A DNA stretch of 64,000 nucleotides from Methyloversatilis universalis. Lineage in GTDB: Bacteria > Pseudomonadota > Gammaproteobacteria > Methylococcales > Methylococcaceae. Shown here piece after piece: positions 1 through 64,000 of this stretch. The DNA lies in assembly GCA_020723665.1 (NCBI GenBank), contig DYIL01000006.1:1-64000 (forward strand), given 5' to 3'. Position 1 is the stretch's first letter, and the number at the start of each line of letters is the position of its first letter. Below the pieces are notes generated by a model, which was given only the letters and a program-made list of their open reading frames with translations, did no database searches and was not told where the DNA came from. Both the position numbers and the translations under genes were made by a program.

Positions 1-50
1 GAGTAGAGGACTTCCACCTCCAAGTGAGTGCGCCCTGCCGGGCGCACCAA

Positions 51-140
51 AAAAACACCTCGAAAAACTTCGAGGTGCTCGTACAGGGCAGGAATGCCCC
101 GTCGTTTTCGGCCACGTAATTCCATTTTTCGAACAAAAAG
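51..140. repeat. Dispersed intergenic repeat containing the hairpin CACCTCGAAAAACTTCGAGGTG and GGGCAGGAATGCCCCGTCGTTTTC
   Basis: Same blocks in opposite orientation at about 39925-40070; partly at about 51696-51825. Confidence 0.7.
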
Positions 141-308
141 AAAATTTCTTTATGGTAGGCCGGGATAAGCCTGTCCTGAGCAACGTCGCAGGGGCGAAGC
201 CGTTCCCGGCGCGCGGAATCGATAGGAAAGCCGGAAACGCGGAGCCTGTCCTGAGCGAAAGAGAAAAATTAGCGGGAAGGCGGTTTTTCGAGGTCCCGAA
301 AAATCAAA

Positions 309-2189
309 TTAATTTTCAGCCTCGGCCCTGACGTAAACATCGGCCGATTCCCGCAACTGCGCCACAAAGGACGAAAACTCGCGTTGCGCGGTATTCTTGA
401 TCAGAAATTGTTGGGCCGCGTCCGCTTCCTTGGGATCGCCCTGCGCTGCACCGTCCTTGACGGCGGTAAGTTTGAAAACGGCATAGTCTCCGTTTTCGAG
501 TTCCGCAGTCGAGATGACGGGCCGCTCAGGCGAGGGCCTTTCGGCCTTGAACACGGCATTCGTCAGAGCCGGAGAAACGTTCTTAGCATCGCGGCGCAGA
601 TTGGGCTCCTTGGAAATCTGGATACCGTGCTTCTTGGCCAAGTCCGAAAACGGAACGCCCTCCTGCGCTTGACGTAAAAGCTCTTCGGCTTCCTTGCGAA
701 CATCTTGCCGCGCATCCTCGGCGCGCAATTTGGCGATGATCTCGTCCTTCACGTCTGCGAGGGGCTTGTCGGAAGCGGGCTCGTGTCCTTTCATCCGCAA
801 AACGACGGCCAGGTCGCTCCCCAATTCGACCGGATCGCTGTTCCGGCCGTTTAGAACGTCCTCGCTGAACGCCGCTTCTCTGATCGCGGGTTCGGCGGCG
901 ATACCGTCTCCCGCTTCGCGCGTAAAAAAGTCGGTGCGCTCGATCTTCAGATTGAGCGCTTTTGCCGCCGGCTCCAGACTGTCGGGATGCTCATAGCTGA
1001 GCTCGGTCAGCGTTTGCCCCTGTTCGTAAAACTTGTTCTCTGCCGCGTTGCGCTGGAAAGTATTCAGCAGTTCATCCTTCACTTCCTCAAACGGCTTGAT
1101 CTTGGCCGGGGACAACTCGGTCACTCTGATCAAGTGATAGCCGAACGATGTTTTTACCGGCTCGGAGAGTTCGCCTTGCTTCAAAGCGAATGCCGCATCG
1201 GCAAAATTCTGCTCCATGGCTCCCTTGGTAATGAAACCCAAATCGCCGCCGTTCTGTGCGGATACCGAGTCATCCGACATTTCTTTCGCGACCTTCGCGA
1301 AGTCTTCCCCCTTAGCCAGACGCTCTCTAATCTGATTTATCTTCGCCAGGGCGGCTTGCTCGGCGGTTTCACCACCTTCCGAGTCGACCGTCACAAGGAT
1401 ATGGCTGACTTTGCGGCGTTCTTCGGACGTGAAGCTGGCCTTCTGTTCTTCGTACAGATTGCGTAGATCCTCCTCGGTGACCTGGATTTGCTTCGCGATA
1501 TCCTCGAGACGGACGGCGATATACTCGATCGAAACACGCTCGGGGTTTTTATATGCGGATAGGTTTTTCCGATAGTAATCCTCGATTTCGGCATCGGAAA
1601 TGACGCGCGTCGACGCCTTTAAAGGCACTTTGAGATATTCGACCGCGCGCTCCTGATTCTTGAGCCGAAACAGCGCCGCCAATTGGTTCGACGTCACGAA
1701 TGCACTGTCAAGCAATCCACGCTGGTACTGCTCCATCAATAATGCTCGTCTGACCTGCGCGACGAATTGAGCAGAACTGAGGCCCTGGGACGACACCATG
1801 ACGTTGTATTTTTCCTTGTCAAATCTGCCCTCGGTTTGAAAATAAGGAAGCGTCTGGATGAACTCGCGAACGGCGTTATCACTGACGGCAAGGTTCTTGG
1901 CTTCCGCATTCTGCGCAATGATTTCGTCCCGAATCAGCTTCTCCAGCGCTTCTTGCTTGAGCTGCTTCTCGTCGACTTCAGCCAAGCCCACCAGATTCGC
2001 CAAGCTCTGCTGATAAGCCTGGTTCACCTCACGCTCAAAGATATCCCTGTCGCCGACGACAGCTAGCGGCTGTTCCTTGCCAGAGTCCAGATAATTCTGA
2101 ATTCCCCATAGAGCGAACGGCACGCCGACAAGAATCAACATGACCCAAGCAAAAATGCCTTGGGCACGGTCACGAATCGCTTGAAGCAT
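309..2189 (-). CDS. ppiD: Peptidyl-prolyl cis-trans isomerase D (SurA/PpiD family, parvulin domain)
   Basis: 626 aa; N-terminal TM segment; parvulin motif RKVSHILVTVDSEGG...GGDLGFITKGAMEQNFADAAFALKQGELSEPVKTSFGYHLIRV; located downstream of hup as is common. Confidence 0.93.
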   Translation of the reverse strand: MLQAIRDRAQGIFAWVMLILVGVPFALWGIQNYLDSGKEQPLAVVGDRDIFEREVNQAYQQSLANLVGLAEVDEKQLKQEALEKLIRDEIIAQNAEAKNLAVSDNAVREFIQTLPYFQTEGRFDKEKYNVMVSSQGLSSAQFVAQVRRALLMEQYQRGLLDSAFVTSNQLAALFRLKNQERAVEYLKVPLKASTRVISDAEIEDYYRKNLSAYKNPERVSIEYIAVRLEDIAKQIQVTEEDLRNLYEEQKASFTSEERRKVSHILVTVDSEGGETAEQAALAKINQIRERLAKGEDFAKVAKEMSDDSVSAQNGGDLGFITKGAMEQNFADAAFALKQGELSEPVKTSFGYHLIRVTELSPAKIKPFEEVKDELLNTFQRNAAENKFYEQGQTLTELSYEHPDSLEPAAKALNLKIERTDFFTREAGDGIAAEPAIREAAFSEDVLNGRNSDPVELGSDLAVVLRMKGHEPASDKPLADVKDEIIAKLRAEDARQDVRKEAEELLRQAQEGVPFSDLAKKHGIQISKEPNLRRDAKNVSPALTNAVFKAERPSPERPVISTAELENGDYAVFKLTAVKDGAAQGDPKEADAAQQFLIKNTAQREFSSFVAQLRESADVYVRAEAEN

Positions 2190-2252
2190 ATGCAGGACCT
2201 GATACGGCTATGAAAGCTTTCATTAAACGAAAAGACGGGCAGCCTTCTACCC

Positions 2253-2290
2253 AAAAAAAAAGCCCGCGGCTTTGAAGGCGCGGGTTTTTT
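2253..2290 (-). terminator. Rho-independent terminator downstream of the tRNA-Val/tRNA-Asp unit
   Basis: CCCGCG/CGCGGG stem flanked by an A run and a T run. Confidence 0.6.
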
Positions 2291-2295
2291 GGATT

Positions 2296-2372
2296 TGGCG
2301 GAGCGGACGGGGCTCGAACCCGCGACCCCCGGCGTGACAGGCCGGTATTCTAACCAACTGAACTACCGCTCC
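2296..2372 (-). tRNA. tRNA-Asp (GTC), CCA encoded
   Basis: Minus strand GGAGCGGTAGTTCAGTTGGTTAGAATACCGGCCTGTCACGCCGGGGGTCGCGGGTTCGAGCCCCGTCCGCTCCGCCA. Confidence 0.97.
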
Positions 2373-2378
2373 GATTAA

Positions 2379-2454
2379 TGGTGGGTGCTGTAGGGATCGA
2401 ACCTACGACCCTCGCCTTGTAAGGGCGATGCTCTCCCAGCTGAGCTAAGCACCC
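2379..2454 (-). tRNA. tRNA-Val (TAC), CCA encoded
   Basis: Minus strand GGGTGCTTAGCTCAGCTGGGAGAGCATCGCCCTTACAAGGCGAGGGTCGTAGGTTCGATCCCTACAGCACCCACCA. Confidence 0.97.
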
Positions 2455-2465
2455 GAAAGAGTTGA

Positions 2466-2738
2466 CTAGTTTACAGCATCTTTCAGTGCTTTGCCAGCCT
2501 TAAATGAGGGAATTCTTGCAGCTTTGATCGTAATCGTATTTCCCGTCTGCGGATTACGGCCTTGACGCTCGGCACGCTCTTTAACCCCAAAAGAACCAAA
2601 ACCCACGAGTGAAACAGTTTCGCCGTTTTTTAAAGCCGTTGTGATAGCGTCAATCATACCGTCGAGTGCGCGCCCGGCGTCAGCCTTTGTCAAGTCGGCT
2701 GACTTAGCGATCGCATCTATGAGTTCCGCTTTATTCAT
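2466..2738 (-). CDS. hupB: DNA-binding protein HU-beta
   Basis: 90 aa [32 protein letters not shown]...[31 protein letters not shown], typical HU. Confidence 0.97.
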
Positions 2739-2957
2739 TCTTTCCCCCTTTACTCGATAATGATAAATCTAAGTTCTTGACATTGCCGCACGACTTCGTC
2801 CATCCCAATATACTTGCCGGCTACGCTTGAACTCGCCGGCCGAACTGTAGCAGTAGACAAAAAGCACTGTCAAGCCGCGCAGCGCCTGCGATTCAGGAGA
2901 TTTTGGCGATTCCTCGCATTTCTCCAAGTGCACGAAACACGCTGCCCAAACTGCTGA

Positions 2958-5384
2958 TTAATGAGCAACGATCATGCCCGCCGCTCCCGTCGATTTGGTT
3001 ACACCCTCGGGTTCAGACGTAACCGGCGGTTTCAACGGTTCTGGCATATGTTTTAGCGCAGTCTCAAGGACTTGATCGATGGAACGAACCGGGACGATCT
3101 TGAGATCCTGTTTGATATTCTTCGGAATCTCGGTCAAATCCTTCTCGTTTTCCTGGGGAATCAAGACAGTCGAAATACCGCCCCGATGTGCCGCCAGCAG
3201 CTTCTCCTTCAGCCCCCCGATAGGCAAAACCTCGCCGCGAAGCGTGATCTCGCCGGTCATCGCGACGTCCGATCGCACCGGGATCCGCGTCAGCGCAGAA
3301 ACCAAAGCCGTACACATGCCGATGCCCGCGCTCGGACCGTCTTTCGGCGTCGCTCCTTCCGGCACATGAATATGTACGTCGTGCTTCTGATAAAACGCCG
3401 GATCGATACCCAGCGTCTCCGCGCGGCTACGCGCCACCGTGACCGCGGTTTGTATCGACTCCTGCATCACCTCACCGAGTTTGCCCGTATAGGTTTGCTT
3501 GCCGGTTCCCGGCATGACCACGGACTCGATGGTAAGCAACTCGCCCCCCACTTCGGTCCAAGCCAAGCCGGTAACTTGCCCGACCTGATCGCTCTCTTCT
3601 GCTCGCCCGTAACGATAGCGCCTGACGCCCAAGAAATCGTCCACGTTGCGATGACTCACGTTCACTTTCTTGGTGGTCGGTTTGAGTACCAAACTCTTTA
3701 CGACCTTACGGCAAATCTTGGCGATTTCGCGTTCGAGGCCACGAACGCCGGCTTCCCGCGTATAAAAACGGATGATGTCCCGTACCGCCGATTCGGTGAT
3801 ATGAATCTCGCTGTCCTTGAGCCCGTTGTTCTTGACTTGCTTCGGGATCAGATAGCGCATGGCGATATTGACTTTCTCGTCCTCCGTGTACCCCGCGATT
3901 CGAATGACTTCCATGCGGTCCAGAAGCGGCGCCGGAATGTTCAGGGTGTTCGCCGTGGCAATGAACATCACTTCGGACAAATCGAAGTCGACCTCCAGAT
4001 AATGGTCGTTGAAAGTGTGGTTCTGCTCCGGATCCAAGACTTCCAACAGCGCCGCCGCGGGGTCACCGCGGAAATCCATCGCCATCTTGTCGATTTCGTC
4101 GAGCATGAAGATCGGGTTGCGGGTCTTCACCTTGGCGAGATTCTGCAAAATCTTACCGGGCATCGAGCCGATGTAGGTCCTGCGGTGACCGCGAATTTCC
4201 GCCTCGTCCCGAACGCCGCCCAAAGCCATGCGGACGTACTTTCGGTTGGTCGCCCGCGCGATCGATTGACCGAGCGAGGTCTTACCCACACCGGGCGGTC
4301 CAACCAGGCACAAGATCGGACCTTTTAGCTTCTTGACGCGCTGCTGGACGGCCAAGTACTCGAGAATGCGTTCTTTAACCTTTTCCAAGCCATAGTGTTC
4401 GGTCTCCAGGATCTCCTCGGCCCGCCGCAGATCGTGACTGATCTTGGTGCGCTTCTTCCATGGCATGTTGACCATCCAGTCGACGTAATTCCTGACGACC
4501 GTGGCCTCGGCGGACATCGGAGACATCAGCTTGAGCTTGTTCAGCTCCGTTTCGGCCTTGGTGCGAGCCGCCTCGGGCATACCAGCCTTTTCGATTTTAC
4601 GCGACAACTCCTCGAATTCGTTCGGCGCGTCCTCCATTTCTCCCAGTTCCTTCTGGATAGCCTTCATTTGCTCGTTCAAATAATATTCGCGCTGATTTTT
4701 CTCCATCTGCTGCTTAACCCGCCCGCGGATACGCTTCTCCATCTCCAGCATATCCACCTCGCCCTCCATGAGCGTCATCAACCGCTCCAACCTGGCCGTC
4801 ACATCGCTCATTTCCAAAATCGACTGTTTGTCTTCGATTTTGATAGTCATATGCGCGGCGATGGTATCCGCCAACCGGCTGGGATCGTCGATGCCGGCAA
4901 GAGAATTCAGCACTTCGGGCGGTATCCGCTTATTGAGCTTGACGTAATGATCGAACGTATTGATCGCAGTGCGCATCAATACGTCGACTTCCTGATCGGT
5001 GACATTGATCTGGTCCGATTGCGGTGAAACCACGGCCACATAGTGCTTCTCAGCGACGCGATATTTCTCCACTTTGCAACGCTCGCTGCCCTCGACCAGC
5101 ACCTTCACAGTACCGTCCGGGAGCTTCAGCAATTGCAAGATGTTGGATAGCGTGCCGATCCGGTACAAGTCGTCGAAGCTAGGATCGTCCAGCTCGGCTT
5201 CTTTCTGCGCCACCAGCAAGATCTGTTTATTGTCCCGCATGGCGGAGTCCAGAGCCAGGATCGATTTTTCCCTGCCGACGAACAGAGGTATGACCATATG
5301 GGGATAGACTACGACATCGCGCAAAGGCAGTACCGGTACTATCTTTTCCGGTTTTGTGCGATTTTCAAGCGAGGTATTTTCCAT
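2958..5384 (-). CDS. lon: ATP-dependent protease Lon
   Basis: 808 aa; Walker [32 protein letters not shown] catalytic region. Confidence 0.98.
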
Positions 5385-5790
5385 TAGTCACCCATGGATA
5401 TGAAATTGAATAGGGATTGTTACTGAGTATATAGGTAAGCTTCGGCCAAAAAACAAGACCAGGCCCGACAAATTGGGAAACGATCTATTCGGAACAGGAT
5501 TTGGACGATGAGACCGGCGGAATTGCGCATTCCCGTTTCCGGTCGGTACGAAAAACTACTTATATAGAAAAATGCGCCTTCGAGATTCCCTGGTCTCGAA
5601 TATTTCGAGCACGGTACACGCAAACATTCACGAAAACGCCGAAACCAAAACCGGCGACCGCTTCGGTCAAGAGTCGGCAAATGCAGCCACATGTGCCGGC
5701 GACTGGCGAAAAAGCGCAGGAAGACGGTTTGTAGCCCTGGCCGGACAACAACCCCGGGGGAAACATCCAGCCTGACCACGGTCCCCTCTT

Positions 5791-5974
5791 AAGGAAGCTC
5801 TGATTAAGTCCTTCGACCGGCCTGTCCTGAGCCCTTCGACAAGCTCAGGACAGGCTTGTCGAAGGGCTCAGGACGAACGGTAACCTATTGATTCCGTTCG
5901 CGGTGAGCTTGTCGAACGCTCTCCTGAGCGAAGTCGAAGGGCGTGAACGGAATCCACTTGTTCAGAGTTTCCTT
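5791..5974. repeat. MITE-like element, family A (AAGGAAGCTCTGATTAAGTCC ... GGATTCCACTTGTTCAGAGTTTCCTT)
   Basis: Imperfect terminal inverted repeats AAGGAAGCTCTGATTAAGT / AAGGAAACTCTGAACAAGT; internal CCTTCGACAAGCTCAGGACAGGCTTGTCGAAGGGC hairpin; more copies elsewhere in the window. Confidence 0.8.
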
Positions 5975-6069
5975 AACCGTATATCACACGGCGAAGTCCG
6001 GCCGTCAAAACCTTAGGTCTCCTGCTGATGCCCGCCGGACGTGAGCATCGACAGCGTTCGAAAGTAGGC

Positions 6070-7350
6070 TCAGTCCACCGAGGCGCAGTGCTTTTCTTCG
6101 GATTGATAAATCAGATACGGCTCCGATTCACCCCGAATAACCTTTTCGTCGATCACGACCTTGGACACATGTTCGGCGGAAGGCAATTCGTACATCGTAT
6201 CCAATAGAACGTGCTCGAGAATCGTCCGCAGCCCCCGGGCCCCAGTTTTCCGTTCCATTGCTTTTCGCGCGATCACTCGCAGTGCATCCTCGCGGATTTC
6301 CAGATCGCAGCCTTCCATCTCGAACAGCTTCTTGTATTGCTTGACCAACGCATTCTTCGGTTCGGTCAGAATTTGAACCAGCGCGTGCTCATCCAACTCA
6401 TCCAACGTCGCGACCACCGGCAAACGACCGACAAACTCCGGAATCAGACCATATTTGATCAGGTCCTCCGCCTCCACGTCGGCCAACACCTCGCCGACGT
6501 TGCGACGCTCGTCCTTGGTTTTGACCTCGGCGGAAAAACCGATTCCGCCTTTTTCCGAGCGGGCACGAATGATCTTTTCGAGCCCGGCAAATGCGCCACC
6601 GCAGATAAAAAGGATATTCGCCGTATTGACCTGCAGAAACTCTTGCTGGGGGTGCTTCCGTCCTCCTTGCGGGGGCACCGAGGCGATGGTCCCTTCGATC
6701 AGCTTCAGGAGCGCCTGCTGCACGCCTTCACCCGATACGTCGCGGGTGATGGACGGATTGTCCGACTTGCGGGAAATCTTGTCGATCTCATCGATATAGA
6801 CGATCCCGGACTCGGCCTTCTCCACGTCGTAATCGCATTTCTGCAAGATTTTCTGGATGATGTTTTCGACATCTTCCCCGACGTACCCGGCTTCGGTCAG
6901 CGTGGTCGCGTCGGCGATCGTGAACGGCACGTCCAACAAACGAGCGAGCGTCTCAGCAAGCAAGGTTTTTCCGGATCCGGTGGGCCCGATCAAGAGAATA
7001 TTGCTCTTGGCCAACTCGACATCGTTCTTCTTCAGATTATTTTGTACACGAAGGCGCTTATAATGATTGTAGACCGCAACCGACAAAATCCTCTTGGCCT
7101 TCTCCTGGCCGATGACGTACTCGTCGAGTACGGCCTTGATCTCTTTAGGTTTCGGCAGCTTGTCTACGCTAGCGGCGACATTCTCCTGCAACTCCTCGCG
7201 AATAATGTCGTTGCACAACTCGACACATTCGTCACAGACGAACACAGCGGGACCTGCAATGAGTTTTCTAACCTCATGCTGACTTTTTCCGCAAAACGAG
7301 CAGTAAAGAAGTTTCCCGCCCCCGTCTTTGCCGTGCTTATCGTCACTCAT
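6070..7350 (-). CDS. clpX: ATP-dependent Clp protease ATP-binding subunit ClpX
   Basis: 426 aa; zinc finger [14 protein letters not shown]...[13 protein letters not shown]; Walker A GPTGSGKT. Confidence 0.98.
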
Positions 7351-7451
7351 CGCAAACCTCTTATTCGTCAGATGACCGTTGTAGCGAGCTACACGAACCG
7401 GCCGCTACCAGCATACGTCCGCTTGCCCTTCTAACTCGGATTCCGATTGAT

Positions 7452-8096
7452 TCAAGCACCGGAACCCGCTTCCCGGCTGGCAAGCACCTTGTCGATTAGA
7501 CCATATCGCGCTGCGTCTTCTCCACTCATGAAATTGTCACGGTCGGTATCAATCTGAATTCGTTCCAAGGGCTGACCGGTATGCTTCGCCAAGATCCGAT
7601 TCAATCGGTCACGAGTCGCGAGAATTTCCCGGGCATGAATGTCGATATCGCTGGCCTGTCCCTGGAAACCGCCCAAAGGCTGATGGATCATGACTCTCGA
7701 ATGGGGTAAACAATACCTCTTCCCCGGCGCGCCGCCCGCGAGCAGCAACGCACCCATGCTGGCCGCCTGACCGATGCACATGGTGCTGACGTCGGGCTTG
7801 ATGAACTGCATGGTATCGTAAATCGCCAACCCCGACGTGACTATGCCACCCGGAGAGTTGATATACAGATGGATGTCCTTGTCCGGATTTTCCGATTCCA
7901 AAAACAGAAGCTGGGCGATAATCAGATTGGCCATGTAATCTTCAATCTGGCCGACCACAAAAACGATTCGTTCCTTGAGCAAACGGGAATAGATATCGAA
8001 CGCCCGTTCTCCCCGCGCAGACTGTTCAATAACAACGGGTACCAATCCCGTCGCCCGCGTATTGATGGATTTCGAAAAATCGCCGGTAAACATCAT
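7452..8096 (-). CDS. clpP: ATP-dependent Clp protease proteolytic subunit ClpP
   Basis: 214 aa; [14 protein letters not shown] catalytic Ser and [11 protein letters not shown] catalytic His. Confidence 0.98.
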
Positions 8097-8115
8097 GACA
8101 TCTCTTGGATTAAAT

Positions 8116-9438
8116 TTACGCCGTTTGTGAGGAACTACCGGTAGCCTGCTGCATCAACTCCTGAAACGCGAGCTTTTCCTCGCTCACCTTCGCTTTGTCC
8201 AACACTAAATCTACCACTTGGTCCTCCATGACCACATTTTCAACTTCACGCAGCCGTTTCGGTTCGGCATAGTACCAGCGCACCACGTCTTCCGGACTCT
8301 CGTAGCTCGCGGCCAGTTCGTCCACCGTCGAACGCACCCGCTTTTGATCTACTGTCAGATTATTAATTTCAATAATCTTTCCGAGGATCAGCGCCAAAGC
8401 TACCCTTCTCCGCGCCAGCGGTTCTAGCCGCTCCTTCAATCCGCCCTCGTCGAACTCCTGCTTCCTCTTCTGTGCCGCTTGCCGGTAGGGCCCCAGCAAT
8501 TCGTTCAACTCATCTTGGACCAGGGCGTTGGGCAAAGCAATCGTGTTCTTGGCGAACAGAGCATCCATGACCGAGGTTTTCGTTCTCGTCCGCAAAGCCC
8601 GCTTCATCTCACGCTCCATGTTAGCGCGAATATCGCTACGGAAAGCTTCCACGCCGCCTTCCTCGATGCCATAGGACTTCACAAATTCCTCGTTAACCTC
8701 GGGCAAGCGGCTTTCCTCGACTTTCAAGACTTCCACGGCGAACTGCGCCGCGTTGCCGGCCAGTTTCTGATTCGGGTAGTCCGCCGGAAACGATAATTCG
8801 AATTCAAGCTGCGATCCGCCCACAGCACCCACCAGCTTGTCTTCGAATCCGGGAATCATTTGGTTGGAGCCTATCACAACGGCCACATTTTCCACCTTTC
8901 CGTCGGTGAACGATTCTTCGCCGATCTTGCCTTCGAAGGAGATGGTGACACGATCACCGGTCGTCGCCGCGCGGTCGACATCCTGCCAAATTTTCCGCTG
9001 CTCTCTCAGACGCTCAATCATGGCGTCGATGTCGGCCTCAGTTACTTCGGAAACGAACCGCTTGACCTCGAGAGTTTCCAACGGCATCAGCACAAACTCC
9101 GGCATCACTTCGAAGCTCGCTTCGTATTCCAGCCCGCTCCCCTCTTCCACCTGCCGCGCGGTAATCGCCGGCGCTCCGGCCGGTCTGAGCTTCTCTTCGC
9201 GAACGGCCTGGTAGAAGCTCGATTGGATCAGGTCCGAAAGAACTTCTTCCCGCACTTGTTGTCCGTAACGCTTCTTCAGCAAGCTCTGAGGCACTTTGCC
9301 GGGACGGAAGCCATCGATCTTGATCCGGTGTGCCAACGACTTCAAGCGCGAGGCTATTTTTTCCTGGATCTCTTCTTCCGGTACCTGCACGGTCATTTTC
9401 CGGCTCAATTCAGATGTCGTTTCGACAGAAACTTGCAT
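8116..9438 (-). CDS. tig: Trigger factor
   Basis: 440 aa; [24 protein letters not shown]..., [17 protein letters not shown] ribosome-binding motif; tig-clpP-clpX-lon order. Confidence 0.97.
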
Positions 9439-9590
9439 GTCGCTGTTACCTCGAGATTATGGAATAAAGTATCGGAGGGACTGGCTCGGAAGCACAATCG
9501 CCGAAACTGCTGGCTAACGAGCCGAAGTCTGATATCCGTAGTCGGATATAGACCCTAGGAAGCTTGGCGTCTTGGTGGTTATTGAGCATT

Positions 9591-9677
<87 letters not shown>

Positions 9678-9908
9678 ATGAAAGCTACCTGGATTATACT
9701 CCGTTTGTCGCGGATTTACCGGCCGGCCCCGGCTTCCTTTCCAGATGCGATCCAAAACCGACGCATTCGGTCGGATACAATCTTCCTATTATAAAACGCA
9801 CGAATTTTTTTTCATCTGTTCGTTCTCCGGACAGTCCAAGGGAATCGTGTTCGCTCTTTCGGCTCCGTGGGTGTCACGGGCGCACGCGCCAAGACGGTGA
9901 ATCGACAA

Positions 9909-10529
9909 ATGGATCAGAACCAGAACCGAGAAGGGGTCGTCAAGTATCGGCTGGACTACACGGCGGCTCCGCCCATAAATCGCGGCAGCATCATCGAACT
10001 CAACGCCTGGCGCGCCGTGCTCTTTCGCCTGGGGCTCACCGGACAGGACCCTCGCCGCTATGACGGCCTGGCCTACGGCAACGTCAGTATTCGTCTCGGA
10101 TCGACGGCTTTCCTGATCAGCGGAACACAAACCGGCGGTATACCGCAGCTTTCCGCCGAGCACTACAGCCTGGTCACCGGCTTCGATCTGGAGCAAAACT
10201 TCGTCGTCGCGGAAGGGCCGATACCGCCCTCTTCCGAAGCCCTGACCCATGCCGCCGTATACCGCAGCGCAACCGGAATCGATTGCGTGCTGCACGTCCA
10301 TTCGCCCGAAATATGGAAGAAGGCGGAAGCTCTGGGCATCCCCGTCACAGACCGGCAGGTCGCTTACGGCACACCGGAAATGGCGCTCGAAGTGGGATAT
10401 CTGGTTCGAGCGTCGGAAAGCCCGGTCGTCGCCATGGGCGGCCATGAAGACGGCATTATCGCGTTCGGCGGCGCCGTGGAGGAAGCCGCCTTCAACCTGA
10501 TCCGCTGCCTGGCGAAGGCCTTAGCCTAA
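9909..10529 (+). CDS. Class II aldolase/adducin family protein
   Basis: ORF 9867-10529, probable start MDQNQNREGV; YDGLAYGNVSIRL...FLISGTQTGG...HVHSPEIWKKA metal-site type pattern. Confidence 0.75.
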   Translation: MDQNQNREGVVKYRLDYTAAPPINRGSIIELNAWRAVLFRLGLTGQDPRRYDGLAYGNVSIRLGSTAFLISGTQTGGIPQLSAEHYSLVTGFDLEQNFVVAEGPIPPSSEALTHAAVYRSATGIDCVLHVHSPEIWKKAEALGIPVTDRQVAYGTPEMALEVGYLVRASESPVVAMGGHEDGIIAFGGAVEEAAFNLIRCLAKALA

Positions 10530-13500
10530 TGTCACGACGACCTCGTGATGTCGCCCGTCCGATAACAATGGCATCCGCGCGACGCCCTGCTCGACCGACA
10601 AGGCTTGTCCGTCCATTTCCGCACCGAGAACACGGCCTAGCGTGTTATTCGGGTTTTTAACGCCGATCGTATACTGCGTCGCGGAGACCGGATGCCGATA
10701 GCGAATCGCGAATTCTGGCCATTCCGCCGGTATGCAGGGCTTGAGTTCGATGAAAGCCCCGTCCCTCACCCGGAATCCCAGAAGCGATTCCAAGGCGACC
10801 CGGTACATCCAACCTGCCGAGCCCGTGTACCAGGTCCACCCGCCGCGGCCCACATGCGGGGGTTCGCCGTAAACATCGGCAGCAATGACGTAGGGCTCGA
10901 CTTGATAGACGTCGATTTGTTCCCGTGTCCGCGCATGGCTCACGGGGCTGAGCATTTCCAGGAGCCGTGCCGCGCGGTCGTTCCGCCCCATCTCCGCCAT
11001 GGCGCGCACCACCCAGCACGCGGCGTGGGTGTACTGCCCGCCGTTTTCGCGCACGCCCGCCAGGTAGCCCTTGATATAGCCCGGATCATGCGGCGTGTCG
11101 ACGAAGGGCGGCGTCAGTAGACGAACCAGGCCGTCGCGCTCCGAAATCAGCTGCTCCTCGATGGCGTCCAGAGCCCGGTTGGCTCTATCCGGCGGCGCCG
11201 CTCCGGAAATCACCGCCCAAGCTTGAGCCAGAGCATCGATCCGGCACTCGTCACTATGCTTGCTGCCTAGCGGCGTACCGTCGTCGTAGTACGCGCGCCG
11301 GTACCAGTCGCCGTCCCATCCGGCCTCGTCGAGCGCCCGGTGAAGATGCTCACGATAAGCCCGATAGGACTCGATTCGCACCGAGTCGCCGCGCTGCTCG
11401 CAAATCGGCAGAAACTCTCCGAGAACGTGGTAAAGGAAGAATCCCATCCACACGCTCTCGCCGCGCCCTTCGCGGCCCACCCGGTTCATGCCGTCGTTCC
11501 AGTCGCCCGTGCCCATCAAGGGCAAGCCGTGCGCGCCCCGGGTCAAGGAGCGGTCCAGCGCCCGGCAACAATGTTCGTAGATATCCGCAGCCTGGCCCGC
11601 GTCGTCGGGCTTCAGATACGCCTCGTCCTCCCCTTCCGCCAGAAGCCGTGCGGAGAGAAACGGCGCGGATTCGCCCAGTATGCTCCAATCGCCTGTGGAC
11701 CGGACGTACAATGCCGTTACATAAGGCAACCAGACCAAGTCGTCGGAAAACCGGGTGCGCAGCCCCCGCTCCAGGGGTTCGGGATGCCACCAGTGAAGTA
11801 CATCGCCTTCAACGAACTGATGGGCGGCGTGGAGCAGAATCTGGGCGCGGGTGAGGTCCGGGCGTAGATAGATCAGCGCCGAGACGTCTTGAAGCTGATC
11901 GCGATACCCGAACGCGCCCCCGGACTGGTAGAACGCGGAACGCCCCCAAACCCGGCAGCTCAAGTTTTGATACGCCAACCAGCCGTTGACCATCAGGTCG
12001 ATGGCCGGAGACGGCGTTTCGATCCGGATTCCGGAGACGAAATCGCGCCAAAAACCTTGAATTTCGGCCAAGGCGTTCTCGATGGCGCCCGCTTGCCGAT
12101 AGCGCTCGATGATCGATCGGCATTGGTCCTCGGAGAGGGTTTCGCCTAACAGGAACGCACATTCGAAAATTTGTCCGGGTTCCAACTCGATTTGAAGCTG
12201 GAAAGCCACGCAGGGATCGAGATTCGCCCCGTGCCGTCCGTCGAGCCGCGCCTGCGCCGCCAATGCGCGGGGAGCTTCCGGATGGCCGTTGCGTCCGATG
12301 AAGCTTTCCCTATCGGCGGTGAAATAAATCGCGTCCGGCCGCCCTACCGCCGCCGCGAAAGCGACGCCGTCGGAAAACTCCCCGGCCAGGGGATTGACGG
12401 CGAACAGTGCGCCTGTGTCCGGATCGTACCGGCTGATCACGAACCGGCTGCTGTCCGCGGGCGTTCCGCCCAGGACCAAACGCTGATAGGAAAACAGCGA
12501 CAAGCGCCGGCGGCCAATGCCTTCATTTCTCAGACGCCATCTGAAAATCTTGACCGTATCGTGGCGAGGCACGAACAGCACGACATCCTGATCCAAACCG
12601 TCGTAAGCGCTACTGAAGCGGCTGTATCCGAATCCATGGCGCGCCTCGTAGGCAGCGGGTGCCGGGCAGGGTCCCGGCAAGGGCGACCAGAATGCACCGG
12701 TGTCCTCGTCCCGAAGGTAGAGCGCTTCACCCAAGGCGTCGCTGACCGGATCGTTGGACCACGGCGTCAGCCGATGCTCGCGGCTGTTCCGGTGCCAGGT
12801 GTAACCCGCTCCCCGCTCGCTGACCAGAAAACCGAAATTCTCGTTGGAGACGACGTTGATCCACGGAAGAGGCGGCCCCTGCAACGCGCCGTCGATGCAA
12901 TCCAACCGAACGACATATTCGCTGCCATCAGCGGCAAAACCGCCGTAGCCGTTGTAAAACCGGAGTTCTTGCCGCTCCCCGGATTTCGGCGGCTGCGGCG
13001 GCAAAACGGCCCGGCGCGCTCTCGCGCTCGGCACCGAAAGCTCGAGTCGAAGCGGCGGCACTGCTTCACCGACGACGAGGCGCGCGGCGGCGTACAGCAC
13101 ATCGAGATCGGCCGGCGGAATATCCTTTTCCGCGCGAATGAAAACATGCTGCTCGAGATCGCCGAGATCACCCAAGTCGAGGCCCGCTTCCGGACTCAGA
13201 ATCACCAGCGCGAAACGCAACCCTTTCGCCAGCCAATAGCGCTGCGCCTTGATGATCTCGGCAACGTGCGAATCTTCGCGGCCGCGAGCCCTGAGAAGAA
13301 CGATGGGTCGATAGAACGGCAAGCCGTAGCGGTCGAGCCCGGCAAGAGGTCCCGCGGCGCTCAGTAGCGCCGAATCCGGAGCGCGAAGCTTGGGATCGCC
13401 GTACAGCACCGCGCCGGCGAGGGATTGAAACATCTCCGCCTGGTTTTCGCTCACGGCGAACCGCCGTAGGAGTTCCCGTTCATGTTCCGCGGCTCGGGCA

Positions 13501-14360
13501 TAAATCGCGTTCACCGCATACCCGTTCGAGCAACGCTCGATGAGCTCCAACGCCTGTGTCCTGCTTTCGGCCACACCCAGCAGAAAAACCGCCGTTTGCT
13601 GGGCGCCTGGACCGAGTTCCAAGCGGCGGCGCAAAGCGAACACCGGATCGAGCACGTTGCCGACGCCGCCCGAGAGCGGCCGTTCGTCGCGGAACGTCCG
13701 CGGTTCCGCTGGAGTCCGGTTCCGGCCGAGGAAACGCATCCGGTCGGTCTCGTACGTCAGTTCCCCAGGCCCGAGCACCGCGGCGGACAGCCACGGATAA
13801 ACCTCATGAGCGCTGCGCGGCCTGCGCCGAGCCAATAATACCTCCCGTTCCGCCACGAACTCGGTTTGCACGAACAATTTGGAAAAAGCGGGATGCGCCG
13901 CGTCGGCGGCCGGATGATTGAGGACTACTTCGAGATAGCTCGTGACTTCGATCCGCCTATGCCGCCCGGACCGATTGTTCAGCGTGACCCGGCGCAGCTC
14001 CAGATCATCGTCCGGGCTGACGCACACCTCCAGAACGGCCTCGATATCCGAGTTTTCACATCGGAGTATGAACCGGCCGGGCTCGTAACCGGCGGTTCGC
14101 GAATCGGCCGCCCTCCCCGTGGGCTGCAAACCCAGCGACCACCACTCCCCGCTGTCGAGGTCTCGGAGATAGAAGAACCATCCTTCGCCGTCTTCGACAC
14201 GGTCTCCGCTCCAGCGGGAGAGGGCCTGATCGCCGCGCATCGAAAAGCCGGTACCGGCGGCAGTCAACAATGCCGTGTACCGCCCATTCGACAAAAGGCG
14301 CGACGATGGAACCGGTTGCTCCCGACGATCGGGGCCGGTCGGGATAGGATCGAAGCTCAT
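10521..14360 (-). CDS. GH94/cyclic beta-glucan synthase C-terminal-like glycoside phosphorylase (GT36-type)
   Basis: Large ORF, probable start MSFDPIPTGPDRREQ; SNGRYTALLTAAGTGFSMRGDQALSRW and GTGDWNDGMNRVGREGRGESVWMGFFLYHVL; overlaps the aldolase 3' end convergently by 9 bp. Confidence 0.82.
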   Translation of the reverse strand: MSFDPIPTGPDRREQPVPSSRLLSNGRYTALLTAAGTGFSMRGDQALSRWSGDRVEDGEGWFFYLRDLDSGEWWSLGLQPTGRAADSRTAGYEPGRFILRCENSDIEAVLEVCVSPDDDLELRRVTLNNRSGRHRRIEVTSYLEVVLNHPAADAAHPAFSKLFVQTEFVAEREVLLARRRPRSAHEVYPWLSAAVLGPGELTYETDRMRFLGRNRTPAEPRTFRDERPLSGGVGNVLDPVFALRRRLELGPGAQQTAVFLLGVAESRTQALELIERCSNGYAVNAIYARAAEHERELLRRFAVSENQAEMFQSLAGAVLYGDPKLRAPDSALLSAAGPLAGLDRYGLPFYRPIVLLRARGREDSHVAEIIKAQRYWLAKGLRFALVILSPEAGLDLGDLGDLEQHVFIRAEKDIPPADLDVLYAAARLVVGEAVPPLRLELSVPSARARRAVLPPQPPKSGERQELRFYNGYGGFAADGSEYVVRLDCIDGALQGPPLPWINVVSNENFGFLVSERGAGYTWHRNSREHRLTPWSNDPVSDALGEALYLRDEDTGAFWSPLPGPCPAPAAYEARHGFGYSRFSSAYDGLDQDVVLFVPRHDTVKIFRWRLRNEGIGRRRLSLFSYQRLVLGGTPADSSRFVISRYDPDTGALFAVNPLAGEFSDGVAFAAAVGRPDAIYFTADRESFIGRNGHPEAPRALAAQARLDGRHGANLDPCVAFQLQIELEPGQIFECAFLLGETLSEDQCRSIIERYRQAGAIENALAEIQGFWRDFVSGIRIETPSPAIDLMVNGWLAYQNLSCRVWGRSAFYQSGGAFGYRDQLQDVSALIYLRPDLTRAQILLHAAHQFVEGDVLHWWHPEPLERGLRTRFSDDLVWLPYVTALYVRSTGDWSILGESAPFLSARLLAEGEDEAYLKPDDAGQAADIYEHCCRALDRSLTRGAHGLPLMGTGDWNDGMNRVGREGRGESVWMGFFLYHVLGEFLPICEQRGDSVRIESYRAYREHLHRALDEAGWDGDWYRRAYYDDGTPLGSKHSDECRIDALAQAWAVISGAAPPDRANRALDAIEEQLISERDGLVRLLTPPFVDTPHDPGYIKGYLAGVRENGGQYTHAACWVVRAMAEMGRNDRAARLLEMLSPVSHARTREQIDVYQVEPYVIAADVYGEPPHVGRGGWTWYTGSAGWMYRVALESLLGFRVRDGAFIELKPCIPAEWPEFAIRYRHPVSATQYTIGVKNPNNTLGRVLGAEMDGQALSVEQGVARMPLLSDGRHHEVVVTLG

Positions 14361-14386
14361 GCGGACTCCTGGGTCAAAAATCGAAA

Positions 14387-17300
14387 TCAATCGGCTTGCA
14401 GCATAACCGCCGGGCCGTAGTTCACCGTGACTTCCGCGGGAAATTCCCCAATGACCGCTTGATCGGCGGTAAACGTATCGACCGGTTTCCCATCGACGGC
14501 GACCGCCCGGATAGGCCGGTCGGCGGGCGCCTTGAGCACGATTTTGCCGGGCGGCAGGGCGAGATCGCCGGACAGCGAGAGCCGCAACCAATCGGGCTCT
14601 TCCCGACGCAAAACATAGTTTAAGGTCCCGTACCACGTAGGCAAACGCTTCACGCCCACATCACCGCCTCCTTCCAGCCAGGCTCGCGGAATCCCGGCCG
14701 CCAGAACCAAGGCCTGATCGCTTTCCCGCTCATAAGCGTATAGAGCCCGCATGGCCCGCACGCATTCCGCGCCGATCCAGGCATGGGGCATGTCGCCTAT
14801 GAACTTGGGATGCTTGGGATCGCGCCAGACGACTTCCGCCCAATGGTTCCAGCCCGCGGGACGTTGGTCCTTGAGCAGAAAATCCAACAGCTCCAGCGCC
14901 TGCTCGCGTCGTCCCATGCGGACCAACGCTTCCACGGTACGCACTTCATAGGGCGTATACGCGATCCACTCCACCTTGTCGTCGCGCCGCTTCTTGAAAT
15001 AGTCATAAAAACTGTCGAAGGTCTTGTTCAGCGCAGCCGCCGGAAGATTGCTGTCCTCGCCGCCGACCGTCACCGCCATGGCGGTGGCGGTGGCGTCGAA
15101 ATCGCCCAACTCGGCGGAACCCGGCATGAAGGCGATCTTGTGCTTGACCATGGTGCGTTCGATGGACCGGTACAGATCGCCCCGGAAATCGTCGCGCAGG
15201 TCACGGAAATGTGCGGCATTGTCCTCGTCCATGACCAGTACCGCGAGATCGGCGGCATCCTTGAGGCCGCGCAAGGTCCAAAAGCCGTCCCAGTAGGCAT
15301 GCACGGGATGGGCGCTGTAGCCCTCGTGGCTGATGGATTCCGGCATCATGCCGAAGAACATCGATTTTTCGGCGGACTTGTACTCTTCGCTCTTGCGTTG
15401 ATTACGCAGTTGCTCGATATAACGCACCGATTTCACGATCGTCGGCCACGTCTCATAGACAAAGCCGATATCGCGCGTGTAACGGTAGTATTCGGCGACC
15501 GCATAAATGAACTCGCCGTGGCTGTCGTTTTCGGGCACGCTGTCGGGCCCCCGATGATCGACGCAGCAGGGAACCTTACCGCTCGGAAACTGGAATCCGG
15601 CATACCACTCGATGAAATGCCGCACTTCCTCGGTATACCCCATGCCGAGCAAGGCCGCTGACATCAGGGCCGCGTCGCGGATCCAGGAGCGGGCGTAGGA
15701 ACGCGAGCCGGGATAAAGCGCGGCGCCGTCCCGGTTGATAAAGATATAGGCCAGATTGATCCTGACCGTATCCCGAAGCTTTCGCGCCTCGCGCGGCACG
15801 ATCAGGTCGGCGCGGACGAGCTTGGCTTCCCAGAAATTGACCGCATCGCGAAACCGGGCCCGGCCGAAAGTGCTGCCGTTCCCTGCCATGATGTTCGCAG
15901 CCTCCGGAAAACGCTCCGGATTCTCGTACGGAAGCGCCAGATAAATCTCGCGCGAAGCGCCGGGCGGTAAATCCAGTTCGTATTCCAGGGCGGCGGAGAC
16001 ATAACCGAAAGGATCATGGACCTCGGTCTGCTGCGGCGCCTTGCCTTCCATCAGGAAATCGGTGATCGAACCCTCGTCGAAAGTCGTCGCGCCGAAGTGA
16101 TGCGGCGGGGTCAAAGGAACGACCGAGCGACTCCCGTCGACCCGGACGATACGCCCGTCCAGCACGATGTCGTGGATAGGCGCCACACCGCCCACCCTGT
16201 TCAGCGCCTGCCAGGACGGATTGACCTGAAACGGGCGGATCGCCAGCAGAAGCTTGAGCTGCTCGCGCTCACTGCCGTTGTTCTCCACCCGATAGCGCGC
16301 ATACAGTGCCTGCCCCGGCTTGCTCGCGGCGAAAGCCGTCGCTTTCATTTCGATCGAATCCGAACGCCAGGTCACCGAGGGCACGGGCAGATAGCCGCGC
16401 TCGAGCTCCTGCACCGGATACGCATCGTTCCAGGTCACGAGCTTGCCTTTCATGTACAAGAAGGGCTCGATGGAAAAGGCGTTCTTGTCCACCTCCAAGG
16501 CCCCCTCCTCGTTCAGCAGCCCTTCTTTGTCGCTGCCGTTGGTGCCGACGACCGTAAAGTAGCTTTGTTCGCCGTAGAAGTATTTCGGGTACGTGCCGCG
16601 CGGCGCCTCACGGGCGATGGTTTCGAAAAACGCGTTCGGCGACGCGGAAAAATCGAACGGCTTCACCGTCAGCGAACTGATACCGTATCCCCGCCCGCGG
16701 CTGCTTTTCTTCAACTCCAAGCGCAGATAGCGGGACTCGGCGTCGGGCATATAAATGTAATCGCGGCGCCCGTTGCCCAGGCTGACCGTATACGCCGGCT
16801 GCCACTCCTTGCCGTTCTCGGAAATCTGCACCTCGTAAGCCGTAGCGTAATCATCGCGGTCCCATTCGATGACCAAGCCGCCGTACTCGCGGCGTTTCAG
16901 AAAATCGATCTGCAGCCACTGGCTCTCGGCCAGTGCGCCGCTTCGCCACGAGGTTTCGGAGTTTCCGTCCAGCACCGCTTGCGGTCCGTGATCCTCGGCG
17001 GCCGTCGAAGCCGTCGCTTTGGGCATGAGATTGTAGGCGGTGATCGGCTCGCGCCTTTCGAAGCGGAAATCGTCGATCCAAATCGACCCCTTGCCGCCCG
17101 TGCTCGACGTGATCGAAAACTCGATGAATCCGACCTGCTTGAGCGGTGCGTTGGACGCCCCCACGCATGATCGAACATGCGTTTCTTGACCCGGTGCTGC
17201 TGCCAGTCTTCCGGAAGCTTGACATCGAAGCGCCGGCGCCACCAGACGTTGTCCCCGGAGGGATCGATGATTTTGAACTCGAGGTTATTGGCCGGCGCTT

Positions 17301-17604
17301 CCGCGCGCGTATAAAACGTGAAGGCGGAGTTTTCGGGCAGCGGGATGGAGACTTTCTTGCGCACGGTGACGTAACCCATACCGCCCCGAAAATCGAAATC
17401 GAGCCGCATGCCCATGCCGGTCCGACCGGTATCCTGGGCCAACTCCGCGTGCGTACCTTCCGCGGCTACCGCCGTCCAACCGCTCAGGGTTTCGAAGTCG
17501 TCCAGTACCACAGCCGGGGAACTCGCCGCCCATCCCGGCCCGAACCCCAATAGGCAGGTCAAGCCCCACACGCGCTTGATCAGTTTACATCGATGCATGT
17601 CCAA
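14387..17604 (-). pseudogene. Frameshifted secreted discoidin (F5/8 type C)-domain, six-hairpin-glycosidase-like protein
   Basis: N-terminal ORF (16897-17604; signal peptide, carbohydrate-binding-like, ...VKKRMFDHAWG) continues in another frame as (G)ASNAPLKQVGFIEFSI...; break at the C5 run 17158-17162 on the plus strand. Confidence 0.85.
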
Positions 17605-17802
17605 CTGGAGGAAAGCAGGTCTGCTTCAGCTTTGACAAGCGTTGTAATCTTCCAGGCAAGAGGGTAAGCCCGTCCCGCGCGGCCAAGCAAGCATGGAGGT
17701 CCCCGGCATCCTATCGGGCCTGAGGCGCATCCACTCCCCACGGATACGAAAATCGGGTTTAATCGGCAGGATTTGCGCCCAAGCTCCTTTACGGATAAAT
17801 CC

Positions 17803-18595
17803 GATGCAGTTCGTCCGCCACTGGCTACCCTCGCCTTTTCTCCGCTACTCCGCGGCTTTTCAAGTCATCGGCGGTTCTGCCGCGCTTCTTGCGCCCGAAG
17901 GGTCGACGCTGCTCATCGAAGCCCTCGCTGCGAATCATGCGATCGTTTTCGGCGCGAGTGTCTGGCCCACCAGTCCGCTGCTCGGATCGAATCTCACCCG
18001 CCTTCCGGCCGAGCGGGCGAAACGCAACGAAATCGCGCTGACCTTCGATGACGGTCCCGACATCGAGACCACGCCCGGAGTGCTCGACCTATTGGATAGC
18101 TACCGAGCCAAAGCCAGCTTTTTCTGTATCGCCGCCAGAGCCGAAAAGCATCCGGAACTCATCCGCGAAATCGTATCGCGAGGGCATCGCATCGAAAATC
18201 ACACTTATCGCCACGCCCATACCTTCGCCTTGAGCAGCATAGGCCGATTCAAGGCGGAAATCGCACGGGCGCAAGCGGTTCTGACCGCGCTCGCCGGCGC
18301 TCCGCCGCGTTATTTCAGGGCTCCCGTCGGCATGCGCAACCCGTGGCTGCAGCCGGTGCTGTGCAGCTTGGACCTGACCCTGGTCTCGTGGACGCGGCGG
18401 GGCTTCGACGCCGTGTCCGGCGATCCGGGAAAAATCGTGGGGCGTTTGTCCAGAAATCTCCGCCGCGGAGACATTCTGCTGCTCCACGACGGCTCTTCGG
18501 CACGCGACCGCAACGGTCGTCCCGTCGTACTGGAAGTTTTGCCGAGATTGCTGGACGAAATCGCCCGGATGAATTTCACCCCGGTACCGCTGTAA
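17803..18595 (+). CDS. Polysaccharide deacetylase family protein (NodB domain)
   Basis: ALTFDDGPDIETTPGVLDLL, HRIENHTYRHAH, PPRYFRAPVGMRNP motifs; the longer ORF starts at 17693. Confidence 0.93.
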
Positions 18596-18798
18596 GCGAT
18601 CCGGGCTCGGGAAAACGCCGTCACGATCACGGCGGATTCCGGAGCGAAGCGAATGAATGGCGACCGATTGTTGCTCCGAAGGCGGTTCCTTTGCACAATC
18701 GGTCCTGCAAGAGGGGGATAGAAGACGACCGTCGGAATAGCGATTCGCGCCCAGCATCCTCTTGGAATTTTTCGTCAATCAACAATAAGGCAAGAAAA

Positions 18799-19194
18799 AT
18801 GAAACTCAAATCCGCACTCGTCGCGCTCTTCGTCGCTGCTTTCGTTCTTCTGGCCGGCTGTCGAACCTCTCCGGTGTATAACGTCTACGATGCACCGGTC
18901 ATGGTGACGGGCAGCAAGCCCTACACGGCCGAAGACGTCGAGAAAGCCATCATCCGCGCTGGCGCTGGGCTCGGCTGGCAGGTCAGAAAAGTGAAGCCGG
19001 GGCAGCTCATCGGAACCCTCTTCATCCGCTCCCACATGGCCGAAGTCGACATTACCTACAGCAAGGACAAGTACAACATCCGCTACAGGAACAGCACCAA
19101 CCTGAACTACGACGGCACGAAGATTCACAGCAACTACAACGGCTGGATTCAGAACTTCGACAACGCCATCAAGCGCGAGCTGTTGAGCATCTAG
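18799..19194 (+). CDS. Putative lipoprotein
   Basis: Lipobox FVLLAGC; 131 aa MKLKSALVALFVAAFVLLAGCRTSPVYNVYDAPVMV. Confidence 0.85.
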   Translation: MKLKSALVALFVAAFVLLAGCRTSPVYNVYDAPVMVTGSKPYTAEDVEKAIIRAGAGLGWQVRKVKPGQLIGTLFIRSHMAEVDITYSKDKYNIRYRNSTNLNYDGTKIHSNYNGWIQNFDNAIKRELLSI

Positions 19195-19203
19195 AAACGG
19201 ACC

Positions 19204-19902
19204 GTGACCGTCGATTTCGGCCAACTGGCCGAACGTACCGCCCGCCGCTACCGAGCGGCGGGCCGCTTCACCGAAGGATTCGTGCGCGGCAAGCTGCGGC
19301 ACGATCCTGTCTATTCCTTTCTCGTGTCCAATCCCGGCTGGCTTCCCCGAACCGGGTCTTTGGTTGATCTCGGCTGCGGGAGAGGCATCCTCCTGAGCTT
19401 GCTGTCGGAAGCTCGAAAATTAGACTTGATTCCGCTTAGCGACACGCGGTACTCGGGTATCGATCTGCGTGAAAACGATGCCGCTGCCGCCCGTCTGGCG
19501 CTCGGCGACGAAGCCGAAATCACCGTCGCCGATGTGCGCACCGCCGCCTTGCCCGCCTGCGAAGCGGTTGTCCTGCTCGACGTTCTACTCTATCTGTCAG
19601 CAGGAGACCAGGAAGCGCTGCTCAAGCGGATCGCGGGCGTTCTGCCCGGAAACGGCGTGCTGATCATGCGCGAAGCGGATAACGGCTCGGGCCTCCGCTT
19701 TCTGGCCACGCGCACGGCTGAACGGCTGAGCGCTCTGGCTCGGGGCCATTTTCGGCAGCGTTATCATTATCGCAGCGAGGCGGAATGGCGAGGCCTGCTC
19801 GAAACGCTGGGATTTTCCGCGAAAACCGTTCCGATGAGCGGGGGCACACCGTTCGCCAACGTGCTTTTCGTTGCACGTCTCGGAAACACCCGACACGGTT
19901 AG
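19204..19902 (+). CDS. Class I SAM-dependent methyltransferase
   Basis: Motif I SLVDLGCGRGILLSLL; 232 aa. Confidence 0.85.
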   Translation: MTVDFGQLAERTARRYRAAGRFTEGFVRGKLRHDPVYSFLVSNPGWLPRTGSLVDLGCGRGILLSLLSEARKLDLIPLSDTRYSGIDLRENDAAAARLALGDEAEITVADVRTAALPACEAVVLLDVLLYLSAGDQEALLKRIAGVLPGNGVLIMREADNGSGLRFLATRTAERLSALARGHFRQRYHYRSEAEWRGLLETLGFSAKTVPMSGGTPFANVLFVARLGNTRHG

Positions 19903-20311
19903 CGCGTCTGGTTCCGAGCGTTTCCGGAGTGCCTCCATTCTGCGGCGATCGGCGGACTTTCCTTGCCGGCCGGATTTCCGTTGGACGGCATGGCGCCGAC
20001 TCGCCGGCCCTTCGACTCACCGAAGACATCCTGCACCGTCGGTGTTCCGTGGAATCAGCTTCATCCGTAACTGACCCGATCGCTCCTCAAGATGGGACCG
20101 CTTATTCTGATCAGGCGTTCACAAAGCACCGTATGAGTTAAAGCTTTTGTCGAACCGCAGATTTCTCACTCGGCACTATGTCTGACATCGGCGTTGGCGC
20201 AACGGCTCGAAGCAGCATCCGGACACTTCGATCCCGCCGTCGGGCAAAACGTGCAGGTTCATGTCTTTTACGGGACGTCCTCAGAACGACAGCTACAGAA
20301 TCACTAATCAC

Positions 20312-21895
20312 ATGAACATTAGCCGCCGCAACTTTCTCCAGCTGACACTCGCTGCAAACGCGCTATCATTCCTTCGCACCGGCGCCAGTTTCGCCGAGAG
20401 CGAAACCACTCTGAAGCTGGGCAGGCCGGTCCCGTTCTCGTTCGAAATCTTGAAGGCGCTCGCGCGCGAACGGGCGGCCCACGACTACGTCGCACCGCCG
20501 CAGCCCGATCCCGAGATCGTCAAACAAATCGACTACGACGCGCACGGCAAGCTGCAATACCGAAAGGACGCCGCTCTCTGGGCCGATGGCGGCAGCAGCT
20601 ACCCGATCACGTTCCAGCATGTCGGGATGTTTTTCCCCAAGACGGTCAGCATGAACGTCGTCGAAAAGGGCATGGCGCGTGAAATCCGGTACGATCCCAA
20701 TCTCTTCACCATAGGACCGGGCCACGTGGCCAGCGCCCTACCGGCGAATCCCTCGGCCTTCGCCGGGTTCTGGGTGCATGAAAACCGCTTCAAGAAACCG
20801 GACTGGAAGAAGCGCGAGCCCTGCGTCACTTTTCTCGGCGCTTCGTATTTCCGCGCGCTCGGGGAACTCGGCCAAGTCGGCCTTTCCGCGCGCGGCATCG
20901 CGCTGAATCCGGGTCTGTCCAATCCGGAAGAATTTCCGGACTTCGTCTCGTTCTGGTTCGAAGGCGCGCGCAAAGCCGACGATCCCCTGATCGTCTACGC
21001 CTTGCTGGACGGCCCCAGCCTGAGCGGCGCCTACCGTTTCTCCATCAAGCGGACCAAGGGCGTGGTCATGGACATCGAGGCGGAGCTGTTCCTACGCAAA
21101 GATATCGATCGCTTAGGCCTGGCGCCGCTGACGTCCATGTACTGGTTCTCCGAAACCGTCAAGCCCGCCGCGGTCGACTGGCGCCCCGAAGTCCACGACT
21201 CCGACGGCCTTGCCCTATGGACCGGCACCGGCGAGCACATCTGGCGGCCGCTCAATAATCCTTCCCGCATTACGATATCCAGTTTTGTCGACAAGACGCC
21301 CAAGGGCTTCGGACTGCTGCAGCGCGACCGGGTGTTCGATCATTACCAGGACGGTGTACGTTACCATCTCCGACCCTCGGCCTGGGTCGAACCCCTCGGC
21401 GACTGGGGCGAAGGCGCGGTACAACTCACGGAAATTCCCACGGACGACGAAATACGCGACAACATCGTCGCAATGTGGGTACCTCGCGAACCGGCCGCGG
21501 CGGGCAAGACCTATCATCTCCGCTACCGCATCCACTGGCTGGCGGATGAACCCTACCCGACCCCGCTCGCCCGCTGCGTCGCCACCCGTCTCGGCAACGG
21601 CGGCCAACCCGGCAAACCGCGCCCCAAGGGCGTGCGCAAATTCACGGTCGAATTCATCGGCAAACCGCTCGCGAAACTGCCTTTCGGCGCAAAACCGAAG
21701 CCCGTCGTCACCGTGTCGCGTGGAGAACTCTCAAGGATCGAAATCGAAGCCGTGCCGGATGGCGTGGCCGGCCACTGGCGCACCCATTTCGACCTGGCCG
21801 TGGCGGGAACCGACCCCGTCGAGATGCGCTGCTATCTGCGCGTTAAAGACAAGGCAATGTCGGAGACCTGGCTCTATCAGTACCATCCGGCCTGA
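20312..21895 (+). CDS. opgD: Glucan biosynthesis protein D-like (OpgG/OpgD family), Tat-type signal
   Basis: MNISRRNFLQLTLAANALSFLRTG twin-arginine leader; KPVPFSFEILKALARERA-like and QHVGMFFPKTVSMN, WIWRPLNNP-type motifs. Confidence 0.9.
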   Translation: MNISRRNFLQLTLAANALSFLRTGASFAESETTLKLGRPVPFSFEILKALARERAAHDYVAPPQPDPEIVKQIDYDAHGKLQYRKDAALWADGGSSYPITFQHVGMFFPKTVSMNVVEKGMAREIRYDPNLFTIGPGHVASALPANPSAFAGFWVHENRFKKPDWKKREPCVTFLGASYFRALGELGQVGLSARGIALNPGLSNPEEFPDFVSFWFEGARKADDPLIVYALLDGPSLSGAYRFSIKRTKGVVMDIEAELFLRKDIDRLGLAPLTSMYWFSETVKPAAVDWRPEVHDSDGLALWTGTGEHIWRPLNNPSRITISSFVDKTPKGFGLLQRDRVFDHYQDGVRYHLRPSAWVEPLGDWGEGAVQLTEIPTDDEIRDNIVAMWVPREPAAAGKTYHLRYRIHWLADEPYPTPLARCVATRLGNGGQPGKPRPKGVRKFTVEFIGKPLAKLPFGAKPKPVVTVSRGELSRIEIEAVPDGVAGHWRTHFDLAVAGTDPVEMRCYLRVKDKAMSETWLYQYHPA

Positions 21896-21974
21896 ATCGA
21901 GGACCCGGCGCAAGCCGCTTGCCGCTGGCGTTCTACGGGATCGAGGAATTGCCGCAAGAAAAAAGTATTTCCTA

Positions 21975-22300
21975 AAGGAAGCTCTGATTAAGTTTCCAGT
22001 GGGAAAAGCGAACAGTGCAACTGTTTGATCTAAGAGCCTATCCCAATAGGCTTAAGAAATCCTTCGACAAGCCTGTCCTGAGCCAAGTCGAAGGGCTCGG
22101 GGCGAACGGCCTATTGGGACAGGCTCCAAAAGGGCCCTCGCCCAAGCCCATCACGCCGCGCTTTCCCTGTTGGGAGCCGCAAGCGGCGCTTACCCGTGCG
22201 CCCGTTCGCCGGGAGCGAACGCCAACGTGCGAAGCACGGCCCTTCGACAGGCTCAGGACAGGTTTGTCCCAGCGGGAGAGGGCTTATTCAGAGTTTCCTT
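21975..22300. repeat. Composite repeat: family A MITE-like ends enclosing a family B copy (GAGCCTATCCCAATAGGC...)
   Basis: Ends AAGGAAGCTCTGATTAAG and TTATTCAGAGTTTCCTT; internal AAGAGCCTATCCCAATAGGCTTAAGAAATCCTTCGACAAGCC...GGCCTATTGGGACAGGCTC. Confidence 0.75.
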
Positions 22301-22399
22301 GATCATCTCGGTAAATGGATAAAGTCGAGTCAAGAGCCAATATCGTTAGGCCATTCGCGCTGAGCCTGTTAAAGGCTTTAGGACCTACCGGGATAGGCG

Positions 22400-23404
22400 C
22401 TAAGGCACGGCCACTCGGCGGAGCAGTTCCTGGATGACGCGGTCGGACGACACGCCTTCCGCTTCGGCCTCATAGCTCAGGATCAAGCGATGGCGCAAGA
22501 CGTCCGGAGCGATGGACTGGATATCCTCGGGCATCACATAATCGCGTCCGTACAGCCAGGCGCGGGCGCGGGCGCAGCGGTCCAGGGCGATGCTGGCACG
22601 GGGACTCGCGCCGTATTGCAGCCAGCGCTCCAGCTCCTTACCGTAGGCGCCGGGATTGCGGGTGCTCAGCACCAGTTGCAGCAGGTATTCCTCGAGGCTG
22701 TCGGCCATATAAAGATCGAGCACTTCCTGCCGCGCCGTAAACAGGGTCTCTTGGCTGACGGACTCGAACGCTGTTTCGGCGCCGGCACGCCCGCGCCGGG
22801 ATTCTTCCCGCACCAGCCGCAGAATCGCACGCTCGTACTGGGCTTCCGGATAACCGATCCGGATATACAGCATGAAACGGTCCAACTGCGCCTCGGGCAG
22901 CGGATAGGTTCCTTCCTGTTCGATGGGATTTTGCGTTGCCATCACCATGAACAGATCCGGCAGCTTGTAGGTCACGCGGCCGACGGTGATCTGGCGTTCC
23001 GCCATCGCTTCGAGCAGGGACGACTGCACCTTGGCCGGCGAACGATTGATCTCGTCCGCCAGCACCAGGTTGTGGAACAACGGTCCCGGCTGAAAATGGA
23101 ACGAACCGTCCTGAGGGCGATAGATCTCGGTACCGGTAAGATCGGCCGGCAGCAAATCCGGGGTAAATTGAATGCGGTGAAAATCGCCCTCGACAGCCCG
23201 ACTCAGCACGTTGATCGCCCGAGTCTTGGCGAGGCCGGGCGCACCTTCCACGAGAATGTGCCCGTCCGCGAGCAGCGCGATCAGCATACGTTCGATCAGA
23301 GTATCCTGTCCGATAACCTGGGCCGCCACGAATTGGAAGAGGCGTTGCACATCCTGTTGAGCGGGCGATAAAGTCCTTTCGGAAACCTCGTTCTCTTGCA
23401 ACAT
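22400..23404 (-). CDS. MoxR-family AAA+ ATPase
   Basis: HILVEGAPGLAKTRAINVLS, RIQFTPDLLPADLTGTEIY, LVLADEINRSPAKVQSSLLEAMAERQ; probable start MLQENEVSERT. Confidence 0.93.
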   Translation of the reverse strand: MLQENEVSERTLSPAQQDVQRLFQFVAAQVIGQDTLIERMLIALLADGHILVEGAPGLAKTRAINVLSRAVEGDFHRIQFTPDLLPADLTGTEIYRPQDGSFHFQPGPLFHNLVLADEINRSPAKVQSSLLEAMAERQITVGRVTYKLPDLFMVMATQNPIEQEGTYPLPEAQLDRFMLYIRIGYPEAQYERAILRLVREESRRGRAGAETAFESVSQETLFTARQEVLDLYMADSLEEYLLQLVLSTRNPGAYGKELERWLQYGASPRASIALDRCARARAWLYGRDYVMPEDIQSIAPDVLRHRLILSYEAEAEGVSSDRVIQELLRRVAVP

Positions 23405-23518
23405 GAGTAAGGTACATCCCTCTTGAGTGATTCGCTTCGCTGGCGCTTTAAAACGATGGATTATAATTGAACTCATCGCCCCGCTGCGCGGATTGCTTCG
23501 ATTCCGGCCTTTCCGAAC

Positions 23519-24349
23519 ATGAACGATACTCCGACTGTTCCGATTTTGATTCCGGCCGGCCGGCGCGCGCTCGTGCTGATTTGCGCCTTATTGGCCTCGT
23601 GCACGACCTACGACGACCGCATTCCGCCGGTACCGCTGCCGGCGTTGAGCCGCAATCATGCGGATGTGAACGGCGCGCGTGTGGCGGCGGAGGCTTATGC
23701 CGATCCCGATCAGGCGGAGCGAGCGTTCGGATTCGACATCCGCGACGCCGGATTGCTGCCGGTGCGTCTCATCATCGACAATCAAAGCACGAGCGTGGTC
23801 ATGGTCAACCCGCAACAGACGTTTCTGATCGATCGGGAAGGCCAGGCGTGGCCGCTCTTGACCGGCGAGCAGGCTTATAACCGCGTGGCCAGCGCGGTTC
23901 ATGTCGGTACCTTGGTCGGCAATGCAAGCCGGGGCGGCGTGTGGGGCGCGAGCGCCGGCGCCCTCACTTCCTTCGCTATCGGCCTGATCCTAGGCGGCGG
24001 ACTCAGCAACAATTTAGCCGAGGACGCCGCATTTGGTTCGCCGTTATGGGTCGAGATGATGCGGACCTTGCGACTCAGCAACAATTTAGCCGAGCACGCC
24101 GCATTTGGAGCGGGCGTCGGGGCGTTCGTCGGCGGCCGCCAGGACACCCTTGGTCTGGAAGACCGGATACGCCGTGACCTGATCTCAAAATCGCTGCGCA
24201 ATCAGCGATTGCAGCCCGGCGAACTGGCTTACGGCTATTTGTTTTTTCCCGGAAAAGACGAGGCCCGAAGCGCCAGTGCTCTGCGCATCGGGCTGGAATT
24301 GGACGGTTACCCGGAAGTCGTCAGCCTGCCGCTAAGACCGCCGCGCTGA
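23519..24349 (+). CDS. Putative lipoprotein/exported protein with internal 24-aa duplication
   Basis: ALLASCTTYDDRIPP lipobox-like; LSNNLAEDAAFG ... LSNNLAEHAAFG repeat. Confidence 0.75.
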   Translation: MNDTPTVPILIPAGRRALVLICALLASCTTYDDRIPPVPLPALSRNHADVNGARVAAEAYADPDQAERAFGFDIRDAGLLPVRLIIDNQSTSVVMVNPQQTFLIDREGQAWPLLTGEQAYNRVASAVHVGTLVGNASRGGVWGASAGALTSFAIGLILGGGLSNNLAEDAAFGSPLWVEMMRTLRLSNNLAEHAAFGAGVGAFVGGRQDTLGLEDRIRRDLISKSLRNQRLQPGELAYGYLFFPGKDEARSASALRIGLELDGYPEVVSLPLRPPR

Positions 24350-24363
24350 TCCCCGCCGCGTGG

Positions 24364-25641
24364 TCAACGGCCTATCGCACGGTAACCGATGTCGGTGCGG
24401 TAATGCATGTTTTTCCAATGGATTTTTCGCACCTGTTGGTACGCTTTCCGCTGAGCCTCCAAGACGGTATCGCCTAAGGCGCACACACAAAGGACGCGCC
24501 CGCCGGCCGTAACGATCTTGCCGTCCGAGCGCGCCGTACCGGCATGAAAGACTTTGCTATCGGCCTGGTCCCTTTCCGGCAAGCCCTCGATTTCATCGCC
24601 TTTGTCGTAACCGAAGGGGTATCCCCCCGCCGCCAATACCACACCGAGTGCCGCGCGCTCGTCCCACACGGCGCTGGCCCGACTCAAGCGCCCTTCCACT
24701 GCGCCGAGACACAGATCGACCAGATCGCTCTTGAGCCGCATCATGATCGGCTGGGTTTCGGGGTCGCCGAACCGGCAGTTGTACTCGAGCACTTTAGGCG
24801 TGCCTTCCGGCGTGATCATCAACCCGGCATAAAGAAAGCCGGAGTAAGGGATGCCGTCCGCCGCCATTCCGCGCAGCGTGGGCTCGATCACGTCCTTCAT
24901 GATGCGATCATGGATTTCCGGCGTCACCACCGGGGCCGGCGAATAAGCGCCCATACCGCCGGTATTGGGGCCATGGTCCCCGTCATCCCGCGCCTTGTGA
25001 TCCTGGGACGTCGCCATGGGCAGGACGTCCAGCCCGTTCGCCATGACAATGAAGCTGGCTTCTTCGCCCTTCAGGAATTCCTCGATCACGACTCTATGGC
25101 CCGCAGAACCGAAGGCATTGCCCGACAACATATCGGTCACGGCATCTACCGCCTCCTGTTCCGACTGAGCGATCACCACGCCCTTGCCCGCGGCCAATCC
25201 GTCCGCCTTGATCACGATGGGTGAACCCTTTTGCCGGATGTAGGCGACCGCCTCGTCAAGCGCCGTGAACGTCCGGTATTCCGCGGTCGGAATGCCATGG
25301 CGCGCCAAGAAATCCTTGCAAAAGGCCTTGGATCCCTCGAGCTGCGCGGCAAGCCGGGTAGGCCCGAAGCACTTGAGCCCCGCCGCGCTGAAGGCGTCGA
25401 CGATGCCGGCGACCAAGGGAGCCTCGGGACCTACGATCGTAAGATCGATGGCCTGCTCCTTAGCGAAGGCCAATAAGGCCGGAATATCCTCGGCCGCAAT
25501 CGGAATGTTTTCCATTTTCGGTTCGGCAGCCGTTCCGGCATTACCCGGCGCGACGAAAATCTCCTCTACTTTGGGAGACTGCGCCGCTTTCCACGCCAAA
25601 GCATGCTCCCGCCCGCCACCACCGACAATCAGTACTTTCAT
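24364..25641 (-). CDS. purD: Phosphoribosylamine-glycine ligase
   Basis: MKVLIVGGGGREHALAWK; ATP-grasp GPNTGGMGAYSPAPVVT; EYNCRFGDPETQ. Confidence 0.98.
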   Translation of the reverse strand: MKVLIVGGGGREHALAWKAAQSPKVEEIFVAPGNAGTAAEPKMENIPIAAEDIPALLAFAKEQAIDLTIVGPEAPLVAGIVDAFSAAGLKCFGPTRLAAQLEGSKAFCKDFLARHGIPTAEYRTFTALDEAVAYIRQKGSPIVIKADGLAAGKGVVIAQSEQEAVDAVTDMLSGNAFGSAGHRVVIEEFLKGEEASFIVMANGLDVLPMATSQDHKARDDGDHGPNTGGMGAYSPAPVVTPEIHDRIMKDVIEPTLRGMAADGIPYSGFLYAGLMITPEGTPKVLEYNCRFGDPETQPIMMRLKSDLVDLCLGAVEGRLSRASAVWDERAALGVVLAAGGYPFGYDKGDEIEGLPERDQADSKVFHAGTARSDGKIVTAGGRVLCVCALGDTVLEAQRKAYQQVRKIHWKNMHYRTDIGYRAIGR

Positions 25642-25645
25642 GGTC

Positions 25646-26308
25646 TTATCGCGTTTGATTTAAAGGATGAACTAAAGAAACGTAAAAACCCGCTATGCCG
25701 TTGAGAACGAATTGCACCGCAAGCGCTGCCAGCACGATGCCCAGCACGCGGGTCACGATATGCACCTTGCTTTCGCCGAGGTATCCGGTAACGATTTCGC
25801 TGACGTACAACAGCAACCACGTGATCAGATAAATCGCCGCGATCACGCCGGCAAGAACGGTCAAACGGCGCGCGTCACCGCCGGCTCGGTTGGCGAGCAG
25901 CAGAACGGCGGTGATGGTGCCGGGGCCGGACAGCAAAGGAATCGCTAGCGGAAAAATCGCGATGTCTTCGCCGGCGGCGCGCTTTTCCTCCGTTTTAGGA
26001 GCCTGAAGTCCGGCGCGCTGCCCGAACAGCATGGGCATCGCCGTCACGAACAGGAGGATGCCGCCGCTGATCGCGAAGGCGTGCACGGTTACACCGAGAT
26101 GCGCAAGCACGTAGTGGCCGGCCAACAGAAAAAACACGGTTACGCCGAAAGCGATGAGCAGCGCGCGGCTCAGGGTCCTGCGCCGCTCTCGCCTTCCGAG
26201 CCCCTGGGTCAAGGCGATGAAAATAGGCGCCGCACCGGGCGGATCGACGACCACGGCCAGCGTCAGAAAAGCCGTCACCGCAAACTGAAACAAGCCTTGT
26301 TCCATCAA
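25646..26308 (-). CDS. MarC family integral membrane protein
   Basis: 220 aa; AVVVDPPGAAPIFIALT, FPLAIPLLSGPGTITAVLLL. Confidence 0.92.
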   Translation of the reverse strand: MMEQGLFQFAVTAFLTLAVVVDPPGAAPIFIALTQGLGRRERRRTLSRALLIAFGVTVFFLLAGHYVLAHLGVTVHAFAISGGILLFVTAMPMLFGQRAGLQAPKTEEKRAAGEDIAIFPLAIPLLSGPGTITAVLLLANRAGGDARRLTVLAGVIAAIYLITWLLLYVSEIVTGYLGESKVHIVTRVLGIVLAALAVQFVLNGIAGFYVSLVHPLNQTR

Positions 26309-26820
26309 CCGTTCGGCTGGGCTTGAATGGACGTCAGAAACTTGATCCCGCCGCTTCCGCAGATCACATAGCGCACTTTCAGGCGGTTTCCCGGCGCGAA
26401 CAGCGCCGGCAGTTGGGGCCTTTTGTCTTCCGGCACGCTGTCCACATCCAAATAATATTTACTGGTCACGCCTTCCTCGTCAGTCAGCAGAACACCTTCT
26501 TCGTAGGCTTCGAAGATATCTTTTCCGCCCATTTCCTTGACGATCACCGCGTGTGCGTCCTTTTCGACCTCACAGCCCAGCCCGCCCTGCCCTGCGACCG
26601 CGATTTCGACCGCAGCCGGAACCTCCACCCGTGGCTCCAGAACCGGGACCCGGCCGGGTTCCTGTGGGGCCGGAAGAACCGGCGGAACCGCCCCCTCACT
26701 AGGAGGTTTTCTGCCAATCACGAACAGAACGGCCACGATGAGAACGACCAGTACGACGGCAATCGCCATCGCCCACCGGGACCACCCGGTCATCGACGCT
26801 CTCTGCTTTTCCGGCTCCAT
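26305..26820 (-). CDS. Hypothetical membrane-anchored protein
   Basis: 171 aa with one N-terminal TM segment; overlaps the marC start by 4 bp. Confidence 0.7.
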   Translation of the reverse strand: MEPEKQRASMTGWSRWAMAIAVVLVVLIVAVLFVIGRKPPSEGAVPPVLPAPQEPGRVPVLEPRVEVPAAVEIAVAGQGGLGCEVEKDAHAVIVKEMGGKDIFEAYEEGVLLTDEEGVTSKYYLDVDSVPEDKRPQLPALFAPGNRLKVRYVICGSGGIKFLTSIQAQPNG

Positions 26821-26835
26821 ATCTCGTCCCTTCTA

Positions 26836-27462
26836 TCAATCAAATGAAATCTCAAATCCTGTAAACGCCGCCAAAACCGGTGGGAAGAAAATGCCAATTC
26901 GAATTTGCCGGCATTCATCCGGGCAGGTCTGTCTGCGGTTTATCGACACACTCGAATTCGAAGGTCCAATACCGGCATCGATCAGCATTGCCTCGAATTT
27001 CGCCGGCGAAAAACCGGTCATTTTTTCTTTGCCGATCAGAATGACCGGCACGGCTCTACCGCCAAGCCGGTCGAATTTCGTCCTGGCGGACTGGGACTTT
27101 TCGATATCGAGTTCATCGTAAGCAATGCCGTGACCGGTCATATACAACTTGGCCTTCCGGCATACGTCGCACCATTCGGTGGTGAAGATCGTCGCTTTCC
27201 GCGATGCCGTCGAGTCTCCGACCGACGAAACTTCGGCCGGGCCCGCGTAAGAGTCGATCTTGACGACCTCGACCTTCGTGCTGTTCCCGCCTTCCGAAGG
27301 ACTGTCGGTATACGTCACCTTCCCATCGGGACCAATAAGCTCGTAAACCTCGGCATGGCCCGCCGGACCAAAGCCAAGGACAAAGAACATAAACGCGAAG
27401 GACAAGCTTTTGCTCACGCTCTCTCCGGTAAATAGTGGGTTATTCGCATTGCCTATCGTCAT
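26836..27462 (-). CDS. DUF4124-glutaredoxin fusion protein, exported
   Basis: YELIGPDGKVTYTDSPSE (DUF4124) followed by ATIFTTEWCDVCRKAKLYM...GGRAVPVILIG (glutaredoxin). Confidence 0.85.
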   Translation of the reverse strand: MTIGNANNPLFTGESVSKSLSFAFMFFVLGFGPAGHAEVYELIGPDGKVTYTDSPSEGGNSTKVEVVKIDSYAGPAEVSSVGDSTASRKATIFTTEWCDVCRKAKLYMTGHGIAYDELDIEKSQSARTKFDRLGGRAVPVILIGKEKMTGFSPAKFEAMLIDAGIGPSNSSVSINRRQTCPDECRQIRIGIFFPPVLAAFTGFEISFD

Positions 27463-27977
27463 AAACCCCTTTCGCTCGGTGCCAAAACGGCAGGCGAGAT
27501 ACGGCTCGGGAACCGCCTAACCGATGGCGACGTGCCGCTCGCGTCCCAGCCAGATGAATGGCGTGGGGACGGCATTCCACCGGCACGCGCCCAATCCGCC
27601 GCCGTCACTGTGACCGTGGTGAGCAGACGCATCGGATGCTTCTGAGGACGGGACATAACGGCTACCTCCACTCAGTGACTTCGACACTCAGCTTAGCGGA
27701 CCTTACCCGTAATCGCTACATACAAAGCCAATGACCCTCTAGTTGCAGCTTGAGTGGACAATGCGCGTGACAAATTTACCGCCAGACCCAACAGCGCGGC
27801 GGAACCTGACGGGAAACGGGCTCCAAACCCCGCGTCCAGAACAGAGATGATGGAACGGGTGGGATGCCTCGCCAACGCCGGTGTGATGTCATGCTCATCG
27901 GCTACCAGGGTGTGTTCGAAACCGCTGACAACGCCGCCTTTTCGATCAAGGCACGCCGAAACGGATTCATGGGGCCA

Positions 27978-28110
27978 CCCTGTTCCATTCGATGCGCCGC
28001 TCCGCCGACAACACGGTTTGTTTCAGCGCCAGCAGCAAATGCCCGAGGCTGCTTTTATCCGCACCGTTGGCGCCGGAAATCACCGTCAGGGGTGCTAGGC
28101 GAATCTCCCC
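27978..28110 (-). pseudogene. Remnant of an AAA (AAA_15/SMC-like N-terminal) ATPase
   Basis: Minus-strand translation LAPLTVISGANGADKSSLGHLLLALKQTVLSAERRIEWNRVAP*; P-loop degraded (GANGADKSS), stop soon after. Confidence 0.5.
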
Positions 28111-28282
28111 GGTCTCCTTCTAGGCTTTGAAATTGTTGATGCGAAGTAAAGTCAGCATCAGTGAAAATCTCCGTTATGTAATCGGTCCTGACCCACTAGT
28201 GTCAGGCCCACGAAACTGGCGGGAAGATGGTCCAGCCTGTTTCGTACTCCCGGCAGTCCTTGATTCGGTCTTCTTTTTCTTT

Positions 28283-28357
28283 AATGAAGCTCTGATTAAG
28301 TCCTTCGACAGGCCTGTCGAAGGGCGTGAACGGAATCAACTTGTTCAGAGTTTCCTT
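28283..28357. repeat. Short family A MITE-like copy
   Basis: ATGAAGCTCTGATTAAGTCCTTCGACAGGCCTGTCGAAGGGCGTGAACGGAATCAACTTGTTCAGAGTTTCCTT. Confidence 0.75.
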
Positions 28358-28473
28358 AAAGCCACTCTTCGACGAAGAAGCGTGACAGAGCAACTTCCTA
28401 CATGGTCGTAGCCGGAACATCTTCGAAACAACGTCTGTCTCAAGTCAAAACTCCATCAAGAAGGAAGAATCCC

Positions 28474-29301
28474 ATGTTCACCGGCGGACCGCTCCCAGCG
28501 TTCGGGCGCTTTGAATCGCTTCTGCTCCGGCGGAAAAACAAGACAAGGAGGCTAGACGTGAACCGTTGCGTTTTATCGATACTGCTTTCTTCGATTCTCG
28601 CTGCAGCCATCGCTCACGGAGATGGCGAAAACCCTTTACCCCTTCGCTTCGGCGCCGTTCTCGGCGGTTCTGGAGAAATACCCGCTCAGACGGATGCCTC
28701 GATGTGGGGTCAGGCGGGTTTCGCATTCGATCGCGAAGAAACGGCGATGGTGTTCGTCTTGACGCTCGCGAACGGCGTAAACATCACCGGAGTCCAGCTC
28801 CATTGCGGCTCACTGAACACGTTCGGCCCTGCAATCGTCCCGCTGTTGACCTTCATCGAAGGCAGCTGGAACGGCACACTGCAAGTGCAAGCGACGTTAA
28901 CCGGAACCGGCATCATTCAAGGGGTGGATTGTTTTTCCGCGATCGGACGAAACATCGTCACGCTTCCGGATTTGGCCGCGGCCATGAGGGACGGCAACAT
29001 CTTCGTGAATATCACCTCAGTCGCCTTTCCCGACGGTGAAATCCGGGGACAGGTGCAGATAACGTCAGCCGATTTGACTTTCCTGGTGGCGCCTGGAACG
29101 ATCGATTCCGCCGCTAGAGTACCTTTGCAGATCGGCGGAGACTCCGGCACCGTCGTTAGAATCGTGACCGAATCCCCCGTGACCATGGTCTCGCAGCCCT
29201 CGGCTTTCAATCCGCCGCTTCGAGAATTCCCGTCCTCAAGTTTCAATCCGCCCTTGAGTGACACAACGACCTTTCCGTCCTCGGGCATCAATCCGCCTTA
29301 G
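28474..29301 (+). CDS. CHRD-domain exported protein
   Basis: LSGSGEIPAQTD-like start, GVQLHCGSLNTFGPAIVPL, IFVNITSVAFPDGEIRGQV; start uncertain (28474 or GTG 28558). Confidence 0.8.
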   Translation: MFTGGPLPAFGRFESLLLRRKNKTRRLDVNRCVLSILLSSILAAAIAHGDGENPLPLRFGAVLGGSGEIPAQTDASMWGQAGFAFDREETAMVFVLTLANGVNITGVQLHCGSLNTFGPAIVPLLTFIEGSWNGTLQVQATLTGTGIIQGVDCFSAIGRNIVTLPDLAAAMRDGNIFVNITSVAFPDGEIRGQVQITSADLTFLVAPGTIDSAARVPLQIGGDSGTVVRIVTESPVTMVSQPSAFNPPLREFPSSSFNPPLSDTTTFPSSGINPP

Positions 29302-29510
29302 GAAACAAACCCTTAATCGCCAGTGCGCTCTTTTGGAGCATCTTCCGGTATGACTGAGCGCTTCTAGACTGACGTAGATCGGGAATCCTTTCCCGACCTT
29401 AGCGGGTCGTTCGGCGGGCTTTGTCGGCAAGGGATTTCCGACCTGCAACCGCTCACTCGTCCCAAAACCACCGGCTGGGCAGTCGACGCGAGGCGTAGTG
29501 ATTTGCGGAC

Positions 29511-30218
29511 TCAGCGGCGTGCGGCGAATACCACGACCGGGGTCTGCGTCTGCGCGAGCACGAAACTTACCGGGTATTGACGATTCGTCCCCGCGAGGGC
29601 GGCGGTGAACACCTCCGCCTTCTTGGCGCCCCCGAACTGCAGATAGACTCGACGGGCATGCAAAATCCACGGCAGGGTCATGCTCATGCGCTCGGTCGGC
29701 GCCACCGCGCCCACTTGAGCGAGACAGGGCGGCGTATCCGCGACCGTCCCCCCGAGCGCCAAGCCGGCGTCCAGATTGGGACTCGCCGGAAACAGCGAGG
29801 CCGTGTGGCCGTCGTCGCCCATGCCGAGAATCAGCGCCGCGAACGGCAAGGGCAGGCTGTTGAAGGTGGCCGCCAAGGTCGCCTCCGCGTCTTTCGCGGT
29901 GGCATCGCCAGTATAGAGCGGCACGAAGCGAGCCGCCGCCGCGCGGCCTTGCAGCAAATGCGCTTTGACCAGGGCGGCGTTGCTGGCCGGATCGGTCTCC
30001 GGTACCCAGCGCTCGTCCACCAGCGTGACGACGACACGAGACCAGTCCAAATCTTCGTCGCGCAGGGCATCGAACACCGGGACCGGCGACCGGCCGCCCG
30101 ACACCGCCAGAGCGGCATCGGACCCGGATAGCAGAGCCGCGTGCAAGTCGGCCGCCACCGCGGCGGCAAGAGCCGGTGCGAGACTCGCGTTATCGTCGAA
30201 CCATCGAATGTCTACCAT
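29511..30218 (-). CDS. pgl: 6-phosphogluconolactonase
   Basis: 235 aa; ALAVSGGRSPVPVFDAL, VTLVDERWVPETDPASN, ALILGMGDDGHTASLFP. Confidence 0.96.
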   Translation of the reverse strand: MVDIRWFDDNASLAPALAAAVAADLHAALLSGSDAALAVSGGRSPVPVFDALRDEDLDWSRVVVTLVDERWVPETDPASNAALVKAHLLQGRAAAARFVPLYTGDATAKDAEATLAATFNSLPLPFAALILGMGDDGHTASLFPASPNLDAGLALGGTVADTPPCLAQVGAVAPTERMSMTLPWILHARRVYLQFGGAKKAEVFTAALAGTNRQYPVSFVLAQTQTPVVVFAARR

Positions 30219-30221
30219 GTT

Positions 30222-31697
30222 TCAATCCTCGTCGTGCCAGCCGAAACCGTCGCGCGACAGAAGCTCGGAAGATGCTGCCGGCCCCCAGGTTCCCGCCGCA
30301 TAGGGCTTCGGGCCGCTCGGATCGGCGGCCCAGGTATTCAGAATCGGCTCGACCCAGCGCCAGGCCAGTTCCAACTCGTCCTGACGCACGAACAGCGCCT
30401 GGTTGCCCCGGATGGTGTCGAGCAGCAAACGTTCGTACGCTTCGGCCCGGCGGCCCTTGAATTTTCCGGCGAAGTCGAGATCGAGCGACACCGGCTGAAG
30501 TTCCATCGAATCGCCCGGCGCCTTGGCATTGAGATACAAACGGATATATTCGTCCGGTTGCAGGCGAATGACCAGCTTGGACGGCGCGCGCGAGCCGCTG
30601 CTCGGCAGAGGGAAGATATGGTGCGGCACATCGTGGAAATGGACCACGATTTCGGCGAGGCGGGTCGGCAGGCGCTTGCCCGTGAACAGATAAAACGGTA
30701 CCCCGGCCCAACGCCAGTTGGCGATCTCCGCCTTGATCGCCACGAAGGTTTCCGTCGTGCTGTCGGCCGGGATATTGTCCTCTTCCAAATATCCCTTCAC
30801 TTGACGGCCGCCCGATACCCCCGCCCGGTACTGCCCGCGCACGGTCTTGGTCAAGACATCTTCCGGCGTGAACGGTACCAGGCACTCGAGCACCTTGAGC
30901 TTTTCGTTGCGGATCGCGTCCGAATCGAGACTGGCCGGCGGCTCCATCGCCACGAAACACAGCAGTTGCAGCAAATGATTCTGAACCATGTCGCGCAAGG
31001 CGCCGGTTTTGTCGTAGAACCCGCCGCGGCTGCCGATTCCGACGTCTTCGGCGATCGTGATTTGAACGTTGCTGATCCACATCCGCCGCCACAACGGCTC
31101 GAACAGCGAATTGCCGAAGCGCAACGCCATCAGGTTCTGCACCGACTCTTTACCCAGGTAATGGTCGATCCGGTAGACCTGTTTCTCGTGGAAAAAGCGG
31201 TCCACGTCCGCCGTGATCGCGTTGCTCGACGCCAGGTCGTGCCCCAGCGGCTTCTCCAGAACGACACGACTGCTCGGACCGTTGAGCCCTTGCCGCGTCA
31301 GATTGCTGCAAATCGTTGCAAACAGGAACGGCGCGGTCGATAGATAAAAAACGTTCACCTCGGCGGGGGTCCTTTTCAGCAAGGTCTTCAACGCCGGGTA
31401 TTGCTCCGGCTGGGTGGCATCCAGCTTCATATAGGTCAGGCGCGAAAGAAACGTTGCCCACGCCGCATCGTCCCAGTCCGCCTCGGGCACGAACTGCCTG
31501 ACCCTGTCGTTCACCATGGCGAGAAAGGCATCTTGCGTCATGTCCAGAAGATCGAGACAGAAGACACGGCCCGATTCCACTAGCCGGCCGGTCCTGTGGC
31601 ACTGGTACATCGCCGGCAACAACTTGCGCGTGACGAGATCACCGGCGCCGCCGAAAAAAACCAGGTTGAACGATTTGGGAAATGGGAGCTGACTCAC
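30222..31697 (-). CDS. zwf: Glucose-6-phosphate 1-dehydrogenase
   Basis: 491 aa; FGGAGDLVTRKLLPAMY, YRIDHYLGKESVQNLMALRFGN. Confidence 0.98.
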   Translation of the reverse strand: MSQLPFPKSFNLVFFGGAGDLVTRKLLPAMYQCHRTGRLVESGRVFCLDLLDMTQDAFLAMVNDRVRQFVPEADWDDAAWATFLSRLTYMKLDATQPEQYPALKTLLKRTPAEVNVFYLSTAPFLFATICSNLTRQGLNGPSSRVVLEKPLGHDLASSNAITADVDRFFHEKQVYRIDHYLGKESVQNLMALRFGNSLFEPLWRRMWISNVQITIAEDVGIGSRGGFYDKTGALRDMVQNHLLQLLCFVAMEPPASLDSDAIRNEKLKVLECLVPFTPEDVLTKTVRGQYRAGVSGGRQVKGYLEEDNIPADSTTETFVAIKAEIANWRWAGVPFYLFTGKRLPTRLAEIVVHFHDVPHHIFPLPSSGSRAPSKLVIRLQPDEYIRLYLNAKAPGDSMELQPVSLDLDFAGKFKGRRAEAYERLLLDTIRGNQALFVRQDELELAWRWVEPILNTWAADPSGPKPYAAGTWGPAASSELLSRDGFGWHDED

Positions 31698-31964
31698 CGA
31701 TGAATCCTCTTGTAAAAGATCGTGCCGATTCTGGCTCGGCCGAGCTCGTAATGTGGAACGCGTATCCGGAAAACCCGGACGAAAAAACCTTGCAATACTA
31801 CTCGCCGCCCTTCTCGCTGTCCAGCCGGCTTCAGCGCAGGGAAACCGTATTTCTTGACACGGTTTTGCGGCTCAGATTAAATGTGGCGCCTGCGCCCCGT
31901 TGCGGGGCACGGCCTTGCCCATAACCGAGGCAACCCTACAAGATCGCTGCTTCAGCCGAATCAT

Positions 31965-33785
31965 ATGTCTCTACATCCCACGTTGCTCGCCGTTACCGAG
32001 CGCATCCGCACCCGCAGCCAAACCAAGCGTCAGGCCTACCTCGAGCGCATGCGATGCGCCCGCCAAGGGGGCCTGGAGCGCACCCGCATCGGATGCACCA
32101 ACGTGGCACACGCCTACGCGGCAATGCCGGCGAATGACAAACTGGTCTTGAAGGCCGCCTCGGTCCCGAATATCGGCATCGTGTCGGCGTACAACGACAT
32201 GCTTTCGGCGCATCATCCGTACGAACAATATCCCGCCATCATCAAGTCCGAAGCTAGGGTCTTGGGAGCGACCGCGCAAGTCGCCGGCGGCGTCCCGGCC
32301 ATGTGCGATGGGGTGACGCAGGGTCAAAGCGGAATGGAACTCTCTCTGTTCTCTCGCGACGTGATCGCGATGGCTACCGCGATTGCGCTTTCGCATCGCG
32401 TGTTCGACGCCAATCTGTTCCTGGGCGTCTGCGACAAGATCGTTCCCGGCCTTTTGATAGGCGCGCTCCGCTTCGGCCATCTGCCCGCCATTTTCGTGCC
32501 CGCCGGCCCCATGGCTTCCGGCGTGTCGAACGCCGAGAAAGCCAAAGTGAGGCAATTGTTCGCCGAAGGCAAAGTCGGCCGCGAAGCCTTGCTCGAATCT
32601 GAAATGGCGTCCTATCACAGCGCCGGAACCTGCACTTTCTACGGCACCGCCAACAGCAACCAGATGCTGATGGAAATCATGGGCCTGCAACTGCCCGGAT
32701 CGGCCTTCGTGAGCCCCGGCACCGAACTTCGCGAAGCCTTGACCCGCGCGGCCACTCGCCAGGCGGTCCGTCTCGCCGAAGACAAATCCTCTCCCAGACT
32801 CTGCGACATCGTCGACGAACGCGCCATCGTCAACGGCATCGCCGGTTTGCTTGCGACGGGCGGCTCGACCAATCACACCATTCATTTGGTCGCCATCGCA
32901 CGCGCCGCGGGAATTGAAATCAACTGGGACGACTTCAACGATTTGTCGGCGGTCGTTCCCCTGCTGGCCCGCGTATACCCCAACGGCAAAGCGGACGTCA
33001 ATCATTTCCACGCCGCCGGCGGCATGGGCTTCCTGATTCGCGAGTTGCTGGATGCGGGACTTCTGCACGAGGACGTTCAGACAATCCTGGGACAGGGCCT
33101 GCGCCGCTGGACGGAAGAGCCCTGGCTGGACAACGGCCAACTGGTATTTCGCCCGGCCAGCAACAAAAGCCTGGACACCACGGTGCTGGCACCGGCTGGC
33201 GAACCGTTCAGCCCGGACGGCGGGCTACGCCTGGTCACCGGAAATCTGGGCCGGGGCGTCATCAAGGTTTCGGCCGTCGCACCGGAAAACCGGGTGGTAC
33301 GCGCCCCCGCCATCGTATTCAACGACCAGGAAGACTTGATCGCGGCTTTCAAACGCGGGGAGCTGGAGCGGGATTTCGTTGCCGTCGTCCGCTTCCAAGG
33401 CCCTCGCGCGAACGGCATGCCGGAGCTCCATCAGCTCACCCCGTCACTCGCGGTCCTGCAGGAACGCGGCTTCAAGGTCGCCCTCGTCACGGACGGGCGT
33501 ATGTCCGGCGCGTCAGGCAAGGTTCCGGCCGCGATTCACGTGTCGCCCGAGTGCGTGATGGGGGGGCCGCTGGCCAAAGTGCGTGACGGCGACATGCTGC
33601 TGCTCGATGCTGTCGAAGGCCGCCTTCAAGCCGAAGTTCCGGCCTCCGAATGGGACAGCCGCGAAATCGCGACTGCCGATCTTTCCCGCAACCAGTTCGG
33701 CTGCGGAAGGGAACTGTTTACCGGGCTACGGCAACTCGCCGACACGGCGGAACGGGGCGGGGTCACCTTTCAGTTCGATGATTGA
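31965..33785 (+). CDS. edd: Phosphogluconate dehydratase
   Basis: [65 protein letters not shown]. Confidence 0.98.
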
Positions 33786-33834
33786 GAGCTCCGGAACCAG
33801 CCTTCGTTTTTGCAACCACCGTGAGAACCTTGTT

Positions 33835-34458
33835 ATGAACCTTGACCAGATTATTGCCGCCACCAGTGTCATGCCCGTGATGGTGGTTGAACGAGTGGAA
33901 GATGCGGTACCCTTGGCCCGCGCCTTAGTAGACGGTGGCATTCGCGTATTGGAGATCACTTTGCGCACCACTGCTGGCTTGGATGCCGTGCGGGCGATCA
34001 AGCAGGAAATTCCGGAAGCCATCGTCGGCGTCGGCACCATCGCAACACCGGCCCAGCTCAACGCGGCGATTTCCGCGGGTGCGCAGTTCGGCGTTTCTCC
34101 GGGCACGACGCCCTCCCTACTCAAGGCCATCGTCGACAGCAAACTGCCGTTTTTTCCCGGCGTAGCCACCATGTCCGAAGTAATGCGGGTATTGGAGGCG
34201 GGGCTCGATGTCATGAAGTTCTTCCCGGCGATGGCGGCTGGCGGAATCAAGATGCTTGATTCCTTCAGAGGTCCGTTCCCGAATGTCCGGTTCTGTCCGA
34301 CCGGTGGGATCAACGCACAAAACGCGGCGGATTTCTTCAAACTCCCCAATGTCGTCGCCGTGGGCGGCTCTTGGCTCACCCCCAAGGACTTGATCACTAG
34401 CGGCAACTGGACCGAGATTACCCGGCTGGCCCGCGAAGCCGCGGCACTTAAGCCGTAA
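33835..34458 (+). CDS. eda: 2-dehydro-3-deoxy-phosphogluconate aldolase
   Basis: VMPVMVVERVEDAVPLARALVDGGIRVLEITLRT...VGVGTIATPAQLNAAISAGAQFGVSPG. Confidence 0.98.
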   Translation: MNLDQIIAATSVMPVMVVERVEDAVPLARALVDGGIRVLEITLRTTAGLDAVRAIKQEIPEAIVGVGTIATPAQLNAAISAGAQFGVSPGTTPSLLKAIVDSKLPFFPGVATMSEVMRVLEAGLDVMKFFPAMAAGGIKMLDSFRGPFPNVRFCPTGGINAQNAADFFKLPNVVAVGGSWLTPKDLITSGNWTEITRLAREAAALKP

Positions 34459-34685
34459 CCGTCATCGCCGCAATTCTTCGCACGTCCGGGCTCCGGTCGA
34501 CTATTTTTATGTTTCCGAGCTTCGCAAGCAGAAGGCGTTGACAGGATAGTATCCTCGAGCTTCCAAGAGCGGAGGAAAGGATACTTTGATACTTTTCGCC
34601 GAAGAGCGGGAGAGCGGATCAACCGTTCTCCCGCGGTGCTTATGAGGCCCGAACGCATAAGTCGCATCGGGGCCCTCAGTTAGAG

Positions 34686-34973
34686 CTAATTCATGCTCTG
34701 CGTCAAGACTTGGCTAACCGGCTGCGTGACAGGCCCAAGAAGCCCCAAAAGGCTTCCATTGAGCCCGAAGACCGAGGGTGTGGCTAAGTTAACGCAAACA
34801 TTCACGGCATTCAGAAGGCCAAAGCAAGCCCCGCCTTCGACAGCGGCGAGTTGCTGCTCGCTCATGGGCGTCAGGCTAGACACCTGCCCCAAGGCCCGAA
34901 AGTCGTCGTCCGCCAAAGCCGAACCCGCAACCATCATCGAAGACAACACGGCAGCCAATGCATACGATTTCAT
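34686..34973 (-). CDS. Candidate double-glycine-leader peptide precursor A (Sec signal + GG motif, 47-aa core)
   Basis: MKSYALAAVLSSMMVAGSALADDDFRALGQVSSLTPMSEQQLAAVEGG|ACFGLLNAVNVCVNLATPSVFGLNGSLLGLLGPVTQPVSQVLTQSMN; strong SD AAGGAG 7 nt upstream of ATG. Confidence 0.8.
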   Translation of the reverse strand: MKSYALAAVLSSMMVAGSALADDDFRALGQVSSLTPMSEQQLAAVEGGACFGLLNAVNVCVNLATPSVFGLNGSLLGLLGPVTQPVSQVLTQSMN

Positions 34974-34999
34974 AATCGAACTCCTTGTCTTGCATGAAA

Positions 35000-35028
35000 G
35001 CGGGGGAAGCGAATCGCCGTTCCCCCGC
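35000..35028. promoter_or_regulatory. Perfect 9-bp stem-loop in the intercistronic gap of the precursor pair
   Basis: GCGGGGGAA-GCGAATCGCCG-TTCCCCCGC. Confidence 0.6.
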
Positions 35029-35077
35029 CCGGTTTCCCGGCCCGAGTGACGTGTACACACGGGCGATCGGCGTATCG

Positions 35078-35365
35078 TTAATTCATGCTCTGCGTAGTGA
35101 CTTGCGCAATGGTCTGGTTGGTTGCTCCAAGAAGACCAAGAAGGCTTGCATTGATCCCAATCACCGTAGGTACGGCCAGGTTCGCACAAAAATTCGCCGC
35201 ATTTAGAATACCGTTACATGCTCCGCCTTCGACCGCGGCGAGTTGCTGCTCGCTCATGGGCGTCAGGCTAGACACCTGCCCCAAGGCCCGAAAGTCGTCG
35301 TCCGCCAAAGCCGAACCCACAACCATCATCGAAGACAACACCGCAGCCAATGCATACGATTTCAT
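35078..35365 (-). CDS. Candidate double-glycine-leader peptide precursor B
   Basis: MKSYALAAVLSSMMVVGSALADDDFRALGQVSSLTPMSEQQLAAVEGG|ACNGILNAANFCANLAVPTVIGINASLLGLLGATNQTIAQVTTQSMN; same SD. Confidence 0.8.
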   Translation of the reverse strand: MKSYALAAVLSSMMVVGSALADDDFRALGQVSSLTPMSEQQLAAVEGGACNGILNAANFCANLAVPTVIGINASLLGLLGATNQTIAQVTTQSMN

Positions 35366-35499
35366 AATCGAACTCCTTGTCTTGCATATCCAACAAGTTT
35401 CCTTACAGTCGCACTTTGTCCTTGAAAGTGTGCGACGCAAGATCACCGATGCCAAACTCCCTTTGGCCCGGGCCGTGTCCTTACGGCCAACCATGATAA

Positions 35500-35515
35500 T
35501 GCAGATCCTATGCCA
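35500..35515 (-). promoter_or_regulatory. Candidate sigma54 (-24/-12) promoter upstream of precursor B
   Basis: Minus strand TGGCAT-AGGAT-CTGCA versus TGGCAC-N5-TTGCA: GG and GC dinucleotides present with exact spacing, 9 of 11 consensus positions. Confidence 0.5.
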
Positions 35516-35634
35516 CTACTGATCGTTCGAGCCGTGGCAGACCTATCCGCTTGTTTTGACGCTAACTTTTGTTTCTCCATGCAGAGCTTTCGGACGTTTC
35601 GCCAGGTTTTCAGCCCCCGAATGGCAATTGCCGC

Positions 35635-35658
35635 TTTCAAAAATGTACATTTTTGAAA
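35635..35658. promoter_or_regulatory. Perfect 24-bp palindrome, candidate activator-binding site
   Basis: TTTCAAAAATGTACATTTTTGAAA, about 120 bp upstream of the candidate sigma54 promoter. Confidence 0.45.
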
Positions 35659-36228
35659 AAGTGAACGGAAACATTTTCGATCCTTTGCGCAATACTATTT
35701 CCGCACGCCGAAAAACGGATAACCCGAGTGAACCACTATTGCTTTATTTTCCTTAATTCTAAGCATTATCTCGAACAATCTCGCACAGACTGTTACAGAC
35801 CCGTCATAAGCTAGCGTCCCGGTCTGGACGAGCGCATCGATAAGAGCGCTATGGGTATATCTAAAAAGGTATATAATCGTCTCATATCTGTGATCTTGGC
35901 GACCGGATTCGCGGTTATCGTTACGGCCTCATGCCGGCCATGCGCAATGCGATGACACCGCCCGATTTTTAATTTCTTGTTATCACCTTTAATCGGGCAG
36001 CTGGAGTATCTTTGCAAGCCGTTGACTGAACGACGTTTTTCTTGAATCAGATTGGTTTAATTTTTTGAAAAAGCGGGATCCGGCGGATCTTTAGTTGACC
36101 TCGAAAAAACTGCGTTCCCGGCGGTTTTTCTCTTCGCCATACCCAGTCGAAGAATTTCGATGGCCTGCCGAGATAGGCTCCAAGCGTGTACCAGCCTCGG
36201 CGGCGACACGAAGACCGCGAGGGTATTT

Positions 36229-36323
36229 AGAGCCTATCCCGATAGGCCGTTCGCCCTGAGCCCTTCGACTTGGCTCAGGACAGGCTTGTCGAAGGGTTTC
36301 TTAAGCCTATTGGGATAGGCTCT
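36229..36323. repeat. MITE-like element, family B
   Basis: AGAGCCTATCCCGATAGGC...GCCTATTGGGATAGGCTCT terminal inverted repeats; same architecture at 51582-51676. Confidence 0.8.
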
Positions 36324-36482
36324 TACGGACCCGATCAATAAACGCAACGCTGGTGCAGACGCGATCCAGTAATGAGCTGAATGAGGCTCAGGATCGCCAT
36401 AAGATATCTGGACAATTTGCCGCCAGTCCCCGATTCTCCCCGGTGCCGGCCGATACAACACGCGGCTTGGCCAGGGACGGAA

Positions 36483-37838
36483 TCATTTATGAATTTTGAT
36501 ATCGTGTTTTTTCATTAACCGATAGAGCGTGACATGCGATACCCCGACGATTTGGGCGGCCGCCACTACGCTGTCCCCGGCTTGCGCCAAAGCCTGGTTG
36601 ATCAACTCCTTTTCCGCTTGATCCTTGGCCGCTTTCAGGCTCAAGACGAAAGGCCGCGGTAAATATTCCTCCAAGCCCAAGTCCGCGGGTGTGATATAAG
36701 CATCTTCACACATCACCAGCGCACGTTCGACCCGGTTCTTCAACTCGCGAACATTTCCCGGCCAAGTGTAATGGCGCATGGCCTTCAAGGCGCGGCGACT
36801 GAACTGTCTGGCTTTGCAAGCATTTTCCTTCTTAAAATTATTGAGAAAATATTCCGCGAGCAATTCGATGTCGTAACCCCGCTCCCGCAAAGGCGGCATG
36901 ATCACTCTTAGGACATTGAGTCGATAATAAAGGTCTTCTCGAAAGTGCCCCTTACGGACAGCGTCTTCAAGATCAACATGGGTCGCCGAAATAATTCGGA
37001 CATCGACGGCAATTTCTTCGTGGCCGCCGACCCGATAAATGGTTTTCTGCTGAAGAAAGCGAAGCAGATTGGCTTGCAAGTCAAGAGGCAATTCGCCAGC
37101 TTCATCCAGGAAAAGAGTACCCCCTCCCGCTTTTTCGATCAGCCCCAATTTTCGCTGATGAGCGCCGGTGAAAGCGCCCTTCTCGTAACCGAACAACTCC
37201 GACTGAATCAAATTCGACGGCAAAGCGGCACAATTGACGGCGATAAAGGGTCCGTCGGAACGCGGCGAATATTTATGTATGGCTAACGCGGCCAGTTCCT
37301 TGCCGGTCCCGCTCTCCCCCGTGATCAAGACAGGTAAGTCGTAGGATACGACTTTATCGATGCTGTGCAGCACCCGCCTCATAGCAGGGCTTGATCCGAT
37401 CAATTCGCTCTTACTGATCCATTCGTTCGCGCGGGGAAATATCTTTTTCTTTACCCCTGCCATTCCGGCTGCGTGACCGAGCACGACTTTTAATCGATCG
37501 ACATCGAACGGCAAGGTGTGATAATCGTAGAAATACTCCGCAATAAGCCGACAGACGGCCTCGTTTTCCATGGACGAGGCAGAAACCAAAGCCAGCCACT
37601 GCATGGATGATCCCTCGGGATAATAAAAAATATCGCCGATAACGCGCTGGAGAAAATTTTCATCGAACGGCTCGAATCGAATAAGCCCGACGTGAAAATC
37701 GCCGGTACCTAATTGGTTGCGAGCTTTGGCGGGGTCACAAGTGACATAAATCCCGCCTTCGATCGCACTTTTTATTGGTAAAACGATATCATCCGCCTCT
37801 GGATTTGCGGCGAGGTAAAGGACGTTAATACTTTCCAT
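36483..37838 (-). CDS. Sigma54-dependent transcriptional regulator (AAA+ / Fis-type HTH, VpsR-like pseudo-receiver)
   Basis: GESGTGKELAALAIHKYS, GAFTGAHQRKLGLIEKAGGGTLFLDEAGELPLDLQANLLRFLQ; C-terminal SVVAAAQIVGVSHVTLYRLMKKH; probable start MESINVLYLAANP. Confidence 0.93.
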   Translation of the reverse strand: MESINVLYLAANPEADDIVLPIKSAIEGGIYVTCDPAKARNQLGTGDFHVGLIRFEPFDENFLQRVIGDIFYYPEGSSMQWLALVSASSMENEAVCRLIAEYFYDYHTLPFDVDRLKVVLGHAAGMAGVKKKIFPRANEWISKSELIGSSPAMRRVLHSIDKVVSYDLPVLITGESGTGKELAALAIHKYSPRSDGPFIAVNCAALPSNLIQSELFGYEKGAFTGAHQRKLGLIEKAGGGTLFLDEAGELPLDLQANLLRFLQQKTIYRVGGHEEIAVDVRIISATHVDLEDAVRKGHFREDLYYRLNVLRVIMPPLRERGYDIELLAEYFLNNFKKENACKARQFSRRALKAMRHYTWPGNVRELKNRVERALVMCEDAYITPADLGLEEYLPRPFVLSLKAAKDQAEKELINQALAQAGDSVVAAAQIVGVSHVTLYRLMKKHDIKIHK

Positions 37839-38025
37839 GTAACCTTCCCAGCCTTGCGATCCATGCAAGTTTTGGCTATTCAAAGGTCAAAACCGAACAT
37901 CGGGTGTCAGTCGGCCCACCCAAGTCAATTAACGCGTAACCCTCATTATGCCCTTTCCGATGCCTCCAACTGTCACTGACATCATGCTGCCAATTCGACA
38001 TCTCCTCGATAACCAGGTATCCCTC

Positions 38026-39279
38026 TCATTTTAAAAACGGCAAGGGATACTGCTGATCGAACCGGTAGGGAACGTTGATGCCCGCAAAAAGATCCGTCGC
38101 CTCCTCGCTCAAGCCGAAGTTTACAAAAGGTTCCACGAATAACCCCTTGGAGACCTGGATGGTAACCGCCAGGTTGAGCGAATGGACATCCCTACCGGAC
38201 CCTTCAATCTCTCGCCCATCCAGCTTGCTTCGTCTGATAGCAGCACCAGTTAAAGCCGTGGAGAAACTAACCCGATCATTCAACGAGAATCCCATACCGA
38301 GCGAATATGGAATTTGATCGCCCGGGTCAATACCGTTCCGCTCGATGACGGCGTTATAGCCCAAGGAACCGAAGAGCACGACCGGATCTATCGTCTTGAC
38401 CAGAGACACGGAACCGCCGACATTCCAAAAGCCGGTGCCTAGGCTCGGATCGACACCCAGGACCAGTAAATTCGAAGGCCCCAGAATCGGCGTAAGTCCG
38501 CGGCCCTCACGTCCGGAATCCGATTTGACGTTCAGGCTCAAGGTGGTTTCCGGAACGAGGCCGTCTTCATGCAAAGCACCCCATCGCAGACTGCCGCTGA
38601 CGTCTCCCAACCCGGAACCATCCTGTCGAGTGAAACCGATATCTCCAACGCTAATTAGCGACGAACGCGTATCGAGTTCCAGTTCTTGGAAAGTAAATGG
38701 AACCGATATATCCAGTTCGAGATCGTCGATCACGCCGTAGCGAAACAAAACACCGGCCCCCGCCGTCCTGGCCCTCAATTTATAGGGCGATATTTCCGCT
38801 GTATCCTGAGCGTAACTCGCGCTGAACTCGACCTGCAAATCGCCTTTCTTGAACAAAACCTTCTGCGACCTCAGGAATTGGTCGAGTTCTATCTTGGCTT
38901 CCTCCGCTTCTTTTTCGCGGTCGCCCTCCTGCAAGCCCATTTCCTGCGACACCTTTCTCGGCGCAGAGGAAGCCGCGGCCGTTTCCGCCCGGGCTGTCGT
39001 GGCCTTTTCGCCTTGCTTCTGCTCCGCAGTTTTCGTAAGCGCTTCCTGCTTTTTGTCCGCTTCCGGCTGCGCCACCGCCTGCCGCGCCCAGGACTCGTGT
39101 TCCATGAGCATTCGAACCTGGGATTTCAAGGCCTCAACCTCCTGTTTCAGCTTTTCGTATTCGCTGCGAGGAACCGTATCCTCGGCCGTGGGCTTCGATC
39201 GGGCATAAGAAGCACTGCTATTCACAAGCGAAACAAAAAACACCCCACAAACGATTACTGGTATGCGTGTTTTTATCAT
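38026..39279 (-). CDS. Outer-membrane beta-barrel protein with N-terminal coiled coil (Phenol_MetA_deg/FapF-like)
   Basis: Signal peptide; coiled coil SEYEKLKQEVEALKSQVRMLMEHE; QVEFSASYAQD...GVIDDLELDISVPFTFQ beta-rich C-terminal domain ending in ...FLK. Confidence 0.65.
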   Translation of the reverse strand: MIKTRIPVIVCGVFFVSLVNSSASYARSKPTAEDTVPRSEYEKLKQEVEALKSQVRMLMEHESWARQAVAQPEADKKQEALTKTAEQKQGEKATTARAETAAASSAPRKVSQEMGLQEGDREKEAEEAKIELDQFLRSQKVLFKKGDLQVEFSASYAQDTAEISPYKLRARTAGAGVLFRYGVIDDLELDISVPFTFQELELDTRSSLISVGDIGFTRQDGSGLGDVSGSLRWGALHEDGLVPETTLSLNVKSDSGREGRGLTPILGPSNLLVLGVDPSLGTGFWNVGGSVSLVKTIDPVVLFGSLGYNAVIERNGIDPGDQIPYSLGMGFSLNDRVSFSTALTGAAIRRSKLDGREIEGSGRDVHSLNLAVTIQVSKGLFVEPFVNFGLSEEATDLFAGINVPYRFDQQYPLPFLK

Positions 39280-39924
39280 TATGTTTTCCTTGGCTCCCGC
39301 CGCTCGTCACCTCAGCAGGAAAGATTGATGGAACAACACCGGGTAAAATTGCTCGAACCATCACATTCGACACGTCGGAAGAACGGCCATAGGCCGTTCA
39401 TTGAAACAATGTACGCCACGGTTCAGCCGCCTCCGGCAAACCGTTTGTAAAGGGCTCGAATTCGAAACGAGTATTTTCGGAAGGCACGCATCGACGCTCA
39501 TCCATGGCCGAACAATGCCGCAAAAGAGAATGGGACTATCGAGTGGGCGCGGGCGACCTACTGCTTTCGTGCAAGGCGCGGCGGCGTTGATGATCCGATC
39601 CGCTCGAATTGAATGCTTGAAATGCACTATATGTCCTCCTTGAACTCCATACCGCCGTGGCGTTACACGGCCCGCCTGCAAAGAGTGTGGTTCGGGAGAC
39701 TTAGAGAAATCTCGTAAGCCGTCTCCAAGGCTACCCATCAGCCGGTAATTAGTCAATGTTTGTGCGGTGGAATCGAAGCCGCGAATGCCGGTATGTCTCA
39801 GCCAGGATTTATCGTGTAATAAAAACGATAAAAACTGTTTCTCGAACTTGATTCGATGTGATCGCTTTCGCTTCGTCAGGCGCTCTCGACAGAGAATACC
39901 CCAGCGATTAATTACTGGGGACTT

Positions 39925-40070
39925 AGAAATACCGCCTTCCCGGCGGCTTTTCTTTTTGCCTAGGCCAAACGCGGTTTGGGCTTGGCTCACGTTTTCAACC
40001 CCTTACGTCTCTGAAAACGACGGGGCATCCCTGCCCCGCACGAGCACCTCGAAGTTTTTCGAGGTGCTCT
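39925..40070. repeat. Dispersed intergenic repeat, family C
   Basis: ACCGCCTTCCCGGCGGCTTTTCTTTTTGCC...GGCCAAACGCGGTTTGGGCTTGGC...GACGGGGCATCCCTGCCCCG...GAGCACCTCGAAGTTTTTCGAGGTGCTC; blocks shared with the window start and with about 51696-51825. Confidence 0.7.
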
Positions 40071-40369
40071 ATTTTGAACACCTGCTCGTTGTTCAATCAC
40101 GGAAATGCACGAATCCCAAGTCTTTGGGAATAGAGGATCAGACGGCTTCTCATCACACCGGACACGCACACCGCATTCTTTATTCGAGCTACAAACCGGA
40201 AGCGGACAGCAATTTCGGATTTTCCGTGCCGTTTTGGGACAAAACTGTACGGCTCATATTGTGCAAAACCGCATTTGGAGCAGGAAGGCATGGAAATCGG
40301 CATCGAAGAGCAACGCGATCATAAACTGCTAGACTTTTGGCGGTTGTTAGCCTTGCCGTTCCGTTGACC

Positions 40370-41005
40370 ATGCCGGATTGCCGTTTTCCCCTCGCCGCCC
40401 TGGCCATCATGGCGAAAGCGCCGGTTCCCGGCCGGGTCAAGACCCGGCTGATTCCAGCCCTGGGTGCCCAAGGTGCCGCACGACTGTATGCCGCCCTGCT
40501 CCGCAAAACGGGGCGCGCGTTGCTGCACGCAGGTCTATGTCCGGTCCAGATCTGGTGCGCGCCCGACACCCGCCACCCCGAATTCGTCGGCTTGGAATTA
40601 CTCGGAGCGGCCCTGAAAACGCAATGCCGGGGTGATCTCGGCGCACGCATGGCCCACGCCGCCCGCGAGTCTCTCGAGACGGCGAGTCAGGTCATCATCA
40701 TCGGCGCTGATTGCCCTGCCATCGATCCCGCTTATGTGGAAAATGCGATCGTTGCATTGATGAACGGAAACGATGCGGTACTCGGCCCTGCCGAAGACGG
40801 CGGTTACTGTCTGCTCGGACTGAGTCGGATCGACGATGATTTATTCCGAGATATACCGTGGGGCGGGGAACGGGTGTTGCACGAGACTCGTCGACGACTC
40901 GATCAACTGCGTTGGCGGTGGACCGAACTCTCCGTCCTGTGGGATGTCGATCGCCCCGAAGACCTGCGACGGCTCGAAAGCTTGGACCTGAACGGAAGCT
41001 TATGA
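40370..41005 (+). CDS. DUF2064 / TIGR04282-type glycosyltransferase
   Basis: LAIMAKAPVPGRVKTRLIPALG, IIIGADCPAIDPAYVENAI, VLGPAEDGGYCLLGL. Confidence 0.9.
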   Translation: MPDCRFPLAALAIMAKAPVPGRVKTRLIPALGAQGAARLYAALLRKTGRALLHAGLCPVQIWCAPDTRHPEFVGLELLGAALKTQCRGDLGARMAHAARESLETASQVIIIGADCPAIDPAYVENAIVALMNGNDAVLGPAEDGGYCLLGLSRIDDDLFRDIPWGGERVLHETRRRLDQLRWRWTELSVLWDVDRPEDLRRLESLDLNGSL

Positions 41006-41132
41006 AAAACGTCGCGAACGCTAGGCCAGCAAAGGACGGACGATCCGCGGTCTCGCGGGCGGATTACGGAAAAACTTTTGCGTCGATTCCTTGATCCGGC
41101 TAGACTTTTGCACCCCCAATAGGCTCACCGTT

Positions 41133-42092
41133 ATGCAAATCGGCCCGTATCGATTGGCTAGCCGTTTGGTCCTGGCCCCCATGTCCGGCGTAACCGACCG
41201 GCCCTTTCGAACGCTATGCCGTCGCTACGGCGCGGCGCTCGCCGTGTCGGAGATGGTGTCCTCCAACCCGGCCTTGCGCCACGATCGAAAAACCTTGCGC
41301 CGGAGCGATCACGCCGGAGAACCCGAGCCACGGGCGGTGCAGATTCTCGGCAACGAGCCGGAAGCGATGGCCGACGCGGCACGAATGAATGTCGACCGCG
41401 GCGCGCAAATCATAGACATCAATATGGGCTGCCCGGCCAAGAAAGTCTGCCAAAAAGCCGCCGGGTCGGCGCTCCTCCGAGACGAGCGTCTGGTCGCGCG
41501 GATCTTGGAAGCCGTCGTCGGCGCAGTGAGCGTACCGGTTACGCTAAAAATACGCACCGGCTGGGACCCCGCCCATCGTAATGCGGTCACCATCGCGAAA
41601 ATTGCCGAAAATTCGGGCATCGATGCCATCACCGTTCACGGGCGTACCCGCGCGTGCGGCTTTTCCGGACAGGCCGAATACCTTACAATTCGTGAAATCA
41701 AGCAGACTGTCGGCATCCCCGTGATCGCCAACGGCGACATCGATTCGCCGGAAAGAGCCGCGGCCGTTCTTGAACTCACCGGTGCCGATGCTGTCATGAT
41801 CGGTCGAGCCGCTCTCGGAAACCCTTGGCTGTTTCGCCGCATTGACCGGTTTCTCTGCGGAAGCGCCCAGTCCGCAGCACCCGAAACAGAGGAAATTCGG
41901 AACGTTGTTTTGGATCACCTGCAAGGGCTTTATGCGTTCTACGGTGAACATCTCGGAGTGCGGATCGCACGCAAGCATGTCGGTTGGTACCTGAACCATC
42001 TTCCCCACCCGCGGGATTTCGGCCCGCTGTTCAACGCTCAAGACGGTGCCAATCAGCAACTGGAATTGATTGATCAATTGTTTAACGAATAA
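41133..42092 (+). CDS. dusB: tRNA-dihydrouridine synthase B
   Basis: LAPMSGVTDRPFRTLCRRYGA, DINMGCPAKKVCQKAAGSALLRD, TVHGRTRACGFSGQAEY; followed by fis. Confidence 0.96.
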   Translation: MQIGPYRLASRLVLAPMSGVTDRPFRTLCRRYGAALAVSEMVSSNPALRHDRKTLRRSDHAGEPEPRAVQILGNEPEAMADAARMNVDRGAQIIDINMGCPAKKVCQKAAGSALLRDERLVARILEAVVGAVSVPVTLKIRTGWDPAHRNAVTIAKIAENSGIDAITVHGRTRACGFSGQAEYLTIREIKQTVGIPVIANGDIDSPERAAAVLELTGADAVMIGRAALGNPWLFRRIDRFLCGSAQSAAPETEEIRNVVLDHLQGLYAFYGEHLGVRIARKHVGWYLNHLPHPRDFGPLFNAQDGANQQLELIDQLFNE

Positions 42093-42109
42093 CGTCGGAA
42101 ATTGGCTGC

Positions 42110-42400
42110 ATGAAAGCACAAGCACGGAATATCGAGGCAATGCCCAATGCCGTCGAATCCAAGACCGATGCCACTCTGCTATTGAGCGATCACGTACGCA
42201 TGAGTCTCAGGCGTTACTTCGCTCAGCTTGACGGACATGAGGCAACCGACCTCTACGCCATGGTCATCAGCGAAGTGGAAAAACCCTTGATCGAAACCGT
42301 TTTGGAACAATGCGGCCATAACCAGAGCAAGGCGGCGCTGGTACTCGGCGTAAGCCGCAGCACTTTGCGCAAGAAGATGCTTCAGTACGGCATCGAATAG
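42110..42400 (+). CDS. fis: DNA-binding protein Fis
   Basis: C-terminal LIETVLEQCGHNQSKAALVLGVSRSTLRKKMLQYGIE. Confidence 0.96.
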   Translation: MKAQARNIEAMPNAVESKTDATLLLSDHVRMSLRRYFAQLDGHEATDLYAMVISEVEKPLIETVLEQCGHNQSKAALVLGVSRSTLRKKMLQYGIE

Positions 42401-42445
42401 TTTCTTATCACATCTTCCACGGCAAGCCGACCACGCCAACATTCA

Positions 42446-44011
42446 ATGAACCTCAAAAAAGTATCCCGAGCGCTCGTCAGCGTGTCCGACAAAACCGGAC
42501 TTGTGGAATTCTGCCGCGGATTGGCTGATCTCGGCATCGACATTCTATCGTCCGGCGGTACCGCCGCGCTTTTGCGCGAAAACGGCGTCGCAGCCGTGGA
42601 AGTCTCCGATTACACCGGCTTTCCCGAAATGATGGGCGGCCGGATCAAGACTCTGCATCCCAAGATTCATGGCGGCATTCTCGGGCGCCGTGGGATCGAC
42701 GAAGAGGTGATGGCTCGACACGGCATTTCCGCCATCGATTTGGTAGTCGTGAACCTTTATCCCTTCGAGCAGACCATCGCCAAACCGGACTGCGAACTCG
42801 CCGAGGCGATCGAAAACATCGATATCGGCGGACCCGCCATGATTCGTGCGGCTGCGAAGAACCACGAATCGGTCGGCGTCGTCGTCGATCCGAATGATTA
42901 TCCGGAAGTGCTCGCGGAACTTCGGGCGCAAGCCGGCAGTCTCTCCGACGATATGCGATTCAAACTGGCGATCAAAAGCTTTCGGCATACCGCCGCCTAC
43001 GACGGCGCCATCGCGGCTTATCTCGATAGAGTCGAAGGCTCCGGCCTGTTCCCTGACCCGCTCGTGATGCGTTTTCGAAAAACCCAGGCGATGCGTTACG
43101 GGGAAAATCCGCACCAGAAAGCCGCATTCTACGTCGACCCCGGCGCGGCCAGCGGCACCATCGCCAGGGCGAAACAGCTCCAGGGTAAGGAATTGTCCTA
43201 CAACAATATCGCCGACGCGGACGCGGCGCTCGAGTGCGTGAAAACCTTCGACGATTCGCCCGCCTGCGTCATCGTCAAACACGCCAATCCCTGCGGTGCC
43301 GCGCAAGGCAGGACGGCGGTCGAAGCCTACGATCGAGCCTACGCCACCGACCCGACGTCCGCATTCGGCGGCATCATCGCCTTCAACCGGGCGCTCGACG
43401 CAGAGACCGCCCGCGCCATCATCGAAAGGCAGTTCGTGGAAGTGATCGTCGCTCCCAAAGTGAGCGACGACGCGCTTCACGTGTTGAGCGCAAAAGCGAA
43501 CATTCGGGTTTTGGAATCCGGCCCCTGGCCGAACGTTCCCGCGCCGGAATGGGATTTCAAGCGCGTAGCGGGCGGCCTCCTGGTGCAGGACCGGGACCTG
43601 GGCGTCGTCGGTCCGGACGATTTGAGGATCGTCACGCGACGCGCGCCAACCGAGGACGAGCTAGCCGATCTCTTGTTCGCCTGGAAAGTGGTCAAGTATG
43701 TCAAGTCCAACGCCATCGTTTATTGCAGGAACCGTCAAACCATCGGTATCGGCGCAGGACAAATGAGCCGGGTTTACTCGGCGCGCATCGCGGCGATCAA
43801 AGCCGCGGACGAAGGACTCGCCGTCCAGGGCTCGGTCATGGCCTCGGACGCTTTCTTCCCGTTCCGCGACGGAGTGGATTCGGCCGCCGCGGCCGGAATC
43901 ACCGCCGTGATCCAGCCGGGCGGCTCGGTACGCGACCCGGAAGTGATCGCGGCCGCCGACGAGCACGGCATGGCCATGGTTTTTACCGGGATGCGGCATT
44001 TCCGCCACTGA
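42446..44011 (+). CDS. purH: Bifunctional AICAR formyltransferase/IMP cyclohydrolase
   Basis: [63 protein letters not shown]. Confidence 0.98.
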
Positions 44012-44038
44012 CACGCTCCACAGTTTTTCTCAAATTCC

Positions 44039-45283
44039 TTGAATCGATCCGAACGGTTTTCCGATACCGACCTCTGCGTCAAATGCGGACTATGCCTGCC
44101 CCACTGTCCAACCTACAGCAAGACTCTGGACGAAAACGAGTCCCCGCGCGGACGTATCGCCCTGATCCAGGGCTGGGCGCAGGGTTCGCTCGCGGCGACG
44201 CCGGAATTGCGACGGCATATCGATAATTGCTTGTTGTGCCGATCCTGTGAGGCGGTCTGCCCGGCCTACGTTCCCTATAGCCGCCTGGTCGATCGTTTTC
44301 GGGGTGAAACCGGCTCGGCGGGCAAGACCACCTTTCAGCGCGTCAAGTCCGCCGGCATCCGGATTGCGTTGACCGATGAGCGCGCGTCCCGCTGGACGGA
44401 ACGACTGGTCGGAAAACCAGGCAGATCGGGCCTGAACCTACTGAAAAAGACCGGTTTTCTGAATGCGCTGGGATTGCCCGAGCTCGAAGCGGGCCTTCCG
44501 AACGTCTCCACGCCGGCACGCTGGAACGATTTCTATCCCGTTCACGGCCAAGCGGAATTCGGCCGGGTCGCCTTGTTTCTCGGCTGTACCGCCAAGCTTT
44601 TCGACACCGAAACCGTGGCATCGACCTTGCTTGTGCTAAATCGGCTGGGCATAGGCGTCAAGCTGCCGCGCACGCAAGCGTGTTGCGGCGCGCTGCATCT
44701 CCATGCCGGCGATGAAGCCGGCGCTCGCAAGCTCATGGAACGAAATCTGGCTGCTTTCGATCCGTCCGACGTGGACGCGATCATTACCATCGCCAGCGGC
44801 TGCGGCGCCATGCTGCATGACTATCCGCAATTCGACACCGCGCCCTCGGCATCCGGTTTTGCCGAACGTGTCAAGGACATCGGCCAGTTTCTGGCGCAGC
44901 TTGCCTGGTCCGACGACATCGAGCTCAACCCCTTGGCCGCCAAGGTTTGCCTACACACGCCCTGCACGCTGAAGAACGTGTTGCGGGCGGAACGTTACGG
45001 TGCCGACCTGCTCCGCCGCGTTCCCTCGCTCGATGTTGCCCCTTTACCTAGTGCCCAGCGATGCTGCGGCGCGGCGGGCAGCTATATGCTGGAGCACCCA
45101 AAGATGGCGAACGACTTGCGGGATGACGTGCTGGAGTCGGTAGCGGCGATCAACCCCGATTTCCTGGCGACATCGAATCCGGGCTGCGCCGTCCATTTGC
45201 GGGCGGGCCTGACGCGAAAAGGGCTGGGCCGGATCGAAGTGCTACACCCGATCACCCTGCTCGCACGGCAACTCGTCCGATAA
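44039..45283 (+). CDS. GlcF-like (Fe-S)-binding protein (glycolate oxidase iron-sulfur subunit type), TTG start
   Basis: [31 protein letters not shown], two CCG-domain-type segments (LGCTAKLF...[16 protein letters not shown]...RCCGAAGSY). Confidence 0.88.
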
Positions 45284-45284
45284 A

Positions 45285-45315
45285 AAAAGCCGGTTCGACT
45301 CGAAACCGGCTTTTC
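45285..45315. terminator. Bidirectional rho-independent terminator
   Basis: AAAAAGCCGGTTCGACTCGAAACCGGCTTTT between convergent genes. Confidence 0.85.
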
Positions 45316-45357
45316 GTTTTCACGGCGCGTACGCGGCGTGCGCGGAACCGTGTTCTG

Positions 45358-46152
45358 TCATCGCCGCAGCTTATAGTTCCGGCCGTAGAAGATCTCCGCC
45401 ATTTCCTGCTTGAGCTGCTTCTGAATGGCGATGCGCTCCTCGTCGGTCAACGCGTCCTTGTCGGTCTCGAACAGATAATTATCGAGATGGAAGTCTTTCA
45501 GGATCATCTTCGTGTGGAAGATTTTCTCCTGATAGACATTCACATCGATCATCTGGTATCGCTCCGCCATCGCATCCGAAATGTAGTTCTGGATGGACGT
45601 GATCTCGTGATCGTTATAGTGCTTTTGGCCGCTGATATCCCGGGTGAAGCCGCGCACGCGGTAATCCATGATCACGATGTCGGATTCGAAGCTGTGGATC
45701 AGGTAGTTGAGCGCCTTCAGCGGCGAAATGCGACCGCAGGTCGATACGTCGATATCCGCCCGAAAAGTACTGATGCCGCCGTAAGGGTGGCTCTCCGGAT
45801 AGGTATGCACCGTGATATGGCTCTTGTTCAGGTGCGCCACCACCGATTCCGGCGCGGGACCCGGCGCCTCGATGTTGGTAATGGAATCCGGGACGTGCCC
45901 TTCGGAAATGAGCATCGTCACGCTGGCGCCCTGAGGCTCGTAATCCTGGCGCGCGATGTTCAAAATTTCGGCACCGATGATAGCATTCACATCGGTCAAT
46001 ATCTGCGTCAAGCGTTTGGCGTTGTACATCTCGTCGATGTACTCGATGTAACGACGCTGCTGTTGCCCGGATTTGGCATAGCAGATGTCGTAAATATTGA
46101 AGCTCAACGATTTGGTGAGGTTATTGAAACCGTGTAACTGCAATTTTTCCAT
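45358..46152 (-). CDS. speD: S-adenosylmethionine decarboxylase proenzyme (long bacterial type)
   Basis: [59 protein letters not shown]. Confidence 0.96.
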
Positions 46153-46267
46153 CGATCTATCGATTACCCCCGTAGTCGGTTGTAACTACCGCTTGCGCAC
46201 GCGGATCCGCGACCAAAACGCCGAGCCCGTGGCAAGAGTTCATGAGACCGAGAAATCCATCCACCGT

Positions 46268-46687
46268 TCACTCGACTTCGACGATTTCGTAGTCATGCGT
46301 AATTCGAGCCGTTTTCCCGAGCATTATGGATGCGGAACAATATTTCTCCGCCGAAAGCCGAATGGCGCGATTGACGACCGCATCGTCCAGCCCTTTACCT
46401 TTGACGACAAAATGAGCATGGATCCGAGTGAAAACTTTTGGATCGGATTCCGCCCGTTCCGCTTCGAGCTGCAACTCACAGTCCCGCACATCGTGCCTCC
46501 CTTTACGAAGAATGTGTACCACGTCGAATGACGTGCAGCCCCCCATTCCAAGCAACAACATTTCCATCGGACGTACACCGAGATTTCGACCGCCCGATTC
46601 CGGCGGCCCATCCATGACGACCGTGTGGCCGCTGCCGGACTCCGCCAGGAACAGCGCATTTTCTACCCACTTGACGCGCGCCTTCAT
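46268..46687 (-). CDS. OsmC family protein
   Basis: MEMLLLGMGGCTSFDVVHILRKGRHDVRDCELQLEAER. Confidence 0.92.
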   Translation of the reverse strand: MKARVKWVENALFLAESGSGHTVVMDGPPESGGRNLGVRPMEMLLLGMGGCTSFDVVHILRKGRHDVRDCELQLEAERAESDPKVFTRIHAHFVVKGKGLDDAVVNRAIRLSAEKYCSASIMLGKTARITHDYEIVEVE

Positions 46688-46801
46688 CGAAGACCTCCCG
46701 AGTAAAAATAGCCGCATACTTTATCATAATTCCCTGCCGGGCCAAGCGAAATTAATCGCTGCTAAACTTGAAAGATCGCTTTCACCGGACTCGAAACACT
46801 T

Positions 46802-47449
46802 ATGCACTCACTCTCGAAATCGGACGAGGCCCTCGCAAATCTTCTGCCTTATTGCCGCCGCCGTCGTTATCCCATCAAAACGCCCATCATTCGGCCCGGA
46901 GATGCCGGGGACACGCTCTATTACATCATCGAGGGAGCGGTTACGGTCAGTATGCCGCACAGGCCGAGCGGTGACGATATCGTTCTCGCTTATCTGAATA
47001 AGGGAGAGTTTATCGGCGAAATCGGCGTATTCATGGGGCCCATGCAGCGGGAGGTGACGGTCACGACCCGGGAGCCGAGCCAACTGGCCGAGATCAGTTA
47101 CGTTCGATTCTCTCAATTGCTCAGGGGCGAACTCGCCGAACACGCCATCGACATCTTGAGCCTGCTTGGACGCCAGCTGTCCCGGCGCCTGCTTCACACC
47201 AGCCGAAAAGTCGGGAATCTCGCGTTTCTCGATGTCTCGGGACGCATCGCCCATACCTTGATCGAACTGTGCAAGCAGCCCGGAGCGCTGACGCATCCCG
47301 ACGGCATGCAGATCCGCATCACTCGGCAGGAACTGGGCCGCATCGTAGGCTGTTCCCGAGAAGTGGCCGGAAGAGTTCTCAAAAATCTCGAGGAACAAGG
47401 ACTTCTCTCGGCCAAAGGCAAAACGATCGTCGTTTACGGCACCCGTTAG
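46802..47449 (+). CDS. Crp/Vfr-like cAMP receptor transcription regulator
   Basis: cNMP domain GDAGDTLYYIIEGAVTVSM; HTH ITRQELGRIVGCSREVAGRVLKNLEEQGLL. Confidence 0.92.
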   Translation: MHSLSKSDEALANLLPYCRRRRYPIKTPIIRPGDAGDTLYYIIEGAVTVSMPHRPSGDDIVLAYLNKGEFIGEIGVFMGPMQREVTVTTREPSQLAEISYVRFSQLLRGELAEHAIDILSLLGRQLSRRLLHTSRKVGNLAFLDVSGRIAHTLIELCKQPGALTHPDGMQIRITRQELGRIVGCSREVAGRVLKNLEEQGLLSAKGKTIVVYGTR

Positions 47450-47621
47450 ACTGCGTTCGCGTTCCAAAACTCAAGGACGCTCAGATCAAGTCCTTCGACA
47501 GACCTGTCGAAGGGCTAAGGACAGGCTAGTCGAACGCTCGCCTCAGCTCAGTCGAACGGCTGACCGGAATCCACTCATTCGGAACTCCCTCGGCATAGAA
47601 ACTCGGCTCCGGCTCACGCCG

Positions 47622-49289
47622 TCAATCGGTCAGTTCGTCCAATGCCGCCGACCGTGCGAGTAGATCGGAGACCTTCCACAACCCGATACGCCGATTGCCT
47701 CGGTAGGGTTGGACAAATTCAGCGCTCTCTTCAAAGGCTTTTTTGCTGCCGCGATGGACGATGACGATGTAGCCGCCAGGGTTTGCGGCCAACCATTCGG
47801 ACAGTGCTTGATGCGTGTTCAGCACCTTAAGAGGCGCCGTCAGCCTTCCGATGAATTGAAAGTCTCCACTGTATTTTTCCCAATGTGCCACCGGTATTCC
47901 TCGCGCCTGCAATCGAGCAAGACGAGCGCCCATGGGACGTATGTCGTGGTGGGATCGTCCCGCCTCGACATAAACGAGATGCGCGGCCAAGAACACACCG
48001 ACCATCGTTCCCACCACGCCACGCACCATCGTTGCCGAGTCACCGGGCCGCCACAGCAGCTGAAAAGCACCCAGACCGACGATGAGCACTTCAGCGACGA
48101 AAGGCGATGCTTCCGCGACGGCAACGATGGTGCTGTCAGGCTTCGGAAATCCGAGGACGCTTGCGATCAAAGGAAGCAAAGCCAGTGCCAGCCCCAGACC
48201 GATCACGACGGCGCCGAACGCGATTTGGCCAAAGCGCCCGATCTGAAGCGACGGATCACCGAAAATACGGGCGAAGATCAGCGCCCAGATGGGCAAGGAA
48301 GGAAGCAGGTAATGAATCTGCTTGGCGCTGATGGCCGACAACAGAATCAATACGGCAACGACGTGAAGAATGCAGAAACGTAATTTCGGATCGGCTCTCA
48401 GTTTCGTGAGGTTGCGCCATAGGCCGGGCCAAAGAATCCAGGGGAAAAGACACATCGGCAAGACGACCGCGTACCACCACCACGATCTTTTATGAGCGAA
48501 GGAGTCGGCGATGCGTCCCACCGATTGGCCCCAGAAGATGGCTCGGGCGTATGCGCCACCCCCGGCCATGCCGGCCGGAACGGCCCATGCCAAGGCGATC
48601 GCCGCCCCCAACAGGGTGGCCGACAGCATGCCGGTGTACCATCCGATCCAGCCCGACCGGGGAACGCGAGCCGACCACCAGGGCGCCAACAGCCCCGCCG
48701 GCAGTGTGAGCAGCAAGATGATGGGGCCTTTGGACAACACTCCTCCGCCAATGCCGGCGGCCATCATCAGCCAGCCGACGATGGGCGCCCCCTGGATGGC
48801 CCGCAAAATGCCCAACACGCCCATCAAGGCAAAAAACGCCACCAGCATGTCGTAAAGCGTCAGCGTCGTCCACAATGACCAGACCGCAAGACCTAACAAG
48901 ATCAAAGGCGCGAGGCGCGCTACCACCTCCGATTCAGGCCATAGTCGGCGCGCCAAACGCTCGGTCAAGAACAGGTTGCCCAAACCGAACAAGGGACCGA
49001 CGAGCCGGGGCGTCCAATCGTTGACGCCGAAAACGAGCCAGCCCAGATGGATGATCCATTGCAATAGCGGCGGCTTGTGACTGTAGGGTTCGCCGTTCAG
49101 GTGCGGCACGAGGAAATCGCCTCGCTGCCACATTTCCCAGGCCACGGATACCACGCGGGTTTCATCGACAGGCACAAGCGGCCTGAATGCGAGGCCGGAA
49201 AACACGAGGACACACCAGAGCAAAACGTAATCCCTGGCAATCGGCCGGTATGGCATAGCTATCGTTGTTGAATTGTCGTTATCAAACAC
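47622..49289 (-). CDS. ArnT/PMT-type (GT39/GT83) membrane glycosyltransferase
   Basis: VPVDETRVVSVAWEMWQRGDFLVPHLNGEPYSHKPPLLQWIIHLGW; multiple TM segments. Confidence 0.88.
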   Translation of the reverse strand: MFDNDNSTTIAMPYRPIARDYVLLWCVLVFSGLAFRPLVPVDETRVVSVAWEMWQRGDFLVPHLNGEPYSHKPPLLQWIIHLGWLVFGVNDWTPRLVGPLFGLGNLFLTERLARRLWPESEVVARLAPLILLGLAVWSLWTTLTLYDMLVAFFALMGVLGILRAIQGAPIVGWLMMAAGIGGGVLSKGPIILLLTLPAGLLAPWWSARVPRSGWIGWYTGMLSATLLGAAIALAWAVPAGMAGGGAYARAIFWGQSVGRIADSFAHKRSWWWYAVVLPMCLFPWILWPGLWRNLTKLRADPKLRFCILHVVAVLILLSAISAKQIHYLLPSLPIWALIFARIFGDPSLQIGRFGQIAFGAVVIGLGLALALLPLIASVLGFPKPDSTIVAVAEASPFVAEVLIVGLGAFQLLWRPGDSATMVRGVVGTMVGVFLAAHLVYVEAGRSHHDIRPMGARLARLQARGIPVAHWEKYSGDFQFIGRLTAPLKVLNTHQALSEWLAANPGGYIVIVHRGSKKAFEESAEFVQPYRGNRRIGLWKVSDLLARSAALDELTD

Positions 49290-49410
49290 CGGCGCCCCAA
49301 AGCGCCCGCACTTTGGCCTGTACCTCCGACCGGACGACTAAAGGCGGCTATCGGTCCAATGCAAAAACACCGGTCGGTTTACCGTCCGCCAGCTACCCGC
49401 GGTTTAGCCG

Positions 49411-51474
49411 CTAAGCCGCTTCCACGATGCCGTTGTGCCTAAGCAGCGCATCGATCGTCGGCTCGCGTCCGCGGAACGCGATGAAAAGCTCCATGGCCTT
49501 GCGGCTGCCGCCCCGCTCGAGAATGTTTTCCAGGAAGGATCGGCCCACGTCGGGCGCGAAAATGCCTTTTTCCTCGAACAATGAGAAGGCGTCGCTCGAC
49601 AACACTTCCGCCCATTTGTAGCTGTAATAGCCGGCCGCATAGCCCCCGCCGAAGATGTGCGAGAAGCTGTGCGGGAATCGGTTGAACGGCGGCGGGACAA
49701 AAACCGCCACCTGCTTCCTGACCTCGTCGAGAATCGGATAAATCCGCCCGCCCCGGCTCGGATCATACTCCAGGTGAATACGGAAATCGAACAGACTGAA
49801 TTCGAGCTGGCGGACCATCTGCATGCCGGACTGGAAATTACGGGCCGCGATCATCTTGTCCAGAAGGTCCTTGGGCAAAGGCTCGCCGGTACGATAATGG
49901 CCCGAAATCAACCCCAGCGCCTCGGGCTCCCAGCAGAAGTTTTCCATGAACTGGCTCGGCAGTTCCACGGCATCCCATTCGACGCCATGGATGCCGGAAA
50001 CGCCGAGGTGATCGACCTTGGTCAGCATGTGGTGCAATCCGTGGCCAAATTCGTGGAATAGGGTCAACACCTCGTCATGCCGCAGCAAGGACGGCTCGCC
50101 GTTGGTCGGGGGCGCGAAATTGCAGGTCAGATAAGCGATCGGGTGCTGTATCCGCTGGCCGATTCTGCGCCGGGTGATGCATTCGTCCATCCATGCTCCG
50201 CCGCGTTTCTTGGGCCGCGCGTAAAGATCGAGATAAAAACCGCCCAAGAACTCGCCCGCTCGGTCATGAATTTCATAAAACTTGACGTCCGGATGCCAGA
50301 CGTCCACGCCGGGTTTTTCTTGGATCTTGATCCCGTACAAGCGTTCAACCACGCTGAACATCCCGGGAACTACCCGAGTTGCCGGAAAGTACGTCCGAAT
50401 CTCTTCTTCCGACAGGGCGAACTTGTGTTGCTTGAGCTTTTCGGCGTAATAAGGCAGATCCCAGGCTTCCAGCGATGCCAAGCCGTGCTCCTGTTCGGCA
50501 AAAGCCTTCAGTTCATCGAGATCGCGCTTCGCTCGCGGCAGACTGCGGCTTGCCAGGTCCTTCAGAAAATGCATCACCTCTTCGGTCGAACGCGCCATCT
50601 TGGTCGCAAGCGACAATTCCGCATAGTTCGAATATCCGAGAAGCAGCGCCTGCTCGTGCCGCAAGGCGAGGATTCTCTCCATAATCTCGGAATTGTCCCA
50701 ACGGCCGGCGTTGGGACCTTGATCGGAGGCGCGGGTATTGTAAGCGGTATAGAACTCGCGGCGCAGCTCGCGATCGTCCGCATAAGTCAACACGGCGATA
50801 TAGGAAGGGAATTCCAGATTGAATACCCATCCGCTCTTGCCGTGCGCCGCGGCCGTTTGGCGCGCCATGGCTACGGCTGACTCAGGCAGTCCGCAGAGCA
50901 GCCGTTCGTCTTCGATGTACTTGCTCCAGGCATTCGTCGCGTCGAGCACATTATCCTGAAATTGGCTCGCGAGCTTGGAAAGCTCCTGGGCAATTGCCTT
51001 GAAACGGGCTTTCTTCTCCGGACTCAGTTCGACGCCGGACAGACGGAAATCTCTCAGCGCATTTTCGAGGATCTTCTTCTGCGCGACATCCAACTCGGCA
51101 GCGCCGGCACTTTCGGCAAGACTGCGGTACGCCGCATACAATTCCTCGTTTTGTCCGATTTCCGTGGCATAGTCGCTCAGCAGCGGCAGGCAGGCGTTGT
51201 AAGCCTCCCTAATCTGGTCGCTGTTGACCACGGCGTTCATGTGGCTCACCGGCGACCATGCCTTGTTGAGCCGGTCGTCCAAATCTTCCAGCGGCTCCAC
51301 GAGGTTTTCCCAGGTATAGGTTTTCCCCGGCTCGAGCAAGCTCGCGATAGCCACCCGATTTTCGTCCAATAGGCGTTTTATAGCCGGCACGATCAGCGAG
51401 GCTTGGATGCGGGAAAACGGCGGAAGACCATCCATATCGAGTAACGGGTTGCTCATACGTTCAATAAGATTCAA
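49411..51474 (-). CDS. prlC: Oligopeptidase A (M3 family)
   Basis: VLTLFHEFGHGLHHML zinc motif HEFGH; 687 aa. Confidence 0.97.
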   Translation of the reverse strand: MNLIERMSNPLLDMDGLPPFSRIQASLIVPAIKRLLDENRVAIASLLEPGKTYTWENLVEPLEDLDDRLNKAWSPVSHMNAVVNSDQIREAYNACLPLLSDYATEIGQNEELYAAYRSLAESAGAAELDVAQKKILENALRDFRLSGVELSPEKKARFKAIAQELSKLASQFQDNVLDATNAWSKYIEDERLLCGLPESAVAMARQTAAAHGKSGWVFNLEFPSYIAVLTYADDRELRREFYTAYNTRASDQGPNAGRWDNSEIMERILALRHEQALLLGYSNYAELSLATKMARSTEEVMHFLKDLASRSLPRAKRDLDELKAFAEQEHGLASLEAWDLPYYAEKLKQHKFALSEEEIRTYFPATRVVPGMFSVVERLYGIKIQEKPGVDVWHPDVKFYEIHDRAGEFLGGFYLDLYARPKKRGGAWMDECITRRRIGQRIQHPIAYLTCNFAPPTNGEPSLLRHDEVLTLFHEFGHGLHHMLTKVDHLGVSGIHGVEWDAVELPSQFMENFCWEPEALGLISGHYRTGEPLPKDLLDKMIAARNFQSGMQMVRQLEFSLFDFRIHLEYDPSRGGRIYPILDEVRKQVAVFVPPPFNRFPHSFSHIFGGGYAAGYYSYKWAEVLSSDAFSLFEEKGIFAPDVGRSFLENILERGGSRKAMELFIAFRGREPTIDALLRHNGIVEAA

Positions 51475-51581
51475 ACAGAAAAAACATGAGACGAAATACA
51501 GCCAACTCAGGTTTCGAGAAACGTCGTTGCCTTGCGGATTCTATTCTCGGCATCATGCAGCCCTTTCAACCCGGCCTTATA

Positions 51582-51676
51582 AGAGCCTATCCCAATAGGC
51601 CGTTCGCCCTGAGCCCTTCGACCTCGCTCAGACAGGCTTGTCGAAGGGTTTCTTAAAGCCCATTGGGATAGGCTTT
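51582..51676. repeat. MITE-like element, family B
   Basis: AGAGCCTATCCCAATAGGCCGTTCGCCCTGAGCCC...GCCCATTGGGATAGGCTTT. Confidence 0.8.
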
Positions 51677-51695
51677 AAATATCGGCCGGGTTAAG

Positions 51696-51825
51696 CCGGG
51701 GCAGGGACGCCCCCGTTTTCAGCCACGTAAGCGGCTGAAAACGTAAAGCCTAGCCCAAACCGCGTTTGGGCGTGGCGAAGAGAAAAACCGCCAAGAAGAC
51801 CGTTTTTCGAGGTCCCCATCAAAAA
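51696..51825. repeat. Dispersed intergenic repeat, family C
   Basis: GGGGCAGGGACGCCCCCGTTTTCAGCC...CCCAAACCGCGTTTGGGCGTGGCGAAGAGAAAAACCGCC... Confidence 0.65.
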
Positions 51826-52922
51826 TTTCGATCCAAGTTGAAAATCGGGCGTCCGTACCTGACAAAACGCGGCGGCGTAATCAGCACCTCTTTCGATCGG
51901 CCACGAATATCCACCCAGGCGCGGTCATAATCCCCGGGAGGAACACGGGCAAAAGCGATCGCTCGGTTGAGCGTAGGCGAGAAAATCCCGCTCGTGACGA
52001 TACCCTCGCCCCTCCCCGGAACGACGACCCTCTGCCCATGCCGCAGCACGCCCTTGTCCTTCAGCACGAGCCCGACAAACCGGCGCAGTTGCCCGGTTTT
52101 CCGCTGCTCCTCCAGAGCCGTGCGACCGATGAACCGGCGCTCCGCCGGTTCCCAGGCGACCGTCCAGGCCAGTCCCGCTTCCAGCGGAGTCACGGTTTCG
52201 TCCATATCCAATCCGTAAAGACGCATGCCGGCTTCGAGCCGCAAGGTGTCCCTCGCGCCCAGTCCGCAAGGTCTAAAGCCTCCTGCGATCAGTCCTTTCC
52301 ATAAGGCGGGCGCATCGGCTTGAGGCAGAATGATTTCCAAACCGTCTTCGCCGGTATAGCCGCTGCAAGACAGGAACCAATTCCCCGCCTCGGCAAACTC
52401 GAACGGCGCCAGGGAGCCAGCGGCGACGTGCAATTCGGCCGGCAGACAAGCATGGGCTTTGCGTCTCGCTGCCGGCCCCTGTGCCGCGATGATTGCGAGA
52501 TCCTGCCTGGGCAGGATGCTCAAGGAAAATTCCGAGGCGTGCCGCTCAATCCAGGCGATGACCTTGTCCCGGGTAGCGGCGTTGCTCACGATCCGAAACT
52601 GATCCTCCGCGCGGCGGAAAACGGTCAAATCGTCCAGGATGCCGCCGCTGTCGTCGAGCATACAGCTGTACAGCGCCTTGCCGGAACCGCTCAATCGACC
52701 CACGTCGTTCGCCAGGAGCCTACTCAGAAACCGACTGCAACCCGTACCCTCGAGATCGATGATCGTCATGTGCGACACATCGAAAATGCCGGCGTCGCGC
52801 CGTACGGCATGGTGCTCCTCCAATTGCGATCCAAAGTGAAGCGGCAACTCCCAACCCGCGAACTCCACCATGCGTCCGCCGGACTGTCTGTGAATGTCGT
52901 TCAAGATTGTCTTACGCGCCAT
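51819..52922 (-). CDS. gcvT: Glycine cleavage system aminomethyltransferase T
   Basis: MARKTILNDIHRQSGGRMVEFAGWELPLHFGS; AGIFDVSHMTIIDLEG; SGYTGEDGLEIILP. Confidence 0.97.
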   Translation of the reverse strand: MARKTILNDIHRQSGGRMVEFAGWELPLHFGSQLEEHHAVRRDAGIFDVSHMTIIDLEGTGCSRFLSRLLANDVGRLSGSGKALYSCMLDDSGGILDDLTVFRRAEDQFRIVSNAATRDKVIAWIERHASEFSLSILPRQDLAIIAAQGPAARRKAHACLPAELHVAAGSLAPFEFAEAGNWFLSCSGYTGEDGLEIILPQADAPALWKGLIAGGFRPCGLGARDTLRLEAGMRLYGLDMDETVTPLEAGLAWTVAWEPAERRFIGRTALEEQRKTGQLRRFVGLVLKDKGVLRHGQRVVVPGRGEGIVTSGIFSPTLNRAIAFARVPPGDYDRAWVDIRGRSKEVLITPPRFVRYGRPIFNLDRNF

Positions 52923-53110
52923 GGGCTTGGACCTGATAGCCGTGAATAGATGTTTGTTTAGACCTCATCGTCCGCAAATGCCGCCCGAACGAAGACATGA
53001 AGGGCTATCCCTCGAACCCACAACATCTGCGGCTTCGCTCAGGACACGCGCCTCGAACCAAACCTGAACGGACGCCTTATCGAGTGAACCCCAAAATGAA
53101 GAAACAAAGA

Positions 53111-53128
53111 GGCCGGCAAAAGCCGGCC
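53111..53128 (-). terminator. Terminator hairpin downstream of hppA
   Basis: GGCCGGCAAAAGCCGGCC followed on the minus strand by CTCTTTGTTTCTTCA. Confidence 0.65.
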
Positions 53129-53150
53129 CCGAACTACACCGTTGCGATAC

Positions 53151-55283
53151 TCACAGCAACGGAATGATTAAGAGAGCCACGATATTGATGATCTTGATCA
53201 TCGGATTGACGGCCGGGCCCGCCGTGTCCTTGTACGGATCGCCGACGGTATCGCCGGTCACCGCCGCCTTGTGGGCTTCGGAACCCTTGCCGCCGTGATG
53301 GCCGTCCTCGATATATTTTTTCGCGTTGTCCCAGGCGCCGCCCCCGGTGGTCATGGAAATGGCCACGAACAAGCCGGTAATGATCGACCCGATGAGCACG
53401 CCGCCCAACGCCTCCTTACCGAGCAGCAGGCCGACCAGAATGGGCATCGCCACGGGCAGCAGCGAGGGCACGATCATCTCCTTGATCGCCGCGATGGTCA
53501 GCATGTCCACCGCCTTCGAATAATCCGGCTTCGCCGTATAGTCCATGATGCCGGGAATTTCCCGGAACTGCCGCCGCACTTCGTTGACGATTCCGCCTGC
53601 GGCGCGTCCCACGGCCTCCATCGCCAGCGCACCGAACAGGTAAGGCACCAAACCGCCGATGAAGAGCCCGATGACAACCATGTGGTTGGACAGGTCGAAG
53701 GCGGTCTCGCCGCCCAGATTATGGGTGTAGTCCGCAAACAGCACAAGCGCGGCGAGCCCGGCCGAGCCGATGGCATAACCCTTGGTGACCGCTTTCGTGG
53801 TATTGCCGACGGCATCGAGCGGATCGGTGATATTGCGGATTTCGGCAGGCAATTCGGCCATCTCGGCGATGCCCCCGGCATTATCCGTGATGGGGCCATA
53901 GGCGTCCAAGGCCACGATCATCCCGGTCATGGACAGCATTGCCGTGGCGGCCACGGCGATTCCGAACAAACCGGCCAGCTCGTAAGCTCCCCAAATGCTG
54001 GCGCATACGGCAACAACGGGTGCCGCAGTAGACTTCATGGAGATGCCCAGCCCCGCGATGATATTGGTGGCGTGCCCGGTGGTGGATGCCGATGCGATGT
54101 GCTGAACCGGCTTGAATTCGGTCGCGGTGTAGTATTCGGTGATGGCGACCATGAGCCCGGTCAGGATCAGGCCGATAAGCGCGGAAAAATAGATGCTGTG
54201 GGCCGAAATCGTTTCGCCCGCGAGCGATACCTCGCTGCCGAACAGCGCTAGCGTCACCGGATAGAACACCAGGGCGGACAGACCGCCGGAAATGATGACG
54301 CCCTTGTAAAGCCCGCTCATGATCTTGCGCCCTTCGGTGACCTCCACGAAACCCGTGCCGATGATGGACGCTACGATGGAAATTCCGCCGAGCACCAGCG
54401 GGTAAGCGACGGCGTTTTCGGATCCCGAGGTTAGCAGGCTTGCCAGCAGCATGGTGGCGACGATGGTCACGGCATAGGTTTCGAACAAGTCGGCGGCCAT
54501 GCCGGCGCAATCGCCCACGTTGTCGCCCACGTTGTCGGCGATGACGGCAGGATTTCGGGGATCGTCCTCGGGAATTCCGGCCTCCACCTTGCCCACCAGG
54601 TCTGCACCGACGTCGGCGCCCTTGGTGAAGATGCCGCCCCCCAAACGGGCGAAGATGGAAATCAACGATCCGCCGAAAGCGAGCCCCACCAGCGCGTGGA
54701 GAGGATCTTCGACACCGGACGCCTTGAGGATCACGTAATAGCCGGCAACGCCCAGCAGCCCCAATCCGACCACCAACAGCCCGGTGATCGCGCCGCCCCG
54801 AAAGGCGACGGTGAAAGCGGCATTCATGCCCTGGTAGGCCGCCTGCGCGGTGCGCGAGTTGGAGCGTACCGAGATGTTCATGCCGATGTAACCGGCAACG
54901 CCGGACAGCACGGCACCGACGGCGAAGCCGAGGGCGACCGCCCAGCCTAGGGCGACGCCTATCACCAGGAAGAGAGCGCCTCCGACCAGACCGATCGTCT
55001 TGTACTGACGGTTCAGATAAGCCTTGGCGCCTTGCTGAATGGCCGAGGCGATGTCGACCATGCGCTCATTGCCCGGCGATTGGGCGTTGATCCAGGCAAT
55101 GGAAAGGATTCCGTAGATCAGGGCGGCGACCGCGGCCGTGAAAGCGAAGGCCACTCCCCAGCCGATGGTGAAACCGATGTACAGGAACTCGATGAGTCCC
55201 AAACCGGCGATGAGCTTACAGCGGCGGTCGGTCAGCACCAGCCGGACGCCCTCTTGAGCTCGGGCGACGAGTAAATAGGCCAT
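53151..55283 (-). CDS. hppA: Membrane-bound proton-translocating pyrophosphatase
   Basis: [81 protein letters not shown]. Confidence 0.98.
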
Positions 55284-55343
55284 TTTCTCCTCCTCTTTTT
55301 GCTAATTCTTGTTTTTAAATCACATGGGGCATGAGCTTGGAAA

Positions 55344-56606
55344 TCACACTGCAAATTGGCTGGTCAGTTTTTTGGGAACCGCCGCGTTCTTCAATAAGAC
55401 GTAATCCGGCAATCCGTTCCGGTACGGCGGGTAGTCTTCGCCTTCGATCAAAGGAAGCAAATAGGCGCGGCAGGCATCAGTAATGCCGAAACCGTCCGCA
55501 GAAATAAACTCCCGCGGCATTTTCTTTTCCACATTGGCCACGTCCGCCAAGTTGGCGTGACCGATCTTCCATTGATAAGGCGAATCGGACGCACGGACGA
55601 TCGTGGGCATGACCGCATTGCGGCCGTCCAGAGCCAACTCGACGGCGGCCTTGCCCAGAGCGTAAGCCTGCTCGGCATCGGTTTTCGAAGCGATATGTCG
55701 GGCGGAGCGCTGCAGATAATCGGCCACCGCCCAGTGACACCGAAATCCCAAACCGTTCTTGACCAGCGAAGCGATAAGCGGAGCGACGCCGCCCAACTGG
55801 GTATGGCCGAACACGTCCTTGATGCCGGCATCGGCCAGGAATTTACCGTCGGGACCTTTCACGCCTTCGGAGACCACGATCGAGCAATAGCCGTAACGTT
55901 TGACCTTGTCCTCGACTGCCGCTAGGAACTTCGCTTGATCGAACGGAATTTCGGGAAACAGGATGACGAGCGGAATATCCAGTGTTTCGTCGGCCGCCAG
56001 CCCGCCGGCCGCCGCGATCCAGCCGGCATGGCGTCCCATGACTTCGATGACGAAGATCTTGGTGGACGTAGCCGCCATCGACGCTACGTCGAAACTGGCC
56101 TCGCGGGTGGAGACGGCGATATATTTGGCCACGGAGCCGAAGCCGGGACAGTTGTCGGTGATGGGCAGATCGTTATCCACCGTCTTGGGGATATGGATGG
56201 CGCACAAGGGGTAACCCATTTTTTCCGAAAGCTGCGACACCTTGAGGCAGGTATCGGCCGAGTCGCCGCCCCCGTTGTAGAAAAAATAGCCGATATCGTG
56301 GGCCTTGAAGACTTCGATCAGCCGCTCGTATTGCGCCCTACCCTCCTCGAGTCCCTTCAGCTTGTAGCGGCAGGAACCGAAAGCCCCGCCCGGGGTGTGC
56401 CGCAGACCTGCGATAGCCTGATCGGATTCCTGCGTCGTGTCGACGAGGTCTTCGGTCAACGCGCCGACGATGCCGTTACGCCCGGCATAAACGCTGCCGA
56501 TGCGATCACGGTGCCGGCGCGCGGTTTCGATCACGCCGCAGGCGGATGCGTTGATGACGGCGGTCACGCCGCCGGATTGGGCATAAAATGCATTCCGAAT
56601 GGCCAT
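55344..56606 (-). CDS. pfp: Pyrophosphate-dependent 6-phosphofructokinase
   Basis: FYNGGGDSADTCLKVSQLSEKMGYPLCAIHIPKTVDNDLPITDNCPGFGSVAKY; GRHAGWIAAAGGLA. Confidence 0.95.
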   Translation of the reverse strand: MAIRNAFYAQSGGVTAVINASACGVIETARRHRDRIGSVYAGRNGIVGALTEDLVDTTQESDQAIAGLRHTPGGAFGSCRYKLKGLEEGRAQYERLIEVFKAHDIGYFFYNGGGDSADTCLKVSQLSEKMGYPLCAIHIPKTVDNDLPITDNCPGFGSVAKYIAVSTREASFDVASMAATSTKIFVIEVMGRHAGWIAAAGGLAADETLDIPLVILFPEIPFDQAKFLAAVEDKVKRYGYCSIVVSEGVKGPDGKFLADAGIKDVFGHTQLGGVAPLIASLVKNGLGFRCHWAVADYLQRSARHIASKTDAEQAYALGKAAVELALDGRNAVMPTIVRASDSPYQWKIGHANLADVANVEKKMPREFISADGFGITDACRAYLLPLIEGEDYPPYRNGLPDYVLLKNAAVPKKLTSQFAV

Positions 56607-56747
56607 AGCCGTCCTTCTATCTTCCCGAGTCCGAAAAGCCTACATTAGAACAATTGATCCGCCAGTACAAGGCACTCAGAAGGTCAAACGCGGTGCAATC
56701 CTACGTACGGACATTTACCGATTTCTCTCGAAAATCGAGAAACTTAG

Positions 56748-56846
56748 CAGGCTGTTGAAAAATTCGATGCTCCTACCATAGGTAGTGGGCAACGACGGAA
56801 CTGTTAACCTACATGTCGTATGCAGAATGCGTTTTTCAACACCCTG
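56748..56846. repeat. 99-bp MITE-like element, family D
   Basis: Inverted termini CAGGCTGTTGAAAAA / TTTTTCAACACCCTG (15 bp, 1 mismatch). Confidence 0.6.
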
Positions 56847-57182
56847 TTAGAGCGCTTTCATCGCTGATGTACGCTCGAAAAGGAAGCAGCCTTCGGCAGC
56901 CAGTGGGTTTGCCCTTCGGGCGAACGTTGTTCGTCCCATTCCGCTCCAGGCGGAATGGTCGCTCCCGGCGAGTTCGTCTTTGCTTGCCCAAAGACGAATG
57001 TGTCGGGAACACGTTTGGACGCGCGTAGCGCCCGAAGGGTTTGCGCCAAGGAAGGTGCGAATCCAAAGTAACCCAAAGACAAATCGGCCGGGAGCCGATT
57101 TGGATGCTCGGGCGCGTCATACGGGACGATTCTGCAATGCCGTATTGCTGATTAGAAAATGCTCTACCCAGGCAAAGAATCC

Positions 57183-57992
57183 ATGCCCATTCCCATCTGT
57201 CAGATCGATACCTTCACCGAACGCCTGTTTCGCGGGAATCCGGCCGCTGTATGCCTACTCGAACATTGGCTTGACGATCCGGTTCTGCAAGCTATCGCCG
57301 CCGAGAACAATCTTTCCGAAACGGCTTTCCTGGTCGGCGGAAACGGGCGTCACGCCTTGCGCTGGTTCACGCCTACAGTCGAGATGGATCTCTGCGGGCA
57401 TGCGACCCTGGCCTCGGCTTATGTGGTGTTCCAGGAGCTGGAGCCGAGCTTGCAGGAAGTGGTTTTCGAAAGCCGCAGCGGCGAACTCCGGGTAAGCCGC
57501 AAGGATGAGCTCTTGACCCTGGACTTTCCGGCGAGCCGCGGACAGGGCTGCGATTGCCCCGCCCTCCTCGTCCGAGGGCTGGGCCGCAAACCCCTGGAAG
57601 TCCTGCGCGATGCCAATTACCTTTGCGTTTTCGCCGACGAAGAGGATATCCGCTCCCTGACTCCGGATTTTTCGGCCTTGGCGAGGCTCGATGTTCCGGG
57701 CGTGGTTGTCACGGCGCCGGGCCGAACCGTCGATTTCGTTTCGCGCATGTTCGCGCCCAGGGTCGGCATCCCGGAAGATCCGGTGACCGACTCGGCGCAC
57801 TGCCTGCTGGCGACCTACTGGGCGGCGCGCACCGGCAAGACCCGCTTCACCGCGCGGCAGCTGTCGCGCCGGGGCGGCGAACTCGAGTGCGAATTGCGGG
57901 ACGGGCGCGTGCTCATCTCCGGCCGGGCGGTGAAATATCTGCAAGGCGAGATTCTGCTTCAATCATTTACCGAAGAATCGACAATCCCATGA
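57183..57992 (+). CDS. PhzF family phenazine biosynthesis-like isomerase
   Basis: PICQIDTFTERLFRGNPAAVCLLEHWLDD, AAENNLSETAFLV, RWFTPTVEMDLCGHATLASAYV. Confidence 0.95.
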   Translation: MPIPICQIDTFTERLFRGNPAAVCLLEHWLDDPVLQAIAAENNLSETAFLVGGNGRHALRWFTPTVEMDLCGHATLASAYVVFQELEPSLQEVVFESRSGELRVSRKDELLTLDFPASRGQGCDCPALLVRGLGRKPLEVLRDANYLCVFADEEDIRSLTPDFSALARLDVPGVVVTAPGRTVDFVSRMFAPRVGIPEDPVTDSAHCLLATYWAARTGKTRFTARQLSRRGGELECELRDGRVLISGRAVKYLQGEILLQSFTEESTIP

Positions 57993-58273
57993 CGCTTCGA
58001 TTGCCCCGCCGCGCCGCGCGGCTCACCGGTTCCCTGATCCGCGACATCCTACAGGTCACCCAGCGGCCCGGCGTGATTTCCTTCGCCGGCGGCTTGCCGG
58101 TCGCCGAAGCAATGCCGCCCCTATACTTCGAAGGGTTGGTCGACGACTACTGCCAATACGGCTCCAGCGAAGGCGAGCCGGCTCTGCGCTTGAACTTCAG
58201 CCATGCGGCTCCGGCAAACATCGAGCGGGGCGTCGCCTTGCTTGCGGAGATTCTGAACGGGTGCGCCGAATGA
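57989..58273 (+). pseudogene. Internally deleted fold-type I PLP-dependent aminotransferase (N- and C-termini fused in frame)
   Basis: 94-aa ORF: ...SLIRDILQVTQRPGVISFAGGLPVAEAMPPLYFEGLVDDYCQYGSSEGEPALR|LNFSHAAPANIERGVALLAEIL; PLP-Lys core absent. Confidence 0.7.
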
Positions 58274-59190
58274 AAACGAAAATTTGGATTGCGTTACTGG
58301 CGGTTTATATCGTTTGGGGCTCGACCTACCTGGTGATCCGCTTCGCGGTGGAGACCCTGCCGCCGTTTCTGTCGGGCGGGCTTCGCTTTCTCGTTTCGGG
58401 CGCGATCCTTTTGATCTGGCGACGCGCTGCGGGCGACGCTCCGCCAACCCTTCGCCAATGGCGATCGGCGGCCATCGTCGGCACCTTGCTCCTCCTCGGC
58501 GGTAACGGACTGGTCTCGTGGGCGGAGCAAACCGTCCCTTCGGGCATCGCCGCGCTGATCATCGGCGCAGTACCGATGTTCATGGTGATCGCCGACGCAC
58601 TCAGACCGAACGGCGTCAGACCGACCGCTCGCGTCATCGCCGGCCTCGCCATCGGTTTCACGGGAATTTACCTGCTTGTCGGGCCTTCGGAATTTTCCGA
58701 AGGGCTGCATTTGGACGTGTTCGGCGTGACGGCCCTCCTGATCGCCGGTTTTCTATGGGCGATCGGCTCGATCTGCGGCAAGACGCTCGACCTGCCGAAA
58801 TCCGCCCTGATGACCATGGGCGCGGAAATGCTGACCGGCGGCTTCGCCCTGATGGTCGTGAGTGCCGTCACCGGCGAATTGAAAGGGTTCAGCTTTGTGC
58901 AGGTTTCCACCGACTCGTGGCTGGCCTTGGCCTATCTCATCGCTTTCGGCTCGATGATCGGTTTCGTCGCCTACGCCTGGCTTTTACAAAACGCGCCCGT
59001 CCCGCTGGTGGCGACCTATGCTTACGTCAATCCTTTGGTGGCGGTGTTCCTCGGCAACTGGTTCGCGCAAGAACCCTTGACCCCGCGCATCTTGTCGGCA
59101 TCGGCGATCATTGTCGGGTCGGTGGTGTTCATCAACAGCGCGGGCCGGTCGAAACCGCCCAAGAAAGCGATGGTTGCGGTGAACGAATAG
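58270..59190 (+). CDS. EamA/DMT superfamily transporter
   Basis: WIALLAVYIVWGSTYLVIRFAVETLPPFLSGGLRFLVSGAILL; 10 TM-like segments. Confidence 0.94.
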   Translation: MKTKIWIALLAVYIVWGSTYLVIRFAVETLPPFLSGGLRFLVSGAILLIWRRAAGDAPPTLRQWRSAAIVGTLLLLGGNGLVSWAEQTVPSGIAALIIGAVPMFMVIADALRPNGVRPTARVIAGLAIGFTGIYLLVGPSEFSEGLHLDVFGVTALLIAGFLWAIGSICGKTLDLPKSALMTMGAEMLTGGFALMVVSAVTGELKGFSFVQVSTDSWLALAYLIAFGSMIGFVAYAWLLQNAPVPLVATYAYVNPLVAVFLGNWFAQEPLTPRILSASAIIVGSVVFINSAGRSKPPKKAMVAVNE

Positions 59191-59254
59191 TCCTTACCCG
59201 TATTCCGCCGCGCTGCATACGAGCTACGAAAACGCGGATTGGAGCAATCTTCTC

Positions 59255-59463
59255 ATGCACGAGCTCAGCTATTACGAAACCATGGCGGAATACAATGCTT
59301 GGATGAACGAGAAGCTCTACCGGGTTCTGTGCCGAGATGCCGGACGAACTGCGGAAAAAGGATCTCAGCTCCTTTTTCAGGTCGAGACACGGCACGCTCA
59401 ATAACCTGCTCCTGGCCGACATCATCTGGATAAGACGTTTTACAGGGCAGCCCTTGCCGTTCG
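59255..59463 (+). pseudogene. DinB-family protein fragment, frameshifted and truncated by a repeat
   Basis: MHELSYYETMAEYNAWMNEKLYRVLCR (frame 1) / MPDELRKKDLSSFFRSRHGTLNNLLLADIIWIRRFTGQPLPFEE (frame 2). Confidence 0.7.
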
Positions 59464-59530
59464 AGGAAACTCTGAACAAGTGGATTCCGTTCTTCCCGAG
59501 CTTGTCAAAGGACTTAATCAGAGCTTCCTT
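59464..59530. repeat. Family A MITE-like copy, short form
   Basis: AGGAAACTCTGAACAAGTGGATTCCG...GGACTTAATCAGAGCTTCCTT. Confidence 0.75.
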
Positions 59531-59534
59531 ACGC

Positions 59535-60044
59535 CTACGATCCACACACCGCTTTGAGTCGGGTATCGATCTGGCGAGTCAGGCTTTCGACGCCTTTGAC
59601 GGTGATATTCCGCTGTTGACCCTTAACCTCGACGATGAAGTCGCCGACGACATCGCCGGTCTTCGCATCGACCAAATGCGCCATCAGATAAGCGAACAAA
59701 AAGCTTGGCTTATGCAGCCGCCCGACAATGACGAATTCGCTTCCGCTGGCTTTCCCGAGCGCTGCCGCCTCGTCCGAATGATCCCAGAGATATCCGAATC
59801 CCTTGTTGGCCTCTGCTTGAGCCGCCGGATCGATCGGGACGATCGGATAACCCCTGGCACTCAGGCTTTCCTCCAGCAGCCGTTTTAAAGAGGCTGTTCT
59901 TTCGACTTCCTCGGCGACGCCCGGATTCGACGTGACGTCGTTAAGTTCGAAATCTAGAACGGCGACACCGCCTTTCGCGTTCGCGCCAAAGGAAACCAGG
60001 ATCGTGAGCGCAACGATCGAAACACGTTTGCTGAAAAAAGACAT
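59535..60044 (-). CDS. DUF2380-like exported protein
   Basis: Signal peptide; GGVAVLDFELNDVTSNPG...FVIVGRLHKPSFLFAYLMAHLVDAKTGDVVGDFIVEVKGQ. Confidence 0.75.
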   Translation of the reverse strand: MSFFSKRVSIVALTILVSFGANAKGGVAVLDFELNDVTSNPGVAEEVERTASLKRLLEESLSARGYPIVPIDPAAQAEANKGFGYLWDHSDEAAALGKASGSEFVIVGRLHKPSFLFAYLMAHLVDAKTGDVVGDFIVEVKGQQRNITVKGVESLTRQIDTRLKAVCGS

Positions 60045-60601
60045 TTGACTCTCCAATTCTCGAATCGTGTCCGGCGTCCTGGACGCCGACCGATCGCTTA
60101 GACTCGTAGTCCGCATGAAACGCAGTGGAATACGGGAATCTCGCGTCTCCGATTATCCGCGATTTCCTTACACGTCATCCGGACTACGTCGCTGACCCTG
60201 TCGAAGGGTTTTGGGACCTTGTCCACGCCAAGCTATAGCCGGTCGAATACGAGAGCATTCATATCGTCAAATCCACCGAAATGCCGGAGAAAATCCCCTC
60301 GGAAAGCAACGCGGCGCAAATCAAGCTCGTGCCGGCACGGTTATGCTGCTTCCGCAAAGCGCATCCTACGTGAAATCTTTCCCGGGGAAACCACGGCGCG
60401 CGCGGCTCGTCGAAATCGTATACGGCTCCGGAAGACCGGTGTCTGCTGCACTTGCGACGGCCTCGAAGCCCTTCCGTGGTTCCGCCGTGGGAATGCCGGA
60501 CGGCGAACAACCAGCCGAGAACGCCCTTCCCTCCAAAACGTCATTGAGTCCCTGCACCCCGGACTTGCTAAAATCCGTTGTTTAACAATTAGGAACGCTT
60601 C

Positions 60602-61066
60602 ATGCGCTCGGAAACAGGACTTCGAAAATCAAGCCTCCGACATCGCAATCGCGCGATCGCCAGCGGCGACGGAGCACAGCACCCTTTACGGCTTTCCCGC
60701 CTTTGGCAAGGCATCGGCTGGCTGATGGTCGCCGTCGTAGTTTGGCTGAGCCTGACCCCGGAACCGCCGCATCCGCCCACGTCCTGGCTCGCCTGGGACA
60801 AGGCGCAACACGCGCTAGCTTACGGCTCGCTCATGTACTGGTTTCGGCAGGCCTTTCTGCCCCACTGGCGCTGGCCGCTGTTTCTCCTCGTGTTGGGCGT
60901 GATGCTTGAATATCTACAGGAACTCGGCGGCGTCCGCACGTCCGACTCGAACGACATGATCGCCAACGGCATCGGCGTAGTCCTCGGCCTGGCGCTCAGC
61001 TACACGCCGCTCGGACGGCTACTTTCGAAAGTCGACGCGATCGTCGGAGCGAAGCGTCTTCGCTAA
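60602..61066 (+). CDS. VanZ-like family membrane protein
   Basis: WLSLTPEPPHPPTSWLAWDKAQHALAYGSLMYWFR...LEYLQELGGVRTSDSNDMIANGIGVVLG. Confidence 0.85.
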   Translation: MRSETGLRKSSLRHRNRAIASGDGAQHPLRLSRLWQGIGWLMVAVVVWLSLTPEPPHPPTSWLAWDKAQHALAYGSLMYWFRQAFLPHWRWPLFLLVLGVMLEYLQELGGVRTSDSNDMIANGIGVVLGLALSYTPLGRLLSKVDAIVGAKRLR

Positions 61067-61361
61067 ACAATAAGCGCATTTGACCGTACGCCGGGATAAA
61101 CGAAGCGTTGCCGGCACACTGCGGTCGATTCTAAAGGGATTGCCGATCGCAGGCAACCCCCGAGACCGGAGGGATGGTGTGCGTGCGAAACGGCAGTCCT
61201 ACTGACTTGCACGGCGAACGGCGGAACACGGTCGGGGCCGGATGCCGGATCGGTTTATCCGAAAACGGCGGTTGTCGTCGACCATTTCGCACAGTCAACC
61301 GCGGGGGCGCGCTGCACGAAACGCTACGCTCATCCCGCCAAGCACCCGAGCGAACGCCAGC

Positions 61362-61973
61362 CTACTTTCCTCCCCCGTCACCGGCGTGAGCGTCTGCCGC
61401 CGGCGTATCCATACTTTTTTCGATCGCCCTGATGGCTTCCAATTTCTCGCGGAGAATCCTCGCCTCGTCCGTTGCGGAATCGTCTTTGCTGCCGGGCTTC
61501 GAATCCGGAGCGCGGCCCGCGATCGACTTGCGATCCGGCTTTCTTTCCGCTGCCGCGGATTTTCTCGGCTGGCTTCCGGTATGTCTCAGCATTTCCATGT
61601 GAATCGCAATCAGATTCTGCACGCGGCCGTCCGGCATCCGTTCGGGCGCGATACCGCCCACCGAAGCCAGAATTTTGGTGGCGTCTCCGCAAGCTTCGGA
61701 AAGCGTTCGCGCAATCAGAAGATGGAGGCGCACGCCGACATCGGGGTTTCTCTGGTAAGCCTTGAGCAGACGCCGGCATTCCTCGGCGCGCCCCGCTCCG
61801 CTCTTGTTGGCGAACGCCGCGCCGAAGCCCAGCAATTCGTCGATGTCCGATCGCGAATAAGCATCGTTGGACGGCGAGTAGTACGAAGCTCTGTACCAAT
61901 TGCCGGGGTAGTCGGCACAGCCGGTCAGTAGCAAGAGCCCCATCCAAACGGTGCCGCGGACTAGTATTTTCAT
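61362..61973 (-). CDS. Putative lipoprotein (QseG-like position, downstream of the sensor kinase)
   Basis: Lipobox LLLLTGCADYP; stop of the kinase gene abuts its start. Confidence 0.7.
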   Translation of the reverse strand: MKILVRGTVWMGLLLLTGCADYPGNWYRASYYSPSNDAYSRSDIDELLGFGAAFANKSGAGRAEECRRLLKAYQRNPDVGVRLHLLIARTLSEACGDATKILASVGGIAPERMPDGRVQNLIAIHMEMLRHTGSQPRKSAAAERKPDRKSIAGRAPDSKPGSKDDSATDEARILREKLEAIRAIEKSMDTPAADAHAGDGGGK

Positions 61974-63446
61974 TCAGGCGGCCTCGCTCAACGGAAATCG
62001 AACCCGGATGCGGGCACCTTGTTTGTCCTGCCGAGGCTCGAGAACTTCGATTTTTCCGCGCTGATTGGCAACGCACTCGCTGGCGATGGCCAAGCCCATT
62101 CCAGTGCCCTCGGTGCCCAGGGCAAATGCGGCCTTGCCCCGGTAAAACGGTTCAAATACATGCTTGCTGTCCTCTTCGTCGATGCCGGGACCGTCGTCTT
62201 CGACCTCCAGCTCCATGTTGTCGCCCACGGAGCGTAGCATGATTCGAATCTCGCCGCCTTCGGGCGAGTAACTCACGGCATTGGAAATCAGATGATCGAT
62301 CACGGTTCGCAACTGATCCCGATCACCCGATACGGTGACCGGCTGGACCAGTTCCTTGACCGCCAAGGACTTCGCCTGCAGGCGGGGCCGATGATCCTCG
62401 ATGACGGACCTTAACAGGTCCCGCATATCAACGCGTTCCGCGGCGGTCCGTTCGGGTTCCTCGTGTAGCCGATTGTAGCGTGTCAGCTCCGCCAGCAGCT
62501 CTTGCAGCTTTTGAATGTTCGTCGTCAACGTCCGGCCGATTTCATGCTGCTCGGGACCGGCTTCGTGCTTCATCGTTTCGAGCTGTTCCGCGCTTTCGAC
62601 GATCCGGGCCAGCGGCATCTTGATCTCGGTCGACACATTGTCCATCAATTGCCGTTTCGACTCTTCGAGCGAGCGCAGGCGCGCCCGCAGCAGTTCCAAT
62701 TGATCCCCCAGATAGCGCAGATCCCGCGGTCCCGTCACGGTGATGGGCTGCCCGAAATCCCGCGCCGTCAGCCTTCGGATGGCTTCGTCCAACTGCCGGA
62801 CCGAGCGGGTGAGCAAGGTCAGGAGAAACAAGATCACGGCTACCGAGATGGGCAGCAGAAATCCCGCCTTGATCATGAGGTCGTGCTGAACCGATTTGGA
62901 TTGCCCATAGAGTTCCTTCGCCTCGCGATCGACCTGATCGGAGATTTCGCGCCACAACGCGCTCGCCGCCGCGTGCAAGCCCTGAAAGACCTGTTCGTCG
63001 GGCAGGGTGACGCGCTCATCGGCTTCGGAACTGATGATTTGCTCGTAGACTATGCGTTCCTGCTCCGACAACTCATTGATCGAAAGCGCCACTTTTTCGT
63101 CCACGCCCATTTTCAGCAGTTCGCCCAAGGTTTGTCTCAGGGCATTCCGGACGGTCTCGTAGGACTGGCGCTCGTAGGGCTGGCGCAGGGACGGATGCGC
63201 CAGGATGACGAACAGCTTGGCTTTTCGCTCGATATCGGAAACCATCTGCAGTGCAGACCGGGCGGTTTTCACTTGCTCGACGATTTGATAAAAGGTCCTT
63301 TGCTCCAGCCTGGCGATATCGCGCATCGCGAAGGCCGCGTACATCACGGCAAACAGCAGGGGAACCAAGACGACCACGAATCCGATGGGGATCAGGTATT
63401 TCAGCGAGAATAACTTTTCGACTCTCATCCGCTTCAAATCAACCAT
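61974..63446 (-). CDS. Sensor histidine kinase (GlrK/QseE-like)
   Basis: HAMP-like region; DNVSTEIKMPLARIVESAEQLE H-box-like; NAVSYSPEGGEIRI; EVEDDGPGIDEED; GTGMGLAIASECVANQRGKIEV. Confidence 0.85.
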   Translation of the reverse strand: MVDLKRMRVEKLFSLKYLIPIGFVVVLVPLLFAVMYAAFAMRDIARLEQRTFYQIVEQVKTARSALQMVSDIERKAKLFVILAHPSLRQPYERQSYETVRNALRQTLGELLKMGVDEKVALSINELSEQERIVYEQIISSEADERVTLPDEQVFQGLHAAASALWREISDQVDREAKELYGQSKSVQHDLMIKAGFLLPISVAVILFLLTLLTRSVRQLDEAIRRLTARDFGQPITVTGPRDLRYLGDQLELLRARLRSLEESKRQLMDNVSTEIKMPLARIVESAEQLETMKHEAGPEQHEIGRTLTTNIQKLQELLAELTRYNRLHEEPERTAAERVDMRDLLRSVIEDHRPRLQAKSLAVKELVQPVTVSGDRDQLRTVIDHLISNAVSYSPEGGEIRIMLRSVGDNMELEVEDDGPGIDEEDSKHVFEPFYRGKAAFALGTEGTGMGLAIASECVANQRGKIEVLEPRQDKQGARIRVRFPLSEAA

Positions 63447-63614
63447 TGCCGCAGCGTCGGATGCATGAAACCGACCCGACGGCGCCGTAACACTTCGGTG
63501 ACGATACCCTACATGATAGGGATTTATCTCCCGCTCGTGCTAAATGGCGTATTCAAATCCCGTATTCGCTCCTCGAACGATTTTCAAGGCAGCACCTTCC
63601 GCGAGGTAGATCAC

Positions 63615-64000
63615 ATGACATCGCATTGCTCTAAACCTGGCGTCCTGATCATAGCGGCAACCTGGATGGCTCTGGCCGATGGCGCCGACCTTTCGGGACT
63701 GCCGGCTCAAGGCGGCGCCGAACAGCCCGCCGTTCTGCTCGAACTCGGCAGCCAGCCCTCATCAGCCGCGGCCCGGGACGAGGCGACGCGGGTTTACCAG
63801 GGAGACATTGGCGCGCACCAGGGAGACGCTTCGATTCAGATCGGCGCGGATGAGGTCGGCTCGCTGCATCCGGGGTTCGGTACGTGGCAAGTCGCTTTCC
63901 GGTTCGAGCTGGAGCCTAGGCCGGACGACAAGCCGTATATCTTCTGGGCGCGCTGGCGGCAAGGCGGCGATCCCGCGGTATGCACACAGACTTTCGAGAT
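63615..64000 (+). CDS. Hypothetical exported protein, truncated by the window edge
   Basis: Open frame ATG 63615 to 64000: MTSHCSKPGVLIIAATWMALADGADLSGLPAQGGAEQPAVLLELG...; absent from the ORF track because no stop lies in the window. Confidence 0.6.
   Translation, partial: MTSHCSKPGVLIIAATWMALADGADLSGLPAQGGAEQPAVLLELGSQPSSAAARDEATRVYQGDIGAHQGDASIQIGADEVGSLHPGFGTWQVAFRFELEPRPDDKPYIFWARWRQGGDPAVCTQTFE

Follow-up and report, generated by a model that had tools for sequence, protein, structure and literature searches.

Two tandem genes on the minus strand of the window (the whole 64,000-nt stretch of DNA analysed here, from a methane-oxidising bacterium) encode 95-residue precursors, each consisting of a Sec-type signal, an acidic leader ending in Gly-Gly and a short core. 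We consider it likely that a FapD/FapF-type secretion pathway carries them as small cargo: they would be exported by Sec, cut at Gly-Gly by a periplasmic FapD and released as cores through FapF. The evidence comprises the architecture of the precursors, the make-up of their loci, a recombination break at the Gly-Gly codons and the co-occurrence of the family with FapD and FapF.

Precursor gene 1 (P0001, positions 34,686–34,973) and precursor gene 2 (P0002, 35,078–35,365) share one layout: a predicted Sec signal over residues 1–21, its site placed by the A-x-A rule rather than by a signal predictor, an acidic leader down to Gly47-Gly48 and a 47-residue core with two Cys. The two 165-bp blocks that carry the ribosome-binding site and leader (34,831–34,995 and 35,223–35,387, minus strand) differ at exactly three positions (34,842, 34,927 and 34,950), as the original prediction had counted, compared with 44 differences between the adjoining 141-bp cores (34,689–34,829 and 35,081–35,221, minus strand; Fisher P about 10⁻¹³). 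The leaders, which end in VEGG, have a single difference over 48 residues, and 30 of 47 core residues are identical, again reproducing the earlier counts, and the two Cys, the SLLGLLG segment and the TQSMN end ascribed to both cores are present. Neither core contains a charged residue. The copies show no relationship directly upstream of the blocks, which sets the start of the shared module about 22 nt ahead of the ATG; its end is at Gly-Gly. No significant match to the precursor was obtained in PHROGs, PDB or plasmids, a literature search for the leader strings found no match, and an AlphaFold model of the precursor (pLDDT 42) was uninformative. Membership of the class IIc bacteriocins (PF10439) was considered and rejected, at 15–16 bits against a gathering cut-off of 27.1.

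The leader and core have had different histories. In a four-gene site-pattern test comparing the window pair with the orthologous pair of a second species (G002), the informative leader sites comprised eight with the genome pattern, in which paralogues are alike within a genome, and none with the orthology pattern; the informative core sites comprised none and 28, respectively (leader versus core, P = 3 × 10⁻⁸). The original prediction had proposed searching for a recombination breakpoint at the Gly-Gly codons (nt 139–144), and there it lies: the last genome-pattern site is nt 138 and the first orthology-pattern site is nt 150, an interval that corresponds to 34,824–34,836 in gene 1 and 35,216–35,228 in gene 2 (both minus strand). 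Silent sites split likewise, with leader dS of 0.09–0.13 within genomes versus 0.24–0.28 between orthologues and core dS of 1.0–1.6 within genomes versus 0.15–0.46 between orthologues. Leader trees follow genome and locus, both blocks grouping by genome, and core trees mostly follow orthologous position; core 1 has 79% amino acid identity to its second-species orthologue and 64% to the neighbouring paralogue, and core 2 has 85% identity to its orthologue. Between G001 and G003, the same test gave the same trend (P = 0.001–0.002). The result is less clean than for the window pair, one reason being a G003 leader that escaped homogenisation.

Because the site patterns, silent sites included, split at Gly-Gly, homogenisation of the leader by recombination within clusters, with a switch at these codons, is strongly supported by the sequence comparisons. 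That strong purifying selection could keep the leader constant by itself, without recombination, is an account to which we give almost no credence. The leaders do behave as functional tags whose protein sequence is conserved throughout the genus, but silent leader sites are also homogenised within genomes, the tree switches sharply at Gly-Gly, and the identity between copies takes in 22 untranslated bases. The pattern thus indicates that leader uniformity is the product of gene conversion or equivalent exchange within clusters, not of constraint alone, and the sharp break at Gly-Gly is a clean natural case of tandem genes having their tag homogenised. Of the two processes named in the original prediction, leader homogenisation is therefore borne out by site patterns, silent-site divergence and discordant trees; the cores have indeed diversified, but in a way that looks ordinary, with dN/dS between orthologous cores of 0.22 and 0.46. 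A silent-site leader tree that matched the core tree would have spoken for constraint without recombination, and we found the opposite.

The pair belongs to a family with 4–7 matches in each of four Methylocaldum genomes compared (G000–G003, Methylocaldum sp. 14B among them) and none in 57 other genomes of the order. The genome of the window (G000) contains five matches beyond the pair at E < 1 × 10⁻⁷, of which two come from a single frame-broken gene, one from each half. Leaders are near-constant across the family, and the cores share the pattern N.CLN.AVPT....N....G...Q.I.QVT.QSI; Asn and Gln make up 15–21% of the main-family cores in Methylocaldum, several of which are uncharged, and the Asn and Gln positions are conserved in the alignment. 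Cysteines are paired in 15 of 18 aligned cores and absent from the other three, with no core having one; the C-x9-C spacing noted earlier is found in both window genes but is not a family-wide feature, paralogues ranging from C-x6-C to C-x10-C. This paired presence or absence suggests a disulfide. Decayed paralogues occur at L026:11132-11450 and G000:C51:17688-17807, one out of frame near Gly-Gly and one reduced to the leader. In two Methylocaldum genomes (L091:6843-7235 and L034:12301-12681), another conserved precursor, with a Sec signal, the leader motif L.D..LDR[VI]EGG and a core of about 70 residues, immediately precedes fapD.

A FapF-type outer-membrane exporter is encoded next to the pair (38,026–39,279, minus strand), with a coiled coil (residues 38–69), a linker, a plug helix (118–138) and a β-barrel. 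It matches NCBIfam FapF (E = 1.7 × 10⁻²⁵, 89.7 bits, below the equivalog cut-off of 700) and the FapF structure 5o65 in the PDB (E = 2 × 10⁻²⁰). Its AlphaFold model (pLDDT 80) contains the coiled coil, plug helix and barrel, and in a Foldseek search the top 18 matches were all FapF, with target TM scores of about 0.8 (up to 0.84); the predicted fold and the PDB sequence match together indicate the coiled coil, plug and 12-strand barrel of a FapF exporter. A C39 peptidase with an apparent signal peptide adjoins paralogues of the pair in all four genomes of the genus. Its best NCBIfam match is FapD (E = 9.5 × 10⁻³⁰, 103.5 bits, below the cut-off of 330) and its catalytic Cys54, His144 and Asp160 are conserved in a broad alignment, features that, as read from sequence, mark it as FapD-type.

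In G001 and G003, fapF, the regulator described below, three or four precursors and fapD are colinear on one strand. The cluster is split in G000 and G002, where fapF, the regulator and the pair adjoin eda-edd-zwf, and fapD with other precursors lies on another contig (G000) or about 65 kb from the pair (G002). Members of the precursor family turned up in no genomes other than these four, the ones with close FapD and FapF orthologues. FapC, sought in the four genus genomes at E = 0.01, gave no match with a model that finds FapC in two Aeromonas genomes, and FapE gave none in the same four genomes with its positive control detected; a complete Fap system was therefore rejected for the genus. 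G000 also has a second, fuller Fap-like locus (L072, G000:C102:5000-14640, and L073). Its FapD scores 142 bits and its FapF 140, and it includes a sigma-54 activator, candidate subunits rich in Asn and a 166-aa protein bearing the leader-like AEDAELDELRGG.

In the mechanism that we propose, Sec would move the precursor into the periplasm, where the first signal would be removed; the periplasmic FapD-type C39 peptidase, encoded elsewhere beside sister precursors, would cleave after Gly47-Gly48; and the FapF-type pore encoded next door would export the 45–50-aa core. The leader would serve as a shared tag for processing and export, kept uniform in each cluster by recombination, as the cores keep their separate histories. 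What the cores then do is the least certain step: with uncharged, Asn/Gln-rich and Cys-paired sequences, surface fibres seem their likeliest role. Since searches of the genus detected neither FapC nor FapE, this fibre reading rests on core composition and the Fap partnership.

Instead of fibre subunits, the same pathway could secrete cores that act as antimicrobial or signalling peptides, a reading that we regard as possible though unlikely. In its favour, the leader is similar to those of class IIc bacteriocins (PF10439 E = 0.01–0.02, below cut-off), candidate cargo in another Methylococcaceae genome (L107) has short, strongly cationic and mutually unrelated cores, and one Methylocaldum cluster includes an unrelated core behind a similar leader (L029:10702, in G002). 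Several Methylocaldum cores, however, including both in the window, are uncharged with conserved aligned Asn and Gln positions, and in an unsystematic look we noticed no immunity-type gene adjoining the precursor genes.

Classical double-glycine bacteriocins or microcins, which an inner-membrane peptidase-ABC transporter cleaves and exports, would also have a Gly-Gly leader whose hydrophobic pattern is conserved, but here a Sec-type signal precedes the leader and the linked partners are FapD and FapF instead of such an exporter. No peptidase-ABC transporter was detected in the window's genome, whose only two C39 peptidases, 240 and 238 aa as read from their genes, both stand alone (assembly 94% complete), and we judge this reading very improbable. 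Modification before export by unlinked enzymes, as for RiPP precursors, would suit the leader–core layout and the two Cys in each core, yet it appears extremely improbable: the main neighbours profiled are housekeeping genes, the regulator and FapF, with no RiPP modification enzyme among them, the Sec signal implies unfolded export into the periplasm, and the Cys come or go as pairs, suggesting a disulfide. The processed ribosomal peptides of the original prediction thus probably deserve the name in that a leader is cleaved off, but with a Sec signal and FapD/FapF-type partners they appear to be neither RiPPs nor classical double-glycine bacteriocins.

A sigma-54-dependent activator whose N-terminal domain is of VpsR type, identified by profile matches, lies at 36,483–37,883 (minus strand), and an orthologue-like gene lies between fapF and the precursors in the other three genomes. 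A sigma-54-like −24/−12 element, TGGCATAGGATCTGCA (35,500–35,515, minus strand), is located 150 nt upstream of the pair's first gene, and TGGCAY-N5-CTGCA, with sigma-54 spacing, recurs 147–155 nt upstream of ten precursors in four species. Since the bare sigma-54 pattern is no commoner in the window than chance, only this cross-species conservation counts. The adjoining activator probably controls the precursor genes. A 5′-UTR hairpin, GGCCGTAAGGACACGGCC, with AAGGA in its loop (35,471–35,488, minus strand), is conserved in 12 upstream regions, with 98.6% of cells paired and double changes at two pairs (modest covariation); among 500 shuffles, 27 reached this percentage paired and 9 the covariation score. 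The 5′-UTR of the first precursor (35,380–35,520) contains several AAGGA or GGGA motifs, two of them in hairpin loops. Motifs of this kind, as in CsrA targets, suggest CsrA control of the precursor 5′-UTR, and the window's genome has one csrA gene.

A profile scan of contigs with a FapD alignment yielded 80 loci in several phyla, 71 of which have a FapF-like ORF within 5 kb of FapD. Of 99 small ORFs with a Sec signal and Gly-Gly-type leader within 4 kb of FapD, 85 share the strand of FapD and 14 lie on the other; beyond 4 kb there were none and two, respectively, in 495 kb. The common form of the leader is L[ST]xxQMDxVTAG; a simple pattern search detected same-strand copies of the leader motif close to just 39 of the 80 loci. 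Precursor, fapD and fapF are consecutive in Methyloglobulus (L093). Three tandem precursors that share the leader LAPSELDKVQGQ lie beside FapD and FapF genes in an uncultured Methylococcaceae (L107:2069-3365), their cores short, cationic, mutually unrelated and antimicrobial-like. Four FapD loci of Oxalobacteraceae and relatives (L109, L118, L139 and L156) have 4–6 consecutive Sec and VTAG precursors with curlin-like cores (QINISPVVIIQIGNNNTAIVYSGNF). Methylocaldum cores and Herbaspirillum-type cores (QINISPV..QIGNNNTA), compared as profiles, gave no significant match (E = 0.083), and we claim no homology.

Of 20 FapE proteins encoded in Fap operons of Aeromonas, Halomonas, Amphritea, Acidithiobacillus and others, 19 (L166:8584-9240 among them) have a [VL]xDxxLAxIRGR-type motif (..DxELAxIRGR) at about residues 37–49; RGG is present in the FapE-like proteins of Deltaproteobacteria. 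Located after the signal peptide, the FapE motif is a candidate FapD cleavage site. No FapE peptides were detected over roughly the first 70 residues by Rouse et al. (2017, PMC5557850). In FapB-type proteins at L166:6082-6657 and L165:5887-6546, too, a motif directly follows the signal (LGSQALSNIRGA and ISDNAMSGVHGA).

A broader reading, which we lean towards slightly, is that FapD and FapF form a general route, in several phyla, for small cargo with a Sec signal and a double-glycine-type leader cut in the periplasm, with amyloid Fap as one specialised case, the FapE DxELAxIRGR motif as the same leader, and cargo ranging from fibre subunits to antimicrobial-like peptides. If so, the motif would identify FapE as a FapD substrate. 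FapD is essential for Fap secretion, with a substrate that was ‘yet to be determined’ in 2018 (PMC6173800); canonical C39 sites were said to be absent from Fap proteins (PMC5557850), and a 2025 review has FapD ‘thought to’ process FapE and FapF (PMC12822426). With compact cargo that has a canonical site and is linked to both FapD and FapF, and with a related motif in FapE, the cleavage rule and the range of cargo can be tested directly.

Among known systems, class IIc bacteriocins and double-glycine microcins share the L..M.E.QLA.VEGG leader, but the precursors here have an additional Sec signal and fall below the Pfam cut-off, and no peptidase-ABC exporter was detected in the window's genome. 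The putative FilA-F pilus system supplies the second-best matches for the peptidase and pore (NCBIfam FilB and FilC), but these are weaker than those to Fap and FilA-like subunits were not seen. The Pseudomonas Fap system (FapABCDEF; PMC5557850) has in common with Methylocaldum a FapF-type barrel exporter, a periplasmic C39 peptidase of FapD type and Sec-exported, Asn/Gln-rich cargo, and the neighbouring sigma-54 activator is paralleled in the Aeromonas fap loci examined. Unlike in Fap, the Methylocaldum genes are split over two loci in two species, and their cargo is only 45–50 aa long, behind a canonical Gly-Gly leader, and encoded in tandem with a shared leader and variable core.
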